Origin: Amycolatopsis alkalitolerans
GTDB taxonomy: Bacteria > Actinomycetota > Actinomycetes > Mycobacteriales > Pseudonocardiaceae
Reading direction: 5' to 3'
Length of the DNA: 64,000 nt
Assembly (NCBI RefSeq): GCF_006152065.1
Contig: NZ_VDFW01000021.1
Location: 60,374 to 124,373 of the forward strand
The position numbers and the translations under genes are program-made. The first letter of the stretch is position 1; every line of letters starts with the position of its first letter. This document shows, piece by piece, positions 1-64,000 of this stretch. The notes beneath the pieces were generated by a model that was not told the origin of the DNA, ran no database searches, and saw nothing but the letters and a program-made list of their open reading frames with translations.

Positions 1-104
1 GGTTTGCCGTAGCCGCGACCGGGGCCCGGCGCGGGTGGCGGCGGGGCGGGCGGCAGATCGCTGCGTGGCTGGTCGGGGTTGGTCCAGCCGCCGGGGTCAC
101 TCAT
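1..104 (-). CDS. Pro-rich N-terminus of a cut-off gene
   Basis: Only the first 34 codons lie in the window; the gene continues past the left edge. The start is an ATG preceded by a GAAGGAGAG ribosome site seven bases away. The visible residues (MSDPGGWTNPDQ, then a run rich in Pro, Gly and Arg) look like the disordered cytoplasmic tail common at the start of actinobacterial membrane proteins. No domain is visible, so no function can be given. It is divergent from the metallopeptidase that follows. Confidence 0.6.
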   Translation of the reverse strand, partial: MSDPGGWTNPDQPRSDLPPAPPPPAPGPGRGYGK

Positions 105-223
105 CGGGGTCTCTCCTTCAGTTTCTACGCGCTCACTCTCGCAGAGCGCGCGTGAACCGACCATCTCGGGCGCCTCGCCATTTCCGAGTCGTGATATCCC
201 GGCGCTGGCTATGCTTGCGGGCA

Positions 224-1195
224 ATGCCCGACTCGCCGACCCACTCGCACCGGGGTGCCCGACGGCATCGCAGCTCGCGGTCGTCCTCGAAACCGCTGAT
301 GGCCTTCACGCTGAGCGCGGTGGCCGTGCTGCTCGCTGGGCTCGTGGTGTTCGTGGTGGTCAACCGCTTCGGCGGCGACGGTGGCCCGAACGGCGCTTCG
401 GGCAGCGTCGCGGTGCCCACCAGCGCGAACGGCAACGCCGGTGCCGGTGCGGGCGGCAGCCGGGCCGTGCCGGGCGAGAAGATCCTCGAACTGGCCGATC
501 ATCCGATCCTGCAGAACCCGGACGCCGGGCTGCCGAACATCGTGTGCCGGCTGCCGCCGTGGCAGCGTGACCAGGCGTCCGTCGAAGCCTTCTTCAGGGC
601 CGCCGTGCTGTGCCTGAACCAGGCGTGGGGCCCGTTCCTGCAGGCCTACCACCTGCCGTTCGCGCCACCGGTGCTGCATTTCCCGAATGGTACGAGCTTC
701 GTCACCGCGTGCGGCACGATCGCCGTCGGCGTCGCGACCGCGGCCTACTACTGCGACGACAACCTGTACGTGCCCTACCGAGGTCTGCAGATCGACCAGT
801 ACGGCGACAATCCCGGCGTGTACCTGGCGCTGATCGCGCACGAGTACGGCCACCACGTGCAGGAGGTGGCCGGGATCATGGACGCGGTGTGGCAGCGGAT
901 CTACCAGGTCGGGCAGAACACCCCGGCCGGGCTGGACCTCTCGCGCCGCAAGGAACTGCAGGCGCAGTGCTTTTCCGGGATGTTCCTCGGCGCGGTCGTC
1001 GACCGCGGCGGCTCGGTGACCCGGGCCATGTACGAGAAGGCGTGGCGCGATCAGGACACCCGCGGCGACAACACCTCCGGCAGCCACGACCACGGGACGA
1101 ACGCGCATTACGCGCAGTGGTGGCGGACAGGCGCGCAGTACAACCGGATCGCTAAGTGCAACACCTTCGCCGCACCTGCCTCGGAGGTCTCCTAA
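224..1195 (+). CDS. Neutral zinc metallopeptidase, membrane-anchored (YpfJ family)
   Basis: A 323-residue protein with an N-terminal membrane segment at about residues 27-47, a short Gly/Ala/Ser linker and a C-terminal peptidase domain. The zinc-binding HEYGHH motif begins at His206, and the acidic residues expected of the family follow in the LSRRKELQAQCFSGMF stretch. The family (neutral zinc metallopeptidase, PF04228 type) is of unknown substrate; the topology places the catalytic part outside the membrane. I chose the ATG at 224; the frame is open upstream to 35, and ATG 299 is also possible. Its stop overlaps the stop of the convergent next gene by four bases. Confidence 0.85.
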   Translation: MPDSPTHSHRGARRHRSSRSSSKPLMAFTLSAVAVLLAGLVVFVVVNRFGGDGGPNGASGSVAVPTSANGNAGAGAGGSRAVPGEKILELADHPILQNPDAGLPNIVCRLPPWQRDQASVEAFFRAAVLCLNQAWGPFLQAYHLPFAPPVLHFPNGTSFVTACGTIAVGVATAAYYCDDNLYVPYRGLQIDQYGDNPGVYLALIAHEYGHHVQEVAGIMDAVWQRIYQVGQNTPAGLDLSRRKELQAQCFSGMFLGAVVDRGGSVTRAMYEKAWRDQDTRGDNTSGSHDHGTNAHYAQWWRTGAQYNRIAKCNTFAAPASEVS

Positions 1196-1635
1196 CCGGC
1201 CAGCGCCGCCCGGCGCGAGCCGCGCTGGACGAGGAACGCGTACGCGCCGCCGCTGAGGCAGCTCAGCGCCAGCAGGGCGAGGCCGACGGGGCGCCGCAGA
1301 TCGGTGTGCCCGACCACGACGTCGGCCAGGTGCACGTCCGCCTGGCCGGGCCCGAGATCGGCCGGCACCGCGATCCGCACCCGGTTGTTCTTGTCGTGCC
1401 CGCAGGCGTCGAGCGAGCCGGTGCGGGTCTGCCCGCCGGCCTGGAACTGCACGGTCTCTTTGGCCGTCGGATCCGAGCACGGCGCCGGAGCGGTCACCGT
1501 GGCGTCCACGACCGTGCCGCCGCTCGACGGCATCGGCCCGAGAATGCCCGGCCCGGCCAGCCACACGACGACCACGACGAGCACACCGGCGAAGGCCGGG
1601 ACCGCCAGGCTCTGCCAGCGCAGCCAGTGTTTCAC
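1192..1635 (-). CDS. Two-pass membrane protein of unknown function
   Basis: A 147-residue protein with one membrane segment near residues 8-30 and a second near 115-135. The ~85 residues between them are probably extracytoplasmic and contain two Cys (in APCSDP and DACGHD) that could form a disulfide. I recognise no family with certainty. It may be one of the small actinobacterial envelope proteins with a beta-rich outer domain. It converges on the metallopeptidase and has no obvious operon partner. Confidence 0.7.
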   Translation of the reverse strand: MKHWLRWQSLAVPAFAGVLVVVVVWLAGPGILGPMPSSGGTVVDATVTAPAPCSDPTAKETVQFQAGGQTRTGSLDACGHDKNNRVRIAVPADLGPGQADVHLADVVVGHTDLRRPVGLALLALSCLSGGAYAFLVQRGSRRAALAG

Positions 1636-1696
1636 GACCGCAATGGTTCCAGATCGTTCCCGGGATTCACAGTGAGAGCGGTGTGGCTCAGATCTA

Positions 1697-2698
1697 TCAC
1701 TCGTTGCGGTCAGCGGGGGTCACTTTCCGCACATACAGCAGGCGGTCCCCCGGTTCGATGGCGTCGACCTGCGGGGAGTCGACCCGGAACAGCTGCCCGT
1801 CGCGGACCACGCCCAGCACGATGTCACTCAGATGCCGGGGTGACCCTCCCTCTTCCGACGGCTCGACAGCACGGTCCGCAATCGCCAGCCCGGACTCGGG
1901 GGTGAGCAGATCCTCGACCATGTCGACCACGACGGGGGTGGAAGTGGCCATCCCGAGCAGCCGGCCGGCGGTCTCGCTGGAGACGACGACCTGGTTCGCG
2001 CCGGACTGCTTGAGCAGGTGCACGTTCTCCGCCTCCCGCACGGACGCGACGATATGCGCCTTGGGGGCCAGTTCGCGGGCGGTCAGGGTCGCGAGTACGG
2101 CCGAATCGTCCCGGTTCGTCGCGATCACCACGGCACGCGCGCGCTGCACGCCCGCGACGCGCAGCACGTCCGAGCGGGTCGCCGAGCCGTGCACGGTGAC
2201 CAGGCCGAGCGCGGTGGCGCCGTCGAGCGCCTGCTGGTCGGTGTCGACGACGACGATGCGGTTCGGCTCGACGTTCTCGTCGCCCAGCAGGGTCTTGACC
2301 GAGGCCCGCCCCTTCGTGCCGAAGCCGACGACCACCACGTGGTCCCGCACCTTGGACCTCCACTTCTGGATCCGGAACGCCTGGCGTGACCGTTCGGTGA
2401 GCACTTCCAGTGTGGTCCCGACCAGCACGATGAGGAACAGCACGCGCAGTGGTGTGATGATGAGCACGTTGACCAGCCGCGCCGCGGCGCTCACCGGCGT
2501 GATGTCGCCATACCCGGTCGTCGAGAGCGAAACCGTCGAGTAGTAGAACGCGTCGAGCAGCGATATGCCGTCACCGTTCGTGTCGTGATAGCCGCCGCGG
2601 CCCACGTACACGATCACCACCGTCGCGACGAGGGCGATCAGCGCGCCGAGCACGCGCCGGCCGATCGACCGCAGCGGGCTGATCGACGGCTCCGGCAT
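1697..2698 (-). CDS. Potassium channel with TrkA-N (RCK) domain
   Basis: A 333-residue ion channel. Residues 16-34 form a first membrane helix, a pore loop carries the K+ selectivity sequence TGYGD at 61-65, and a second helix spans about 75-98. A cytoplasmic RCK/TrkA-N Rossmann domain begins with VVVVGFGTKG at 121-130 and a TrkA-C-like domain closes the protein. It should gate K+ flux in response to a nucleotide or ion bound by the RCK domain. The start MPEPSIS (2698) is preferred over the upstream in-frame codon at 2749. Position next to adnB matches the place of Rv3200c in M. tuberculosis. Confidence 0.93.
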   Translation of the reverse strand: MPEPSISPLRSIGRRVLGALIALVATVVIVYVGRGGYHDTNGDGISLLDAFYYSTVSLSTTGYGDITPVSAAARLVNVLIITPLRVLFLIVLVGTTLEVLTERSRQAFRIQKWRSKVRDHVVVVGFGTKGRASVKTLLGDENVEPNRIVVVDTDQQALDGATALGLVTVHGSATRSDVLRVAGVQRARAVVIATNRDDSAVLATLTARELAPKAHIVASVREAENVHLLKQSGANQVVVSSETAGRLLGMATSTPVVVDMVEDLLTPESGLAIADRAVEPSEEGGSPRHLSDIVLGVVRDGQLFRVDSPQVDAIEPGDRLLYVRKVTPADRNE

Positions 2699-2826
2699 CC
2701 GGATCACGCCGACGAGTTGGGAGTCCGCCGTTCGGTCTCGGTCACGCACGCGGCGGATCGTAAAGGATCAATCCGGTCGCGGCCAGCCCGTGCTCAGGTC
2801 AGGCCAGACGCCAGACAGACCAGGGA

Positions 2827-5800
2827 CTAACCGGAAGGCACCGAGCGCAGCAGCTCTTTGAGCCCGTCCGCGTCGAGCAGATCCACCGGGCGCAGCGTGT
2901 GATCCTCGCGCACGTAGTGGAACGCGGCCCGCACCTTCTCCAGCGGCACACCCGAAAGCGACGCCCACGCGAGCCGGTACGCGGCCAGCTGGACCGCCAG
3001 CGGCGCGACCCGCGACGGCTCCGGCACCGCGCCGGTCTTCCAGTCCACGACCGTCCACCCGCCGTCCGGATCGGCGAACACCGCATCCATCCGGCCCCGC
3101 ACCAGCACACCGTCGATCTCCGTGGAGAACGGGACCTCCACCTCATGCGGGGTGCGCACCGCCCAGCCGCTCGCCTCGAAGGCGGCGCGCAGCTCGTCGA
3201 GTGCGGAGTCGGGCGCGGCGCCTTCGTCGGCCGCGCCGGGCAGGTCGTCGATCTCCAGCAGGCGCTCGCCCGAGAACCGGCGCTCGAGCCAGCCGTGGAA
3301 AGCCGTCCCGCGGCGGGCGAAGGTGTTGGGCGGCACCGGAAGCGGCCGCCGCAGCCGCCGCGCGAGCGCGCCCGGATCCGACGCGAGCTCGACCAGCTGG
3401 CTCACCGAGAGGTGCCCCGGCAGGGCCACCTCCTCCCCCGCCCCGGCCCGCGCGGCCAGCTCCGCGAGCAGGACATCGGTGTCGGCGATCCACCCGTCCG
3501 GATCGTCCTCCTCTTCCGTAAGCGCACCGGATTCGAGCGCGGTCAGCACCAGGTCCGCACCCTCGGCCACGGCGGGCCGCCGGTCACCGAGCGGATCGAC
3601 CGGCCAGTGCGCCGTCCGCGACTGCTTGACCAGCGGGTTCTCGTCGTCCTCGGCCGGCTCGTCGGCCCACACGGACGAGCCGGCGAGCGCCGCGATTTCG
3701 ACCAGGAAGTCCGAAGGCCCCTTCGGCCGCGCGCTCGTCTCGTTCCACCAGTGCCCCGAAACGATCAACGCGTGCTCGGACCGGGTCAGCGCGACATAGC
3801 AGAGCCGCCGTTCCTCCTCGGCTTCCCGCTCGGCGAAGCTCTCCTCGTGGATCTCGAACGCTTCGGTGATCTCCTTGCGATCCATCCCCATCGACACGCG
3901 GAGCTTCGGCAGGTCCTGCGCGTCACCCCGCAGATGCGCGGGCAGCGACGTCACCGTGCGCAGCCACGACGAGGACCGGCGCCTGTTGGGGAACACGTCG
4001 CGCGCCAGGTGCGGCACCGCGACGACCTGCCACTCCAGCCCTTTCGCCGAATGCACCGTAAGCACCTGCACCCGGTCCGGCAGCACCTCCACCTCACCGG
4101 GCGTCAGCCCGTCCTCCGCGTGGGCGGCCGTCAACAGGTAGTCCACAAAGGACATCAGGGTCGCATCCGGTGAGGTTTCGGCGAAGTCCGAGACGACGTC
4201 GGCGAACGCGTCGAGGTGCGCCCGGCCCGCGCCCCCAGGCCGGGCGAGCGATTCGACATCGAGCAGCATCGTGCGCTCCACGTCCGCGACCAGCTCCGGC
4301 AGGGACTGGTCGAGCCGCCCGCGCAGCCTGGCCAGCTCGTCGGCCAGCCGCCGGATCCGCCGGTACCCGTCCTCGGAGTAGCGCCCCTGGCTCCCCGGGT
4401 CGTCGAGGGCGTCGACGAGCCCGGTCTGCTCTGCTCGTTCCGCGAACAGTTCATCCACAGTGGATTCCGCAGTAGGCGGCGGCGCCGCGATCTCGTTGGC
4501 ACGCCGCCACAACGCGGCGAGATCCGAAGCCCCGAGCCGCCAGCGGGCTCCGGTCAGCAGCCGGGCCGCCGCGGTACCGGCCAGTGGATCCGCCAGCACG
4601 CGCAGTGTCGCGACGAGGTCCGCGACCTCGGGCTCGTCGAGCAGGCCGCCGAGCCCCACGACCTCCACCGGAAGCCCGCGCGCCCGCAACTCCGCCGCGA
4701 TGGGCGCCATGTCCGCGCGACGCCGGACCAGCACGGCCGCGGTGGGCGGCGAACCGGTCGCGTCCACGTGCTCGTACCAGCGGCGGGCGACCGCATCCGC
4801 GACCCACTCCCGCTCGGCGCGAACATCCGGCAGCAGCGCGCATCCGATGTCAGCGGCCCCGGCGCCGTCGCGCGCGCGCAAGCGTTCCACCCCGAGGCCG
4901 CGGGCACGCAGCGGTTCGGCGACGGCATTGGCCAGGGTCAGCACCTCCGGCGGATTGCGGAAGCTCGTCAGCAGGCCGTACCCCCGCGCCGGCACGAGCT
5001 TTCCGTTGTCGCGGCGGGGAAAGTCCGTGGTGAACCGGGGCAGGTTGGCCGCGCTCGCGCCGCGCCAGCCGTAGATCGCCTGCGCCGGATCGCCCACCGC
5101 CGTCACCGGCAACGGCGGGTTCTCGACGCCTCCGAACAGCGCGCGCAGCAGGACGCGCTGCGCGTGCCCGGTGTCCTGGTACTCGTCGAGCAGCACCGCG
5201 CCATATCGCTCCCGTTCGCCGTTCGCGACCTCGGGATGACCGGTCGCCAGCCGCGCGGCCAGCGACATCTGATCGGCGAAGTCGAGCGCGCCCTCCGCGC
5301 GCTTGCGGCGGTGGTAGGCCTCGATGAGCGGGATGAGGGCGAGCCGGAACCGTTGCGCCGCGGCGATTTCCGCGAGGGCCTTCGGCAGGGCGACGCGCTG
5401 CCCCTTGGCGCGGGGCGCGGACTCGATCAGCTCGCACAGCCACTTGCTGTACTCCGCCAGCTGCTGCTCGGTGACCAGATGCTCGCCCAGCTCCCCGGCG
5501 AGCGCGAGCACCTGCGCGGTGACCGAGGCCGGCACCCGGTCGGTGTCCAGATCATCGTCCCATGTGGACACCACCCGGTGGGCGAGCTGCCACGACGAGG
5601 TCTCCGACAGCAGCCGCACACCAGGCTGCACGGGCAGGCGCAGGCCGTGCTCGGACAGCAGGCGCCCGGCGTACGCGTGATACGTCAGCACCGTCGGCTC
5701 GCCGGCGAGCACGGCGGCGCGGCGCCCACCGCCGGGATCGACCCGTTCCAGCAGCCCGGATCCGGCCAGGCGCCGCAGCCGCGCCCGGACGCGTTCGGCG

Positions 5801-6033
5801 AGCTGGCGGGCGGCCTTGCGGGTGAACGTCAGGCCCAGCACCCGTTCCGGCGTGACCACTCCGTTGGCCACCAGCCAGACCACGCGAGCGGCCATCGTCT
5901 CGGTCTTCCCCGCGCCCGCGCCCGCGACGACGAGCGCCGGTTCGACCGGCGCCGCGATCACCGCGGCCTGCTCGGGCGTGGGCGGATGCAGGCCGAGCGC
6001 GGCGGCGACCTCGGCCGGGCTGACCACGGTCAT
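2827..6033 (-). CDS. adnB: AdnB: helicase-nuclease subunit, lead motor
   Basis: A 1068-residue fusion of a UvrD-like superfamily 1A helicase and a RecB-like nuclease. Walker A GAGAGKT is at 38-44, motif Ia TFTRKAA at about 69-75, and the intact motif II DEYQD at 283-287. The C-terminal PD-(D/E)XK nuclease shows RMDAVF followed by VVDWKTG, with catalytic Asp997 and Lys999. In mycobacteria AdnA-AdnB resects double-strand breaks before recombination, and AdnB drives translocation (established for M. smegmatis). The ATG at 6033 overlaps the adnA stop as ATGA, so the two are translationally coupled; an in-frame codon at 6090 would overlap adnA further and is unlikely. Confidence 0.95.
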   Translation of the reverse strand: MTVVSPAEVAAALGLHPPTPEQAAVIAAPVEPALVVAGAGAGKTETMAARVVWLVANGVVTPERVLGLTFTRKAARQLAERVRARLRRLAGSGLLERVDPGGGRRAAVLAGEPTVLTYHAYAGRLLSEHGLRLPVQPGVRLLSETSSWQLAHRVVSTWDDDLDTDRVPASVTAQVLALAGELGEHLVTEQQLAEYSKWLCELIESAPRAKGQRVALPKALAEIAAAQRFRLALIPLIEAYHRRKRAEGALDFADQMSLAARLATGHPEVANGERERYGAVLLDEYQDTGHAQRVLLRALFGGVENPPLPVTAVGDPAQAIYGWRGASAANLPRFTTDFPRRDNGKLVPARGYGLLTSFRNPPEVLTLANAVAEPLRARGLGVERLRARDGAGAADIGCALLPDVRAEREWVADAVARRWYEHVDATGSPPTAAVLVRRRADMAPIAAELRARGLPVEVVGLGGLLDEPEVADLVATLRVLADPLAGTAAARLLTGARWRLGASDLAALWRRANEIAAPPPTAESTVDELFAERAEQTGLVDALDDPGSQGRYSEDGYRRIRRLADELARLRGRLDQSLPELVADVERTMLLDVESLARPGGAGRAHLDAFADVVSDFAETSPDATLMSFVDYLLTAAHAEDGLTPGEVEVLPDRVQVLTVHSAKGLEWQVVAVPHLARDVFPNRRRSSSWLRTVTSLPAHLRGDAQDLPKLRVSMGMDRKEITEAFEIHEESFAEREAEEERRLCYVALTRSEHALIVSGHWWNETSARPKGPSDFLVEIAALAGSSVWADEPAEDDENPLVKQSRTAHWPVDPLGDRRPAVAEGADLVLTALESGALTEEEDDPDGWIADTDVLLAELAARAGAGEEVALPGHLSVSQLVELASDPGALARRLRRPLPVPPNTFARRGTAFHGWLERRFSGERLLEIDDLPGAADEGAAPDSALDELRAAFEASGWAVRTPHEVEVPFSTEIDGVLVRGRMDAVFADPDGGWTVVDWKTGAVPEPSRVAPLAVQLAAYRLAWASLSGVPLEKVRAAFHYVREDHTLRPVDLLDADGLKELLRSVPSG

Positions 6034-9000
6034 CCCCCGGTCACCTGCCGTCCTTCCGGCCGCAGCGGGCAGGAACCGCGGGCCGGGCACCGGTCGCAGT
6101 CGGTGTTCTCGTTGGCTTCGTACCGGGGGCCGCTCGCGGACCTGGCGACCTCGCGGACGAGTTCGAGCCAGCGCTCGCCGCTTTCCGCGTCCAGCGGCGG
6201 CTGCGCGCGCTGGGTCGCGCCCGTCTTGGTGTTCGTCTTGGCCAGGTACACCAGCTTCGCGCCACCCGGCTGCTTTCCCGCACCGAACGCGCCGAGCAGC
6301 ACGGAAAGCTGGTACGCGGCCAGCTGCGGATGCAGCTCGGCGTCGGCCGACGTGACCGGGTTCTTGCCGGTCTTGAGGTCGATGATCACCGGGCGGCCGT
6401 CCTTGTCGGACTCCAGCCTGTCGACCCGGCCCCGCAGGCGCACGAGCAGCCCGTCCTCGCCCACCGGCAGCTCGACTTCGATGTCCTGCTCGACGCCCAG
6501 CTGCGCCAGCTCGCCACGGCTGGTTTCCAGCCAGGCCAGGAAGTTCCGGACCATCTGCTCGACCCGGCCACGTTCGCGGCGGGAGAACCAGGGCGCGCCC
6601 GCGTCGACCTTCGCCCAGGCCTCGTCGAGCGCCTCACGCAGCCGCTGCTCGTCCAGCCCGCTCGCCGCCGCCTGCGCGAGGCCGTGCACCAGGGTGCCGG
6701 TGACCGCCGCGAGTTGCGCCGGGTCGTTGCCGCCGTGCCGCTCGATGAGCCACCGGAGCGGGCACTTGTGCAGGATGTCTACTGTGGAGGGTGAGATGCG
6801 CACGACGTCACCGCTGCCGTACAGCGGCTGCTCGGAGGACGCTTCGCCCGCGCCGTACCACGAATCGGGATGCGCGCCCGGGACGCCTGCCTCCGCGAGC
6901 CGCGCCAGCTGCCGCGCGGCTCGGTGCCGCCGCCCGGGCTCGGTCCTCGCGTCACAGGCGGCCTTGCGGAGCTCGCCGACCAGTTCGGCCAGGACGAGTG
7001 AACGGCCTGGCGGCTTCATCCGCGAGTCGGCCTCGTCCGAGGTGTTGGGTTCGAGATCGTCGACGAAGCGAGAGGGCTGCTCGTCCTCGCCCGCGACCGC
7101 GCTGACCAGCAGCGTGTGCTTCGCCCGGCTGGCCGCGACGTAGAACAGCCGCCGTTCCTCGGCCAGGATCGGCGCGATCGCGGACACCACGTCACCGTCC
7201 ACACCGGACAACAAGTCGACGAGCTTTTCCACCCCCAGCAGCGAACCACGCAATCGCAGATCCGGCCAGCTTCCTTCCTGCACCCCGGCGATCGCGACGA
7301 CCGTCCACTCGCGACCGGCCGCGCCGTGTGCCGTCAGCAGGGACACACCTTCGCCGCGGGCGGCGACCGGCGCCAGGCTGTCGCCCGCGATGTGCTGCGA
7401 GGACAGGTAGTCCGCGAACGCGGCGACGCTCGCCTTCGGCAGCCTGTCGACATATCGGCCAGCCGCATGGAACAGCGCGACGATCGCGTCGAGATCACGG
7501 TCCGCCTGCGAGCCGAGCGTGCCGCCGCGGGTCGACTGCCGCACGAGCCGCGGCTGCAGCCCGCTCTCCCGCCACAGTTCCCACAGCACCTGCTCGACCG
7601 GCGCACCGCGCCGGACCGCGGCGGCCGTCACCTCGATCAACGCGCCGATCCGGCGGATCGGGCCGGCCTCGGCGGCCGCCAGCGCGCCCAGCTTGTCGTT
7701 TTCCCGCAACACTTCCAGCAGCAGCTCATCACTCGAGCGCTGGCCGCCGGCGGCGAGCTCGAGCCTCCGCAGGCCGCGCCGCATCCGCCGCAGCGCCAGC
7801 GGATCGGCGCCGCCGAGCGCTGACGAGAGCAGCATCTCGGCCAGGTCGACGTCGAGCGCCTCGGGGTCGGCGGCGACGCGCAGGATCGCCAGCAGCGGGC
7901 GCACCGCGGGCTGCTTCGCGAGCGGCAGTTCCTCCGCAGCCGAGGCGATCGGCACCCCCGCGGCCCGCAAAGCCCGTTGCAGCACCGGAAACGACCTGCC
8001 GGGCGAGCGCGCCAGTACGGCCAACTCGGACCACGGCACGCCGTCGGTGAGGTGCGCGCGGCGAAGCTGGTCGGCGATCCAGCTCGCCTCCGCGGACGGG
8101 GTCGGCAGCAGGCGGACCTTGACCGACCCGTACTCGGCTTCCGGCGACGGCTGGACCGCGCGATGCCGGTTCGCACCGGACAGGGTGCCGCCGAGCCGGG
8201 TGACGGCCGCATGCACCTCGGTGCTCAGCCGGTGTGCGCGGGTCAGGGTCACCGTGTGCTCGCCGCTCGCATCGGCGTCGGCGAGCAGCGCGGGATCCGC
8301 GCCACGAAAGGAGAAGACGGCCTGGTCCGGATCGCCGGCGAGCACGAAGTCCTCCGCCGCCGAACCGAGCAGCCGGATCAGCCGGAACTGCAGCGGGTCC
8401 AGGTGCTGCGCGTCGTCGACGAACACGTGCCGGACGCGCGCCTGCTCGCGGGTCAGCAGGTCGGGGTCGCCCTCCATCTCGACGAGCGCACCGGCCACCA
8501 GTTCGGCCGCGTCGAGCGCGGGGGCACCGCCCGCACCCTGCAGGATCGTGACCTCTTCGTACTCGCGCCAGAACTTCCCGGCGGCGACCCATTGCCGGCG
8601 GTCCGTGCGCTTGCCGAGCTTGATCAGATCCTCCGGGCCGAGCCCACGTTCGGCTGCGCGCAGGATGAGGTCACGCAACTCCTCGGCGAACCCCGGCACG
8701 CCCAGCGCGGGCCGAAGCTGCTCGGGCCAGTGCGGCGCGCCGAGTTCGAGCTCCCCCGCCAGCAGTTCACGGATCACCACGTCCTGCTCCGGGCTGGACA
8801 GCAGGCGCGGCGGCGGAACCCCCTTTTCGCCCGCCTGCAGGCGCAACAACGCGAAGGCGTACGAGTGCACCGTGCGGACGATCGGCTCGCGGATCGTGCG
8901 GCCCTGCGCCCCCGACGTCCCGCGGCGCGTGATGTCGGCGCGCAGGGCGTCCGCCGCGCGGCGCGACGTCGTGAGCACCAGCAGGCGTTCCGGATCCACT

Positions 9001-9197
9001 CCGGCGTCGATCCGGTTCGCCACGGCCGTGGCCAGCAGCGACGTCTTGCCCGTGCCCGGCCCGCCGAGGATGCGCACGAACCCGGCCGGCCGTTCGATCA
9101 CGGCCCGGGCCGCCGGTTCCCAGTGCTGCGCGCGTGGCTGCTCGGGCGGGCGGCGGATCAGCCGCGCCCGCCGGGACATCGTGCCGCGCGCGTTCAC
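6030..9197 (-). CDS. adnA: AdnA: helicase-nuclease subunit
   Basis: A 1055-residue partner of AdnB, first gene of the pair. Walker A GGPGTGKT is at 45-52, but the motif II region reads VDDAQH rather than the DEYQD seen in AdnB, so the motor looks degenerate. The C-terminal nuclease has IIDLKTGK (Asp940, Lys942). An iron-sulfur pattern is visible as one Cys in HKCPLRW and three near the end at 1034, 1037 and 1043 (CDRCPARGSC), as in AddB-type nucleases. The start is a GTG; ATG 9179 is an alternative. Gene order and size match Rv3202c. Confidence 0.93.
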   Translation of the reverse strand: MNARGTMSRRARLIRRPPEQPRAQHWEPAARAVIERPAGFVRILGGPGTGKTSLLATAVANRIDAGVDPERLLVLTTSRRAADALRADITRRGTSGAQGRTIREPIVRTVHSYAFALLRLQAGEKGVPPPRLLSSPEQDVVIRELLAGELELGAPHWPEQLRPALGVPGFAEELRDLILRAAERGLGPEDLIKLGKRTDRRQWVAAGKFWREYEEVTILQGAGGAPALDAAELVAGALVEMEGDPDLLTREQARVRHVFVDDAQHLDPLQFRLIRLLGSAAEDFVLAGDPDQAVFSFRGADPALLADADASGEHTVTLTRAHRLSTEVHAAVTRLGGTLSGANRHRAVQPSPEAEYGSVKVRLLPTPSAEASWIADQLRRAHLTDGVPWSELAVLARSPGRSFPVLQRALRAAGVPIASAAEELPLAKQPAVRPLLAILRVAADPEALDVDLAEMLLSSALGGADPLALRRMRRGLRRLELAAGGQRSSDELLLEVLRENDKLGALAAAEAGPIRRIGALIEVTAAAVRRGAPVEQVLWELWRESGLQPRLVRQSTRGGTLGSQADRDLDAIVALFHAAGRYVDRLPKASVAAFADYLSSQHIAGDSLAPVAARGEGVSLLTAHGAAGREWTVVAIAGVQEGSWPDLRLRGSLLGVEKLVDLLSGVDGDVVSAIAPILAEERRLFYVAASRAKHTLLVSAVAGEDEQPSRFVDDLEPNTSDEADSRMKPPGRSLVLAELVGELRKAACDARTEPGRRHRAARQLARLAEAGVPGAHPDSWYGAGEASSEQPLYGSGDVVRISPSTVDILHKCPLRWLIERHGGNDPAQLAAVTGTLVHGLAQAAASGLDEQRLREALDEAWAKVDAGAPWFSRRERGRVEQMVRNFLAWLETSRGELAQLGVEQDIEVELPVGEDGLLVRLRGRVDRLESDKDGRPVIIDLKTGKNPVTSADAELHPQLAAYQLSVLLGAFGAGKQPGGAKLVYLAKTNTKTGATQRAQPPLDAESGERWLELVREVARSASGPRYEANENTDCDRCPARGSCPLRPEGRQVTGG

Positions 9198-9260
9198 GGC
9201 CCGATGGAATCATGCCCCACCGACAGAATCGTGAACCGGCACGCCGCGTAGCGTGGTCTC

Positions 9261-9548
9261 GTGGATGAGCAGCTGCACGAGCGTGTGCGGGACGTCATCT
9301 CCTCGGTGCCCGCGGGCAAGGTGGCGACCTACGGCGATATCGCGGCTGTCGCCGGTGCGCCGTCGCCGCGGCTGGTCGGGCGGATCCTCGCCGAGGACGG
9401 GCACGACCTGCCGTGGCACCGGATCCTGCGCGCCAACGGCACCCCGGCGCCGCATCTCGCGCACCGCCAGCTCGAACTCCTGCGCGCCGAGGGCGTGCTG
9501 GCCGACGGGCAGAAGGTCAACCTGCGCAGGTACCGCTGGCAGGTATGA
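9261..9548 (+). CDS. Alkyltransferase-like protein (Trp in place of catalytic Cys)
   Basis: A 95-residue single-domain member of the O6-alkylguanine-DNA alkyltransferase fold. The usual PCHR active site is PWHR here (Pro51-Trp52-His53-Arg54), with the following LRANG conserved. Proteins with this change cannot take up alkyl groups; known ATL proteins bind O6-alkylguanine and hand it to nucleotide excision repair. The helix-turn-helix part (KVATYGDIAAVAGAPSPRLVG) is intact. The start is GTG. It is divergent from adnA, in the place of Rv3204 in M. tuberculosis, so a DNA-repair neighbourhood is likely. Confidence 0.9.
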   Translation: MDEQLHERVRDVISSVPAGKVATYGDIAAVAGAPSPRLVGRILAEDGHDLPWHRILRANGTPAPHLAHRQLELLRAEGVLADGQKVNLRRYRWQV

Positions 9549-9550
9549 CG

Positions 9551-10357
9551 CTAGCCGCCGAGTTCGGACACCAGCAGCTTGACGAGCGCCCCCAACCGCT
9601 GACGTTCCGGTTGCAGCGTCGGGACGCCGACGGCCGTCAGCGGCGCCGCCGTCACCGGTCCGACGCAGGCGCACACGACGTCGCTTTGCAGTGCCCGCAA
9701 CAGGTCTTCGTAGCTGCCGCGCTGCCGCGCGAGGTCGAGCAGGTTCGCGGTCGCCGGGGCACTCGTGAACGCGAGCGCCTGCACCCGCCGGTCGAGGACG
9801 CCGTCGAGCAGCCGGTACGCGGGCTCCATATCGGACGGCCACTCCCACCGGTACGGCTGCAACTCGATCAGCCGCGCACCGGCGTCGGCGAGCGCCGCGG
9901 TGTGCTCCCGCAGCGGCGAACCGTGCAGCTGCACCGCGACACGCTTCCCCGCCACGCCCGTCTCGAGAAGGTGGGCGAACAGCTGGCGGTTGCTCTCCTC
10001 CGGCGCCGACCACTCCTCGCTCAGGCCACGGCCGCGGACCGCACCCCGCCCCTTGGGGCCGCGCGTGAAAATCCGGGCCCGGCGCAGCGTCGCGAGGAGG
10101 CGGTCCGACCGGCCCCAGCCCTCCACCGCGTCGAGCCAGCCCCGGAACCCGGCGCCGGTGGTCACCGCGAGCATGTCGATGTCCTCGGCGAGCACGTCCT
10201 CCGTCGCCGCGCGCAGCCGGCGGTCGTCGGGCAGCGGGACGATGTGGATCATCGGTGCGTGGCGGACGGTCGCGCCGTTGCGTTCGAGGGCGCTGATGAA
10301 CTCCTCGGCTCGGCGCTCGGCGGTCACGCCGATGGTCAGCCCGGTCAGATCACCCAT
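9551..10357 (-). CDS. Uroporphyrinogen-III synthase-like protein (NnaR-like, no DNA-binding domain)
   Basis: A 268-residue HemD-fold protein. It is clearly related to the N-terminal part of the NnaR-type protein encoded at 18165-19277: both share GFRGW, ARGPK/TRGPK, VAVQLHG, FTSAPA and CVGP-TAAPL at equivalent places. Unlike NnaR it ends after the HemD domain and has no winged helix. HemD closes hydroxymethylbilane to uroporphyrinogen III; whether this copy is an enzyme or a ligand sensor is unknown. The ATG at 10357 lies inside the end of the WYL regulator gene (8-base overlap), so the two are co-translated. Confidence 0.85.
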   Translation of the reverse strand: MGDLTGLTIGVTAERRAEEFISALERNGATVRHAPMIHIVPLPDDRRLRAATEDVLAEDIDMLAVTTGAGFRGWLDAVEGWGRSDRLLATLRRARIFTRGPKGRGAVRGRGLSEEWSAPEESNRQLFAHLLETGVAGKRVAVQLHGSPLREHTAALADAGARLIELQPYRWEWPSDMEPAYRLLDGVLDRRVQALAFTSAPATANLLDLARQRGSYEDLLRALQSDVVCACVGPVTAAPLTAVGVPTLQPERQRLGALVKLLVSELGG

Positions 10358-11324
10358 AGCTCGCACCCATCCTCGCGACGGCCGCGGCGACCTCGGCGCG
10401 CAGGTCGGCCGGTTCGAGCACCTGCAGCTCCGGTCCGAACCGCAGCAGCTCGCCCAGCGCCGGAGCGCCCGGTTCCACCGGCAACTCCACTCGCAACCAC
10501 CCGTCCTCGTCCGGTTCGTCGCGGCACTCGCGCAGCGCGCGGGCACCGACCGCTCCCAGGTAGAACGGTACGAGGTCACGCCCCAGTCGCGATAGCCGCA
10601 CGACCGCGACCCGTGGATACATCCGCTGTTCGAACTGCTCGGACCACTCGCGCCAGTACTCGGCGAGGTCGAAATCGGCTGGCCGGTCGAAGGGCTCGCC
10701 CGGCTCGAGGCTGTCGATCCGGGACACGCGGTAGGTCCGGACAGTGCCGTTCGCACGGGCGGCGAGGTACCAGTTGCCCGCCTTGAGGACCAGGCCCAGC
10801 GGTTCGAGCACGCGATCGGCCTCGGTGTTGTCCCAGCGGCGGTAGCGCGTGGCGATCCGGCGGCCCTCCCACACCGCCTGCGCGACCTCGGCCAGCCGGG
10901 GCAGGCTCTCGATCCCGCGGAACCAGCCGGGCACGTCGAGGAAGAACCGCTGCGCGAGTTCGCCCGCGCGCTCGCGCAGCTCGGCGGGCAGCGCCGCATA
11001 CAGCTTCAGCTGCGCGGCCGCGAGGACCGTGCCCAGCCCGAGCTCTGCCGCGGCGATCGGCAGCCCGGCGAGCGCAAGCGCTTGCGCCTCCTCCTCGGTG
11101 AGCCCGGTCAGGCGGGTGCGATAGCCACCGACCAGCTGATATCCGCCCATGCGGCCGCGATCGGCGTACACCGGCACCCCGGCGGCCGAAAGCGCCTCGA
11201 TGTCCCGGTACACCGTTCGTACCGACACTTCGAGCTCCGCCGCCAGCTCGTCGGCGGTCATCCGGCCCCGGTTCTGCAACAGCAGCAGGACCGACAGCAA
11301 CCTGCTCGCCCGCACGGTTTCCAT
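10350..11324 (-). CDS. WYL-domain transcriptional regulator (YafY/DeoR-HTH type)
   Basis: A 324-residue regulator. Residues 1-60 form a winged helix (LLLLQNRGRMTADELAAEL, then VSVRTVYRDIEAL as recognition helix), followed by a WYL ligand-binding domain around 140-215 and a WCX-like C-terminus. WYL proteins sense ligands such as nucleic-acid pieces or small metabolites. It is divergent from a DUF3224 gene, and a strong inverted repeat lies between them (11337-11357), suggesting control of both units. It overlaps the downstream HemD-like gene by 8 bases. Confidence 0.9.
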   Translation of the reverse strand: METVRASRLLSVLLLLQNRGRMTADELAAELEVSVRTVYRDIEALSAAGVPVYADRGRMGGYQLVGGYRTRLTGLTEEEAQALALAGLPIAAAELGLGTVLAAAQLKLYAALPAELRERAGELAQRFFLDVPGWFRGIESLPRLAEVAQAVWEGRRIATRYRRWDNTEADRVLEPLGLVLKAGNWYLAARANGTVRTYRVSRIDSLEPGEPFDRPADFDLAEYWREWSEQFEQRMYPRVAVVRLSRLGRDLVPFYLGAVGARALRECRDEPDEDGWLRVELPVEPGAPALGELLRFGPELQVLEPADLRAEVAAAVARMGASYG

Positions 11325-11336
11325 TATTCCCGAAAA

Positions 11337-11357
11337 ACCTGACAGTAGATGGCAGGT
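11337..11357. promoter_or_regulatory. Probable WYL operator (inverted repeat)
   Basis: ACCTGACA, five bases, TGGCAGGT: the arms match at seven of eight positions. It sits 12 bases upstream of the WYL gene start and 20 bases upstream of the DUF3224 start, in the only shared intergenic stretch. Actinobacterial YafY-like WYL regulators, as I remember, often sit beside ACCTG...CAGGT sites, so autoregulation plus control of the divergent pair is the simple reading. This is an inference from position and symmetry. Confidence 0.6.
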
Positions 11358-11377
11358 ATGCGGTCCAGGCTGTGCTC

Positions 11378-11752
11378 ATGACCAACACGTTCACCACGAA
11401 GAGCTGGGACGAAGCGATCGTCGACGGACCGGAGGACGGTCCCCGCTTCGCCCACGCGCACTGCACGTTCGAGTACCACGGGGTCATCGAAGGGACCGCC
11501 GTCTGCGACTACCTGCTGTACTACCCGGGCGAAGGACCGGCCCCGGGGTTCGAGCGGATCACCGGGAGCGTCGAGGGCCGGAAGGGCAGTTTCGTGATCC
11601 GGCACGAGGTGCGCTACTCCCGGGACGGCATACGGGGCACGTTCACGGTGGTGCCGGGCTCCGCGACGGGCGAGCTGGCCGGCTTGACCGGGACTGGCAC
11701 GATCGCGGGAGCGGGTGATCCAATGGACTACACGTTCGACTACAAGCTGTAG
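11378..11752 (+). CDS. DUF3224 domain-containing protein
   Basis: A 124-residue cytoplasmic protein of the DUF3224 family, a small lipocalin-like beta-barrel fold (TFEYHGVIEGTAVCDYLLYYP, FERITGSVEGRKGSFVIRHEV, and the glycine-rich GELAGLTGTGTIAG). No catalytic residues are known for the family. ATG 11378 is preferred to the in-frame GTG at 11372. It is followed after five bases by the AlkZ-like gene, so the two form an operon divergent from the WYL regulator, a common arrangement for WYL targets. Confidence 0.85.
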   Translation: MTNTFTTKSWDEAIVDGPEDGPRFAHAHCTFEYHGVIEGTAVCDYLLYYPGEGPAPGFERITGSVEGRKGSFVIRHEVRYSRDGIRGTFTVVPGSATGELAGLTGTGTIAGAGDPMDYTFDYKL

Positions 11753-11757
11753 GAACC

Positions 11758-12867
11758 ATGCTGGAAGTGGATCGGGAACAGGTCGTCGCGTACCGGATCG
11801 CGCGGCAGGGGCTGCACCGCGCGGCGCGGGATGCCGCCGCGCTCGCGGTATTCGACCTCGGGCTGCAGAGCACGCAGCGGGACACCGCGGAGATCTCGGT
11901 GGCGGCGCGGTTCGACGGGTCCTTTGTGGACGACGACCGGTTCGTGCTCGCGTGGACGCACCGTGGCGCGCCGCACTTTCACCGTGCCGGCGAGTTGGCC
12001 GAGGTGACGCGCGCGTTGGTCCCGCTCGACGAGGCTGATGCGATGGCGCGGATGGGCTGGCAACGGCGCGAGGTCGAGGCGGCCGGGATGAGCGCGACGG
12101 ACGGCCTGTTCACGGCGGCCAGGGCGATCCGGAAGGTGGTCGACCGGCCGATGACCAAGGGCGCGGTGAGCACGGAGATCACGAAACTCGTGCCGGCGGG
12201 CTTGTCGTACTGGTGCCGCCGTTGCCAGGCCACGCACATCCTCGAACAGGTCATGCGCCTGGCCGCGATCCACGGCGGTGCACGTCTGGAGGCGGGGGTG
12301 ACGCCCGCGACCCTCGCCCCGATCGCCGGGCGGGGTCGCGTCCGCACCACTGCATCGGTTGCCGATGCCACGGCGGTGGTGGCGAGGTACTTGTCGCTGC
12401 ACGGGCCCGCGACCGCCACGGAGGCGGCCGGTTTCATCGGAACCACGGCGACCACGGTGAAGAAGATGTGGCCTTCGGACCTGGTCGAGGTCCGCTTCGA
12501 CGGGAGGAAGACCGTCATCCCGGCGGGCGATGCGGAGTTGCTGGCGAACCCACCGGAGCCGGACGTCGTGCGCCTGCTGCCGCCGTGGGACCCTTACCTG
12601 CAGTCGCGGGACCGGGCCACGCTCGTGCCGGACAAGGCGCGCCAGAAGGAGATCTGGAAGATCATCGGCAACCCGGGCGCGGTGCTCGCCGACGGTGAGG
12701 TGGCAGGCGTCTGGCGAACCAAAGGCAGCGGCCGGAAACGGCTGGACTTCACGATCACCGCCTTCGATCCGTTGACGGCGGCGGCGAAGAAGGCCGTGGA
12801 AGGCGAGGCGGAGCGTGTAGCGCGGGTCCGGGAGTTCGAGGATTCGCGCCTGAACTGGAAGGCATGA
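11758..12867 (+). CDS. Winged-helix, AlkZ-like DNA glycosylase family protein (HTH_42)
   Basis: A 369-residue member of the winged-helix family that includes the interstrand-crosslink glycosylase AlkZ. The N-terminal VVAYRIARQGL and the LGLQSTQRDTAEI stretch correspond to the region holding the Q-x-Q active-site motif in AlkZ; here the two Gln are separated by two residues, so glycosylase activity is doubtful. Tandem winged-helix modules follow (PMTKGAVSTEIT, GPATATEAAGFIG). The family removes bulky or crosslinked bases in Streptomyces; the role of this subfamily is not known. It is the second gene of the DUF3224 operon. Confidence 0.8.
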   Translation: MLEVDREQVVAYRIARQGLHRAARDAAALAVFDLGLQSTQRDTAEISVAARFDGSFVDDDRFVLAWTHRGAPHFHRAGELAEVTRALVPLDEADAMARMGWQRREVEAAGMSATDGLFTAARAIRKVVDRPMTKGAVSTEITKLVPAGLSYWCRRCQATHILEQVMRLAAIHGGARLEAGVTPATLAPIAGRGRVRTTASVADATAVVARYLSLHGPATATEAAGFIGTTATTVKKMWPSDLVEVRFDGRKTVIPAGDAELLANPPEPDVVRLLPPWDPYLQSRDRATLVPDKARQKEIWKIIGNPGAVLADGEVAGVWRTKGSGRKRLDFTITAFDPLTAAAKKAVEGEAERVARVREFEDSRLNWKA

Positions 12868-12927
12868 ATATTCCATTCATTCCTACAAACTCTCGAACGT
12901 GCGGCCGAATTCGGATACGCTGAGTGC

Positions 12928-14271
12928 GTGATCGATGACACCGAGCGGTGGCAGCTTCCCGAGCCCGAGGTGGCCACCATGGTGCGTACACGCGTGGAGG
13001 CATTGCACCGCGCGTACGCGGCCGTGCTGGACGCGGTGGGCGTCTTTGCCGAGCGGAACATCGCAGTGGGCTTCGGTTACCGCGACACGGCGGCCTGGCT
13101 GAACGTCGAGTTGCGGCTGTCCCGCCGCGAGGCGAAAACCATTGTGGCACATGCGGAATCGGCCACACCGGCCGTGAACCTGCTCGGCGGAAAGCGCCAC
13201 GCCGAGTTGGACGAGGCCGCGGCGGCACTGGGCGCGGGAGAGATCTCCCGGGAGCACTTCGACGTGATCCACCGGACCTTCGCCGAATGCCCCGGCTCGG
13301 AGACTGAGGAGAACCGGGCCTCAGCGCAGGACACGATGGTGACCGCGGCTCGGCAGATGCGGCCAGAGCAACTGAAGCGCGTCTCGGCCCGAATCCTCCA
13401 TTATTGGCAGGACAAAGAACCCGCGAATCCCCCGGAGGACCGCAGCAGGAGCAACCGCGTCGAATACCGTTACGACAAGCACGGCTGGCTACGCTTCACG
13501 GGTCAACTCGACCCCGAAACCGCGGCGACCTTCGAAGGATTGCTGGGCCCATTGGCCCGGCCACGCCCGAACCCCGACGGCAGCCCAGACGCGCGCACCA
13601 GCCCGGAACGGCACGGCGACGCACTGGCGGAAATCGTTGCGCTGGCGGCGCGCGTGGAGGACCTGTCGATACAAGGCGGCGAGCGGGCCTTGATGATGAT
13701 CACCGTCACCCTCGACCAGGTGCGTGACCGGCTCCGCAACGCCCTGCTCGACGTGCCCGGCCTCCGCACCCCGGAGGACGTGCGGCGCCTCGCGTGCGAG
13801 GCCGCGATCCTGCCCGCGATGTTCGCCGCCGACGGCGAACCTCTCCACCTCGGCCGGACGCAACGACTCGCGTCCCGCGCGCAACGAAGGGCACTCGCCC
13901 ACCGGGATTCCGGATGCGCCTTCCCGGGTTGCACTCGCGGTCCCAAATGGACGATCGCGCATCATATCCGGCACTGGTCAGAGGGCGGAGCGACCGACCT
14001 CGACAACATGGTGTTGCTCTGCCACACCCATCACAAGATCGTTCACGACACCGAGTGGGAGGTCCGCCTCGGCGGTGGCGTCGCCGAGTTCCTCCCACCC
14101 GCCCGGATCGATCGGGCGCGAAAACCGATCCGCAACCTGGCCCACGCCGCCGGCCCACCGAAAACCTACTCGGGGAACAACAGTCCCATCGTCACCGCAC
14201 GGTTCACTCGTACGTGTTCGAGCGCGCAGGCTTTCGCTCGCTCCGGATCGCCTGAGGCGATCGCGTCGTAG
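12928..14271 (+). CDS. DUF222/13E12-type HNH endonuclease
   Basis: A 447-residue protein with an N-terminal helical DUF222 domain (about 15-250) and a C-terminal HNH nuclease at about 320-375: the zinc Cys pair in SGCAFPGCTRG, the catalytic IAHHIRHW, the DLDNMVLLCHTHHKIVH helix and its metal His residues are all present. Proteins of this kind form the mobile, high-copy 13E12 repeat family in mycobacteria and relatives; their role is unclear and they are often linked to mobile DNA. The upstream 60 bases are unusually AT-rich. Its last 106 bases overlap the end of the convergent GntR gene. Confidence 0.88.
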   Translation: MIDDTERWQLPEPEVATMVRTRVEALHRAYAAVLDAVGVFAERNIAVGFGYRDTAAWLNVELRLSRREAKTIVAHAESATPAVNLLGGKRHAELDEAAAALGAGEISREHFDVIHRTFAECPGSETEENRASAQDTMVTAARQMRPEQLKRVSARILHYWQDKEPANPPEDRSRSNRVEYRYDKHGWLRFTGQLDPETAATFEGLLGPLARPRPNPDGSPDARTSPERHGDALAEIVALAARVEDLSIQGGERALMMITVTLDQVRDRLRNALLDVPGLRTPEDVRRLACEAAILPAMFAADGEPLHLGRTQRLASRAQRRALAHRDSGCAFPGCTRGPKWTIAHHIRHWSEGGATDLDNMVLLCHTHHKIVHDTEWEVRLGGGVAEFLPPARIDRARKPIRNLAHAAGPPKTYSGNNSPIVTARFTRTCSSAQAFARSGSPEAIAS

Positions 14272-14810
14272 AGTCGCCTGTGCTCGGTCAGCAGGTCGTT
14301 CCAGTGCTCGTTCTGGCCGGTCAGCCAGGCGAGCCTGCCCTCCAGCGGGTGCATCAGGCTGGACAGCAGCCGGTGGTCCGCGACGGCCAGGATCTCCTCG
14401 TGGAAGCGGTTGTTGGCCTCCGTGATCCGCGCTCCCTGACCACTGTCAGTCGCCTCCGCCGCGCGTTTCAGGATCTCCTCCAGCCGCGCCAGCCCCGTGT
14501 CCCCGGCGCGCTCGGCGGCCAGCCCGCACGCGAGAACCTCCAGCGCCTCGCGCACGTCGAACAGCTCTTCAACGTCCACTCTGGACAACTGTCGCACCAC
14601 GACACGCCGCGGCGAAGGGGTTTCCAGGAAGCCTTCGGACTCCAGTGCGCGGATCGCCTCGCGGACCGGCAGCCGGGACACGCCCAGGCCCTCCGCGAGA
14701 TCACGTTCGACGAGCCGGTCGCCCGGCTTGAGCTTGCCGGTGACGATCCGCTCGCGCAGTTCGTCCACGACTCGCTGCCGCACCGCCGCCAGGGGCTTCC
14801 CCGTTAACAA
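14166..14810 (-). CDS. GntR-family regulator with FCD domain
   Basis: About 214 residues: an N-terminal GntR winged helix (RIVTGKLKPGDRLVERDLAEGLGVSRLPVREAIRALESEGFL) and a C-terminal all-helical FCD ligand domain with the metal-binding His candidates in NNRFHEEI and EHRRLYDAI. It is divergent from a permease-racemase pair and very probably represses it through the tandem operators at 14857-14885. The start is uncertain: TTG at 14810 with GAGAGG 11 bases upstream, or GTG at 14783 (205 residues). If the TTG is used, the second codon is TTA, rare in this genome type. Confidence 0.88.
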   Translation of the reverse strand: MLTGKPLAAVRQRVVDELRERIVTGKLKPGDRLVERDLAEGLGVSRLPVREAIRALESEGFLETPSPRRVVVRQLSRVDVEELFDVREALEVLACGLAAERAGDTGLARLEEILKRAAEATDSGQGARITEANNRFHEEILAVADHRLLSSLMHPLEGRLAWLTGQNEHWNDLLTEHRRLYDAIASGDPERAKACALEHVRVNRAVTMGLLFPE

Positions 14811-14856
14811 GAACGCAACCCGCCTCTCCCTTGACGCCAGGACGCCAGTGTACGAC

Positions 14857-14885
14857 AGTTTGGGATACCAAGTTTGGGATACCAA
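14857..14885. promoter_or_regulatory. Tandem GntR operators
   Basis: The 14-base unit AGTTTGGGATACCA occurs twice head to tail (14857-14870 and 14871-14884), and each copy contains the inverted repeat TTGG-GATA-CCAA. FCD-type GntR regulators typically bind short symmetric sites of the form T-GGTATACC-A, which this resembles. The pair lies between the GntR gene and the divergent permease, 20 bases from the permease GTG, where bound protein would block transcription. A TTGACG -35-like sequence lies just left at 14831-14836. Confidence 0.72.
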
Positions 14886-14904
14886 AGCACCGGGAGGTGC
14901 CATC

Positions 14905-16335
14905 GTGACCTCCGTCGAGACCGCGACCGGAACCGAGCCCGCCACCGGTTCCCGCTTGTACAACGAGGATCTCGCGCCCGCCAAAGAGCGCAAATGGAAG
15001 GTGTACGACATCTTCGCGCTCTGGATGTCGGACGTGCACAACCTCGGCAACTACACGTTCGCCGCCGGACTGTTCGTGCTCGGGCTCTCGGCCTGGCAGG
15101 TGTTCACCGCACTGCTGTTCGGGTTCGTGATCATCTACCTCGGGATGAACCTGATGGGCCGCGTCGGCCAGAAGACCGGCGCGCCGTTCCCCGTCGTCGC
15201 GCGGATCAGCTTCGGCACCGCCGGGGCGAACCTGCCCGCGCTCATCCGCGCCGTCATCGCGATCTTCTGGTACGGCATCCAGACCTACCTCGCCTCGGTC
15301 GCGATCACGGTCCTCGTGCTCGCCATCGATCCCGGCTTCAAATCCTGGACCGAGCACGGGTTCCTCGGCCTCAACGCACTCGGCTGGCTCTGTTTCGTCG
15401 CCCTGTGGGCGATCCAGGCGCTGATCCTGACCCGCGGCATGGAATCGGTCCGGAAGTTCCAGGACTGGTGCGGCCCCGCGATCTGGCTCGTGATGATCGC
15501 GCTCGCCATCTGGATCCTCGCCGCCGGGCACTGGAGCATCTCGTTCACCGAGAGCCCGAAAGCGCTTTCCACCGGAGAGCAGTTCCGCCAGTGGTTCGGC
15601 GCCGCCGGCCTCATCCTCGCCACCTACGGCACGCTGATGCTCAACTTCTGCGACTTCTCCCGGTTCACGCCGGACCAGAAGACTGTGCGGCGCGGCAACT
15701 TCTGGGGGCTGCCGATCAACTCGACCGCGTTCGCACTGCTCTCGGTGATCGTCACCGCGGGCAGCATGCAGGTGTTCGGCGAGGCCATCACCGACCCGGC
15801 CGAGCTGCTGTCCAAAGTGCACAGCACGCCGATCCTCATCATCGGGGCGCTCATGTTCGCCGTCGCCACGATGGGCGTGAACATCGTCGCGAACTTCGTC
15901 TCCCCCGCCTACGATCTGGCCAACATCTGGCCGAAACGGATCAACTTCAGGACCGGCGGCCTGATCAGCGCGGTGTTCGCGCTGTGCGTGCTGCCGTGGA
16001 AGCTCTACTCCAGCCCGGCCGTGGTGAACTACTTCCTCGGCGGGCTCGGCGCGTTCCTCGGCCCGCTGTTCGGGATCATGATCGTCGACTACTACCTGGT
16101 CAAGCGCGGCAAGGTGGACATCGCCGGACTGTTCGACCCCGAACCCGGTTCGCCGTATCACTACCGCCGCGGGGTCAACCCGCGCGCGATCGGGGTGTTC
16201 GTGCCGACCGCCGCGCTCACCGCGGTGATCGCGCTCGTGCCGTTCTTCGAACCCGCGGCGCCGTACTCGTGGTTCATCGGCACCGCGGTGTCCGCCGCCG
16301 CCTACTTCGCCGTCGGCAAGAGGCAGCACGCGTGA
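14905..16335 (+). CDS. NCS1-family permease (allantoin/hydantoin/nucleobase type)
   Basis: A 476-residue transporter with about twelve membrane segments. It has the family's start region (NEDLAPAKERKWKVYDIFALWMSD), the SFGTAGANLPALIRA segment of helix 3 and the conserved NFCDFSRFTP loop. NCS1 proteins import nucleobases, allantoin or hydantoins with Na+ or H+. The GTG start at 14905 follows a GGGAGG ribosome site; the long frame upstream is not coding. The racemase-family gene starts four bases before its stop, so substrate uptake and conversion are coupled, and GntR probably controls both. Confidence 0.9.
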   Translation: MTSVETATGTEPATGSRLYNEDLAPAKERKWKVYDIFALWMSDVHNLGNYTFAAGLFVLGLSAWQVFTALLFGFVIIYLGMNLMGRVGQKTGAPFPVVARISFGTAGANLPALIRAVIAIFWYGIQTYLASVAITVLVLAIDPGFKSWTEHGFLGLNALGWLCFVALWAIQALILTRGMESVRKFQDWCGPAIWLVMIALAIWILAAGHWSISFTESPKALSTGEQFRQWFGAAGLILATYGTLMLNFCDFSRFTPDQKTVRRGNFWGLPINSTAFALLSVIVTAGSMQVFGEAITDPAELLSKVHSTPILIIGALMFAVATMGVNIVANFVSPAYDLANIWPKRINFRTGGLISAVFALCVLPWKLYSSPAVVNYFLGGLGAFLGPLFGIMIVDYYLVKRGKVDIAGLFDPEPGSPYHYRRGVNPRAIGVFVPTAALTAVIALVPFFEPAAPYSWFIGTAVSAAAYFAVGKRQHA

Positions 16336-17042
16336 AGATCCTGGTCACCAACTGCAACACCACGGAAACCATGACGAAGGAGATCGAGGCCGGGGCCCGT
16401 GCGGCGGCGAGTCCCGGTACCGAGATCCTCGCGCGCACCCCGTCGTGGGGCCCGGAGTCGGCGGAGGGCTGGCTGGACAGCTTCCTGTCCGCCGCCGCCG
16501 TGCTGGATCTGTTGCGCACCACCGAAGACGAGTTCGACGCGGTCGTGCTGGCCGGTTTCGGCGAGCACGGCCGCGAGGGCGCGCGCGAGTTGCTCGACGT
16601 ACCCGTCGTGGACATCACCGACGCGGCCGCGCATCTGGCCTGCCTGCTGGGCCGCCGCTACGGTGTGGTGACCACTTTGGACAGAACCTGCGGGCTCATC
16701 GAGGACAGCCTGCACGCCGCCGGGGTCGGTTCGCACTGCGTCGGCGTCGCCGGGTCCGGACTCGGCGTGCTGGAACTCACCGACGAGGTGCGCACCGCTT
16801 CGGCGCTGGTCACCGCGGCCCGGCGGGTACGCGACCGTGGCGCGGACGTGCTCGTGCTGGGCTGCGCGGGGATGACCGGCCTCGACCGGCGGATCAGCGC
16901 GGAGCTGGGCATCCCGGTCATCGATGGGGTCGCCGCCGCGGTCCGGCTCGCGGAGTCCCTGGTTTCCCTGGGGCTGAACACAAGCCGCGCGGGCTACCCG
17001 AAACCGCTGCCGAAGTCCCGCCGGTGGGGCCGGTCCGGCTGA
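16332..17042 (+). CDS. Asp/Glu/hydantoin racemase superfamily enzyme, single-Cys variant
   Basis: A 236-residue member of the aspartate/glutamate/hydantoin racemase fold, beginning ILVTNCNTTETMT as in allantoin and hydantoin racemases. These enzymes use two cysteines. The second is present in LVLGCAGMTGL, but the first, normally ACFGDPG, reads AGFGEHG, so Gly75 replaces it. Arylmalonate decarboxylase has the same Gly/Cys arrangement, so a decarboxylase or another one-base reaction is possible. The GTG start overlaps the permease stop as GTGA. The substrate is probably whatever the NCS1 permease brings in. Confidence 0.85.
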   Translation: MKILVTNCNTTETMTKEIEAGARAAASPGTEILARTPSWGPESAEGWLDSFLSAAAVLDLLRTTEDEFDAVVLAGFGEHGREGARELLDVPVVDITDAAAHLACLLGRRYGVVTTLDRTCGLIEDSLHAAGVGSHCVGVAGSGLGVLELTDEVRTASALVTAARRVRDRGADVLVLGCAGMTGLDRRISAELGIPVIDGVAAAVRLAESLVSLGLNTSRAGYPKPLPKSRRWGRSG

Positions 17043-17052
17043 CTGCCCTGGC

Positions 17053-17400
17053 TCAGGTGTTCGAGCCGGACTGGCCGCCGTCGCCCTGGCCGGGGAAGCC
17101 ACCCATCCCGCCGCCGGGGCCGTAACCGGGCATATCTCGCGGCCCGAACTGGCTGGTGTCCGACGAGCCCGTGACGTGGCCGATGATGAAGCCGACACTG
17201 CCGCCGACGATGAGCGCGACGGCCGCGAAAAGGCCGGCGAGGCCGACGGTCAGCGTCTTCGGGCGCTTGGCAGGCGGGGCGAGTGGCGCCGGGGGTACGG
17301 TCGCTGTCGCCGCCCCGCCCTGCGCGTGGGCGGTGGACGCCGCCGGTTCCGTCGGAGCTTGGGCGGCGGCCGGCTCGTGCCGCGCCGGGTCGAACGTCAT
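17053..17400 (-). CDS. Single-pass membrane protein with Pro/Ala- and Gly-rich tails
   Basis: A 115-residue protein with a disordered Ala/Pro-rich cytoplasmic start, one membrane segment at about residues 51-76 (LTVGLAGLFAAVALIVGGSVGFIIGHV) and a short Gly/Met/Pro-rich outer tail ending SGSNT. Such proteins are common in actinomycetes and have no known role. The ATG at 17400, preceded by AGGGAGAA, is preferred over the in-frame codon at 17430. It lies downstream of the nitrate operon on the same strand but is separated by 93 bases. Confidence 0.7.
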   Translation of the reverse strand: MTFDPARHEPAAAQAPTEPAASTAHAQGGAATATVPPAPLAPPAKRPKTLTVGLAGLFAAVALIVGGSVGFIIGHVTGSSDTSQFGPRDMPGYGPGGGMGGFPGQGDGGQSGSNT

Positions 17401-17493
17401 CGGGTTCTCCCTGCGGAAGGTTGCTGACAAACCCGACTCTCGCCGACGAGCCTGGGAGCCCGATAAGCGGAACCTGCGAACCAGCTGTGAAGG

Positions 17494-18168
17494 TCAAGCC
17501 GCGACCAGGCGTACTGCCCGCCGGTACCGGGTGAGGACGAGGTCCGCCACCCCGGGATGCGCGCCGAGCGGTTCGGCCACCACATCCGCTCCCGCGGCGT
17601 CCAGCCGCCGCTGGAACAGGCCGGGGGCGAGCAGCCACGAGGCCACCGCGACCCGGCGGCCACGGCCACGGGCGAGCGCCACCGCGTCAGCCACGGAAGG
17701 CCGTGCCGTGGCGGCGTAACCGACCCGGACGGGCACGCGCAAAGCCGCGGAAAGCGCCGACGCGGCCGACCGGACCTCCACCAGCGCACGCGGATCTCCG
17801 GACCCGGCGGCGGCGAGGACGACAGCGTCACCGCGCCGGTAACCCGCCCGGTGCAGCCGGTCGCGCGCCGCCTCGATCAATTCCGGCGCGGGTCCGAAAG
17901 CCGCGGTGAGCACGGTGTCGCGATGCCCGCTCGCCTCGATCTGCGCCGGGATGTCGGTGCACACGTGATAGCCGGGGGAGAGGAAGGCGGGGATCACCAC
18001 GGCGGGCTCAGGCACGCAACGGAGCACCGTCGTCACGTCCGGCTGCCGGACGTCGGCGTACGCGACGCGGACCGGCACTCCGGTTTCGCCCTGGACGCGC
18101 GCCGCGAGTGCCTCGATCACCCGGGCGCCGGCGGGATCACGGGTGCCGTGGGCGGCGAGGACGATCAC
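17494..18168 (-). CDS. Sirohydrochlorin ferrochelatase (CbiX/SirB-type)
   Basis: A 224-residue chelatase of two similar halves, as in long CbiX proteins. The metal-binding His7 sits in VLAAHGTRDP and a second active-site His in FLSPGYHVCTDIP. It inserts Fe2+ into sirohydrochlorin to make siroheme, the cofactor needed by NirB. It is the last gene of the nitrate operon; its GTG start overlaps the nnaR stop as GTGA. Cobalt chelation for cobalamin is an alternative, but the position beside nitrite reductase favours siroheme. Confidence 0.88.
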   Translation of the reverse strand: MIVLAAHGTRDPAGARVIEALAARVQGETGVPVRVAYADVRQPDVTTVLRCVPEPAVVIPAFLSPGYHVCTDIPAQIEASGHRDTVLTAAFGPAPELIEAARDRLHRAGYRRGDAVVLAAAGSGDPRALVEVRSAASALSAALRVPVRVGYAATARPSVADAVALARGRGRRVAVASWLLAPGLFQRRLDAAGADVVAEPLGAHPGVADLVLTRYRRAVRLVAA

Positions 18169-19277
18169 CGGTCCACCGCCAACCGGTACCCGCGCTTGAC
18201 CACCGTCTGCACGAGCCTCCCCTCGCCCAGCGAAGTGCGCAGCCGCCCGATCGCCGTCTCCACCGCGTGCTCCTCTCCGCCGCCAGGCAGCGCGGCCGTC
18301 AGCTCCCGCCGCGACACCACCCGCCCCGGTTCGCGCGCGAGCGCCCGCAGCACCGCCATCGGCGCGGGCGCGACCTCGCACAGCTGACCGTCCACAATGG
18401 CAGCCTGACCGCGCAGTTCGATCTGCCGCCCGGCCGCGCACAGCCGGGGCGAGCGTTCCACCAGCGACTGCGCCACCGTCCGCGCCAGCGCCCCGATCCG
18501 CGCCCGTTCGGGCTGCACCGTCGGAATCCCCAGCGCCGCCAGCGGCGCGGCCGTGATCGGGCCGACGCACGCGACGACGACCCGGTGCGTGAGCGCGTTG
18601 ACCAGTGCCGCCTGCCTGCTGGTGCGCTTGGCCATCGCGAGCATGCTGGCCGCGGCGGGCGCGCTCGTGAAGGGCATCGCGTCGATCGAACCGTCCAGCA
18701 CCGCGTCCAGCAGCCGGTCGAGCGGGCCCGGATCGGCGGGACCCACCCACCGGTACACCGGTACCTCGATCACCTTCGCACCCGCCGCGCGCAGCGAGTC
18801 CACGAAGTACGGCAGGGGCTCGCCGTGCAGTTGCACCGCGACCCGCTGACCGTCCACACCGGAATCCAGCAGATGCTGCAGCAGCTCCGCGTTGCTCTCC
18901 GAGACCGGCGAGTATTGCTCCCGCAACCCGGCCGCGCGGATCGCACCTCGCGCCTTGGGGCCGCGGGCGAGCAGCGTGGCCTTGTCCAGCTGGTTCAGCA
19001 ACTGCTCACCGAGCCCCCAGCCCTCCGCCGCCTCCACCCAGCCGCGGAACCCGATCCCGGTGGTCGCGACCACCACGTCGACCGGATCGTCGAGCAGGCC
19101 CGTGGTGGCCGCGTGCAACTCGGTGTCGTCGGCGAGCGGCACGATCCGGATCGCGGGCCCGTAGCGGACCATGGCCCCCTTGCGGACCAGCAGCGCGCCG
19201 AGTTCGTCGGCGCGCCGGGCGGCGGTGATACCGACGGCGAACCCGGCGAGCGGCGGGATGGACTCGGGCCCGGTCAT
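18165..19277 (-). CDS. nnaR: NnaR: HemD-domain nitrate/nitrite assimilation regulator
   Basis: A 370-residue fusion of a uroporphyrinogen-III synthase domain (about 10-260) with a C-terminal OmpR-type winged helix (about 285-370; PAPMAVLRALAREPGRVVSR, then VETAIGRLRTSLGE and VVKRGYRL in the wing). This architecture is that of NnaR, known in Streptomyces coelicolor and M. smegmatis to activate nitrate and nitrite assimilation genes together with GlnR. It lies inside the operon it should control, between nirD and the siroheme chelatase, with 4-base overlaps on both sides. Whether its HemD part still makes uroporphyrinogen III is not shown. Confidence 0.9.
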   Translation of the reverse strand: MTGPESIPPLAGFAVGITAARRADELGALLVRKGAMVRYGPAIRIVPLADDTELHAATTGLLDDPVDVVVATTGIGFRGWVEAAEGWGLGEQLLNQLDKATLLARGPKARGAIRAAGLREQYSPVSESNAELLQHLLDSGVDGQRVAVQLHGEPLPYFVDSLRAAGAKVIEVPVYRWVGPADPGPLDRLLDAVLDGSIDAMPFTSAPAAASMLAMAKRTSRQAALVNALTHRVVVACVGPITAAPLAALGIPTVQPERARIGALARTVAQSLVERSPRLCAAGRQIELRGQAAIVDGQLCEVAPAPMAVLRALAREPGRVVSRRELTAALPGGGEEHAVETAIGRLRTSLGEGRLVQTVVKRGYRLAVDR

Positions 19278-19612
19278 GGGGATACGTGCACCACACCGTC
19301 CACGACCTGCACCGGGTACGTGCGGATGGCCACGGACTCGTCGTCGAGGCATACCCCGGTGCGCAGGTCGAACCGCTGCTTGAGCAGCGGCGAGGCGACG
19401 AACGGCGTGCCGCCTGCCTCCCCGACCAGGCCACGCGAGAGCACCGCCGCGCGCGCGAACGGGTCTATGTTGGACAACCCGTAGCACTCGCCTTCGGCGG
19501 TCAGGAAGATCGCCACCTGCCTGCCGTCGGGCAGCAGCGCCGCGACCCCGCGCCCCGGGATCAGCCTCGCCATTTCGCATACCGCGACCGTGCGGGTCTC
19601 CATCGCCGTCAT
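19274..19612 (-). CDS. nirD: Nitrite reductase small subunit NirD
   Basis: A 112-residue Rieske-fold protein, partner of NirB in assimilatory NADH-dependent nitrite reductase. The C-x-H and C-x-x-H ligands of true Rieske clusters are absent (VASPLLKQRFDLRTGVCLDDES), as in other NirD proteins, so it holds no 2Fe-2S cluster. ATG 19612 overlaps the nirB stop as ATGA, and its own stop overlaps the nnaR start in the same way. Confidence 0.93.
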   Translation of the reverse strand: MTAMETRTVAVCEMARLIPGRGVAALLPDGRQVAIFLTAEGECYGLSNIDPFARAAVLSRGLVGEAGGTPFVASPLLKQRFDLRTGVCLDDESVAIRTYPVQVVDGVVHVSP

Positions 19613-22131
19613 CGCGACATCACCTCCGGAACGCCCAGCAGCACGGGAACCTTCTGTTCCCGCTCCACGTCGAACGAAATCGTCGGATCCGGCGTGCCGG
19701 GCGCGTTCACGAACGAGGTGAACCGCGCCAGCTTGTCCGGATCCTCGAGCACGCCGCGCCACTCGTCGGCGTAGTTCTCCACGTGCTTGGCCATGGCGGC
19801 GTCGAGCTCTTCGCAGATGCCCAGCTTGTCGTCCACGATGACGTCACGCAGGTGATCAAGACCGCCGTCCAGCTCCTCGATCCACGGGGCGGTGCGCTGC
19901 AGCCGGTCTGCCGTCCGCACGTAGAACATCAGGAACCGGTCGATGTAGCGGATCAGCGATTCGGAGTCCACATCGGACACAAGTAGCCGCGCGTGCCGCG
20001 GGAGCGTACCGCCGTTGCCGCCGACGTAGAGGTTCCAGCCCTTCTCCGTCGCGATGACGCCGAAGTCCTTGCTGCGCGCCTCGGCGCATTCCCGGGCACA
20101 TCCCGACACACCGGACTTGAGCTTGTGCGGCGAGCGCAGGCCTCGATAGCGCAACTCCAGCTCCACGGCCATCCCGACGCTGTCCTGCACGCCGTACCGG
20201 CACCAGGTCGAACCGACGCACGACTTCACCGTGCGCAGCGCCTTGCCGTAGGCGTGCCCGGATTCGAAGCCTGCGTCCACCAGCCGCTTCCAGATATGTG
20301 GCAGCTGGTCGACCGTCGCCCCGAACATGTCGAGCCGCTGCGCGCCGGTGATCTTGGTGTACAACCCGAACTCTTCGGCCACCTCGGCGATCACCTTCAG
20401 CTTCGCCGGCGTGATCTCGCCGCCCGGCACGCGCGGCACGACCGAGTAGGTGCCGTTGCGCTGCATGTTCGCCAGGAAGTGGTCGTTGGTGTCCTGCAGG
20501 CTCGCCTGCTCGCCGTCGAGGATGTGCCCGCCGGCGCCCTGCGTGGTGCCGACGGTGGCGAGGATGGAGGCGACCGCCGGTTTGCAGATCGCGCAGCCCG
20601 AACCGGTGCCGTGCTTGGCGATCAGCTCGCCGAACGTCGTGATCCGGGTGGCCTTGACGATCTCGAACAGCTCACGCCGCGAGTGGGCGAAGTGCTCGCA
20701 CACCGCCGTGGACTGCTCGACCCCGCACGCGTCGAGCAGCTTCGACAGCATCGGGACACACGAACCGCAGGTGGTGCCTGCCTTGGTGAAGCCCTTGACG
20801 GAGGCGACGCTGGCACAGCCCTGCGTACGGATGGCGTCGGTGATCGCCCCCTTGGTGACCGCGTTGCACGAGCAGATCTGCGCCTCGTCGGGCAACGCGT
20901 CGACGCCGACCGCACCCGAAGCGCCCTCGGGAGCGACCATCGCCGCCGGATCCGCCGGGAGCGGCCTGCCGACGAGCGGGCGCAGCATGTTGTACGCGCT
21001 CGCGTCACCGACCAGGACGCCGCCCAGCAGCGTTCGCGGCTCGTCTCCGGAGACCACGAGTTTCTTGTAGTACCCGGAAACCGCGTCGGCGAGGACGACT
21101 TCGAGCGCGCCCTCCGTGGTGGCGTGGGCGTCGCCGAAACTCGCCACGTCCACGCCCATCAGCTTCAACTTTGTCGACATGTCGGCGCCGGGGAACTCGC
21201 CGCCCTTGCCCAGAAGCTGAGCCGCGACGATCTCCGCCATCGCATAACCGGGCGCGACGAGCCCGTAGCAGCGGCCCTCGAGCGCGGCACATTCCCCGAT
21301 CGCCCACACGCCGGGGTCGCTGGTGCGGCACGAAACATCGACGAGAACACCGCCACGCTCACCGACGTCGAGCCCGGCCTCGCGGGCCAGATCGTCACGC
21401 GGGCGCACACCGGCGGAGAACACGATGAGATCCAGGTCCAGCTCGGTTCCGTTGGTGAGCACCGCGCACAGCCGGTCACCGTCCCGCTCGATCCGCTCCG
21501 CCGACGTTCCCGTGTGGACGGTCAGATCGAGCTCGGTGACGAGCTTGCGCAGCAGGCTCCCGCCGCCGTCGTCGACCTGGATCGGCATCAGCCGCGGTGC
21601 CATCTCGACGACGTGCGGGGAAAGACCCATGTCCCGCAAGGCCTTCGCGGCCTCCAGGCCGAGCAGCCCGCCGCCGACGACCATCGCGGACGCGCGCCCC
21701 CGCGTGCGCGCCTTGGCGCTGTCCACGGCCGCGCGGATCGCGTCCAGGTCCTCGATCGTCCGGTAGACGAAGCAGCCCGGCAGATCGTGTCCCGGCACGG
21801 GTGGGACGAACGGCCGCGAACCGGTCGCGAGCACCAGCGCGTCGTAGGACTCGGTGCGCCCGCCCGTGGTCGTCACCGTCCGCCCGGTGCGGTCGATCTT
21901 CACCACCGGATCACCGAGGTGCACCTCGACCCCGGCATGCTCGCCGAGGTCGAGCGCCTGCGCGTCCCATCCGTCCACATAGGATGTGAGCGCGACCCGG
22001 TCGTAGGCCGGCCGCGGCTCTTCGGCGAGCACGACGATCCGCCAGGCACCCTCGGTGTCCTCGGCACGCACGGCCTCCACCAGGCGGTGGCCTACCATCC
22101 CGTGCCCCGCGACGACCAGCGTCCGCGTCAT
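19609..22131 (-). CDS. nirB: Nitrite reductase large subunit NirB
   Basis: An 840-residue flavo-siroheme enzyme reducing nitrite to ammonium with NAD(P)H. In order: FAD/NAD Rossmann domain (VVAGHGMVGHRLVEA at the start, VVGGGLLGLEAA in the NAD part), a BFD-type 2Fe-2S domain (CSCNAVTKGAI ... CGSCVPML), and the siroheme/4Fe-4S domain with ligand cysteines in VGSTWCRYG and SGCARECAEA. All expected cofactors are present. It follows narK by 25 bases and is coupled to nirD. Confidence 0.96.
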   Translation of the reverse strand: MTRTLVVAGHGMVGHRLVEAVRAEDTEGAWRIVVLAEEPRPAYDRVALTSYVDGWDAQALDLGEHAGVEVHLGDPVVKIDRTGRTVTTTGGRTESYDALVLATGSRPFVPPVPGHDLPGCFVYRTIEDLDAIRAAVDSAKARTRGRASAMVVGGGLLGLEAAKALRDMGLSPHVVEMAPRLMPIQVDDGGGSLLRKLVTELDLTVHTGTSAERIERDGDRLCAVLTNGTELDLDLIVFSAGVRPRDDLAREAGLDVGERGGVLVDVSCRTSDPGVWAIGECAALEGRCYGLVAPGYAMAEIVAAQLLGKGGEFPGADMSTKLKLMGVDVASFGDAHATTEGALEVVLADAVSGYYKKLVVSGDEPRTLLGGVLVGDASAYNMLRPLVGRPLPADPAAMVAPEGASGAVGVDALPDEAQICSCNAVTKGAITDAIRTQGCASVASVKGFTKAGTTCGSCVPMLSKLLDACGVEQSTAVCEHFAHSRRELFEIVKATRITTFGELIAKHGTGSGCAICKPAVASILATVGTTQGAGGHILDGEQASLQDTNDHFLANMQRNGTYSVVPRVPGGEITPAKLKVIAEVAEEFGLYTKITGAQRLDMFGATVDQLPHIWKRLVDAGFESGHAYGKALRTVKSCVGSTWCRYGVQDSVGMAVELELRYRGLRSPHKLKSGVSGCARECAEARSKDFGVIATEKGWNLYVGGNGGTLPRHARLLVSDVDSESLIRYIDRFLMFYVRTADRLQRTAPWIEELDGGLDHLRDVIVDDKLGICEELDAAMAKHVENYADEWRGVLEDPDKLARFTSFVNAPGTPDPTISFDVEREQKVPVLLGVPEVMSR

Positions 22132-22156
22132 CTCTCGTTCCTCCTAGCGGTATTTC

Positions 22157-23527
22157 TCAAACCTGGGACCCGGCCAGCGCGAGGCCCCGCTCGGTCACCG
22201 GGGCGGTCGACTTGCGCAGGTAGACGACCCAGGTGAGGACGAAGCACACGCCGTAGAAGGCGAGGATGCCGACGAACGCCCCCACCCCGCTCTTCGTGGC
22301 GAGGAAGGACTGCCGGAAGGCCAGGTTGATCAGCAGGCCGCCGAACGCACCGAACGCGCCGGCCAGGCCGATCAGCGCACCGGAGAGCTTCCGCGCCCGC
22401 AGCAGCTCCGCCGCCTCGTCGGCACCCGCGACGATCGCCGCCTTCGCCTTGGCCCGGAAGATCGCCGGGATCATCTTGTAGGTCGAGCCGTTGCCGATCC
22501 CGGTCAGCACGAACAGCACGATGAACGCGGTGGTGAACAGCGCCAGGGAGTCCACGTTCGACGCGACGATCAGCAGCACGGTCATCACCGCCATGCCGAC
22601 GAAGTTCCAGAACGTGATCCGGCCGCCACCGACCTTGTCCGAGAGCCAGCCGCCGACCGGTCGCGACAGCGAGCCGACCAGCGGACCGAGGAAGGTCACC
22701 GCGGCCGCCTGCAGCGGGGTGCGGCCGAACTGGTTCTGCAGCACCAGTCCGAACGCGAAGCTGTAGCCGATGAACGAGCCGAACGTGCCGATGTAGAGGA
22801 AGGACATCACCCAGGTGTGGGCGTCCTTCATCACCTCGCGCATGCCCTTGCGGTCGTTGCGGACCGAGGAGATGTTGTTCATGAACAGCGAGGCACAGGC
22901 CGCGGCGATGACGATCAGCGGGATGTAGATGGCGAGGATGAGCCGTGGCGCCGAGGTACCGGTGGTCGCGATGATCAGCAGGCCGACCAGCTGGATCACG
23001 GCCACGCCGACGTTACCGCCGCCCGCGTTGAGGCCGAGCGCCGTGCCCTTCTCCCGCTCCGGGAAGAACGTGTTGATGTTCGTCATCGACGAGGCGAAGT
23101 TCCCGCCGCCGAATCCACAAAGGATGGACACGACCAGGAACACCCCGAGCGGCGTGCCCGGGTGCATCACGATCGCCGCCACGATCGACGGGACCAGCAG
23201 CAGCAGGGCGCTGATGATCGTCCAGTTGCGACCGCCGAACCTGGCGACCGCGAAGTTGTACGGGATCCGGACGCAGGCGCCGACCAGCGTCGCGATCGAG
23301 GTCAGCAGGAACTTGTCGGCGGCCGAGAGATGGTAGGCGGGACCCATGAACAGCACCAGCACCGACATCAGGGTCCAGACGGAGAACCCGATGTGCTCGG
23401 TGAGGATCGAGAACCACAGGTTCCGGTTCGCGATCTTCTTCCCGGTCGCCGCCCAGAACCCCTCGTCCTCGGGGTCCCAGTGCTCGATCCAGTGTTTGCC
23501 GTGGTGAGTGGTCTCAGCAGTGGTCAT
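22157..23527 (-). CDS. narK: Nitrate/nitrite transporter NarK (NasN), MFS
   Basis: A 456-residue major-facilitator transporter with about twelve helices. The nitrate-signature glycine stretches are visible (GFGGGNFASSMTN in helix 5 and GNGSTYKMIPAIF near helix 10). It brings nitrate in, and may export nitrite. A cytoplasmic start with HGKHWIEHWDPEDEGFW is typical of actinobacterial NarK proteins. It lies 13 bases after nasB, inside the nitrate assimilation operon, so assimilation rather than respiration is the likely role. Confidence 0.93.
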   Translation of the reverse strand: MTTAETTHHGKHWIEHWDPEDEGFWAATGKKIANRNLWFSILTEHIGFSVWTLMSVLVLFMGPAYHLSAADKFLLTSIATLVGACVRIPYNFAVARFGGRNWTIISALLLLVPSIVAAIVMHPGTPLGVFLVVSILCGFGGGNFASSMTNINTFFPEREKGTALGLNAGGGNVGVAVIQLVGLLIIATTGTSAPRLILAIYIPLIVIAAACASLFMNNISSVRNDRKGMREVMKDAHTWVMSFLYIGTFGSFIGYSFAFGLVLQNQFGRTPLQAAAVTFLGPLVGSLSRPVGGWLSDKVGGGRITFWNFVGMAVMTVLLIVASNVDSLALFTTAFIVLFVLTGIGNGSTYKMIPAIFRAKAKAAIVAGADEAAELLRARKLSGALIGLAGAFGAFGGLLINLAFRQSFLATKSGVGAFVGILAFYGVCFVLTWVVYLRKSTAPVTERGLALAGSQV

Positions 23528-23540
23528 TGTCGGGCTCCTG

Positions 23541-24982
23541 TCAGGAAGTGGTCGCGAGCCAGTCGGTGATGCCGCACACCGTGTCCCGGCAGCTGCCGCA
23601 GCCGGTGGTCGCCCTGGTCACCGAGGCGAGTTCGGTGACTTCGGTGGCCCCCGCGCGGAAGGCTTCGATGAGCCGCCCCTTCGTCACGGAGTTGCAGCGG
23701 CACACCACGGCGGAGGCGGGCAGGTCGGCCGGGCCGGCCGCGGCCGGCGTGCCCGAGGGCAGTGCGCGGCCGAGCAGGACGGCGAGACGGTCGGCGGGAA
23801 CGGGCACCCCGCGGTCGTAGAGCTGGGTGATGGTGGCGGCCGCGTCGGGGGCGCCGAGGAGGATCGCTCCGGTGACGCGGTCTTCGCGGATCACGAGTTT
23901 CGTGTAACGGCCGCCGGTCGGGTCGGTCAGGGACAGGACTTCGGCGTCCGGATCGTGCACGTCGGTGTGCGCGTCGCCGAGCGCGGTGAGATCGATGCCG
24001 CGGGCCTTGAGCTTGGTGACCACCCGGGTTCCCTGGTAGCGCGAGGAAACGCGGGCGCCGGTGAGCAGATCGGCGAGCACAGCCGCCTGCTGCCACGCGG
24101 GTTCGACGAGCCCGGACACGGTGCCCGGATGCTGGGCACAGTCCCCGAGCGCGCAGATCCGCCCGTCGCTCGTGCGTAACGTGTCGTCGACCACGATGCC
24201 GCGGTCGACGGTCAGCCCGGCACGCCGGGCCAGTTCGGTTTCCGCGCGGACACCCGCGGAAACCACGACGAGATCGGCGGCGACCTTGCTGCCGTCGTCG
24301 AGCTTGAGCCCGCTGCCGGGCAGGTACCGGGCGGCGGCGGCGTTGAGGCGGAAATCGATCCCGTGCGTGGCGAGCAGCCGCGTGAGCACGTGACCGCCCC
24401 CGGCGTCGAGTTGCCGCTCCATCACATGCCCGGCCGGATGCACGACGGTGACGAGGTTTCCGCGCCCCGCCAGGCCGCGCGCCGCTTCCAGCCCCAGCAG
24501 ACCGCCGCCGAGCACGGCGACGGGAGCGCCCACCTTCGACTCGGCGAGAATGCGTTCGCAGTCTTCGAGCGTGCGGAAGGCCACCACCCCGGGCGCGGGC
24601 GTGCCGTCCTCGCGGGCAAGCCCCTCGACCGGCGGGAGCCAGGGCTTGCTGCCCAGCGCGAGCACGAGCGCGTCATAGTCCACTTCGGACTCGTCGGACA
24701 GCGTGACCACCCGGCGCTCGCGGTCGATGTCCACCGCGGCAACCCCGGTCCGGAGATCGACGTGATGCTCCTCCGCCCAGGCGGGCTCGTGCAGCAGCAC
24801 CAGATCCGGCTGCATCGTCCCGGCGACGACCGCCGACAGCAGCACCCGGTTGTAGGCGTGCTCGGATTCCTCGCCGACGACCGTCAGCGCGACCCGGCTT
24901 CCGTCCGGGTCACGACGGCGGATCTCGTCCGCCAGCCTGGCCCCGGCCATGCCGTAGCCGAGCACGACCACCTTGCGCGGGC

Positions 24983-24986
<4 letters not shown>
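23541..24986 (-). CDS. nasB: Assimilatory nitrate reductase electron-transfer subunit NasB
   Basis: A 481-residue FAD/NAD(P)H oxidoreductase (VVLGYGMAGARLADEI at the start; VAVLGGGLLGLEAARGL in the second Rossmann fold) with a C-terminal BFD-like 2Fe-2S domain: CRCNSVTKGRLIEAF and GCGSCRDTVCGI. It resembles the N-terminal half of NirB but lacks the siroheme part, as expected for NasB, which passes electrons to the molybdenum subunit. ATG 24986 overlaps the nasA stop as ATGA. Confidence 0.88.
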
Positions 24987-27049
<2,063 letters not shown>

Positions 27050-27114
27050 GCGCACCTCCTCACCTCGACGACTTTCGACGGTAAGGAAGGCGTGTTACCC
27101 GAAAACGCTTGAAT

Positions 27115-27130
27115 GTTTCAGGCGTTTGAC
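27115..27130 (-). promoter_or_regulatory. Possible GlnR half-box upstream of nasA
   Basis: On the minus strand the sequence is GTCAA, six bases, GAAAC, close to the GlnR a-b half-box gTnAC-n6-GAAAC (nine of ten positions). It lies 66 bases upstream of the nasA start, in the only promoter-sized gap of the nitrate operon. The second half-box expected 22 bases further is poor, although a GTAAC follows 32 bases on. GlnR control of nas/nir genes is established in Streptomyces and mycobacteria; binding here is inferred. Confidence 0.45.
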
Positions 27131-27173
27131 ATTGCTCGCCAACTGGGCGCGGGTGGCGGTGAGAACCCGCTGC

Positions 27174-27965
27174 TCACAGCAGTTCGCTCACCCAAGCGGC
27201 GGCGGCGCGCAGCCCGTCGAGCGAGGAAGCCGTGGCGCGGGGGTCGAGCGCATTGCCCGCGAGCCGGAACAGCAAGGCACGCAACAGAAGCTGTGACCAC
27301 TCGGGCAGATGTGACCAGCGTCTCAAGAACTCGAGATCGGCGCCGCCCCAGGCGACGGCGTCCACCGCGACGACGGCGGCACCCCATTCGGCGGGCCGGT
27401 AGTAGGGCTCGAAGTCGACGATCCCGGGTGGGGACGGTCCGTCGAACAGGACGGCACCGAACAGGTCACCGGGAACGACCTGGTCCGGCAGCCGCACGGG
27501 TCTTCGCGCCACCGCGAGGACTTCGAACCAGCGCCCGCCCTTGCGTTCCTCGACCGGCACGTCGGCCTCGCCCCAGGCGATCCGGTCGGCCAGCGCGTCG
27601 GTGCCCTGGCGGCGGCTGAAGAAGTCCGGACGCGGGAGCTTCGCGGTGGCCTGCGCGAGTTTCAGCGCGGCGAGCATCGTCTCGTCATGCCGGTGCTCGC
27701 GCTGCCCTTCGAGGTACCGGCCGGCCGCCCAGCCCCCGACGATCCAGCGCCCGTCGGTCGCGCGTACCGGCCGCGCGATCCGCAGATCGGGCACGACGAG
27801 GCGGCCGAGCACGTTCGCCAGCCAGACTGTGCGTGCCTTGTCCGTGACTGGTTTGAACACCAACCTGCCGCACCGCCAGGCGGGACCGCCCGGTATCCGC
27901 TCAGGTACTCCCTGTGCACCGAACGCGTTCAGCACGCGCTGCGGCACGGGGGAACGGGACGGCAC
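27174..27965 (-). CDS. TIGR02569 family protein (kinase-like fold)
   Basis: A 263-residue protein of an actinobacteria-specific family (TIGR02569) related to aminoglycoside-phosphotransferase-type folds. FGAQGVPERIPGG at the start, WLANVLGRL and GIVDFEPYYRP fit a kinase-like pattern, with the Asp in IVDFEPY as a likely metal ligand. The substrate is unknown. In M. tuberculosis the same gene (Rv3205c) lies beside moeZ, as here with only one small membrane gene between. Confidence 0.82.
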   Translation of the reverse strand: MPSRSPVPQRVLNAFGAQGVPERIPGGPAWRCGRLVFKPVTDKARTVWLANVLGRLVVPDLRIARPVRATDGRWIVGGWAAGRYLEGQREHRHDETMLAALKLAQATAKLPRPDFFSRRQGTDALADRIAWGEADVPVEERKGGRWFEVLAVARRPVRLPDQVVPGDLFGAVLFDGPSPPGIVDFEPYYRPAEWGAAVVAVDAVAWGGADLEFLRRWSHLPEWSQLLLRALLFRLAGNALDPRATASSLDGLRAAAAWVSELL

Positions 27966-28019
27966 GCGGCGAGATTACCGCCATTTCTCGGCCAAACGGC
28001 ACGTGCGGAGGCCACCGGG

Positions 28020-28514
28020 ATGGCAGGGTTCCGGCTCATGCGGATCATCGCCGTCCAACTGGCCGCCATCTGGGTGGCCGGCATGATCGTCGCGGCCGGG
28101 GCTTCGTGGCTCTTCGTCGTCGCGGCGTTCGTGCACGCGCCGGTGCTGACGCTGCCCGCGGTGCTCGCGATGTTCGGCCTGGTCTACGTGATCGGCTGCC
28201 TCACGCCGGACGCGAGCACGCTGTCCGCGCGGGCGCCCCGGCGCCTGCTTTGGGCGGCTCTCATCACGATGCCCGGTGTGCTGGGCGGGATCCTCATGCC
28301 GGGCGTGCTCGCCGGGCTGCACTTCGGTGACCTGGGGCTCGGCAGCGTCGTCTTCCTGAGCCTGCCGTTCCTGCTCATCGCCGGCGCGCTCACCACGAAC
28401 CTGCCGGTCCGGATCACCGCCGGTGTCCTCGTCGTCGCGCTGATCTGCTGCGGCATCTGGCTGCCAGAAGGCGGCGACACGCTCACCGCCTTCTGGCAGA
28501 ACACGTTCCGCTGA
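28020..28514 (+). CDS. Four- to five-helix membrane protein of unknown function
   Basis: A 164-residue, highly hydrophobic protein with helices at about 10-32, 34-58, 70-92, 98-118 and 124-146. ATG 28020 has GGAGG eight bases upstream; ATG 28038 is an internal alternative. No family is recognised. It converges on moeZ, with one base between the two stops, and diverges from the TIGR02569 gene. Confidence 0.7.
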   Translation: MAGFRLMRIIAVQLAAIWVAGMIVAAGASWLFVVAAFVHAPVLTLPAVLAMFGLVYVIGCLTPDASTLSARAPRRLLWAALITMPGVLGGILMPGVLAGLHFGDLGLGSVVFLSLPFLLIAGALTTNLPVRITAGVLVVALICCGIWLPEGGDTLTAFWQNTFR

Positions 28515-28515
28515 C

Positions 28516-29694
28516 TCAGTACACCGGCAGGCTCTGGTCGATCTGCTTCGCCCAGGCCAGGACGCCACCGCCGAGATGCGTCGCGTCCTTGAAGCCCGCG
28601 CGGTGCAGCGCGGCGAGTGCCTCCGCCGAGCGGGCGCCCGACTTGCAGTGCAGCACGATCGGCTTGTCCTGCGGCAGTTCCGAGAGCGCCTCACCGGAGA
28701 GGATCCGGTCCTTCGGGATCAGCTTGGCGCCCTTGATGTTCACGATCTCGTACTCGTGCGGCTCGCGAACGTCGATCAGTTCGAACTCCTCGCCCGAGTC
28801 GAACTTCGCCTTCAGCTCCGCCGGGGTGATGGTGCTGCCCGACGCGGCCTGCTGCGCCTCGTCGGAGACCACACCGCAGAACGCCTCGTAGTCGATCAGC
28901 TCGGTGATCTTCGGCGTCAGCGGGTCCTTGCGGATCTTGACCTCGCGGTACTTCATCTCCAGCGCGTCGTAGCTGATCAGGCGGCCGAGCAGCGGCTCAC
29001 CGATCCCGGTGATGAGCTTGACCGCCTCGGTGACCATGATCGACCCGATGGACGCGCACAGCACGCCCAGCACGCCGCCCTCGGCGCACGACGGCACCAT
29101 GCCCGGCGGCGGCGCCTCCGGGTAGAGGTCGCGGTAGTTGAGGCCCTGGCCGTTCGGCGCGTTCTCCCAGAACACGCTCACCTGGCCCTCGAAACGGAAG
29201 ATGGAGCCCCAGACGTACGGCTTGTCCAAAAGCACCGCGGCGTCGTTGACCAGGTACCGGGTGGCGAAGTTGTCCGTGCCGTCCAGGATCAGGTCGTAAC
29301 CGCGGAAGACGTCGAGCGCGTTCTCGTTGGTCAGCTGCTCGTTGTGCAGGATGACGTCGACGAACGGGTTGACCTCGGCGATCGACTCCTTGGCCGACAC
29401 CGCCTTCGGCTTGCCCACGTCCGACTGACCGTGGATGATCTGCCGCTGCAGGTTCGACTCGTCCACGACGTCGAAGTCGATGACACCGAGCGTGCCGATC
29501 CCGGCCGCGGCCAGGTACAGCAACGCGGGGCTGCCGAGGCCGCCGGCACCGATGACCAGCACTTTGGCGTTCTTGAGCCGCTTCTGCCCGTCCATCCCGA
29601 CATCCGGGATGATCAGGTGCCGGCTGAACCGGGCCACCTCTTCCTTGGTGAGCTCGGCGGCCGGCTCGACGAGCGGCGGCAGCGTGCCTGACAT
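28516..29694 (-). CDS. moeZ: Adenylyltransferase/sulfurtransferase MoeZ
   Basis: A 392-residue ThiF/MoeB E1-like domain (GAGGLG nucleotide loop at 49-54; RQIIHGQSDVGKPKA; LDGTDNFATRYLVND) fused to a C-terminal rhodanese domain with active-site Cys350 in HCKSGARS. It adenylates and thiolates the C-terminus of ubiquitin-like sulfur carriers, serving molybdopterin, thiamine or cysteine biosynthesis. The link to molybdopterin is relevant because NasA upstream needs that cofactor. The start MSGTLPP is chosen over an upstream in-frame codon at 29748. Equivalent to Rv3206c. Confidence 0.94.
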   Translation of the reverse strand: MSGTLPPLVEPAAELTKEEVARFSRHLIIPDVGMDGQKRLKNAKVLVIGAGGLGSPALLYLAAAGIGTLGVIDFDVVDESNLQRQIIHGQSDVGKPKAVSAKESIAEVNPFVDVILHNEQLTNENALDVFRGYDLILDGTDNFATRYLVNDAAVLLDKPYVWGSIFRFEGQVSVFWENAPNGQGLNYRDLYPEAPPPGMVPSCAEGGVLGVLCASIGSIMVTEAVKLITGIGEPLLGRLISYDALEMKYREVKIRKDPLTPKITELIDYEAFCGVVSDEAQQAASGSTITPAELKAKFDSGEEFELIDVREPHEYEIVNIKGAKLIPKDRILSGEALSELPQDKPIVLHCKSGARSAEALAALHRAGFKDATHLGGGVLAWAKQIDQSLPVY

Positions 29695-29793
29695 CGGTCC
29701 TCCAAATCGCGCGGATCGCGTGGTCGCGTCTCCCAGTATCCACAACACGACGCGGAGGCCACGTCTTCCCAGATAGTGGTCACCTTCCCCTGG

Positions 29794-30891
29794 CTACCCC
29801 GGCGGCGCGCTGTCGCCCAGGTCGAGCACCGGCCACGCGTTCGGTTTGCAGACCTTCCCGTCGGTCGGGACCGCCTTCGAGTTGTAGATGTCCACCTTGT
29901 TCAACTGGGCCACGTAGTCGTTGCTCACCCCGAACGTCTGCTGCATCATCACCGGGGCCAGCGCACCGTCCTGCTGGCAGCCGACGTGACTCTTGCCGAG
30001 CGCGTGGCCGACCTCGTGGTTGATCGCGTACTGGCGGTACGTGCCCATGTCCGCGCCGAAGGCGAGCGCCCCGCGCACCCAGCGCGCCAGATTGATGATC
30101 ACGCTGTGGTGGAAGCCGCGGATGTAGCACGAGGTCGGGAACGGGATGCCGAACCCGCACAGGTCGGCGCGCGTCGCGGTGTCCGGGCTGGTCAGGCGCA
30201 CCCGGAAGTCCGGATCCGGGTCGCGCGCGTCGACCCGCTGCAGGCTCACCTTGCCGGTGCCGATCCAGCTGCGGGTGTCGGACAACGTGGCCTCGGCCGT
30301 GCGCGCGAACGAGTCGTCGCCCGCGTAGCTCGACGGATCGATGCCGTCCTCGACCTCGATGGTGTAGCGGTACAGCCGCCCTGTCGTCCCGGCTCGCTTG
30401 CCGCTCGTGCCGTCCTCCGCCAGCGGGACGACATGCCAGGTGCCCTTGCCTGCCTGCGTGAACGCGCCGCCCGGCGGCAGCGGCGCCGTCGGCACGTTCA
30501 GGTTCGGCGGCAGCGCGGGTTGCTCGCTCACCTGACTGCCCGCGGTGAGGCCGTTGCTGTCCGTGCCGACGGAACCCGGCACGTCCTGCGCCGGTTCCCG
30601 CGCGGTGTTGAAGACCACGAGCGCCGTGATGACCACCAGGATCGGCAACGCGTACACGCGCCAGCCGTAGGCCTTCGTGACCTGGCGAAGCCGGTTGCGC
30701 TCCCGGCGGGACTTCCGCGCCTGCTCGGGCGTCTGCTCGAGCTGACCTGGCGACGGGCGCCACGAAGCGCTCAACGGTTCGCCGGAAGTCCGCTTGCGGC
30801 CCCGCTCGTAACGATCACCCGGGAGCCCCTGCGAACGGCGTGCCGAAACCCTCTGCCTCTCGTTCTGCGCGCCGCTCGACACCCGGTTCAC
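29794..30891 (-). CDS. DUF3152 protein, membrane-anchored metzincin-like
   Basis: About 365 residues: a basic cytoplasmic start, one membrane helix (VYALPILVVITALVVF), a Pro-rich linker and a DUF3152 outer domain. The domain contains HEVGHALGKSH starting near His292, which fits the metzincin zinc motif HExxHxxGxxH, followed by a Met-rich PVMMQQTFG that could be the Met-turn. A secreted or surface peptidase role is therefore plausible; the substrate is unknown. GTG 30891 is the likely start but the N-terminus is poorly defined. The gene corresponds to Rv3207c. Confidence 0.85.
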   Translation of the reverse strand: MNRVSSGAQNERQRVSARRSQGLPGDRYERGRKRTSGEPLSASWRPSPGQLEQTPEQARKSRRERNRLRQVTKAYGWRVYALPILVVITALVVFNTAREPAQDVPGSVGTDSNGLTAGSQVSEQPALPPNLNVPTAPLPPGGAFTQAGKGTWHVVPLAEDGTSGKRAGTTGRLYRYTIEVEDGIDPSSYAGDDSFARTAEATLSDTRSWIGTGKVSLQRVDARDPDPDFRVRLTSPDTATRADLCGFGIPFPTSCYIRGFHHSVIINLARWVRGALAFGADMGTYRQYAINHEVGHALGKSHVGCQQDGALAPVMMQQTFGVSNDYVAQLNKVDIYNSKAVPTDGKVCKPNAWPVLDLGDSAPPG

Positions 30892-30972
30892 ACGGACAAG
30901 CGTGCCACACGCGGCCTCTACAGCGCACCGCGACCACCCGGGCACAGAACGGATTTTTCTCACCCGGGCGGC

Positions 30973-31977
30973 CTACCAGGCGTTCCCGTCCACTCGCTCC
31001 CACATACCCAAAATCGCTTTCGCCACGGTGGCGGGTCGCTCCATTTGGGCGACATGGCCCGTCCGCGGCAGGACCAGCAGCCGGCCTCGCCGCAGTGCGT
31101 TCGCCGTCCGGCTCGCGTGCCGTACGGAGATCACCCTGTCCTGCGTGCCCCATACGACGAGCGAGGGCATGCTCACGCGGGGTGCAACCGACCACAGCGA
31201 CGAAGCGCCGCGGGCGAACCATGCGCGGAAGATGCCGAACGTGCTCGCCGTCATCGCCGCGTTCGCCCACCTGAGCCTGGCGCGGGCGGAGTGCTCCTCG
31301 GCCAGCTCGTCGAGCCGGTGCTCGGGGAACGAGTCCGGGTCGGCGAAGCACAGCTTGATGACCTGCGCCGCCCGTTCCCGCGGGGTCAGCCCGGCCAGGC
31401 GGCGACGGACCCCGCGGCCGATCAACGGCAGCATCGCCAGCGCCATCAGCGGGTCCGACAACCGCCGCGGATCGGGCCTGCGGTCCGGCATCGCGGGCGA
31501 GATCACGGTGAGCGTGCGCACCAGGTCCGGCCGCCGGGCCGCGAGCAGCAGCGCGACCGCACCGCCCATCGAGTTGCCGACCAGATGCACCGGCCCGCCG
31601 CCGAGCCCCTCGACGAACTTGGCCAGCTCGTCGGCGTGCTCGTCGAGGCCGAACCGGAAACCCCGCACCGGTTCGGAGAACCCGAACCCGGGCAGGTCGA
31701 CCGAGACGCCGTTGGCGAACGGCGAGAGCAACATCGCCAGATCGGTCCAGTTGGTCGAAGACCCGCCGAGACCGTGCACGTACACGACGGTGGCCTCGGC
31801 GGAACCAGGGGTGCGGCGCACATGGAGGGTCACGCCGCCGGCGGTTTCGAGGCCGCCCGGCCACGGAGGCAACTTCGGGTCGAGCGCGGGCAGCGAGGCC
31901 TTCGAAAGCGGCACATGCGTGACCGGTGAACGTCTGCCGGATGTGGCGTCCCCGGTCTGTGGAACGGTGTCGGTCAT
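30973..31977 (-). CDS. Alpha/beta hydrolase
   Basis: A 334-residue hydrolase with the oxyanion HGLGGSS, the nucleophile elbow GNSMGG, a cap region at about 170-240, the acid in WGTQDRV and the His in RTGHVAQMERP. The substrate cannot be told; esterase or lipase is likely. ATG 31977 is chosen. It is divergent from a TetR regulator across 338 bases, with a 13-base palindromic repeat near each start, so the TetR probably regulates it. Confidence 0.88.
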   Translation of the reverse strand: MTDTVPQTGDATSGRRSPVTHVPLSKASLPALDPKLPPWPGGLETAGGVTLHVRRTPGSAEATVVYVHGLGGSSTNWTDLAMLLSPFANGVSVDLPGFGFSEPVRGFRFGLDEHADELAKFVEGLGGGPVHLVGNSMGGAVALLLAARRPDLVRTLTVISPAMPDRRPDPRRLSDPLMALAMLPLIGRGVRRRLAGLTPRERAAQVIKLCFADPDSFPEHRLDELAEEHSARARLRWANAAMTASTFGIFRAWFARGASSLWSVAPRVSMPSLVVWGTQDRVISVRHASRTANALRRGRLLVLPRTGHVAQMERPATVAKAILGMWERVDGNAW

Positions 31978-32315
31978 CAATCCAGCATGCAACCGGAGGC
32001 CCGGCCTTGGCGACTCGCCGGTACCGGCGGTACGGCTGGAGCCACGGCGTCGCGCGCGGAGGCATTTGGCGCTACCCGGAGCGCTCGCCGGCACTGCGCC
32101 GGTTGGGGCGGATGGGATTACCTCGGAACTTGTCGCGAGTTCGGCTACTTTCCGTAGCGCCGTAGGGGAACTCCCTGGTCAAGCAGGACGCGCGCGACTT
32201 CGAAGATATTTCCCGCGTCGACGCTCACGCACGAGCTGGGATCTGGCACGTCACCACAACGCCCACGATCCGGTACCGGCGGGTAATCTCGAACGGGTTG
32301 AACCGGGAGGAAAGC
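31978..32315. promoter_or_regulatory. Divergent control region with two CCGGTACCGGCGG repeats
   Basis: This 338-base gene-free stretch separates the hydrolase (left, minus) and TetR (right, plus) genes. The 13-base sequence CCGGTACCGGCGG occurs exactly twice, at 32018-32030 and 32270-32282, each with the 10-base perfect palindrome CCGGTACCGG. One copy lies 41 bases before the hydrolase start and the other 34 bases before the TetR start, typical operator positions. A TAATCT -10-like box follows the second copy at 32284-32289. The middle of the region holds no clear ORF. Confidence 0.6.
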
Positions 32316-32957
32316 ATGACGGACATGGCGCCCGCACAGCAGCGCGGGGTGCGTCTGCCGCGTACGGAGCGGCGCGCGCAACTGCTCACGGCGGCGCAGC
32401 GCGTGTTCTCCGCGAACGGCTATCACGCGGCGGCGATGGACGAGATCGCCGAGCAGGCCGGGGTGTCCAAGCCTGTGCTGTACCAGCACTTCCCCGGCAA
32501 GCTCGATCTGTACATCGCGCTGCTGGAGAGCCATGTCGACGAACTCGTCGGGCGGGTGCAGGGCGCGCTGAACTCCACGACCGACAACAAGCAGCGCGTG
32601 CAGGCCGCCGTCGGCGCGTTCTTCGACTTCGTGAGCAATGACGCCGGTGCGTTCCGGATGGTCTTCGAATCCGATCTGCGCGGTGAGCCGGCGGTGCAGG
32701 ACTCGGTGGACAGGGCGACGTCGGCCAGTGTCGACGCGATCACGGAGACGATCACCGCCGACGCCGGTCTCGACGAGGCGAAGGCGCGGCTGCTCGCGGT
32801 CGGCCTCGTCGGGCTGAGCCAGGTGAGCGCCCGGTTCTGGCTGACGCACCACAGCACGATGAGCCAGGAGGAGGCCGTCGCACTGACCGCGACGCTCGCC
32901 TGGCGCGGGATCGGTGCGGGCTTCCCCCTCCAGCAGCAGGTCAACCGCGGCGAGTAG
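32316..32957 (+). CDS. TetR-family regulator (Rv3208-like)
   Basis: A 213-residue repressor. Helices 1-3 carry TERRAQLLTAAQRVFSANGY, the turn HAAAMDEIAEQAGVSKPVLYQHFPGKLDLY contains the recognition helix, and the remaining helices form the ligand and dimer domain. ATG 32316 follows GGGAGGAAA. Place and sequence type match Rv3208. Likely targets are itself and the divergent hydrolase through the palindromes described upstream. Confidence 0.9.
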   Translation: MTDMAPAQQRGVRLPRTERRAQLLTAAQRVFSANGYHAAAMDEIAEQAGVSKPVLYQHFPGKLDLYIALLESHVDELVGRVQGALNSTTDNKQRVQAAVGAFFDFVSNDAGAFRMVFESDLRGEPAVQDSVDRATSASVDAITETITADAGLDEAKARLLAVGLVGLSQVSARFWLTHHSTMSQEEAVALTATLAWRGIGAGFPLQQQVNRGE

Positions 32958-33150
32958 TCAGACCGTGTCGATCCGGAAGACCGCGACCTTGTCCGCGGCG
33001 GCCGCGAACTGCGCGGGGTCGGGCCCGGCGACCAGGCCCATCCGGACGAACATCGGCACCCCGTGCGGGACCTCCCGCGGAAACGCGCACATCACCTCGC
33101 GCCGCAACTCCGGGTCGGTGATCTCGGTCAGCGTCACCGGGCGCGGGCAG
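32958..33150 (-). pseudogene. C-terminal remnant of a pyridoxamine-5'-phosphate-oxidase-like gene
   Basis: The last ~60 codons (VTLTEITDPELRREVMCAFP, then MFVRMGLVAGPDP and ADKVAVFRID) look like the end of an FMN- or F420-binding PNPOx-like protein, but nothing before residue VTLTEI fits the family: the frame there only mirrors the MarR remnant on the other strand. The stop immediately follows the TetR stop. The N-terminal two-thirds is missing, apparently removed by the same deletion that shortened the MarR gene. Family assignment is from memory of the C-terminal pattern. Confidence 0.55.
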
Positions 33151-33566
33151 CCGCCGATTTCGGGGCGGCCGCCGACGCCGTCGACGAGGCAGCCGCGGAG
33201 GCCTTGCGGGTCAACCGCACGGATCTGCGCATCATTGGTCTGGTCCACCAGGCGGGCAGCCTGTCCGCCGGGAAGCTGGCGAGCGTCGCCGGGCATCTCA
33301 CCAGGACCACGGACGCGAGCGACCGGCGACGTGCCGTCGTCGCGCTCACCGAGTCCGCCGCCGACCTGCTCGAAAGCGTTTACGCGCCGGTCGCGCGGGC
33401 CGGGCGGCGGGTGCTGGACCGTTACTCGTCGGGCGAGCTGACGCTGATCATCGACGTGCTACGCCGGGGCGAGCAGGTTCAGCTTGCCGAAGCCGACCGG
33501 ATCCGGGGCTCGGTGACGGCACACAACTCGCTCAGCCGCGCCGCGACCCCGCGCGTGCGTTCGTAG
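33151..33566 (+). pseudogene. Truncated, internally deleted MarR-family regulator
   Basis: The readable part runs ADFGAAADAVDEAAAEAL, NRTDLRIIGLVHQAGSLSAGKLA, then SVAG joined directly to HLTRTTDASDRRRAVVALT and a normal dimer helix. In MarR proteins about 16-18 residues containing the recognition helix lie between those two blocks, so an in-frame deletion near 33291 removed DNA binding. There is also no start codon with a ribosome site in front of the remnant; the open frame extends into the PNPOx remnant. Its end overlaps the convergent hydrolase by 88 bases. Confidence 0.6.
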
Positions 33567-34396
33567 GTCAGTTCATGGCCCGCGCCGGGGAACAGCACGA
33601 ACTTAGCGCCCGGCAGCTCCTCCGCGATGACCTTCGCGTGCCGCACCGGGGTGATCCGGTCGCGGTCGCCGACGAGGACCACACTCGGCTTACCCGCCAG
33701 CGTCGCGAGCGCGGCGCGCCGGTCGTGCTGGGAGATCGAGTCGCGGAAACCGCCGATACTGCTCGGGTGCGCGCGCAGGACCTGCGCCGTCATCGCCCGC
33801 ACGTCCGCCCGGTCGGCCTTCTTCCCGAACGCGATCCACTTCGTCGCCGGCCGCGCGAGTACCGCCGGGATCGGCACGAACTCCTTGCGGTAGCGGGAAA
33901 GCGTCCGCGCGAGCGCCTTGTCGGCACGTATCGCGGCCCGGCCGGCGGCACCGGAAAGTCCGAGCGTGAGCCGGTCCATGTCCGAGCAGGACGTCGCGAT
34001 GAACGCGACGCCCCTGACCCGCTCGCGAACCAGGCCGGGATGCCGTTCGGCCAGCGCCATCACCGTCATCCCGCCCAGCGAGTGCCCGGCGAGCACGACC
34101 GGCCCGTGCGGTACGCGGGCGGCCAGCAGTTCGGCCAGATCGTCGGCGAGTTGCGGGATCGTCGCCGTGCCGGGCCGCGCCGCGGCCGAACCGCCATGTC
34201 CACGGTGGTCGTAGCGGAGCACGCGGACATCCGGCGGCAGCAACGGCAGGATCGGCGCCCACTCGGTGTGATCCTGCGTCCACGCGTGCACCAGTGCCAC
34301 CGTGAGCCGCGCCCCGGCGGGACCCGATTCGTCCACGTGCAGCGCCGTACCGTCCGCGGTGAGAAACCGGCGACCGGTCCCCCTGCGACCGATCAC
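33479..34396 (-). CDS. Alpha/beta hydrolase
   Basis: A 305-residue hydrolase with the HAWTQDHTEW oxyanion region, YDHRGHGGS, the nucleophile elbow GHSLGG, the acid in VGDRDRI and the C-terminal His in GAGHEL. GTG 34396 is chosen because it overlaps the stop of the upstream AurF-like gene as GTGA; the in-frame ATG at 34432 would overlap it by 40 bases. Co-expression with the diiron oxygenase suggests linked substrates, but none is known. Confidence 0.87.
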   Translation of the reverse strand: MIGRRGTGRRFLTADGTALHVDESGPAGARLTVALVHAWTQDHTEWAPILPLLPPDVRVLRYDHRGHGGSAAARPGTATIPQLADDLAELLAARVPHGPVVLAGHSLGGMTVMALAERHPGLVRERVRGVAFIATSCSDMDRLTLGLSGAAGRAAIRADKALARTLSRYRKEFVPIPAVLARPATKWIAFGKKADRADVRAMTAQVLRAHPSSIGGFRDSISQHDRRAALATLAGKPSVVLVGDRDRITPVRHAKVIAEELPGAKFVLFPGAGHELTYERTRGVAARLSELCAVTEPRIRSASAS

Positions 34397-35298
34397 CGAT
34401 ACCGCCCGTCTATCAGAAACGACTTGCGCCACATGCGCATTCCCGGCGCGCCGACAAGCCCGACCTCATCGAGGAAGGCCATGATCCGCTCACCGGCCCA
34501 GCGCATGGTCTCCTGGAAGTGCGGGTTGGCCATCGCGGTCTCCCACGCCTGCCTCGGCGGCAGCCCGACCGCGGCGTAGACGCGCGGGTTGATGAGGCTG
34601 CGGGTGATCGCGAAGCTCACCGAGGCGAGCAGCCACCGCTGGTAGGCCAGTTCCGCCTTGGACATCCCGGCCATCCCGCGGGTGACCTCTTCACGCGCGA
34701 ACGTGACGTGCCGTGCCTCCTCCAGCACGTGGATGCGGTTGACCATCCTGATCAGCGGCTGGACGTTCTCGTCGGCCATGCTCTCGCGCTGGATGCGGTC
34801 GAGGACCTCCTCGGCGACCAGGATCGAGCCGTAGAGCGCCGGACCGTAGCCGATCAGCGGCAGCGCCTTGCCCAACTGGTGCACGATCTTGATCGGCCCG
34901 TACGGCGGCGCGCCGACCCGCTCGACCGCGCGGGCGAACATCGTCGAATGGCGGCATTCGTCGGCGATCTCGGTCAGCGCGTACTGCACGTGCCGGGTCG
35001 TCGGGTCACCGCGGTAGATCTCCTTGAGCAGCATCTGCATCAGCAGGACCTCGAAGAAGATGCCGTTGCTCGCGACGCTGGCCACTTCGTGCTTGCCGAG
35101 TTCGATCCGCTGCTCGGGGGTCAGCTGTGCCCACAGGCCGGTGCCGTACAGCGAGCACCGGTGTTCGAGCTGGTAGACCTTGCCCTCGGCCAGCGGCGCG
35201 TCCCAGTCGATGTCGACCTCGGGGTCGTAGAACTTGTTCGCCGAGGATTTCAGCAGCCGGTCCGCGGTCTTCTCGCGCTCGTCGAGCGTCCGCGTCAT
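34393..35298 (-). CDS. AurF-type diiron oxygenase
   Basis: A 301-residue member of the p-aminobenzoate N-oxygenase (AurF) family. Iron ligands are visible in the helices as EIADECRHSTMF and VLEEARHVTFAREE (E-x-x-x-H patterns). AurF oxidises aryl amines; other relatives oxidise fatty or hydroxylated substrates, and the substrate here is unknown. It is divergent from a TetR gene with a perfect palindrome between them, and coupled to an alpha/beta hydrolase downstream. Confidence 0.85.
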   Translation of the reverse strand: MTRTLDEREKTADRLLKSSANKFYDPEVDIDWDAPLAEGKVYQLEHRCSLYGTGLWAQLTPEQRIELGKHEVASVASNGIFFEVLLMQMLLKEIYRGDPTTRHVQYALTEIADECRHSTMFARAVERVGAPPYGPIKIVHQLGKALPLIGYGPALYGSILVAEEVLDRIQRESMADENVQPLIRMVNRIHVLEEARHVTFAREEVTRGMAGMSKAELAYQRWLLASVSFAITRSLINPRVYAAVGLPPRQAWETAMANPHFQETMRWAGERIMAFLDEVGLVGAPGMRMWRKSFLIDGRYR

Positions 35299-35317
35299 CG
35301 CGTCCTCCCAAGTTCAT

Positions 35318-35338
35318 GTAACCGGTAGTAACAGTTAC
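35318..35338. promoter_or_regulatory. Probable TetR operator, GTAAC repeats
   Basis: GTAAC-A-GTTAC at 35328-35338 is a perfect odd-length palindrome, and another GTAAC sits ten bases earlier at 35318-35322. The site lies 20 bases before both divergent starts (AurF-type oxygenase on the left, TetR on the right), where a TetR dimer would block both promoters. AT content is high for this genome. Function is inferred from position. Confidence 0.6.
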
Positions 35339-35357
35339 CTTTGGTAGCATCGCTCCT

Positions 35358-36101
35358 GTGGCGGAACATGTCAAGCGCGGCAAGGCGAACGAGGCGGCGA
35401 CCGGCGACGCGCGGCGGGACCGGTGGCGCAAGCACCGGGTGGCGAGGCGGGCGGAGTTCGTCGAGGCCGCGCTCAGGGCGCTCGACGAGCACGGACCCGA
35501 CCTCGCGATGGAAAACGTGGCCGTGGCCGCCGGGGTCACGAAACCGGTGCTGTACCGGCATTTCGAGGACAAGGCCGACCTGTACGTCGCGCTCGGCCAA
35601 CGCGGGACGGAACTGCTGTTCTCGCGGCTCGTGCCCGCGATCAACTCGCAGCTGGCGCCGGTGCCCCGGATCCGGAAGGCGCTCGACGCGTTCTTCGGCG
35701 TCATCGAGGAGCACCCGAACCTCTACCGGCTGCTGGCGCGCGGCGCGTTCACCGAGCGCCCGGCGAACTCCGACGTGGTCGCCGAGGACAAGGAACTCAT
35801 CGCGACGGCGCTGACCGCACTGCTCGGTGACTACATGCGCATGTTCGGGATGGACTCCGGCGCCGCCGAGCCGTGGGCGTACGGGATCGTCGGCATGGTC
35901 CAGAACACCGGTGAATGGTGGCTCGACCGCCGGTCGATGAGCCGGGACGCCGTCGTGGAGTACCTGACGCAGATCATCTGGGCCGCGATCGACGGCCTGG
36001 CGCGGCAGAACGGCATCACGATCGACCCGGACAAACCGCTCGAGGCGAACAAGGTCGTGCTGCTGCACGCGAAGGAAGAGGAGGCGTCCGATGCCGGCTG
36101 A
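35358..36101 (+). CDS. TetR-family regulator
   Basis: A 247-residue regulator with a long basic N-terminal tail, then the HTH (LALDEHGPDLAMENVAVAAGVTKPVLYRHFEDKADLYVAL region) and a C-terminal ligand domain with WAYGIVGMVQNTGEWWLD typical of TetR proteins near lipid or oxygenase genes. The start is GTG. It probably represses the divergent oxygenase-hydrolase pair. It overlaps the DUF4873 gene by 11 bases, so the two are one transcript. Confidence 0.9.
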   Translation: MAEHVKRGKANEAATGDARRDRWRKHRVARRAEFVEAALRALDEHGPDLAMENVAVAAGVTKPVLYRHFEDKADLYVALGQRGTELLFSRLVPAINSQLAPVPRIRKALDAFFGVIEEHPNLYRLLARGAFTERPANSDVVAEDKELIATALTALLGDYMRMFGMDSGAAEPWAYGIVGMVQNTGEWWLDRRSMSRDAVVEYLTQIIWAAIDGLARQNGITIDPDKPLEANKVVLLHAKEEEASDAG

Positions 36102-36396
36102 AGAGGACGGCTACACCGGTCCGGCGAAGCTCGTCGTGGGCGAGCGGGAGTTCGCCGTCGACGTCGAGATGCGCGGGCACTTCCAGCCGATCGACGGCCG
36201 CTACCACTGGTACGGCCGCGTCGCCCGGCACGACGACCTCGAAGCGCTGCTCGGCGGCCGCAAGCGCGCGGCGGAGATCCACACGCCGGACGGGTCCGCG
36301 CGCGGCGAACTGTCCGATCCCGATCCGTGGGGCCGCTACCGGATCCTCGGAGCGAGCACCCCGCCGTTCACCGTGCCCACGACGCCGGCCGAATAG
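36091..36396 (+). CDS. DUF4873 protein
   Basis: A 101-residue soluble beta-rich protein (DUF4873): YTGPAKLVVGEREFAVDVEM, HFQPIDGRYHWYGRV, and a C-terminal YRILGASTPPF. In other actinomycetes the domain occurs alone or at the end of flavin-dependent monooxygenases, so an accessory role to the nearby oxygenase is plausible. Its start lies inside the TetR gene. A strong terminator follows. Confidence 0.8.
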   Translation: MPAEEDGYTGPAKLVVGEREFAVDVEMRGHFQPIDGRYHWYGRVARHDDLEALLGGRKRAAEIHTPDGSARGELSDPDPWGRYRILGASTPPFTVPTTPAE

Positions 36397-36403
36397 CGAG
36401 AAA

Positions 36404-36428
36404 GGACGCCCGCACGGGCGTCCCTTCT
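36404..36428. terminator. Bidirectional transcription terminator
   Basis: GGACGCCCG, loop CA, CGGGCGTCC forms a nine-base-pair perfect stem (36404-36423), flanked by AGAAA on the left and CTTCT on the right. It sits between the convergent DUF4873 (plus) and DUF3107 (minus) genes and can end transcripts from both sides. It is the clearest terminator in the window. Confidence 0.8.
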
Positions 36429-36442
36429 GCTTGTGGACCGGA

Positions 36443-36673
36443 TTACGCGCCGACCGCGAAGCCGACCTTGCGCACGTCGCTCGGCGCGATCTCGACGTAG
36501 GCGATGCGGTCGGAGGGGACGATGAACTTGCGCCCCTTCTCGTCGGTGAGGCGGAACAGCCCGTCGGCGGACTTCAGTGCGTCGGCGACCAGCGACTCGA
36601 CCTCATCGGCAGACTGGCCACTGGACACCACCAGCTCGCGCGGCGTGTCCTTGATGCCGATCTTGACCTCCAC
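36443..36673 (-). CDS. DUF3107 protein (TB9.4-like)
   Basis: A 76-residue conserved actinobacterial protein (Rv3208A/TB9.4 family). VEVKIGIKDTPRELVVSS at the start and RIAYVEIAPSDVRKVGFAV at the end match the family, which is an ATP-binding-like small fold of unknown role and a T-cell antigen in M. tuberculosis. The start is GTG. It follows the ferritin-like gene on the same strand at 43 bases, as in M. tuberculosis. Confidence 0.9.
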   Translation of the reverse strand: MEVKIGIKDTPRELVVSSGQSADEVESLVADALKSADGLFRLTDEKGRKFIVPSDRIAYVEIAPSDVRKVGFAVGA

Positions 36674-36716
36674 GTATGACCTCCGCCTGTCTGTGTTCGC
36701 TGAACCTGCACCAAGG

Positions 36717-37364
36717 CTAGCTGAGTCCGAGCTTCTGCATCCGCTTGGCGTGCCCCTGCTGCAACCGGCGGAAGAGCGCCGCGATTCCCGACAGATCGCC
36801 TGAGCCGGAAACGATCAGCTCGGCCAGCCCGTCTCGCTCGGCCACGACGTACTGCGCCTGCGTGAGCGCCTCCCCCAGCAACCGCCGCCCCCACAGGGCC
36901 AGCCGGTCACGCGTCTTCGGGTCCGCCTCGATCGCCGCGGCGACCTCCCGCTCGGCGAACGCCGAATGCCCGGTGTCCGCGAGCACCGTCGTCACCAGAT
37001 CCCTGGTCTCGTCGTCCAGCCAGCTGCCGACCTCGCGGTAGAGATCCGCGGCGAGCCCGTCGCCGACATAGGCCTTGACCAGCGACTCGAGCCACGACTT
37101 CGGCGCCGTCGAGGCATGCCACGCGTCGATATGGTCGACGAACGGCGCCATCGCCTGCTCGACCGTCACGCCACGCTCGCGCAGGTACTTCGACAGCAGG
37201 TCGTAGTGCCCGATCTCCGCGGCGGCCATCGACGCGAGCGCCGCCCGGCCCGACAGGCTGGGCGCGCCACGGGCGTCTTCAGCCATCCGGTCGAACGCCG
37301 ACAGCTCGCCGTAGGCGATGACGCCGAGCAGGTCGACGACGCCCTCACGGATCTCGGAAGTCAC
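36717..37364 (-). CDS. Ferritin-like fold protein (Rv3210c-like)
   Basis: A 215-residue four-helix protein of the ferritin-like superfamily. Possible metal ligands are the Glu and His in YGELSAF and [11 protein letters not shown], and in [11 protein letters not shown]. In the related tRNA-modifying MiaE enzymes these positions hold two irons; here function is unknown. GTG 37364 is chosen over an in-frame codon at 37406. The order ferritin-like, DUF3107 and divergent DEAD-box helicase is conserved in actinobacteria. Confidence 0.85.
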
Positions 37365-37454
37365 GACAGGAACCCTATATCTGCTCCCGGAAGAGACCGA
37401 TCCCACCTGAACACGCCGGACCGAAAGTCCGAGGCCAGCGGGCCGCCCGGTACA

Positions 37455-37612
37455 ATGAGGAGGTATTGACGAGCTTCCACCCCGACAATGGGGTGGATAT
37501 CGGGCCCGCGTTCACCTGCGGCCCGCGACAACACAGTGTGCGTGCACGCCTTTTTACCCGGCATTCCCGCGATCCGAATCCCGCGGTCGAGTGCCGAGAT
37601 CGAACCAGGTGA
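37455..37612 (+). promoter_or_regulatory. Structured 5' leader of the DEAD-box helicase gene
   Basis: Within this stretch the sequence shows an AGGAGG at 37458-37463, an eight-pair perfect hairpin TCCACCCC-GACAAT-GGGGTGGA (37476-37497), a second eight-pair hairpin with one bulged C (arms 37501-37509 and 37518-37525), a short ACAC-A-GTGT hairpin, the self-complementary GCGTGCACGC and then five T (37551-37555). The frame of the helicase is open from 37466 to a TGA at 37610-37612, immediately before its GTG. The layout suggests an attenuator-like leader; no known RNA class is recognised. Confidence 0.45.
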
Positions 37613-39277
37613 GTGCGCGCTGGTACGAGAGAGGCGATCACACTGACCGCAAGCACTTCCGACAACCGAACAGAAACCGACCCGGTCGCTCTTGAGCACA
37701 GTGAGAGCGGCCTTCCGGCGTCGGATCCCTCGCACCCGCTGCAGGCCGGTGCGCTCGTCGAGCCGGAGAATCCCACGTTCGCCGAGTTCGGCGTACGCCC
37801 GGAGATCGTCCGCGCGCTGGGCGAGGCGGGGATCGAGCGGACGTTCGCCATCCAGGCGCTCACGCTGCCGCTCGCGCTCGACGGCGAAGACCTCATCGGC
37901 CAGGCCCGCACCGGGATGGGCAAGACGCTCGGCTTCGGCGTCCCGATGCTGCAACGCCTGGTCACCCCCGGTGACGGCACGCCGCAGGCGCTCGTCGTGG
38001 TGCCGACCCGCGAGCTGTGCCTCCAGGTCACCCACGACCTCACCGACGCGGGCAGGTACCTCGGCGTCCGCACCCTCGCGATCTACGGCGGGCGCCCCTA
38101 CGAACAGCAGATCGACGCGCTGCGCAAGGGCGTCGACCTGGTGATCGGCACCCCTGGCCGGCTGCTGGACCTGGCCGAACAACGGCATCTGGTGCTGGGC
38201 AAGGTCCGCGCGCTGGTGCTGGACGAGGCCGACGAGATGCTCGACCTCGGCTTCCTGCCCGATATCGAGCGCATCCTGACGATGGTGCCCGACGAGCGGC
38301 AGACCATGCTGTTCTCCGCGACCATGCCGGGCCCGATCATCACGCTTGCCCGCACGTTCCTGAACCGCCCGACGCACATCCGCGCCGAGGAGAACGACGC
38401 GGGCGCGGTGCACGAGCGCACCACGCAGTTCGTCTACCGGGCGCACTCGCTCGACAAGCCCGAACTCATCGCGCGCGTGCTGCAGGCCCGCGACCGCGGC
38501 CTGACCATGGTGTTCACCCGCACCAAGCGCACCGCGCAGAAGGTCGCCGACGATCTGGCCGAGCGCGGGTTCGCCGTCGCCGCCGTGCACGGGGACCTGG
38601 GGCAGGGTGCGCGTGAGCAGGCGCTGCGGGCGTTCCGCTCGGGCAAGATCGATGTGCTGGTCGCCACCGACGTCGCGGCCCGCGGCATCGACGTCGAGGA
38701 CGTCACGCACGTGATCAACTACCAGACGCCCGACGACGAGAAGACGTACGTGCACCGCATCGGCCGCACCGGCCGCGCCGGCAAGACCGGGGTCGCGATC
38801 ACGCTGGTCGACTGGGACGAGGAAACGCGCTGGAAGGTCATCTCCGACGCGCTGAACCTCGAAATCCCGGAGCCCGTCGAGACGTATTCGACCTCGAAGC
38901 ACCTGTTCAGCGACCTGGACATCCCGGAGGACGCGACCGGGCGGCTGCCGCTGGGCAAGCGCACCCGGGCGGGGCTGTCCGCCGAGCCCGAAGAGAAGCT
39001 GAACGGCGGCCGCCGCCGTTCAGGCGCCTCGACGCCGCGCAAGCGCGACCGCCGCCGCACCCGGGGTGGCGGCGCCGGCGAAGGCACCGAGAAGGTGGAC
39101 TCCGCCAACGAGACGGCCGAGGAAGACCGCCCGCGTCGCCGCCGCACCCGTAGTGGCGAGACCGCACCGGCCGCCGAACGCGAGACGGCGGAGAATCCCG
39201 AGCGCCCGGCCCGGCGCCGCCGTCGCCGCCGTTCCGGGACGGTAAACGCGACCGACACACCCACTTCGGCAGACTGA
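37613..39277 (+). CDS. DEAD-box RNA helicase (RhlE-type)
   Basis: A 554-residue ATP-dependent RNA helicase. The Q motif (FAIQALTLPL) precedes Walker A ARTGMGKT at 98-105; PTRELCLQV, DEADEMLDLG, SAT, and HRIGRTGRAGKTG follow in order. The C-terminal ~110 residues are an Arg-rich, probably disordered RNA-binding tail. It unwinds RNA duplexes in ribosome assembly or RNA decay and is often cold-induced. GTG 37613 directly follows an in-frame stop; the exact start is not certain. Equivalent to Rv3211. Confidence 0.92.
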   Translation: MRAGTREAITLTASTSDNRTETDPVALEHSESGLPASDPSHPLQAGALVEPENPTFAEFGVRPEIVRALGEAGIERTFAIQALTLPLALDGEDLIGQARTGMGKTLGFGVPMLQRLVTPGDGTPQALVVVPTRELCLQVTHDLTDAGRYLGVRTLAIYGGRPYEQQIDALRKGVDLVIGTPGRLLDLAEQRHLVLGKVRALVLDEADEMLDLGFLPDIERILTMVPDERQTMLFSATMPGPIITLARTFLNRPTHIRAEENDAGAVHERTTQFVYRAHSLDKPELIARVLQARDRGLTMVFTRTKRTAQKVADDLAERGFAVAAVHGDLGQGAREQALRAFRSGKIDVLVATDVAARGIDVEDVTHVINYQTPDDEKTYVHRIGRTGRAGKTGVAITLVDWDEETRWKVISDALNLEIPEPVETYSTSKHLFSDLDIPEDATGRLPLGKRTRAGLSAEPEEKLNGGRRRSGASTPRKRDRRRTRGGGAGEGTEKVDSANETAEEDRPRRRRTRSGETAPAAERETAENPERPARRRRRRRSGTVNATDTPTSAD

Positions 39278-39311
39278 GCACCAGCGCACCGGAGAACGGG
39301 AGAAGCAGCAG

Positions 39312-40790
39312 GTGAGCGAGCCCTCGGAAACCGCCGCCGAGCAGGGGGAAGCCAGCGAGGAGCAGGTCGAGGCCGCCGGCGGGCAAACCGGAACCGAACC
39401 CGAGCCGCCGGAGCAGGACAAGCCCAGGGCCGGCTCGTCGCCCCGCGGCCGCCATCGCCGCCCGCTCGAGGACTCCGAGACCACGGTGATCATCGGCGTC
39501 GAGGACGTGCTCGCGGGCGCGTCCGAGGTGCCGAAAGGGCCGCCCCGGCGGCATACCCACGCGGACCGGCCTTCGCCGTGGAGCCGGCGGCGGGACAGGG
39601 TGATCGCCGCCGTGATCGCCGTGGTCGCGCTCGTCACGGGGACCATCGTGTGGGCGGGCAGCGAAAGCCGGGCCACGATTTCGGAGACCGCCTCCCCCGC
39701 GCCCGCGCTGCCGGTGACTCCGCCGGCGGTTCCCGCGCAGCTCAGCGAGCTCTGGCAGGCCGAATCGGATGCCGCCCCGGTGCCGATCGCCGCCGGCAAC
39801 GCGGTCGTCACGGCGAACGGTGGCGAACTCGACGGCCGAGACCCGCTCACCGGCCAGGTTCGGTGGCGCTACGCGCGTGACCTGCGGCTGTGCACCGCCG
39901 CCGAGGCGTGGTCCCGCGCGGTCGCCGTGTACCGCAAGGGCGGCGTCAACAACGAGAGCGCCTGCAGCGACGTCATCGGGCTCGACCCGTCCACCGGTCA
40001 CCGGATGGCGCAGCGCACCGGCAGCGCGCAACTCGGCACCAGGCTGGTCACCGACGGCACGTACGTCACCGCGTTCGGCCCCACGTTTCTGGACACCTGG
40101 CGAGACGACCTCGTCGAGACCGACCAGTACGGCAAGGTGCCCGTGCTGGTCAACCCGGACAAGCAGCCGCGCGTGGGCTGCACCTACGGCTCCATCGCGG
40201 CGGCCTCGAGCCGGGTCGGGGTGATCGAACGCTGCCCCGGCGACCCCGGCGACCGGATCACCGTCTTCCGCGCGGCGCCCAAGGACGCCGACCAGCCGCA
40301 GGTGTCCTTCAGCGCGATCCTCCCCGGCCATGACGCGCGCATGGTCGCGATGTCCGGTGACTACGTCGCGGTCGCGATGCCCGATCAGCGCGAACTCGTG
40401 CTGTACGGCGCCGACGGCATGCAGGTCGCGACCTACCCGCTCGACCTGCCGGCGTCCGACCTCGCCCACGATCCGGCCGGTGGCGTCCCCGCAACCTCCT
40501 CGACAGCGTCCAATGTGTACTGGTTCACCGGTTCCAGGCTGATGGCCTTCTCGCGGGACACGCTCACTCCGCTGTGGACACTCACCTCCGCGCTCGGGCC
40601 CGGCATCGTGTTCGACCACCAGCTCGTGGTCCCGATCCAGGGCGGTCTGGCTGTGCTGAACGAGCAGAACGGTGCGACGATCCGCACGATCGGCGTCGAC
40701 CGCCACGGCTACGCCGGGCCGGTGCGCCTGACCGCGGCCGGCCCGGTGCTGGTGGAGCAGCGCGGTTCGACGCTGGCCGCGCTGAGGTGA
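39312..40790 (+). CDS. Membrane-anchored PQQ-like beta-propeller protein
   Basis: A 492-residue protein: about 95 disordered, Glu/Arg-rich cytoplasmic residues, one membrane helix (DRVIAAVIAVVALVTGTIVWAG), then an outer domain of repeated WD/PQQ-like blades (GGELDGRDPLTGQVRWRY, VIGLDPSTGHRM, LMAFSRDTLTPLWTL, LAVLNEQNGATIRTI). Such propellers often act as scaffolds; no cofactor is proven. The start is GTG. It follows the helicase by 34 bases as in M. tuberculosis (Rv3212). Confidence 0.87.
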   Translation: MSEPSETAAEQGEASEEQVEAAGGQTGTEPEPPEQDKPRAGSSPRGRHRRPLEDSETTVIIGVEDVLAGASEVPKGPPRRHTHADRPSPWSRRRDRVIAAVIAVVALVTGTIVWAGSESRATISETASPAPALPVTPPAVPAQLSELWQAESDAAPVPIAAGNAVVTANGGELDGRDPLTGQVRWRYARDLRLCTAAEAWSRAVAVYRKGGVNNESACSDVIGLDPSTGHRMAQRTGSAQLGTRLVTDGTYVTAFGPTFLDTWRDDLVETDQYGKVPVLVNPDKQPRVGCTYGSIAAASSRVGVIERCPGDPGDRITVFRAAPKDADQPQVSFSAILPGHDARMVAMSGDYVAVAMPDQRELVLYGADGMQVATYPLDLPASDLAHDPAGGVPATSSTASNVYWFTGSRLMAFSRDTLTPLWTLTSALGPGIVFDHQLVVPIQGGLAVLNEQNGATIRTIGVDRHGYAGPVRLTAAGPVLVEQRGSTLAALR

Positions 40791-41641
40791 GCGGCCAGCT
40801 CACGCCGCACGGCGCCGAGCGAGTCGAGCTACCCGGCTCGGAAGGGCCGATAGCGGCCTTGCGCACCAGGGAAACCGGTAAGGCCACCGTGCTGCTGGTG
40901 CCTGGTTACACCGGGTCCAAAGAGGACTTTTCGCCCATGCTGGACGAAATCGCGGCGGACGGTTTCCGCGCGATCGCGATCGACCTGCCGGGCCAGTTCG
41001 AGTCGCCGGGGCCGGAAGACGAGCGATCCTACCTGCCCGAAGCGCTGGGCCAGGTCCTCGCCGGGCTGGTGGGGCACCTTGTGGCGGGCGGAAAACCGGT
41101 GCTGCTGCTCGGGCATTCCTACGGCGGGCTCGTCGCGCGAGCCGCGGTGCTCGCCGGTGCGGAGATCGCCGGGTTGACGCTGATGGACAGTGGTCCTTCG
41201 GCATTGCCGGACGGGCCCCGGCGGGTCGCGCTCAGCGTTGGCGAGCCCTTGCTGCGCGAAAAGGGGATTGCGGCCGCGTACCGGATGCGTGAGCGGATGT
41301 ACGAGCAGTTCCCGTCGTGGGTGCGGCTTCCGGTCGAGCTCAAGGAGTTTCTGCGGCGCCGCTTCGTCTCCTCGGCCCCTGCCGGGCTGCTCGGGATGGC
41401 GGACGGGCTGCGTTTCGAACCGGACCTCGTCGCTTCCCTCGCCGAAGCGCTGGGCTCGGTGCCGTCACTGGTCGTGGCGGGCGAGGGTGACGACGCGTGG
41501 AGCGTGGCTTCGCAGCAGGACATGGCCGAGCGCCTCGACGCGCCGTTCGCGATCGTGCCGAACGCCGCGCACTCGCCCAACACCGAAAACCCCAAGGCAC
41601 TGCTGGACATCCTGCTGCCGGCGTGGCGCTCCTGGCTCTGA
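40787..41641 (+). CDS. Alpha/beta hydrolase
   Basis: A 284-residue hydrolase with VPGYTGSKEDF as oxyanion region, IDLPGQFES, the nucleophile elbow GHSYGG, and the late acid and His (AGEGDDAW; PNAAHSPNTENP). Its GTG start overlaps the beta-propeller stop as GTGA, giving translational coupling. The substrate is unknown. The family includes lipolytic enzymes and haloperoxidase-like proteins. Confidence 0.87.
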   Translation: MSGQLTPHGAERVELPGSEGPIAALRTRETGKATVLLVPGYTGSKEDFSPMLDEIAADGFRAIAIDLPGQFESPGPEDERSYLPEALGQVLAGLVGHLVAGGKPVLLLGHSYGGLVARAAVLAGAEIAGLTLMDSGPSALPDGPRRVALSVGEPLLREKGIAAAYRMRERMYEQFPSWVRLPVELKEFLRRRFVSSAPAGLLGMADGLRFEPDLVASLAEALGSVPSLVVAGEGDDAWSVASQQDMAERLDAPFAIVPNAAHSPNTENPKALLDILLPAWRSWL

Positions 41642-41705
41642 TTAGCGGTATCTTCGGAAGTCTCACGGATTGCACGGGAGGGCTACGGTGGGGGAGGCAC
41701 ACGAG

Positions 41706-42977
41706 ATGCGCGGACGGCTGCTGGCCATCGTGGTGATGGTGGTGGCGGCGGTAGCGGTGGCCGGATGCTCAGCGAGCCAACCGAATTCGGCCGCGGGCCC
41801 GGCGAAACCGGCGATTCCGGCGGTGCGGCTGGCGATCAGTCCGGCGAATTCGAGCCAGAACGTGGCCACCGACGCGCCGATCGTGGTCACCGCCACCGGC
41901 GGCCAGGTGCGTGACGTGAGCGTGCACAGCCAGGGCGACCAGGTCATGGGCAGTTTCGACACGCAGCGATCCACCTGGCGTAGCACGGGGACGCTGAACG
42001 TGGCGCAGACATACACGGTGACCGCGACCGGCGTGAACCCCGCCGGCCAGGCGACGACGGTGACGAGCAGCTTCACCACACTCACCCCGTCGAAGACGTT
42101 CCGGACACACATCTTCGAAGGCGATCACGACACCTACGGGGTGGGCATGCCGATCGAGCTCACCTTCAGCCACGCGATCACGAACAAGGCGGCGGTGGAG
42201 CAGGCCCTGCACGTCACGAGCTCGCAGCCGGTGGTCGGCGCCTGGTGGTGGCTGGACGACGAGCATGTGGACTTCCGGCCGCGGGACTACTGGCCCGCGC
42301 ACACCACCGTCAGCTTCACGGGACTGCTCGACGGCGTGCAGGGCGCGCCGGGCATGTACGGCACCGCCGACCTCACCCAGACGTTCCTGATCGGCGACTC
42401 CCTCATCGTGACCGCCAGCACCACCACCCACCACATGCAGGTCTATCGCAACGGGCAGTTGCAGTACGACTGGCCCATCAGCACCGGAAAGCGCGGGCAC
42501 GACACGCCGGACGGCACGTATCTGACGATCGACAAGGCGAATCCGGAGGAGATGAAGCCCTCCGACATCGCGCCGGGCCAGCCCGGTTACTACGACCTGC
42601 AGGTGCCGTGGTCGGTGCGGTTCACCTGGAGCGGGGACTTCCTGCACGACGCCTACTGGTCGGTGGGTCAGCAGGGCAGCAGCGACGTCAGCCACGGCTG
42701 CGTCAACATGCCGCCTCAGGCGGCGCAGACGTACTACCAGGAAGAGCTGCCCGGTGACCCGGTGACGATCACCAACAGCCCGCTGGCCGGTACGAACGGC
42801 GACGGCTGGACCGACTGGTTCTACTCGTGGCCGCAACTGCTCGACAAGAGCGCGTTGCACAAGGCCGTGCAGGCCGGTCCCAACGGCAGCACCTTCGTCG
42901 CGCCCTCCGAGGTACCCGCTTCGACGGCCGGCGCGCCGCTCACCACCGCCCCGGCCAACAACTCCGCCGCGGCATAA
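41706..42977 (+). CDS. L,D-transpeptidase lipoprotein
   Basis: A 423-residue secreted enzyme. The N-terminal signal ends in the lipobox AVAGC, with lipidated Cys21. Two Ig-like/BIg domains follow (about 45-260) and then a YkuD catalytic domain with the active-site motif SHGCVN (Cys332). Such enzymes make 3-3 crosslinks in peptidoglycan and give resistance to most beta-lactams. The C-terminal ~45 residues are Ala/Thr/Pro-rich. ATG 41706, after GGGGGAGG, is chosen; the frame is open further upstream. Confidence 0.93.
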   Translation: MRGRLLAIVVMVVAAVAVAGCSASQPNSAAGPAKPAIPAVRLAISPANSSQNVATDAPIVVTATGGQVRDVSVHSQGDQVMGSFDTQRSTWRSTGTLNVAQTYTVTATGVNPAGQATTVTSSFTTLTPSKTFRTHIFEGDHDTYGVGMPIELTFSHAITNKAAVEQALHVTSSQPVVGAWWWLDDEHVDFRPRDYWPAHTTVSFTGLLDGVQGAPGMYGTADLTQTFLIGDSLIVTASTTTHHMQVYRNGQLQYDWPISTGKRGHDTPDGTYLTIDKANPEEMKPSDIAPGQPGYYDLQVPWSVRFTWSGDFLHDAYWSVGQQGSSDVSHGCVNMPPQAAQTYYQEELPGDPVTITNSPLAGTNGDGWTDWFYSWPQLLDKSALHKAVQAGPNGSTFVAPSEVPASTAGAPLTTAPANNSAAA

Positions 42978-42980
42978 CGC

Positions 42981-42996
42981 GCGAGTCGGAACTCGC
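42981..42996. terminator. Weak hairpin after the transpeptidase gene
   Basis: GCGAGT-CGGA-ACTCGC is a perfect six-pair stem four bases after the transpeptidase stop, in a 47-base gap between convergent genes. No U tract follows, so it may be a Rho-independent terminator of the U-less type or only an mRNA end structure. Confidence 0.35.
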
Positions 42997-43024
42997 CGCA
43001 GGTGAGTCCGGCTTTCGCGACGCC

Positions 43025-43342
43025 TCAGAACCACCACATCAGCGACAGCGCCGCCAGTAGATCGACCACGACGACCGCCGCCGCGAGAGCTGCGACCGGT
43101 CCGTCGCGCCGGTCGACGAAACGCTGCGCCACCAGAGCGATCACCGCGGCGACGGGATGCCCGATCAGCATCGCGGCGCCGGGCCCCGGCACGCCGAACA
43201 GCAGGCACACCAGGCCCGCGCCCAGCACGAGCACGGCCAGCCCCGCGAGACCCGCGGCGAGCGAGCCGGTCAGCCCGCGCCACCGCCGCCCGCGCCGACG
43301 GAACTCCTCGGCGGCGGGGACCCGCAGTTCCTCCGTGCTCAC
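43025..43342 (-). CDS. Small multi-helix membrane protein
   Basis: A 105-residue protein with a short basic start (EELRVPAAEEFRRRGRRWRG) and three hydrophobic segments at about 24-48, 52-70 and 82-102. No family is recognised. Its GTG start overlaps the RecB-family exonuclease stop as GTGA, so the two are co-translated, though no functional link is known. Confidence 0.72.
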   Translation of the reverse strand: MSTEELRVPAAEEFRRRGRRWRGLTGSLAAGLAGLAVLVLGAGLVCLLFGVPGPGAAMLIGHPVAAVIALVAQRFVDRRDGPVAALAAAVVVVDLLAALSLMWWF

Positions 43343-44199
43343 GGTGCCAGTAGCTCCCAGGATTTCGCCGGCGGCCCGGCTGCCTGCCCGTCCGCGCAGC
43401 TGGGCCGGAAGTCGCACCACGCGCAGCGCGTGCCGGGGCTGGCCGGAAACAGGACGTCGCCATCTCCTCCGGCGGTCAGCGTATCCGTCGCGAGCCGCAG
43501 ATCCTCGGCCGTCTCCTCCGCGCGGGCGAGGTGGCGGCGCAGGCTTTCGTCGGTGTGCTCCGCCGCCGCGACCGTGCCGGTCGGCAGATGGTGCAGTTCG
43601 ACGCGGTGACACGGCTTTCGCAACGTGCGGGCCGACGCGACCGCATACATGGCGAGCGCTTGCGAGCTGCGCGCCTCGTACTCGTCAGGCGCCCGGCGGC
43701 CGGTCTTGTAGTCGACCACGACGAGTTCGTCCCCGCGCTCGTCGATCCGGTCCGCCCTGCCTTCGATGATCATCGTCGGCGGGCGGCCCGGCTCGGGATT
43801 GACCGGCGCGGATACCCAGCGCTCCAGCCCGATCGGCGTCTGCGAAACGTCGTTGTGCTCGACGTACTCCATGACCCACGTCTTCGCCCTGTCCCGGTAC
43901 ACGGCGGCCTGCTCGGCGTCGGCGAACCCGGCGTCCTGCCAGTGTTCGCTCAGTAGTTGCGCGGCGCGGACCGGCGTACGGCGCTCGGGCGGCAGCTCGA
44001 ACAGCGCGCGCAAGGCGTTGTGCACCACCGCACCCAGCGTGCTGTGCGCCCACGGGCCGGTGCGCGTGGGCGTCGGCCGGTCCAGGTACGTCAACCGGTA
44101 GCGCCGCGGGCAGTCGGCGAAGTTGGCCAGCCGCGCCGGGCTGACCTTGGTCAGGCGCCGCGGCTGCACCGCGAACTCGAACCCCAGTTGTTCCACCAC
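43339..44199 (-). CDS. RecB-family exonuclease with Fe-S cluster (PD-(D/E)XK)
   Basis: A 286-residue nuclease-only protein (Rv2119-like). The motif series is GAVVHNALRALF, RADRID, VVDYKTGRR (catalytic Asp and Lys) and QALAMYA. Four Cys, one in FADCPRRYRL and three near the end in CAWCDFRPSC, match the 4Fe-4S site of AddB/Cas4-type nucleases. It resembles the nuclease part of AdnA encoded elsewhere in the window but has no helicase. It probably trims DNA ends in repair; its partner is unknown. Confidence 0.9.
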   Translation of the reverse strand: MVEQLGFEFAVQPRRLTKVSPARLANFADCPRRYRLTYLDRPTPTRTGPWAHSTLGAVVHNALRALFELPPERRTPVRAAQLLSEHWQDAGFADAEQAAVYRDRAKTWVMEYVEHNDVSQTPIGLERWVSAPVNPEPGRPPTMIIEGRADRIDERGDELVVVDYKTGRRAPDEYEARSSQALAMYAVASARTLRKPCHRVELHHLPTGTVAAAEHTDESLRRHLARAEETAEDLRLATDTLTAGGDGDVLFPASPGTRCAWCDFRPSCADGQAAGPPAKSWELLAP

Positions 44200-44213
44200 G
44201 CCCCCAACCGTAC

Positions 44214-44831
44214 TCAGGCGCCGCCGATGAATCCGCGCACGGAGTTGGCGATGAGCTGGACCGCGATCGCGGCGAGCAGCAGACCGGCGATCTTCGCCAG
44301 CAGCAGGATGCCGCTCTCCCTGATCAGCCGGATCACCAGGCCCGAATACCGCATGAACACGTAGATCACCACGTGCGTAACGATGATCGCGAGTGCGAGC
44401 GCGACATAGGCGCCGAGATGCCCGTGGGCTTGACGCACGAACACGATCGTCGCGGCGATCGCACCCGGCCCGGCCAGCAGCGGGGTGCCGAGCGGGACCA
44501 GCGCGACGTTGACGTCCTCGACCGCCTCCGGTTCGGTCCCGCCCTTGCCGGTCAGCAGGTCCAGCGCGATGAGCAGCAGGAGCAGCCCGCCCGCGCCCTG
44601 CAAGGCGGGGATGCCGATACCGAGGTAGGCCAGGATCGCCTGGCCCGCGACCGCGAACAGCGTGATGACCAGCAGCGACACCAGCACCGCCTGGCGGGCG
44701 GCGCGCGCACGGGCGCCGGGCGACTTGCGGCCGACGAGACTGAGGAACACCGGCACCGTGCCCGGCGGGTCCATGATCACCACGAGCGTGATCGTGGCCT
44801 CGGCGAACACACCCACGTCGAAGAACGACAC
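44214..44831 (-). CDS. MarC-family integral membrane protein
   Basis: A 205-residue protein with six membrane helices of the MarC/UPF0056 family: IMDPPGTVPVFLSL in the first loop and the repeated VPLGTPLLAGPGAIA in the second half are family signatures. The role is unknown; early links to multidrug resistance in E. coli were not confirmed. The start is GTG, directly after the stop of the PHP gene, so the two genes form an operon. Confidence 0.9.
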   Translation of the reverse strand: MSFFDVGVFAEATITLVVIMDPPGTVPVFLSLVGRKSPGARARAARQAVLVSLLVITLFAVAGQAILAYLGIGIPALQGAGGLLLLLIALDLLTGKGGTEPEAVEDVNVALVPLGTPLLAGPGAIAATIVFVRQAHGHLGAYVALALAIIVTHVVIYVFMRYSGLVIRLIRESGILLLAKIAGLLLAAIAVQLIANSVRGFIGGA

Positions 44832-45692
44832 TCAGCCCACCGCGATCCGCGCACCGGACGCCTTCTCGACCAGCGCTTCGAGCGACTCCGGCGGGGTCGC
44901 CTCGGCACCGATCGGGATCGTCTTGTTCGTGCCGTGGTAGTCGCTCGACCCGGTCGGCACCAGGTTGAGCTCGCGCGCGAGACCACGCAGCTGGACCCGG
45001 GTCTCCTCGTCGTGGTTGGGATGGTCGACCTCGACCCCGGTCAGGCCATGCTCGGCCAAGTGCACGAGCGTCTCGACGGAGACGATCCGGCCGCGGCTGC
45101 GGGCGAAGGGATGCGCGAACACCGTCACCCCGCCAGCGGCCGCGATCATGTCGATCGCGTCCTCGACGGGCGTGTCCTGCCGCGGCAGGTAGTACCCGCG
45201 CCCGCTACCCAGATACTCCGCGAACGCCTCGTCCACAGTGGACACGAGACCGGCGCGGACGAGGGCCTGCGCGAGATGCGGGCGGCCGGGGGGCGAGTCG
45301 GCCGGCAGCTGGCCCATGATCTCGTCGGCATCGACCGGCAGCCCGTCGGCCGCCATCCGCTCGGCCATCGCCCGCAGGCGGGTGCGGCGTTCGAGCCGGA
45401 GCCTCCGCTGCTCGGTCACGATGGCGGGCGCGCCCGGGTCGAACAGGTACGCCAGCAGGTGCACGCTGATCCCGCGCGGCCCGTCGCGGTGGCTGACGCA
45501 GGACAGCTCGGCGCCCGGTACGAGGGTCAGCCCGGCGGGCAGCGCGGCCGTCGCGGCGTCCCACCCGGCGGTGGTGTCATGGTCGGTCAGCGCGATGACG
45601 TCCAGGCCGGCCTGTGCGGCCACCTGGACCAGTTCGGCTGGGCTGTCCGTGCCATCGGAGACGGTCGAATGGGTGTGCAGGTCGATGCGCAT
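44832..45692 (-). CDS. PHP-domain phosphoesterase (TrpH/RNase AM-like)
   Basis: A 286-residue polymerase-and-histidinol-phosphatase-type hydrolase. Metal ligands are visible in HTHSTVSDGTDSP, ALTDHDT, PGAELSC, FAHPF, and DHPNHDEE with STSSDYHG-like GSSDYHG. The relatives hydrolyse 3',5'-phosphonucleotides or trim 5' ends of RNA. ATG 45692 is chosen over 45701. It precedes marC directly. Confidence 0.88.
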   Translation of the reverse strand: MRIDLHTHSTVSDGTDSPAELVQVAAQAGLDVIALTDHDTTAGWDAATAALPAGLTLVPGAELSCVSHRDGPRGISVHLLAYLFDPGAPAIVTEQRRLRLERRTRLRAMAERMAADGLPVDADEIMGQLPADSPPGRPHLAQALVRAGLVSTVDEAFAEYLGSGRGYYLPRQDTPVEDAIDMIAAAGGVTVFAHPFARSRGRIVSVETLVHLAEHGLTGVEVDHPNHDEETRVQLRGLARELNLVPTGSSDYHGTNKTIPIGAEATPPESLEALVEKASGARIAVG

Positions 45693-45727
45693 CGCACCCA
45701 TTCTGGCTTACCGCAGGCGGACGCCCC

Positions 45728-46288
45728 TCAACCGACCATTCGCTTGCCGCGCGCGAGGCGCTGGGCCTTGATCATGGAGAAGCGTTCGCTCTGCTTCTGC
45801 TTGTCCCCGAACACGAGTTCGGAGATCGTGTCGTAGAAATCCTCCGGCTTGGGGAGGAAGGTGATCCGGTTGAGGGCCTGGATCTGGCCCGCCGACTCCA
45901 CGACCACGGTGCCGTAGCCGAGCATGCGGCCCCAGGCCGTGCGTTCGTACGTCAGGTCGGTGACCTTGCTGATCGGCATCATCGCGACCTTCGTCGTGAA
46001 GACACCGCTGGTGAGCACGAACCGCTTGTCCGTGACCACCAGCCGCTCGACCCACCATTCCATGACCTTGTACGCGTAGTACAGGACCACCAGCAGTGCC
46101 GCGTACCACAGGACGTTCTGCACCACGTAGAGCGCCGGCGGCAGCAGGTACGACACCATCACGCAGATCGCGAGCAGTGCGATCGCCTCGAAGGTGTCCC
46201 AGGCCAGTACCGCCCAGTGGCGGCGGACCCGGATGACCCTCCGCTCGGTGTCGAGCAGGTACTCGTCTGGGTCCCGGGGAGCGAACAC
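45728..46288 (-). CDS. Membrane protein with bacterial PH domain (bPH2)
   Basis: A 186-residue protein: a short start, two close membrane helices (about 31-52 and 54-72), then a bPH2 domain (VTDKRFVLTSGVFTTKVAMMPISKVTDLTYERT, YGTVVVESAGQ). Such proteins are widespread in actinobacteria and have no proven role; PH domains may bind lipids or proteins. The start is GTG. It follows the small hydrophobic protein encoded at 46297-46488 on the same... opposite-free strand by eight bases, forming a short operon. Confidence 0.83.
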   Translation of the reverse strand: MFAPRDPDEYLLDTERRVIRVRRHWAVLAWDTFEAIALLAICVMVSYLLPPALYVVQNVLWYAALLVVLYYAYKVMEWWVERLVVTDKRFVLTSGVFTTKVAMMPISKVTDLTYERTAWGRMLGYGTVVVESAGQIQALNRITFLPKPEDFYDTISELVFGDKQKQSERFSMIKAQRLARGKRMVG

Positions 46289-46296
46289 GGCGCCTG

Positions 46297-46488
46297 CTAG
46301 CTGAACACGTTGCTGACGAAGGTGATGACCGCTTCAGCCGACGTGCGCAGGAAGGTCAGGATATTGCCCACGAGGTTCGCCGCTTGGCCTGGCTGGGCGA
46401 TCACGAAGAACAAGACCAACGCGATACCCACGAGTCCGGCTAGTTTCTTCGCGTTCACAACGATCAATCCCGTCTCTTGCTCCGGCAT
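46297..46488 (-). CDS. 63-residue membrane protein
   Basis: A short protein with one or two hydrophobic segments (KKLAGLVGIALVLFFVIAQPGQAANLVG, then LTFLRTSAEAVITFVSNVF). The ATG at 46488 is preferred over the in-frame codon at 46524. No family is recognised, although similar small proteins beside PH-domain genes are seen in actinomycetes. It is eight bases upstream of the PH-domain gene, so the two are co-transcribed. Confidence 0.65.
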   Translation of the reverse strand: MPEQETGLIVVNAKKLAGLVGIALVLFFVIAQPGQAANLVGNILTFLRTSAEAVITFVSNVFS

Positions 46489-46630
46489 CGGTCTAGCTTG
46501 CTCACCAACAACGTTGTACCGCACGGCGCTCCGTAACGGGAGGAAAGTCCCGCGCTTGGGGCAGTGCTCGGGTGTGATCGTACCGTATGGCTACTCTCCG
46601 TGTACACCACATACAGGTTAAGCTGCCGTT

Positions 46631-47014
46631 ATGGCATCGGTGCGCTGCGTCGGCGGCATCCTGCACGACGCCGCGGGCCGGCTGCTGGTGATCCAGCGGG
46701 GGCACGATCCCGGCCGCGGTCTGTGGTCGTTGCCCGGGGGCCGCGTCGAGCCCGGGGAGACCGACGAGCAGGCCGTCGTGCGCGAGATGCGCGAGGAAAC
46801 CGGCCTTGACGTGCGGCCGGGCGCGCTCGCGGGGATGGTCGTGCGCGGCCGGTACGAGATCTACGACTACGTGTGCGAGGTGCTCGGCGGGCGGCTGAGG
46901 CCCGGCGACGACGCGGCCGACGCGCGCTGGGTGGACGCGGCGGCCTTCGCGGCGCTGCCGTTGACGGACGGCCTGGCCGACACGCTCCGCGACTGGCGCA
47001 CGCTGCCGCGCTAA
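46631..47014 (+). CDS. Nudix hydrolase
   Basis: A 127-residue MutT-like protein with a complete Nudix box (GGRVEPGETDEQAVVREMREETGL), preceded by GLWSLP. It hydrolyses a nucleoside diphosphate linked to another group; the substrate cannot be told from sequence. Its stop shares bases with the stop of the convergent acyl-CoA synthetase (four-base overlap). Confidence 0.9.
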   Translation: MASVRCVGGILHDAAGRLLVIQRGHDPGRGLWSLPGGRVEPGETDEQAVVREMREETGLDVRPGALAGMVVRGRYEIYDYVCEVLGGRLRPGDDAADARWVDAAAFAALPLTDGLADTLRDWRTLPR

Positions 47015-48621
47015 CCCTGGATCCGGCTCTCCAGACCCGACCAGTCGCGCTCGCGGAGCTGGAACTTCTGGATCTTGCCCGTCGAGGTCTTGGGCAGTTC
47101 GGCGACGAACTCGATCACGTCCGGCACCTTGTAGCGGGCGATCTGCGCGCGCACGTGCTCCCGCAGTTCCTCGCCGGGCACCGACTCGCCCGCGCGCAGC
47201 ACGACGTACGCCTTCGGCCGCTCGCCCCACTTTTCGTCCGGCACGCCGACGACCGCGACCTCCAGCACCGCCGGATGCGAGTCGATCGCCGCCTCGACCT
47301 CGATCGTCGAGATGTTCTCGCCGCCGGACACGATGATGTCCTTCGCCCGGTCCCGCAGCTGGATGTACCCGTCGGGATGCCACACGCCCAGATCGCCGGA
47401 GTGGAACCAGCCGCCCCGGAACGCCTTCTCCGTCGCCTCCGGGTCCTGGAAGTACCCGGACATCACGTTGTTGCCCCGCATCACGACCTCACCCATCGTG
47501 ACCCCGTCTCGCGGAACGTCGCGCATCTCGTCGTCGACCACCCGCACCCCGTCGGTCACGATCATGCCAACGCCCTGGCGCGACATGACCTTGCTGCGCT
47601 CGGCGATGTCCAGCTTGAGCCAACCCTCCTGGGGCTCGCACACGGTGTACGGCCCGTAGGTCTCGGTCAGCCCGTAGACATGCGTCAGCCGCGCGCCCAG
47701 CTCCGACATCCGCCGGATGACCGTCGGTGAGGGCGGCGCACCCGCCGTGGTGACGACGACTTCGTGCGGCAGCGGATGCGCGCCCCCGTGGTTCGCGATG
47801 GTCACCAGCACCGTCGGCGCGCCGTTGAGATGCGTGATGCCCTCGGTGTCGAGCAGCCGCCAGATCTCCGTGGCGTCGACCGCGCGCAGGCAGACATGCG
47901 TACCGCCGATCGCCGTCACGGCCCAGGCGGTGCACCAGCCGTTGCAGTGGAACATGGGGAGCGTCCAGAGGTACCGCGACTCCGGCGAATGTCGCGAGTG
48001 GACGATCTCGGCGAGCGAGTTCAGGTACGCCCCGCGATGGTGGTACATCACGCCTTTCGGACGACCGGTCGTGCCCGAGGTGTAGTTGATCGAGATCGTG
48101 CCGCGCTCGTCCGCGACGGTCCACGGCAGCGGGTCGTCGGCGCCACGTGCCAGGAGATCCTCGTAGGAGATGCCGGCGACCGCCGGGTCGGGGGTGGCGC
48201 CGGAGGCCGGGTCCGTGACCGTCACGATCTCCGACACCGGCAGGTCCGCGGCGAGCGACGAGTGCAGCGCGGCGTCGACCACGAGCAGCTTCGCGCCGGA
48301 GTGCGCCAGGATGTAGCGGATCTCCGCCGGGGCGAGCCGGGTGTTGATCGCGACGAGCACGGCCCCCGCGAGCGGCACCGCGAAATGGGCGACGATCATC
48401 TCCGGGATGTTGGGGAGCAGGTACGCGACCCGGTCCCCCGGTTCGATCCCGGACGCGCGCAGGGCGTGCGCGATCCGTGTCGTCTCGGCGGCGAGTTCGC
48501 GGTAGGTGACCCGGCGGTCGCCGTAGACGACGGCCTCCTTGCCCGGAAAGACCTCCGCCGAGCGTTCGAGGAAGGCCAGCGGGGTCAGGGGCGTGAACCA
48601 GGTGTCCTCGGTGACAGCCAT
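47011..48621 (-). CDS. Fatty-acyl-CoA synthetase (AMP-binding, FadD-like)
   Basis: A 536-residue adenylate-forming enzyme. The P-loop INYTSGTTGRPKGVMYHHRG, the A5 region YGLTETYGP, the A7 SGDLGVWHPDGYIQLRDRAKD and the A10 Lys in KTSTGKIQKF are all present. It activates a medium- or long-chain carboxylic acid to its CoA thioester. ATG 48621 is chosen over 48630. The MaoC hydratase upstream on the same strand fits fatty-acid metabolism. Confidence 0.92.
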   Translation of the reverse strand: MAVTEDTWFTPLTPLAFLERSAEVFPGKEAVVYGDRRVTYRELAAETTRIAHALRASGIEPGDRVAYLLPNIPEMIVAHFAVPLAGAVLVAINTRLAPAEIRYILAHSGAKLLVVDAALHSSLAADLPVSEIVTVTDPASGATPDPAVAGISYEDLLARGADDPLPWTVADERGTISINYTSGTTGRPKGVMYHHRGAYLNSLAEIVHSRHSPESRYLWTLPMFHCNGWCTAWAVTAIGGTHVCLRAVDATEIWRLLDTEGITHLNGAPTVLVTIANHGGAHPLPHEVVVTTAGAPPSPTVIRRMSELGARLTHVYGLTETYGPYTVCEPQEGWLKLDIAERSKVMSRQGVGMIVTDGVRVVDDEMRDVPRDGVTMGEVVMRGNNVMSGYFQDPEATEKAFRGGWFHSGDLGVWHPDGYIQLRDRAKDIIVSGGENISTIEVEAAIDSHPAVLEVAVVGVPDEKWGERPKAYVVLRAGESVPGEELREHVRAQIARYKVPDVIEFVAELPKTSTGKIQKFQLRERDWSGLESRIQG

Positions 48622-48674
48622 GGCTCCCAATCTAGAGGCTGCCGGCCGCCTACCTCCAGAATTGCACCGGGAAG

Positions 48675-49772
48675 TCAGGCCACCAGCCAGGTCATCCGGT
48701 TGCCGAACCGCGACGTCTGTGCCAGAGCCTTCGCCTCGGGGTCACCCTCCCGCCAGGAGACCAGGCCCAGCGTGCACTGGCCGGTGCCGTCGAAGAAGTT
48801 CAGGTCCGGGCGGCCCGGCAGCACATGCGACAGCGCGGCCTCGTACGGCTCGTCGCTGGCCCACCACAGCGGACGGCCGGCGGCGAGTTTCGCCAGCCCC
48901 TCGACGAACGCCGCGCGCCGCTCCTGCTCCAGGTGCGCCAGCGTGCGGCTGGTCAGGACCACGAGCGGCAGGTCGCCGGTGCGCGCGGCCGCGGCCGCGA
49001 GGTCGTCCACCGCGTCGCCTTCGACCAGCTCCGGGGTGCCCTTGCGCTGCGCCGCGGCGGCCGCGCGCAGCAGGCGGATCCGGTCGAGCTGATCGGCCCA
49101 CACACAGGCCTCCAGCCACGCCAGCTCGTCCTCATCGGACACGTCGAGCGGGGCGCGGTCGAGACCGACCTTCGCGCCCGCGGTGACCTTCTTGGGCAGC
49201 TTCGGCAGCACCGCGCCCGGCCCGAGGTCGAGCGCGCAGTGCAGGCCGACCGCGGCCTTCGCGGGCCCCGCGAGCAACTGCTCGCCACCGTCGCACTGGT
49301 ACCGGTAGCCGAACTTGTCCAGACCGAGCAGCAGGCCCGCGCTGCAGCCGATTTCCAGCAGGGCCACCTTGCCCTTGGCCTGCTTCGCGGCCATCGCCAC
49401 CGCGGGGTACAGACCGGCGGCGCGGCTGACCTCGTTGGTCTCGATATGCCGCGCGGCCACGAGCGCGCGCACCTTGTCCGCGCGCTCGAGTACGAACTCC
49501 CGGAAGGTCGGCCAGGTCGCGCCGTCGACCCCGTCGAAGCCGCCGAGCGACGGGTAGTAACGGGAAAGGGGGTGGATGGGATCGGCCTGGACGAGCCGGT
49601 GCGCGGCGGCCAGCAGCAGTTCGGGGGCACCGCCGGACGCCTGGGTCAGCAGGCCGGCGACTTCGCCGTCCTCGGCCGCCTTCGTGGCGAGGTGCTCGTA
49701 CAGCGGCGACACCCCGGCGGCCTGTCCCGCCGCGAACTCGCGCAGCCGTTGCTTGACCTCGTCCAGTCTCAC
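48675..49772 (-). CDS. DUF2332 protein
   Basis: A 365-residue protein of the DUF2332 family. EIGCSAGLLLGLDKFGYRY and FDGTGQC suggest a methyltransferase-like Rossmann fold with a possible SAM-binding loop at GCSAG, but activity is unproven. The start is GTG. It lies twelve bases after the MaoC gene, so the two probably share a transcript. Confidence 0.85.
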   Translation of the reverse strand: MRLDEVKQRLREFAAGQAAGVSPLYEHLATKAAEDGEVAGLLTQASGGAPELLLAAAHRLVQADPIHPLSRYYPSLGGFDGVDGATWPTFREFVLERADKVRALVAARHIETNEVSRAAGLYPAVAMAAKQAKGKVALLEIGCSAGLLLGLDKFGYRYQCDGGEQLLAGPAKAAVGLHCALDLGPGAVLPKLPKKVTAGAKVGLDRAPLDVSDEDELAWLEACVWADQLDRIRLLRAAAAAQRKGTPELVEGDAVDDLAAAAARTGDLPLVVLTSRTLAHLEQERRAAFVEGLAKLAAGRPLWWASDEPYEAALSHVLPGRPDLNFFDGTGQCTLGLVSWREGDPEAKALAQTSRFGNRMTWLVA

Positions 49773-49784
49773 CCAAACCTCCGG

Positions 49785-50288
49785 TTATTCGTGTGGCACC
49801 GGGCGGGCTGGTTGCTCGCCGCCCCGGGCTTCGCCGTAGGCACGCTTCGGCACCATCACCTTGCGGCGGAAGGTGCACACGATCGTGCCGTCCTGCTTGT
49901 AGCCCCGGGTCTCGACGTACACCACGCCGCGATCGTCCTTCGACTTCGACGGCGTCTTGCCGAGCACCTCGGTCTCACCGTAGATCGTGTCACCGTGGAA
50001 GGTCGGCTTGACGTGCTTGAGCGATTCGACCTCCAGGTTCGCGATCGCCTTGCCCGACACGTCCGGTACCGACATGCCCAGCAGCAGCGAGTAGATGTAG
50101 TTGCCCACCACCACGTTCTTGCCGAAGTCGGTGGTCTCGCCCGCGTAGTGCGCGTCCAGGTGCAGCGGGTGGTGGTTCATCGTGAGTAGGCAAAACAGGT
50201 GATCGTCGTACTCGGTCACGGTCTTGCCCGGCCAGTGCTTGTACACCGCACCGACCTCGAACTCCTCGAAATACCGCCCGAACTGCAC
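49785..50288 (-). CDS. MaoC-family hydratase
   Basis: A 167-residue hot-dog-fold protein. The catalytic region NHHPLHLDAHYA and the following VVGNYIYSLLLGM are typical of MaoC/(R)-specific enoyl-CoA hydratases. It hydrates trans-2-enoyl-CoA esters or removes water in the reverse sense; the acyl chain is unknown. Start GTG after AAGGAG. It leads the DUF2332 gene and is divergent from the corA leader. Confidence 0.9.
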   Translation of the reverse strand: MQFGRYFEEFEVGAVYKHWPGKTVTEYDDHLFCLLTMNHHPLHLDAHYAGETTDFGKNVVVGNYIYSLLLGMSVPDVSGKAIANLEVESLKHVKPTFHGDTIYGETEVLGKTPSKSKDDRGVVYVETRGYKQDGTIVCTFRRKVMVPKRAYGEARGGEQPARPVPHE

Positions 50289-50591
50289 TGCCGTCTCCTT
50301 GATACCGGTAACGCCACACCGCCCGAAAACGATGCGACTGGTGGTCGAGGAGTACCCTTGACCACCGGAGGCGCCGCGTCAACGCGACCACCGGCACATT
50401 GTCCCCGGCCCGAGGAGGTGAGGAACGCACGATGAGTAGTGGCGATAGTCCGCTTCCTAGTAAATCCAGCGTTCCCCGGCCTGCCGGGTCTGGCATGACT
50501 CGCTAGCCCGCTCCCCGGGAGACGCTGGTCACGGCCGGGCGGACACCCCGCACGGCCGTCGTAGCACGCACTACGTCAGCCAGGAGTCCCC
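50289..50591 (+). promoter_or_regulatory. corA upstream region with leader ORF and alternative hairpins
   Basis: This 303-base region contains the MaoC promoter (left) and the corA leader (right). A 24-codon ORF at 50432-50506 has two GAGG-type ribosome sites just upstream. Hairpin A is CCCGGC-CT-GCCGGG (50475-50488), over codons 15-19. Hairpin B pairs 50466-50472 and 50475-50479 with 50522-50528 and 50515-50519. A and B share bases, so they exclude each other. A third, very strong 12-pair hairpin with one mismatch follows (50531-50542 with 50548-50559), then CGTAG-CTACG (50560-50575) next to the corA ribosome site AGGAG. The M-box (ykoK) consensus was looked for and not found. Confidence 0.6.
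50432..50506 (+). CDS. 24-residue proline-containing leader peptide of corA
   Basis: An ATG-to-TAG frame with ribosome site GAGG eight bases upstream. It encodes MSSGDSPLPSKSSVPRP followed by seven more residues. Prolines at 7, 9, 15 and 17 (P-L-P and P-R-P) recall the proline-codon leader of Salmonella mgtA, where ribosome progress couples Mg2+ supply to transcription. Third codon positions are unusually T-rich (AGT four times, CTT, CCT, GTT, TCT, ACT), unlike every neighbour, so the RNA structure and not the peptide may be what is conserved. It ends 85 bases before corA. Confidence 0.55.
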   Translation: MSSGDSPLPSKSSVPRPAGSGMTR

Positions 50592-51674
50592 ATGCCTGCC
50601 ATTCCCTCCCTCGGTGGCCTGCGCGGCCGCGGGAACGGGCGCGCCCGCATCGAGCCGCCGATCCCGGTGCCGCTTTCGGCCTATGTCGTGGACTGCGCCG
50701 TGTATGTCGACGGCAAGCGGCTGCCTGGCCGCTGGAACCACGCCGACGCCGTCAAGGAGGTCCGCCGCAGGCGGGAGGGTTTCGTCTGGATCGGACTGCA
50801 CGAGCCGGACGAGGAGCAGATCCAGGGCATCGCGGAGATGTACGGGCTGCACGAACTCGCCGTCGAGGACGCGGTGCAGGCGCATCAGCGGCCCAAGCTC
50901 GAGCGCTACGACGACACGCTGTTCATGGTGCTCAAGACGCTGCGGTACGTCGAGCACGAGTCGCCGACGACGGCCAACGAGATCGTCGAGACCGGTGAGC
51001 TCATGGCGTTCCTCGGCCTCGACTTCATCATCACCGTGCGCCACGGCGCGCACTCGGGGCTGGCCCGGCTGCGCCACGAGCTCGACGAGGACCCGGAGAC
51101 GCTCAAGGCCGGCCCGTCGGCGGTGCTGCACGCCATCACGGACCACGTCGTCGACCACTACCTCGAGGTGACCAGCGCGATCGAGGACGACATCGAGGAG
51201 ATGGAGACCCGCGTCTTCGCGCCGCGCGCGGTGATCAGCGCCGAGCAGATCTACATGATGAAGCGCGAGGTGCTGGAACTGCGGCGCGCCGTGGTGCCGC
51301 TCGCCGCGCCGGTCCGCCGGCTCTCCGAGGGTTTCACGCGGCTCATCCCCGACGACGTCCGCTCGTATTTCCGCGACGTCGACGACCACCTCATCACCGT
51401 CTCCGAGCGCATCTCGAACTTCGACGAGCTGCTGACCACGCTGGTCGACGCCACCGTCGCGAAGATCTCGCTGCAGCAGAACACCGACATGCGCAAGATC
51501 ACCGCGTGGGCGGCGATCATCACCGTGCCGACCATGCTGGCCGGGATCGAGGGCATGAACTTCGAGTACATGCCCGAGCTGACCTGGCGGTTCGGCTACC
51601 CGCTCGCGCTGCTCGTGATCCTCGGCGCCTGCCTGCTCCTCTACCGAATATTCCGGAAGAACAAGTGGCTCTGA
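50592..51674 (+). CDS. corA: Magnesium/cobalt transporter CorA
   Basis: A 360-residue pentameric channel subunit. The long cytoplasmic domain (1-~295) is followed by two membrane helices; the signature GMN is at 321-323, in GMNFEYMPEL, and the C-terminus ends in the basic RKNKWL. It lets Mg2+ (also Co2+ and Ni2+) enter, gated by cytoplasmic Mg2+. ATG 50592 has AGGAG five bases upstream. It heads a unit with a 38-residue membrane protein, a phosphoesterase and a ParB-like protein. Confidence 0.95.
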   Translation: MPAIPSLGGLRGRGNGRARIEPPIPVPLSAYVVDCAVYVDGKRLPGRWNHADAVKEVRRRREGFVWIGLHEPDEEQIQGIAEMYGLHELAVEDAVQAHQRPKLERYDDTLFMVLKTLRYVEHESPTTANEIVETGELMAFLGLDFIITVRHGAHSGLARLRHELDEDPETLKAGPSAVLHAITDHVVDHYLEVTSAIEDDIEEMETRVFAPRAVISAEQIYMMKREVLELRRAVVPLAAPVRRLSEGFTRLIPDDVRSYFRDVDDHLITVSERISNFDELLTTLVDATVAKISLQQNTDMRKITAWAAIITVPTMLAGIEGMNFEYMPELTWRFGYPLALLVILGACLLLYRIFRKNKWL

Positions 51675-51709
51675 CCCTGTCTTCCTGAATTTTCCAAAGG
51701 AGTCCTCCG

Positions 51710-51826
51710 ATGTCTCGCCTGCTGACCAACCTCAAGTTCTGGGCCCTGACGTTCAGTCTGCTGTGGATCGCGGCGGTCGTGTTCTTCATCGCCGACCACC
51801 CCGAACTGGCGAGAGCGGGCCGCTGA
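51710..51826 (+). CDS. 38-residue single-helix membrane microprotein after corA
   Basis: A short frame with a good ribosome site (AAAGGAG, eight bases before the ATG). The product is a basic start MSRLLTNLKF, a hydrophobic helix WALTFSLLWIAAVVFFIA and a short polar tail DHPELARAGR. It lies 35 bases after corA and 26 before the phosphoesterase gene on the same strand. In enteric bacteria small membrane proteins (MgtS, MgtR) modulate Mg2+ transporters, so a role with CorA is possible but unproven. Confidence 0.65.
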   Translation: MSRLLTNLKFWALTFSLLWIAAVVFFIADHPELARAGR

Positions 51827-51852
51827 AGCCGTTCGCGCCGTATTCTTGCGGT

Positions 51853-52509
51853 GTGCGCGCCCTCGTTGTCGCGGATGAGGTCGAGGAACGGCTGCGGACC
51901 TGCGGGGTCCGCACCGAGGTCGATCTCGTCCTGGGGGCGGGTGATCTTCCCTATGACTACCTCGGCGAACTCGCCGACGCGGTGGACCGGCCGTGCGTGT
52001 TCGTGCCCGGCAACCACGACCCGGATCTGACCGGGTTCACCCGCTCCGCCGGGCTGTGGGTGCGCGCCGGGTTCCCGCACGCCTGGCCGGGCCCGCCCGG
52101 CGGGATCGACGCCGACGGGCGGGTGGTCGACGTCGCGGGCTTGCGCATCGCCGGGCTGGGCGGTTCGGTCCGCTACAGCGACGGGCCGAACCAGTGGACC
52201 CAGGCCCAGCAGTCCCGCCGCGCCCGCCGGGTGGTGCGTGCCGCCGGGCGTCGCAAGCGCCGCGACGGGCGCGGGGTGGACATCCTGCTCACGCACGCCC
52301 CGCCGCGCGGGGTCGGTGATCGCGAGGATCCGCCGCACCACGGGTTCGACTGTCTTCTGTGGATGGTCGAGCGGTTGCGCCCGAAATGGTTGCTGCACGG
52401 GCATATCCACCCTTACGGCGAGCACCTGCCGGAACACCGGCTCGGCACCACGAGGGTCCGCAACGTGGTGGGCGCGCACGTGCTCGACCTCGACGAGGTG
52501 CGGGTATGA
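51853..52509 (+). CDS. Calcineurin-like metallophosphoesterase
   Basis: A 218-residue phosphoesterase. The metal-binding motifs are GAGDLPYD, PGNHDPDL, LTHAPPRG and LHGHIHPYG. The first motif, usually D-x-H, is ADEVEE here and lacks the His. The substrate (nucleotide or protein phosphate) is unknown. GTG 51853 is the likely start. It overlaps the next gene as ATGA, so phosphoesterase and ParB-like protein are made together. Confidence 0.85.
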   Translation: MRALVVADEVEERLRTCGVRTEVDLVLGAGDLPYDYLGELADAVDRPCVFVPGNHDPDLTGFTRSAGLWVRAGFPHAWPGPPGGIDADGRVVDVAGLRIAGLGGSVRYSDGPNQWTQAQQSRRARRVVRAAGRRKRRDGRGVDILLTHAPPRGVGDREDPPHHGFDCLLWMVERLRPKWLLHGHIHPYGEHLPEHRLGTTRVRNVVGAHVLDLDEVRV

Positions 52510-53345
52510 ACAGGGACACCGGTTTTCCCCGGGCCGACGCCGAACACGACTTCCTGCGTGCCCGCCGCCGCCAGGTGCTCTCCCGCCTGGCGAACTGGCT
52601 GCGCCGCGAACCCGACGACGTCAACATCATGCTGCCGTTCGAGGAGGTCGTCGACGCGCTGGGCTACCAGGGCGAGCGGCGCCTCGGGCTGCGCGTGATC
52701 CGGCTCGATTCGATCGTCGGTAGCGTCGACCGCGGCCAGGACTTCGACCGCCGCTTCCGCCCGACCTCCGGCCGGGTCCGCCAGCGCTGGGAGCGGCTCG
52801 CGCTCGCCGCGCGCCGCGGCGAGTCGATCCCGCCGATCGAGGTGTACCGCGTCGGCGAACTGCATTTCATCATCGACGGGCACCACCGCGTCTCCGTCGC
52901 ACTCGCGTTAGGACTGTCTACAATAGATGCATACGTGACCGAGGTGCGGACGAAACTCAAGCCCGAGGGCATCCGCTACCGCGGCGACCTGATCGTCAAG
53001 GACTACCGCCGCCTGTTCCTGGAACGGGTACCGCTGACCGGCGAGGCGCGGGCCGCGGTCGTGCTGGCCGACGCTTGGCATTACGCGATGCTCGGCGAGC
53101 ACGTCGAGGCCTGGGGATTCCGGCTCATGCAGGACGAGGGCACGTTCCTCGACCGCGCGACCGTGGCGAGCCGCTGGTACCGCGACGAGTACGAGCCGGT
53201 GGTGGCGATGCTGCGGCAGGCGGACCTCGTCGGCACCCGCACGGAGGCCGAGGCCTACATGTGGGTCGCGGGCGAGCGCTACCGCCTGATCCGCACCCAC
53301 CGCTGGGACGACGAGGTCATCGAGACCTTGCGCACCCAGCGGTGA
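52506..53345 (+). CDS. ParB/sulfiredoxin-like domain protein
   Basis: A 279-residue protein. The ParB-like N-terminal-type fold is seen in IPPIEVYRVGELHFIIDGHHRVSVALALG (about 105-135), where DGHHR takes the place of the GERR/GNHR nucleotide-binding box. No ParB helix-turn-helix is visible, so it is not a chromosome-partitioning ParB. The C-terminal ~130 residues are helical and specific to this family. Codon 135 is TTA, followed by other rare codons including ATA, an AT-rich patch unlike the rest. It is coupled to the phosphoesterase. Confidence 0.82.
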   Translation: MNRDTGFPRADAEHDFLRARRRQVLSRLANWLRREPDDVNIMLPFEEVVDALGYQGERRLGLRVIRLDSIVGSVDRGQDFDRRFRPTSGRVRQRWERLALAARRGESIPPIEVYRVGELHFIIDGHHRVSVALALGLSTIDAYVTEVRTKLKPEGIRYRGDLIVKDYRRLFLERVPLTGEARAAVVLADAWHYAMLGEHVEAWGFRLMQDEGTFLDRATVASRWYRDEYEPVVAMLRQADLVGTRTEAEAYMWVAGERYRLIRTHRWDDEVIETLRTQR

Positions 53346-53358
53346 GTACCCGGATCTG

Positions 53359-54861
53359 TCACATGTGGACGGCGGCGGGCTCACCCGCCTGCTGCTGCGG
53401 CACACCCGGTTTGATCAGCAGATAGCAGATGATCGCGCCGAGCACGAAGATCCCGCCTGCCCAGGTGAACGCCGTGGTGTAGCTGTGGATCGCCGCCTCG
53501 GCCAGCAACTGCGGGTTCATCGCCTTGCCCGCGGTGAACGAGGACAGCGCGTTCGCGGCGATCGAGCTGAGCAGCGCGGTGCCGATCGAGCCACCGACCT
53601 GCTGCGCGGTGTTCACCGTGGCGGACGCGACACCCGCGTCGTGCCGGTCGACCCCGGCGGTGGCGACGTTCATCGACGGCGCCATCGACAGGCCGATGCC
53701 AAGCCCGATCACGATCAGCGGGAGCAGTACGCCGCCGGCGTAGGTGCTGCTCGTGTCGATCGCGCTGAGCCAGAACATCCCGCCGCCCGCGATCAGCATG
53801 CCCAGCCCGACCAGCGGCTTTGGCCCGAACCGCGGCAGCAACACCGCGGTCGCGGTCGTGGCGGTGAGCATCAACCCGGCCACCATCGGCAGGAACGCGA
53901 TCCCGGAGGTGACCGGCGAGAAGCCGAGGTTCTGCTGCAGGTAGTAGGTCAGGAACAGGAAGATCCCGAACATCCCGATACCGAGCATGAACACCGCGAG
54001 GTACGCGCCGCCGCGGTTGCGGTCGAGCACGACACGCAGCGGCAGCAACGGGTGCGCCGTACGGTTCTGCAGCACGACGAACACGGCGAGCAGCACGACG
54101 CCCGCGACCAGGAAACCCCACACCAGGGGCGAGGACCAGGCGTGGGTCTCGGCGTTGGAGAAGCCGTAGACCAGCGCGAAGAGTCCGGCCGACGAGGCAG
54201 CCGTGCCCGGAATGTCGAGCTTGGGCCGGTGCTCTGAGCGACGGTGCACCAGCAGCGTCAGGCCGCCGATGAGCGCGACGACGGCGAAGACGATGTTGAC
54301 GTACATGCACCAGCGCCAGTTCAGGTACTCGGTGAGCACGCCCCCGAGCAGCAGGCCGACCGCGGCACCCCCGCCGGCGATCGCCCCGAAGATGCCGAAC
54401 GCCCGGCCGCGTTCCTTGACGTCGGTGAACGTCGTGGTCAGCAGCGAAAGCGCGGCCGGCGCGAGCAGCGCGCCGAAGAGCCCCTGTGCCGCGCGGGCGA
54501 TGACGAGCATCTCGAACCCGTTGGCCGCGCCACCGATCGCGGACGCGACCGCGAACCCGGTGAGCCCGATCAGCAGGGCGTACTTCCGGCCGAACAGGTC
54601 GGCCACGCGACCGCCGAGCAGCAGCAGGCTGCCGAAGGCGAGCGCGTAGGCGGTGACCACCCACTGCCTGGCGTCGCTGGAGAAACCGAGCGCATGCTGG
54701 GCACTGGGCAGCGCGATGTTCACGACGGTCGCGTCGAGCACGACCATCAGCTGCGCCAGGCTGATGACCACCAGGATCAGCCAGCGGCGCGAGTGGTGCG
54801 GATCTTCCGTGGTTCTGCCGCCGGCTCTGGGCTCGACGGCGACCGTGGACGAGTCAGGCAT
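53359..54861 (-). CDS. MFS multidrug efflux transporter (DHA2, 14 helices)
   Basis: A 500-residue drug:H+ antiporter of the EmrB/QacA kind. Motif C (in GAIAGGGAAVGLLLGGVLTEYLNWRW) and LDATVVNIALPSAQ in helix 1 are typical. About fourteen helices are seen. Substrates are unknown, possibly cationic dyes or an own metabolite. It is divergent from a TetR gene, which probably represses it through the repeats at 54881-54938. Confidence 0.92.
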   Translation of the reverse strand: MPDSSTVAVEPRAGGRTTEDPHHSRRWLILVVISLAQLMVVLDATVVNIALPSAQHALGFSSDARQWVVTAYALAFGSLLLLGGRVADLFGRKYALLIGLTGFAVASAIGGAANGFEMLVIARAAQGLFGALLAPAALSLLTTTFTDVKERGRAFGIFGAIAGGGAAVGLLLGGVLTEYLNWRWCMYVNIVFAVVALIGGLTLLVHRRSEHRPKLDIPGTAASSAGLFALVYGFSNAETHAWSSPLVWGFLVAGVVLLAVFVVLQNRTAHPLLPLRVVLDRNRGGAYLAVFMLGIGMFGIFLFLTYYLQQNLGFSPVTSGIAFLPMVAGLMLTATTATAVLLPRFGPKPLVGLGMLIAGGGMFWLSAIDTSSTYAGGVLLPLIVIGLGIGLSMAPSMNVATAGVDRHDAGVASATVNTAQQVGGSIGTALLSSIAANALSSFTAGKAMNPQLLAEAAIHSYTTAFTWAGGIFVLGAIICYLLIKPGVPQQQAGEPAAVHM

Positions 54862-54880
54862 ACTGGTCCTCGCAGACTAT

Positions 54881-54938
54881 GTGGAGTGGAGACCTCCCCT
54901 TTCACGATCCACCGTACACGAAGTGGAGGAGGAACCTC
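54881..54938. promoter_or_regulatory. Two operator-like repeats between MFS and TetR genes
   Basis: GTGGAGTGGAGACCTC (54881-54896) and GTGGAGGAGGAACCTC (54923-54938) match at 12 of 16 positions and are 42 bases apart, four helical turns. Each holds a small inverted repeat (GGAG-AC-CTCC and GAGG-AA-CCTC). They fill the 100-base gap between the efflux pump and its probable repressor. Function is inferred. Confidence 0.45.
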
Positions 54939-54961
54939 GACTTCCTGCTAGGATGGGAATC

Positions 54962-55621
54962 ATGACGCGGGACACATCGCGGACCGCAACGAAGCGGCCG
55001 CTCAGGCGCGACGCCGAACGCAACCGTCAGCGCATCATCGCCAGCGCCCGCGAGGTCTTCCGTGAACGTGGCATGGAGACGACGCTCGACGACGTCGCTC
55101 ATCACGCGGGACTGGGTGTGGGCACCGTCTACCGGCGTTTCCCGAACAAGGAGCACCTGGTCGACGCCATGTTCGCAGACCGGCTCGAGGAGATCGGCCA
55201 CCTGATCACCGAGTCGCTGGACGACGATGATCCGTGGCAAGGCCTGCAGAAGTTCCTGTGGGACTCGGTCTCGCTCATCGCGGAGGACCGCGGTCTGCAC
55301 GACGTGATGCTCAGCACGGCGTTCGGGCAGGACAAGGTCGCGATCGCGCGGGACAAGGTGATCCCGCTGGCCCAGGAACTGATCAACCGGGCGAAGGAGA
55401 CCGGGAAGCTCCGGGCGGACTTCGAACCCGAAGACCTGCCGATCCTGTTCAAGATGATCGGCGCGGTGGCCGAGTACACCCATGCCGTCGCCCCGCACCA
55501 ATGGCGGCGCTACGCGGCACTGCTGTTCGACAGCCTGCGCGCCGACGCGGCGACCCCGTTGCCCATGCCGGCACTCGGCACGCTCGACATCCAGGACGTC
55601 ATGGCGCACTGGTGCCGCTGA
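54962..55621 (+). CDS. TetR-family regulator of the efflux pump
   Basis: A 219-residue repressor. The HTH spans RIIASAREVFRERGMETTLDDVAHHAGLGVGTVYRRFPNKEHLVDAMF; the rest is a ligand-binding domain with a TetR_C-type end. ATG 54962 follows AGGATGGG; ATG 54953 is possible. It is divergent from the MFS gene, so sensing of the exported compound is likely. Confidence 0.9.
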   Translation: MTRDTSRTATKRPLRRDAERNRQRIIASAREVFRERGMETTLDDVAHHAGLGVGTVYRRFPNKEHLVDAMFADRLEEIGHLITESLDDDDPWQGLQKFLWDSVSLIAEDRGLHDVMLSTAFGQDKVAIARDKVIPLAQELINRAKETGKLRADFEPEDLPILFKMIGAVAEYTHAVAPHQWRRYAALLFDSLRADAATPLPMPALGTLDIQDVMAHWCR

Positions 55622-55646
55622 TGTGACCCAGTTCACACAAGGTCCC

Positions 55647-55673
55647 TGTCGATCCGCGCCCCCGATGGTCGTC
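55647..55673 (+). promoter_or_regulatory. ECF42-type promoter
   Basis: TGTCGA (55647-55652), 17 bases, CGTC (55670-55673) matches the target promoter reported for ECF42 sigma factors (TGTCGA in the -35 and CGA/TC in the -10). It lies 38 bases before the DGPF gene that heads the ECF42 pair, so the sigma factor probably drives its own transcription. Confidence 0.65.
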
Positions 55674-55711
55674 CTTACCGGGCAGGCTGAGCGAAGAGAA
55701 GGGATTCCGCC

Positions 55712-56041
55712 ATGCAATACCTGGCCATGATCTACGTCGACGAGACCGCACCGGCCGACTACAGCAAGACCAGCCCCGAGTACGAGGAGTACAACCGCCA
55801 GCTGAGCGACGCCGGGGTGCGCAAGGGAGGCGTCCGGCTCGGGCACTCCTCCACCGCGACCACCGTTCGCGTGCGCGACGGCGAGGAACTGTTCACCGAC
55901 GGCCCGTTCGCCGAGGCACGCGAACAGCTCGGCGGCTACTTCCTGTTCGAGTGCGAGAACCTCGACGAGGCGCTGAAATGGGCCGCCCAGTGCCCCGGCG
56001 CCCAGCACGGGGCGGTCGAGGTGCGGCCGCTCGCCTACTGA
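55712..56041 (+). CDS. YCII-related DGPF protein
   Basis: A 109-residue dimeric alpha-beta barrel protein of the YCII family, with the DGPF signature in FTDGPFAEAREQLGGYF. These proteins occur almost always beside ECF42 sigma factors; their role in signalling is unknown. It starts 90 bases after the TetR gene with its own promoter and is three bases from the sigma gene. Confidence 0.92.
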   Translation: MQYLAMIYVDETAPADYSKTSPEYEEYNRQLSDAGVRKGGVRLGHSSTATTVRVRDGEELFTDGPFAEAREQLGGYFLFECENLDEALKWAAQCPGAQHGAVEVRPLAY

Positions 56042-56044
56042 GCG

Positions 56045-57220
56045 ATGAGCACCGACCCGCTCGCGGCCGTGTTCCGCGCGGAGCACGGCCGCGTGCTGGC
56101 GCGGCTGATCAGCCTCCTCGGCGATTTCGACCTCGCCGAGGAGGCGCTCGCCGACGCCTACGCGATCGCCGCCGCGAAATGGTGTGAAGGCGGGGTGCCC
56201 GAGCATCCCGCCGCGTGGCTGCTGACCACCGCCCGCAACCGTGCGATCGACCGGATCCGCAGCGCGCGCAGACTTGGCGCACGACTCGCGGACCTCGCGG
56301 AGGAACCGGCGGTGCCACCGGCCGCGGGGCCCGTCCTCGACGACCGGCTGCGCCTGTTCTTTACCTGCTGCCACCCCTCGCTCGGGCGGCAGGCGCAGGT
56401 CGCGCTGATCCTGCGCTGCCTCGGCGGACTGTCCACGGTGGAGGTCGCGAGACTGTTCCTGGTCGGCGAATCGACCGTGCAGCAACGGATAGTGCGGGCG
56501 AAGCGGAAGATCCGCGAAGCCGGGATCCCGTTCCGGGCGCCGGAGCACGAGGAGCTGGCGCACCGGCTGCCCGCCGTGCTCGCGGTGATCTACCTGCTGT
56601 TCACCGAGGGCTACGCCGCGACCTCCGGGCCGGAGCTGATCAAGGCTTCGTTGTGCGACGAAGCGATCCGGCTGGCGCGCGTGCTGCACGAACTGCTCCC
56701 CGAGCCGGCGGTCGCCGGGTTGCTCGCGTTGCTGCTGCTCACCGACGCCCGGCGGGCCGCCCGGGTGGATCAGGCCGGCCGGCTCGTCCCGCTGGAGGAG
56801 CAGGACCGCGAGCGGTGGGACCGTGCTCAGCTCGACGAGGGGCGGCGCCTCGTGATCGGCAGCGCGGGACCGTATGCGGTCCAGGCGGCGATCGCCGCCG
56901 TGCACGCCGACGCGCGGACCCCGGAGGAAACCGACTGGCCGCAGATCGTGCGGCTGTACGGGAAGCTGGCCCCTTCGCCGATGGTCGAACTGAACCGGGC
57001 GATCGCGGTCGCGATGGCGTCGGGCCCCGAGGCGGGCCTGCGGCTGCTCGACCACATCCGGCTCGACTCGCACCTGCTGCCGGCCGCACGCGCCGACCTG
57101 CTGCGCCGCGCGGGCCGCGCGACGGAAGCCGCCGCCGCGTACGAGGAAGCGCTCGGCCTGGCCGGGAATCAGGTCGAGCGGGAGTACCTGGCGCGGCGGC
57201 TGGGCGAGCTGACGAGCTGA
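56045..57220 (+). CDS. ECF42-group RNA polymerase sigma factor
   Basis: A 391-residue sigma factor: region 2 at about 8-75 (LISLLGDFDLAEEALADAYA; LLTTARNRAIDRIRSAR), region 4 at about 110-165 (LRCLGGLSTVEVARLFLVGESTVQQRIVRAKRKIRE), and a long C-terminal TPR-like extension of ~200 residues typical of ECF42. No anti-sigma gene is nearby; in this group the C-terminal extension controls activity. Its last 52 bases overlap the convergent DMT permease gene. Confidence 0.93.
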   Translation: MSTDPLAAVFRAEHGRVLARLISLLGDFDLAEEALADAYAIAAAKWCEGGVPEHPAAWLLTTARNRAIDRIRSARRLGARLADLAEEPAVPPAAGPVLDDRLRLFFTCCHPSLGRQAQVALILRCLGGLSTVEVARLFLVGESTVQQRIVRAKRKIREAGIPFRAPEHEELAHRLPAVLAVIYLLFTEGYAATSGPELIKASLCDEAIRLARVLHELLPEPAVAGLLALLLLTDARRAARVDQAGRLVPLEEQDRERWDRAQLDEGRRLVIGSAGPYAVQAAIAAVHADARTPEETDWPQIVRLYGKLAPSPMVELNRAIAVAMASGPEAGLRLLDHIRLDSHLLPAARADLLRRAGRATEAAAAYEEALGLAGNQVEREYLARRLGELTS

Positions 57221-58044
57221 CGCCGGTGCACCGTGAGCACGGCGATTCCGCTCACCGCGGCGGCACCGCAGGCAACCAGCGCGACCGCCGTCACCAGGCT
57301 GGTCGCGGATGCCTCGTCCAGGACCGTCATCCCGAGGACGGTCGCGACCAGGGGGTTCACCGTCGTACCGCATCCCACCACGACGTCGGGCGGCCCGCTG
57401 GCGTAGGCGAGCTGGACGAACCAGGCCGCGAGCGGGAACGCCACCAGCGCGCCGGCGAGCGCGAGCCACGGCAGCTCGGCGAACCCCAGCGTCCGGACCG
57501 TGAACGCGACATCGCGGATCAGCACGGACGACAGCGCGTACGCCGCCCCAGCCCCGGCGGACAGCGCGACGCAGCGAACCAGACCACGGCTGAACGCGGC
57601 GGCAGTGCCCAGCACCGCCACGGTCACCGCGACGATCTGCGTCGCCTGCAGGACGTCCGAGGGCGGCAGGCGCGGGTTCGCCACGGCGCCGCTCGACAAC
57701 GCGACGAACACGCCGACGGCCGCGGACACCGCTCCGACCGCCAGCAGGCTCCTCCGGTCCAGAGTGGACGGACCCAGCAGCACGACCACCGGCAGCGCGA
57801 GCACCACGAGCGGCGCTACGACGATCACCGGTGCGAAGGTCAGCGCGATGATCTGCAGAGCCGTCCCGGCCGACAGCACCGCGAGGCCGGCGAGCCAGCC
57901 CCGGTTGCGGCCGAGCCGCGCGAGCGTGCGCAGGCGAAGCTCGTCCTGGCCGGTTTCCGCGCGGACGCCGCCGTGCTGCAGGCGGGCACCCACGCCACTG
58001 GCGATCGCCGCGCACAGGGCACAGGCGACCGCCAACGCGATCAT
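57169..58044 (-). CDS. DMT-superfamily permease (EamA-like)
   Basis: A 291-residue protein with about nine or ten membrane helices in the pattern of the drug/metabolite transporter superfamily, with a long basic loop after helix 1 (VRAETGQDELRLRTLARLGRNRGW). The substrate is unknown. ATG 58044 has GGGGAG seven bases upstream and is preferred to the GTG at 58059. The C-terminal basic tail overlaps the end of the sigma gene on the other strand. Confidence 0.82.
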   Translation of the reverse strand: MIALAVACALCAAIASGVGARLQHGGVRAETGQDELRLRTLARLGRNRGWLAGLAVLSAGTALQIIALTFAPVIVVAPLVVLALPVVVLLGPSTLDRRSLLAVGAVSAAVGVFVALSSGAVANPRLPPSDVLQATQIVAVTVAVLGTAAAFSRGLVRCVALSAGAGAAYALSSVLIRDVAFTVRTLGFAELPWLALAGALVAFPLAAWFVQLAYASGPPDVVVGCGTTVNPLVATVLGMTVLDEASATSLVTAVALVACGAAAVSGIAVLTVHRRQLVSSPSRRARYSRST

Positions 58045-58105
58045 GCCCGTTCTCCCCACGCGGCGTGCATGGTGTCAGCATGCCCGAGCCCCGCTGAGAA
58101 CGGCT

Positions 58106-58543
58106 TCAGGCCGGTAGCAGGCTGAACCCTTCCCCCACCGCCGCCGCGCGCAACGCCTTGTCCATCGCGGCGAACGTGCGGCAGTCGCGGTCGGCCGATG
58201 CGGCGAGCTGCGCGCAGGCAAGCTGGGTGGCGTCGTAGCCGCGCAGGCCGTGCACCCGCGTGAGCCGCGCAGCGGCCTCCAGCACGAGATCCGTCAGCGG
58301 GATTACGGCGAACCTGCTCGGCTCTTCGAACGTGCCGTAGAAGTCGGCCTCGAACTCGGCTTCGAGCAGGCTCACCTGCTTCGGCGTCAACTCCCCCAGC
58401 CGGTACTTCCGCCACAGCGCGGCGGGCACCTCGACGCGGGCGATCTGGGAGATCACCAGCGCGGGCAGCTCGCGGATGTGCTCATGCCCCGGCTCGTCGG
58501 CGTAGATCTTGACGAGGGCGGACGAATCCGCGAACGTGCTCAC
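58106..58543 (-). CDS. vapC: PIN-domain ribonuclease toxin (VapC)
   Basis: A 145-residue PIN-domain protein. The acidic catalytic residues are visible: Asp6 in FADSSALVKIYADEPG, Glu in ARVEVPAAL, Asp in GYDATQLAC and Asp in DRDCRTFAAMD. VapC toxins cleave tRNA or rRNA when released from the antitoxin. Its GTG start overlaps the antitoxin stop (GTGA). Confidence 0.9.
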   Translation of the reverse strand: MSTFADSSALVKIYADEPGHEHIRELPALVISQIARVEVPAALWRKYRLGELTPKQVSLLEAEFEADFYGTFEEPSRFAVIPLTDLVLEAAARLTRVHGLRGYDATQLACAQLAASADRDCRTFAAMDKALRAAAVGEGFSLLPA

Positions 58544-58836
58544 TCTCGCTCGTCACCGACCAGGGACGAGACCGGCGTGCCCCGGCCGGCGGCCGCGCGG
58601 GCGGCGGCCACCTCCGCGGGATCCGGACGGGCCCGCGGGGCCTTGCTCTCCCAGAGCAGGCCCGCGCGCTGCAGGCGCTCCCGCACGCGGGCCGCTTCGT
58701 CCCCGGCCAGGTCCGGGTTGGTGGCGGCGTCGAGGACTTGGGTCAGGTATTCGTTCATGCTTTTCCCCTGCTGTTTGGCGGCGAGCTGGACACGCCGCAC
58801 CAGCTCCTCCCCGGCACGCCACGTGACCTGACTCAT
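58540..58836 (-). CDS. vapB: VapB-type antitoxin
   Basis: A 98-residue protein with a ribbon-helix-helix-like N-terminus (SQVTWRAGEELVRRVQLAAKQQGKSMNEYLTQVL) and a Pro/Arg/Ala-rich C-terminal tail that should wrap the PIN toxin. Such antitoxins bind their own promoter; nested palindromes lie across its start codon. It is first in the operon, as usual for VapBC. Confidence 0.88.
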   Translation of the reverse strand: MSQVTWRAGEELVRRVQLAAKQQGKSMNEYLTQVLDAATNPDLAGDEAARVRERLQRAGLLWESKAPRARPDPAEVAAARAAAGRGTPVSSLVGDERE

Positions 58837-58858
58837 GACGTCATGCTAGCAGGCATGA
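58834..58858. promoter_or_regulatory. Nested palindromes at the vapB start
   Basis: CATGACGTCATG (58834-58845) is a perfect 12-base palindrome that includes the start codon of vapB. TCATGC-TAGCAG-GCATGA (58841-58858) is a perfect six-six-six inverted repeat overlapping it by five bases. Both are likely operators for the VapB ribbon-helix-helix dimer, with a third CATG spaced by helical turns. The layout lets VapBC block its own transcription and possibly initiation. Confidence 0.65.
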
Positions 58859-58863
58859 AGGCA

Positions 58864-60048
58864 TCAGGTCTCTTCGTAGGTGAGGTTCGCCCCCGACGAC
58901 GGGTCGAACAGCTGGAGCTTCGTGGTGTCGAACCACACCTCGGCCTGGCCACCTTCGACGATCGACGACTCGGCCGACAGCCGCGCGACGATCTGCGCTC
59001 CCCCGCCGGGCACGTCGTCGGAGCCGGTGTCCGCGGCCAGTTCCTCCAGCTCGGTCGTGCTCGCCAGCTCACCCTCGATCGTGAAGTAGGCGTACTTTTC
59101 CGAGCCCATCGACTCCAGCACGTCGACGTGCGCGCTGAAGGTGACGCCCTTGCTCCGGACCTCCTCGTCGACCAGCGTCGCGTCCTCGAAGTGCTCCGGC
59201 CGCACACCCGCGATCACCTCGCGCGGCGCGTTCGCGGCCTCGGCCAGGCGGCGCACCTTGTCCGGCAGCGCGAACGAGCCGAGCGGGCTCTTGAGCCGGC
59301 CTTCCTCCAGCGTCGCCGGCAGGAAGTTCATCGACGGCGAGCCGATGAACCCGGCCACGAACAGGTTCGCCGGATGGTCGTAGAGGAACTGCGGGCTGCC
59401 GATCTGCTGGACGTACCCGGCGCGCAGCACCACGACCCGGTCACCCAGCGTCATGGCCTCGGTCTGGTCGTGGGTCACGTACAGCGTGGTCGTGCCAAGC
59501 TGCCTCTGCAGCTTCGACACCGATGTGCGCATCTGGCCACGCAGTTTGGCATCCAGGTTGGACAGTGGCTCGTCCATCAGGAACGCCTTGGGGCTGCGCA
59601 CGATCGCCCGCCCCATCGCGACCCGCTGCCGCTGCCCGCCGGAGAGGTTCGCCGGCTTGCGGTCCAGATGCTGGGTCAGGTCCAGGATGCGGGCCGCCTC
59701 CTCGACCTTCGCCCGCACCGTCGTGTCGTCCACTTTGGCCAGTCGCAGCGGGAAGGCCATGTTCTCGCGGACGCTCATATGCGGGTACAGCGCGTAGGAC
59801 TGGAACACCATCGCGATGTCCCGGTCCTTCGGCGCCTTCTCGTTCATCCGCCGCCCGTCGATGCGCAGCTCACCCGTGGAGATGTCCTCCAGGCCCGCCA
59901 CCATGTTCAGTGTCGTCGACTTCCCGCAGCCGGACGGGCCGACCAGGATGATGAACTCCCCGTCCGCGACGGTGAGGTCCACATCGGACACCGCCAGCGC
60001 ACCGTCCGGGTAGCGCTTGCTCACCTTGTCCAGAACGATTTCAGCCAT
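58864..60048 (-). CDS. sugC: Trehalose ABC transporter ATP-binding protein SugC
   Basis: A 394-residue ABC ATPase of the MalK/UgpC kind. Walker A GPSGCGKST is at 37-45, the signature LSGGQRQRVAMGR and Walker B AFLMDEPLSNLDAKLR follow, and the C-terminal ~150 residues form the OB-like regulatory domain (VIAGVRPEHFEDATLVDEEV). Sequence blocks match M. tuberculosis SugC closely. It powers trehalose uptake. Two bases separate it from sugB. Confidence 0.93.
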   Translation of the reverse strand: MAEIVLDKVSKRYPDGALAVSDVDLTVADGEFIILVGPSGCGKSTTLNMVAGLEDISTGELRIDGRRMNEKAPKDRDIAMVFQSYALYPHMSVRENMAFPLRLAKVDDTTVRAKVEEAARILDLTQHLDRKPANLSGGQRQRVAMGRAIVRSPKAFLMDEPLSNLDAKLRGQMRTSVSKLQRQLGTTTLYVTHDQTEAMTLGDRVVVLRAGYVQQIGSPQFLYDHPANLFVAGFIGSPSMNFLPATLEEGRLKSPLGSFALPDKVRRLAEAANAPREVIAGVRPEHFEDATLVDEEVRSKGVTFSAHVDVLESMGSEKYAYFTIEGELASTTELEELAADTGSDDVPGGGAQIVARLSAESSIVEGGQAEVWFDTTKLQLFDPSSGANLTYEET

Positions 60049-60050
60049 GT

Positions 60051-60893
60051 CTACCCCTTCACGGCACCGGAGGTCAGCCCCGCGACGATACGGCGCTGGA
60101 AGAACAACACGAACAGGATGATCGGCACGGTGATCACGACGGCGGCCGCCGCGATCGTGCCCGTCGGGTCCTCGAACTGCGAGGCACCGGTGAAGAACGA
60201 CAGCGCCGCCGGCACGGTGCGTGACGCGTTCGTCGAGGTCAGCGAGATGGCGAACAGGAAGTCGTTCCAGCAGAAGATGAACACCAGGATCGCCGTGGTG
60301 AACACGCCGGGCGCGGCCAGCGGCGCGATGACCCGGCGGAACGCCTGTGCCGGCGTCGCCCCGTCCATCTTCGCCGCCTTCTCCAGCTCCCACGGGATTT
60401 CCCGGAAGAACGCCGAGAGCGTGTAGATCGCCAGCGGCAGCGCGAAGGTGATGTACGGGATGATCAGGCCGAGCCAGGTGTCGAACAGCCCCAGCGTCCG
60501 CTCGATGTTGAACAGCGGGGTCACCAGCGAGACCTGCGGGAACATCGCGATCAGCAACGAGATGCCGATCAGGGCCCGCTTCCCGGGGAAGTCGAGCCTG
60601 GCGATCGCGTACGCCGCCATCGTGCCGAACACGACCGCGATCAGCGTCGCGATCAGCGCGATGCCGATCGAGTTGATCAGCGCGCGGACGAAGTCGCTGG
60701 TCTGGAAGATGTCCGCGTAGTTCTGGAAGGTCCACGCGCGCGGGACGAACTTGCCGTCGTCGATCGTGTCCTTCGTCTTGAACGACAGGGAAAGGATCCA
60801 CAGCACCGGCACCAGTGCGTACACCACGACCACGATGTCGACCAGTGTCCAGCGTGTCTTGCGGCCGGTGGTGACCGCGCCCTGCATCACCAT
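60051..60893 (-). CDS. sugB: Trehalose ABC transporter permease SugB
   Basis: A 280-residue permease with six helices and the EAA loop [26 protein letters not shown], which docks on the ATPase. The N-terminal [20 protein letters not shown] is typical of MalG-like subunits. Its start and the sugA stop share one base (TGATG). Confidence 0.92.
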
Positions 60894-61843
60894 CAGCGCT
60901 TACCTCCCGAGTCCGAGCCCGGCGCCGCGGTGCCGAACAGCTTGATGAAGATGAACGCGATGATCGCGACGGTTATGAAGATCAGCACCGCCATCGTCGA
61001 GCCGATGCCGAGGTTCAGACCTTTGATGAGGTTGTTGTAGGTCTGCATGGACACCGACGCCGTGTCGTTGGCACCGGTGGTGAGCACGAAGATGTTGTCG
61101 AAGATCCGGAACGCGTCGAGCGTGCGGAACAGCAGCGCCACCAGGATCGCCGGTTTCATCACCGGCACCATCACCTTGATGAACCGCTGCCACGCGTTCG
61201 CCCCGTCCATCGCCGCGGCCTTGAGCAGGTCGTCCGGCACGAGCGCGAGCCCGGCCATCAGCAGCAGTGCCATGAACGGCGTCGTCTTCCACACCTCGGC
61301 GAGCACGATGATCGCGAGCGAGGGCAGGTACTGCGTCAGCGGTGCCGCGCCGGGTGCGATCAGGTTCGCGAGATAGCCGGTGTCGGGCGTCCACGCGTAG
61401 TACCACGAGAACGCCGCCACCACGGTGACGATCCCGTACGGGATGAGCGAGACCGTGCGCACCAGGCCACGGCCGACGATCGTGCGGTGCATGATCAGCG
61501 CGAGCAGCATGCCCAGCACCAGCTCGATGACCACGGACACGACGGTGATCACCAGCGTCGTGGCGAACGCGGTCCACCAGTACGAATTGGACAGTACGGC
61601 CGCGTAGTTGGCGAAGCCGATGAACTCCCGGTCCGCGGGGAACCTCAGGTCGTAACGCTGCAGGGAGAGCCAGATCGAGTAGCCGATCGGGTAGGCGGTG
61701 ACGAGCAGCATCACGATGGCCGCCGGCGCGCACAGCAGCAGCCCGAGCCGCCGCTCCGCCTTCTTGCCCTCGCTCAGTACCGGCTTGCCCTTCCGGCCCG
61801 CTCTCTGTGCCACCACCGGGGTTTCACTGACGGCGGAGCTCAC
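60893..61843 (-). CDS. sugA: Trehalose ABC transporter permease SugA
   Basis: A 316-residue MalF-like permease with six helices and the EAA-type loop [27 protein letters not shown]. Partner of SugB in the membrane channel. Its ATG overlaps the lpqY stop by four bases, so the operon lpqY-sugA-sugB-sugC is translationally linked throughout. Confidence 0.92.
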
Positions 61844-63150
61844 GGGATCACCCCTTTCGACTGGAGCGCGTCGGAGAGCTGCTTGCGCAACTCATCCGCA
61901 GTCCTTTGTGGATCGATCTGCGACGGTGGGGAGAGCACCTTCGACATCACCGTCGAAAGGCTCTGGTACGCCGGGGTGAGCGGCCGGACCGCGGCGGTCT
62001 TGAGCGCGGCCAGGATCGCGTCCCGCATCGGGTACGCGGTCTGCATGCTCGGGTTGTTGTCGGCGTTCACCGGTTTGCTCGGGTCGAGCGGCGTGTTGTC
62101 GGTGTAGAGCGCCTCGTCGACGGGCGGCACGCCGTCGTTGAGGGCGGCGAACTTCTGGCTTTCCTGGCTGCGCAGGCACAGCGTCGCCTGGAACGCCTCG
62201 GCCTTGTGCTTGGAGTATGAGCTGACCGCGAGGTCGATCCCGCCGATCGTGGTGCGGGCCGGGGTGCCGGGGACGACCTGCGGATAGGTGGCCCATTTGA
62301 AATGCGAAAGGTTCGCCGCGTCGTCTTCGGCGTAGGAGGCGTAGACGAACGGCCAGTTCAGCTCGAACGCGCCGTTGCCACGCTGGAAAGCCTGCCGGAC
62401 CTCGTCCTCCTTCTGGTTCGTCAGCGACGGGTCGGTGATCCCGGCGGTGGTGACCTTCTTGAGCAGTTCGAGGCCCTTGATCGCACCGGCGTCCATGACC
62501 ACGGATTTCCCGTCGTTCGACAGGATGTGGCCGCCCGCGGACTCGACGAGGGTGTTGTAGACCACTACCAGACCCTCGTACTGGGCTCCGGTGAACAGGA
62601 TGTTGTGCGGTTTGCCCTGCGCCTTGAGCGCCTCCGCCTGGGCGATCATGTCGTCCCAGGTCGTCGGCGGGTTCGGGGTGATGCGGTCGTCATACCACAG
62701 CAGCTGCACATTGGTGTGTTTCGGCGCGGCGTACAGCTTCCCGTTCCAGACGGCGGTTTCGAGCGGGCCGGGCAGCACACCCTGCTGCGCCTCGGCCTTG
62801 TTCTGGCCGGTCCACTCGTCGATCCAGCCCGCCTCGGCGAACTCGGGCACCCATGTGACGTCGAGGCCGAGAATGTCAAGGCTGGAGTCGCCCGCGGCGA
62901 GCCTGCGCACGAGTTGCTCACGCTGCCCGTCTGCCGTGCGCGGCAGCTTGTTGTAAACGATGTGGTAACGACCGCCGGCCTGCTGGTTGCATTTGTCGAC
63001 GGTCGTCTGGAAATGATCCTCGGGATACATGTAGATGGTGACGGTGTTGCCGCCACCGGAACCGCACGCGGTCAGCAGGCTCGCGGTGACCACACCGGCC
63101 GCGAGCGCAGCTGTGACCCGGCGCCGTGACCGGGTCCTCCCCTTACCCAT
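61840..63150 (-). CDS. lpqY: Trehalose-binding lipoprotein LpqY
   Basis: A 436-residue extracellular solute-binding protein (family 1). The signal has a basic start and ends in the lipobox LLTAC, with lipidated Cys29. Conserved sugar-binding blocks include WYDDRITPNPPTTWDD and GAFELNWPFVYA. In M. tuberculosis LpqY-SugABC recovers trehalose released during mycolate transfer; the organism here may use it for trehalose uptake in general. ATG with AAGGAGG four bases upstream. First gene of the operon. Confidence 0.92.
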   Translation of the reverse strand: MGKGRTRSRRRVTAALAAGVVTASLLTACGSGGGNTVTIYMYPEDHFQTTVDKCNQQAGGRYHIVYNKLPRTADGQREQLVRRLAAGDSSLDILGLDVTWVPEFAEAGWIDEWTGQNKAEAQQGVLPGPLETAVWNGKLYAAPKHTNVQLLWYDDRITPNPPTTWDDMIAQAEALKAQGKPHNILFTGAQYEGLVVVYNTLVESAGGHILSNDGKSVVMDAGAIKGLELLKKVTTAGITDPSLTNQKEDEVRQAFQRGNGAFELNWPFVYASYAEDDAANLSHFKWATYPQVVPGTPARTTIGGIDLAVSSYSKHKAEAFQATLCLRSQESQKFAALNDGVPPVDEALYTDNTPLDPSKPVNADNNPSMQTAYPMRDAILAALKTAAVRPLTPAYQSLSTVMSKVLSPPSQIDPQRTADELRKQLSDALQSKGVIP

Positions 63151-63271
63151 CCGGCCTCCTTAACCGACGGCGCACGCCGGTGGGGGACCCCGCACAACGA
63201 CGTGCCTGTGGATCGGAAGGCAATCAACTTATGCCGGACCGTGATCGGCCGCAAGCCGGTTCGGTAACGAT

Positions 63272-63808
63272 TCAGCCGGTTGACCCGGACGGACGCATGG
63301 CCAGCTTCGCGAGCAGATCGCGGCCTTGTTCGGCGTTGCGCGGCTGGCACAGCACGTCGTACCGGCCGGCGACGAGCTGGCTCGCGGAGGAGAAGTCGCG
63401 CCTGCCGCGCGTGGAGGCGTAGCTGATACCCGCGAACACGACGCCGAAGAGCATGCCGGACACCAGGCCGACGAGGATCGGCGGATAGTTGATGCCGGAA
63501 CCGCCGCCGCTGAACAGGCTGAGCAGGATGCCGACGAACAGACCGAACCACGCGCCGGAGACGGCACCCGTACCGAGCACGCGACCCCACGACAGGCGAC
63601 CGATCACGCGCTCCACGAGCATCAGGTCGACGCCGACGATGGTCACGTCCTCGACCGCGAAATCGCTGTCCGCGAGATGCTCGACCGCGCGTTGCGCCTC
63701 GGCGTAGGTCGAGTACGAGCCGATGGGCCAGCCGCTGGGCGGCGTCGGCATCCGGGGCAGCCCTTGCGCGGGACGTCCTGACGAGGAAAACGGGCCGGTC
63801 ACGGTCAT
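63272..63808 (-). CDS. General stress protein 17M-like membrane protein (YflT domain)
   Basis: A 178-residue protein with a YflT-type N-terminal domain (GSYSTYAEAQRAVEHLADSDFAVEDVTIVGVD) and two membrane helices around 90-135 rich in Gly. Such proteins are linked to stress response. The gene corresponds to Rv1234, which also lies upstream of lpqY in M. tuberculosis. The start may be 63808 (ATG) or 63811 (GTG). Confidence 0.85.
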   Translation of the reverse strand: MTVTGPFSSSGRPAQGLPRMPTPPSGWPIGSYSTYAEAQRAVEHLADSDFAVEDVTIVGVDLMLVERVIGRLSWGRVLGTGAVSGAWFGLFVGILLSLFSGGGSGINYPPILVGLVSGMLFGVVFAGISYASTRGRRDFSSASQLVAGRYDVLCQPRNAEQGRDLLAKLAMRPSGSTG

Positions 63809-63909
63809 CACCTGTACTGAGAGTTCGAGCGGGGTTCCATCCTGCCAACACCCAGGAAACCACGCGAACCCGGCATCCGGTGCGCCGTGACCGCCCCGTT
63901 GTCCCGCAC

Positions 63910-64000
63910 TCAGCTCCGCGCGCGGTACTCGCGGAGGAGACCGCGGCTGATGATGGTCTTCTGGATCTCGCTGGTGCCTTCGCCGATGAGCAGGAACGGG
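63910..64000 (-). CDS. Acyl-CoA dehydrogenase C-terminus (cut off)
   Basis: The last 29 codons before a TGA read PFLLIGEGTSEIQKTIIS, then RGLLREYRARS. The GEGTSEIQ block is the C-terminal FAD-contact signature of acyl-CoA dehydrogenases. The gene continues beyond the right edge. The substrate is unknown. Confidence 0.85.
   Translation of the reverse strand, partial: PFLLIGEGTSEIQKTIISRGLLREYRARS

Follow-up and report, generated by a model that had tools for sequence, protein, structure and literature searches.

A candidate translation-coupled switch built on a conserved upstream open reading frame in the corA leader of Pseudonocardiaceae

The leaders of enteric corA and of mgtA, a gene that encodes a P-type ATPase, are the closest described systems to the corA leader analysed here. 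Control of the housekeeping Mg2+ channel CorA in high-GC Gram-positive bacteria is, to our knowledge, a largely open matter. In the enteric leaders, efficient translation of an upstream open reading frame (uORF) at high Mg2+ leads to an OFF fold and Rho termination, and poor elongation at proline and acidic codons at low Mg2+ leads to the ON fold, a mechanism established by experiment according to the available parts of two reports (PMC11552253, PMC11282234). The corL leader of Escherichia coli and Salmonella, as presented in the available text of PMC11552253, resembles the present leader in that corA lies downstream, two exclusive folds accompany the uORF, one fold holds the uORF ribosome site in a stem, and the prolines of the peptide are few. 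The present leader differs from corL in its in-frame AGU-A core and its very strong ribosome site; control by Rho and Mg2+ has been shown for the E. coli corL leader and may, by analogy, operate here. In mgtL, too, the N-terminal part of the uORF peptide contains acidic residues and prolines, and a Mg2+ transporter gene lies downstream (PMC11282234, in the portion available), but where mgtL has EPDP, which causes intrinsic ribosome destabilization, the present leaders have D-S-P-L-P, D-P-H-P and the like.

Two further systems are comparable on the actinobacterial side. The M-box, including a mycobacterial M-box over a conserved uORF, is likewise a form of actinomycete RNA control under Mg2+ (available text of PMC12810186), whereas in the present leader the uORF itself forms the switching helices. 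The ilvB-II attenuator of Corynebacterium is, like this one, an actinobacterial uORF with alternative stems, but it has a terminator-like stem and branched-chain amino-acid codons (PMC11109978, in the portion available), where the present leader precedes a metal channel gene and a search of it found no U-tract terminator. The open-access literature that was searched, with subscription papers, preprints and supplements outside its scope, yielded no actinobacterial corA leader; corA is absent from the available main text of PMC11109978, which reports novel RNAs from 50 genomes, and the available text of PMC12810186, on the mycobacterial M-box with its uORF, does not describe the present leader.

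The leader lies in a stretch of 64,000 nucleotides of the Amycolatopsis alkalitolerans genome (contig NZ_VDFW01000021.1), referred to as the window, and shows the features by which mgtL/corL-type leaders are recognized. A conserved uORF precedes CorA (a Pfam assignment, with translation read from conservation and transport from the family name); exclusive folds are predicted, one of which would engage the uORF ribosome-binding region (P1, which in the window occupies the spacer separating the ribosome site from the start codon); and in 91 of 103 uORFs an acidic residue is followed, after up to three further residues, by a proline within the first 14 positions, the motif being missing from the other 12. 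The preliminary description of this DNA had noted that an M-box consensus is not present, and RF00380 indeed found no match in the window or the genome in a search whose positive controls in Bacillus subtilis and Lactococcus lactis were recovered. No Rfam 15 family reached its gathering threshold in the window, and matches in the corA region (two) and in 16 relatives were at chance level. The best reading, by analogy, is that the leader works like corL and mgtL; the Rfam-level comparison detected no homology, so no membership is assigned. Positions of all features are collected in Table 1.

Table 1. Features of the corA leader and gene, in window coordinates
Feature	Position	Strand	Basis
-10-like element TACCCT (TANNNT type)	50353..50358	+	sequence
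uORF Shine-Dalgarno AGGAGGTGA	50413..50421	+	sequence
P1 5' arm GGAACGC, between uORF ribosome site and start codon; partner 50469-50475	50422..50428	+	
uORF, 24 codons, MSSGDSPLPSKSSVPRPAGSGMTR, ATG...TAG	50432..50506	+	coordinates include the stop codon
Acidic-then-proline codons D5-S-P-L-P9, proposed Mg2+-sensitive stretch	50444..50458	+	function by analogy with MgtL
Rare serine codon AGT (AGUA core), just 5' of the switching segment	50459..50461	+	conserved
P2 5' arm (hairpin B of the preliminary description)	50466..50479	+	covariation
Mid segment GCGTTCC in the uORF; P1 3' arm and part of the P2 5' arm	50469..50475	+	
Hairpin A of the preliminary description; local stem, not conserved	50475..50488	+	
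P2 3' arm, beyond the uORF stop codon	50515..50528	+	covariation
Independent hairpin P3, between P2 and corA	50531..50559	+	MFE, centroid, covariation
Small stem CGTAG/CTACG near the corA ribosome site	50560..50575	+	in fold; chance-level
corA Shine-Dalgarno AGGAG	50582..50586	+	sequence
corA, 360 aa, PF01544	50592..51674	+	Pfam CorA E 1.8e-56

The closest named relatives of the CorA protein encoded in the window are from Amycolatopsis (92%). Judging from the position of TACCCT, the transcript would start near 50365; the window leader has no match to the sigma-70 consensus, and GTAnnCT-like elements, a broad set picked by eye and counted without a background rate, stand at -130 to -35 of 90 of the 103 uORFs. 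The Shine-Dalgarno sequence of the uORF, AGGAGGTGA, is one that we take to be the complement of the 16S tail. The 24-codon frame is as it had been described, with P-L-P at codons 7-9 and P-R-P at codons 15-17 (50474-50482), and its third codon positions are T-rich as stated (T in 11 of 24 codons). The serine codon AGT is used four times in this short frame, compared with 2.9% of serine codons in 36 long ORFs of the window that were selected for GC3 > 0.85, a selection that itself disfavours AGT. The mid segment of the uORF is complementary to the P1 5' arm and, when extended, to the P2 3' arm; P1 and P2 use the same bases and are therefore mutually exclusive.

Conservation of this arrangement was followed in the best 80 of 215 corA relatives. 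A uORF with a strong Shine-Dalgarno sequence is present at the same place in 75 of the 80 loci, and in the window; five loci (L055, L060, L061, L065 and L067) lack the leader. The genera named in the titles of the relatives presumably belong to Pseudonocardiaceae, and the labels outside them are one Nocardia and one Rhodococcus. Applied to 61 corA loci from other families, a similar uORF rule gives a background of 19 matches, of which 17 have an S-T core and only two do not. GGAGGTG lies at most 26 nt upstream of all 103 uORFs, a count that holds partly by construction, since uORFs were picked by GGAGGT/AGGAGG/GGAGGG-type sites. The alignment of related corA upstream regions bears out the preliminary description in that the ORF is conserved and hairpin B, its name for P2, covaries.

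A covariance model (R1) of 12 base pairs was built from 36 of 76 leaders, none of them Amycolatopsis-type, and recovers the window leader out of sample at 30.3 bits (E 2.9e-4 in 475 kb). When R1 is run against the whole genome the window leader is the top match (E 0.004), followed by two weaker matches away from corA (E 0.04 and 0.88). Across 298 genomes of the order, searched with strict filters that miss weak matches, 38 genomes have a match at E <= 0.01 and 37 of these are in the window's family, which also includes members with no match. Among 29 new loci (of the 37 other matches), corA is directly downstream on the same strand in 28; the exception, L111, is also the sole match outside the family.

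The uORF evolves in two ways along its length. The distance from the start codon to the core takes ten different lengths, all of them 1 mod 3, in 89 of 92 distinct leaders, and the control distance, from the uORF stop codon to corA, is random with respect to frame (31/29/32). One out-of-frame core length was seen, in three Allokutzneria-type leaders: L066, L069 and L098 have one additional base between the AGTACC core and mid, which shifts the peptide frame and keeps the RNA core, and the uORF is still open. Of 99 leaders searched, 94 contain AGTA, and always in frame; four of the 103 (L070, L072, L100 and L105), in which placement of the core was unreliable, were left out of the frame and pN/pS tests. 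By raw counts over 1092 equal-spacing pairs, which are not independent of each other, pN/pS is 0.57 for the N-terminal part (1.47 and 1.70 in the wrong frames), 2.02 for the core and 0.98 for the tail beyond it. The N-terminal half of the uORF is thus shown by comparison, at the level of sequence, to be under coding constraint. Synonymous sites of the core hardly vary (pS 0.10), which points to RNA constraint there, and the value for the tail suggests that this part of the peptide has no constraint. Of 69 distinct N-terminal parts, 68 have an AG[TCG][AC] motif, and in 64 of these AGT encodes the core serine. These patterns bear on whether the leader could be a ligand-binding riboswitch that an open frame overlaps by accident. 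Such a riboswitch would account for a core conserved as RNA and not as peptide, and for the three Allokutzneria-type leaders that keep the RNA out of frame; we consider it very improbable, given an N-terminal part conserved as coding sequence with spacing in multiples of three, no Rfam match, and only three covarying helices.

At the level of the peptide, the P-R-P codons that had been singled out in the preliminary description are not a conserved feature, as the peptides of relatives do not keep them. Only 54 of the 103 uORFs have PxP or PP, a count on which proline-only sensing was rejected and which, together with the missing U-tract terminator, also spoke against a proline amino-acid attenuator. 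Cys and His codons recur in the uORFs of several lineages.

Pairing was examined in the 91 of 103 leaders (78 of them distinct) in which a simple rule identified a clear downstream arm; the other 12 were excluded from these tests and from the ribosome-blocking model below. In the window, a count by hand gives hairpin B 13 paired positions out of 14; one pair is G-U and the mismatch is C-A. The alignment of P2 holds 49 distinct joined arms from the 78 leaders, in a register chosen by complementarity, which inflates the percentage of paired positions. Seven of ten pairs are changed on both sides, a figure that 8 of 500 shuffles reach, and the covariation score is 0.249 as against 0.156 for shuffled arms (0 of 500) and at most 0.114 for slid ones; the number of further pair types does not exceed that of the shuffles (270 of 500). 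Of the 49 rows, 16 form the innermost pair and 33 leave it unpaired. A comparison by duplex energies, with no register chosen, gave the same direction: mid pairs better with its own whole downstream region than with those of other lineages in all 16 classes, a result that 0 of 5000 permutations reached. The mid:down result in the segment scan and class permutations shares the register choice, whereas the whole-region test does not.

The segment scan compared own with cross-lineage partners for all 55 pairs of eleven leader segments, using 77 leaders. The top pairs are mid:down, which is P2, and segB:rest, which is P3 and in which the own partner is better in 11 of 14 classes (each 0 of 5000). 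SD:mid, which is P1, comes third with 8 of 5000 and 9 of 14 classes, narrowly missing strict correction for 55 tests, and the next-ranked pairs reach 210, 229 and 261 of 5000. In class permutations that include the probable Streptomyces class described below, P1 favours its own partner in 14 of 16 classes (0 of 5000); without that class the figure is 11 of 15 (2 of 5000). A permutation run earlier, with class-size weighting, gave 146 of 2000. On these comparisons of sequences P1 is the weaker helix. Control pairings, four in one permutation test and one in another, showed no preference for the own partner. The preliminary description had placed the P-R-P codons on two mutually exclusive hairpins, A and B, and of this pair B stands while the conserved competitor is not A but the ribosome-binding region of the uORF. 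Hairpin A does exist in the window as a 5-bp stem, yet among 21 Amycolatopsis-type leaders it is found only there and in L104, and as a competitor it was discarded. The longer hairpin described downstream is P3, whose segments covary; the fold gives it 11 pairs, one fewer than the 12 reported.

A third pairing partner for the downstream arm, suspected by eye closer to corA, was dropped (down:rest, 4995 of 5000). A first RNAalifold run on an unanchored alignment retained only a 5-pair remnant of P2. The single-sequence fold of the window leader is unremarkable (z -1.49, with 14 of 200 shuffles as good), so the case rests on comparison and not on folding energy. Ordinary fold energy is also what GC-rich hairpins and an open frame arising by chance would give, and that reading, to which we attach practically no credence, is refuted by conservation, frame and covariation.

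When a ribosome is modelled on the uORF start codon, mean pairing of mid with the downstream arm over the 91 leaders rises from 0.44 to 0.69 and P1 falls from 0.33 to 0.00, the latter because the ribosome blocks its bases. The modelled states differ little in how accessible they leave the corA ribosome site (0.22-0.27), which is more accessible with an early ribosome than with a ribosome over mid in 37 of the 91 leaders. No segment covaries clearly with that site, the best pairs reaching 210 and 261 of 5000 in the 55 tests. Masking of the corA ribosome site was rejected as the output, on the small difference between modelled states and the absence of clear covariation. The small stem by the corA ribosome site, which the preliminary description had included in the layout, performs at chance level (mean score 10.15 as against 9.71 for shuffled sequences, with 43 of 92 leaders above the mean of their own shuffles). 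No intrinsic (U-tract) terminator was found in the window leader. With no U-tract terminator and no differential masking of the corA site, the output would most likely be premature Rho-type termination or decay of the leader. A leader that senses nothing might also be envisaged, in which the uORF and helices fix corA output at a constant, low or buffered level through re-initiation or mRNA protection. The strong uORF site would load ribosomes for this, and the missing link from switch to corA suits it; we hold it distinctly unlikely, because two covarying exclusive helices on one segment exceed what such a leader needs, and the 85 nt from uORF stop to corA in the window are far for simple coupling.

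The reading we favour, at a probability of about one half, is that the conserved uORF with P1 and P2 forms a switch coupled to translation, by which CorA production would increase whenever low Mg2+ slowed translation of the uORF or cut it short. From the sequence comparisons and the analogy with enteric leaders we infer Mg2+ as the signal, the assignment of ON and OFF states, and the output. Ribosomes would load on the strong uORF site during transcription. With ample Mg2+ they would pass the acidic-proline stretch and the AGU core and clear mid, so that P1 could re-form behind them. With scarce Mg2+ the acidic-proline stretch would make them stall or fall off at a point where they still occupy the P1 5' arm, and mid would be left to pair with the downstream arm. 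P2 is taken as the low-Mg2+ ON state on the logic of the enteric leaders and on the ribosome-blocking result. The same switch could instead respond to the general state of translation (slow decoding of AGU or proline codons, EF-P, charged tRNA or an antibiotic), with corA following. This alternative, which we rate as rather unlikely, draws on the retention of the rare AGT at the core in 64 of 68 cases, on the Cys and His codons that recur in several lineages, and on another bacterial uORF that senses ribosome-targeting drugs according to the available part of PMC12121999; the linkage to corA in 28 of 29 new loci weighs against it, as does the acidic-proline feature, which suits Mg2+ sensing of the MgtL type.

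The Mg2+-responsive switch that we favour may extend beyond Pseudonocardiaceae. A class-wide sample comprised 148 genomes, 116 of which have a CorA at the cut-off, and the regions upstream of 61 CorA loci were inspected. In one genus, probably Streptomyces, each of the ten genomes has a uORF of MDRSRPCSTTRSSGR type ahead of one of its corA copies, and GAAGAGC lies beyond the stop codon in all ten. Among downstream arms, GAAGAGC pairs best with mid (GCUCUUCC in most) in nine of the ten genomes, a different arm outscoring it in L127; a second complement of mid is the ribosome site, GGAGGAG. To judge by its sequence, this is the same uORF type with the switch spelled differently. L116, of another family (f22), has a uORF with ...SSPCSTSRS..., and in family f31 five loci have MNSGDPVSTCSRT-type uORFs and a sixth has the short MSQPPSTN. 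Nonomuraea gerenzanensis (Streptosporangiaceae) has a related uORF, MNPGDPSSTCFHTYGLRTPDHSNSAA, and in the f31 loci, which are similar to it, the ribosome site folds onto the 3' part of the uORF itself. The corA copies inspected in Nocardia farcinica, in Embleya and on a Streptomyces hirsutus plasmid have no such uORF, nor do the remaining inspected loci of the 61-locus set. Totals from a class-wide pattern search were discarded, as a reversed-pattern control gave similar counts, and only matches at already known corA places were used.

We advance only tentatively the wider proposal that these leaders could form an ancient actinomycete family, comprising at least Pseudonocardiaceae, probable Streptomyces and Streptosporangiaceae, in which the uORF carries an anti-Shine-Dalgarno sequence against itself and an acidic-proline peptide with a rare AGU would make the ribosome a Mg2+ sensor, independently of enteric mgtL and corL. 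If this is true, it would suggest that control by the ribosome as a Mg2+ sensor arose more than once. A conserved leader defined by sequence, with named arms, makes control of CorA directly testable in common laboratory streptomycetes.

Individual lineages show peculiarities of their own. Long uORFs with ...SASPCSTGR[VI]PAG... are found in three genomes of a single genus, g5 (L103 and L109/L112), where a clean compensatory change in P2, GCGTCCC/GGGACGC as against GCATCCC/GGGATGC, also changes Val to Ile. Two genomes of another genus, g3 (L105 and L114), have enlarged uORFs with repeated P-x-S-T units, such as MSSDDSPSSTSNPPSTSNPLSTPSPLSTGTASSRRSESA. In L016, L021, L034, L048 and L053, folds contain an extra hairpin of GUGUGAGCG...CGCUCACAC type, upstream of the uORF and near the predicted transcript start.

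About 35 bp 3' of corA, on the + strand at 51710-51826, lies what is likely a gene for a single-helix membrane protein of 38 aa (MSRLLTNLKFWALTFSLLWIAAVVFFIADHPELARAGR), which has no Pfam match. Of the 27 relatives L003-L029, 22 have a similar peptide with an FW motif after corA, the same rule not finding one in L016, L017, L023, L027 and L029. Enteric Mg2+ transporters have small partner proteins, and by analogy the 38-aa protein may be a partner of CorA.
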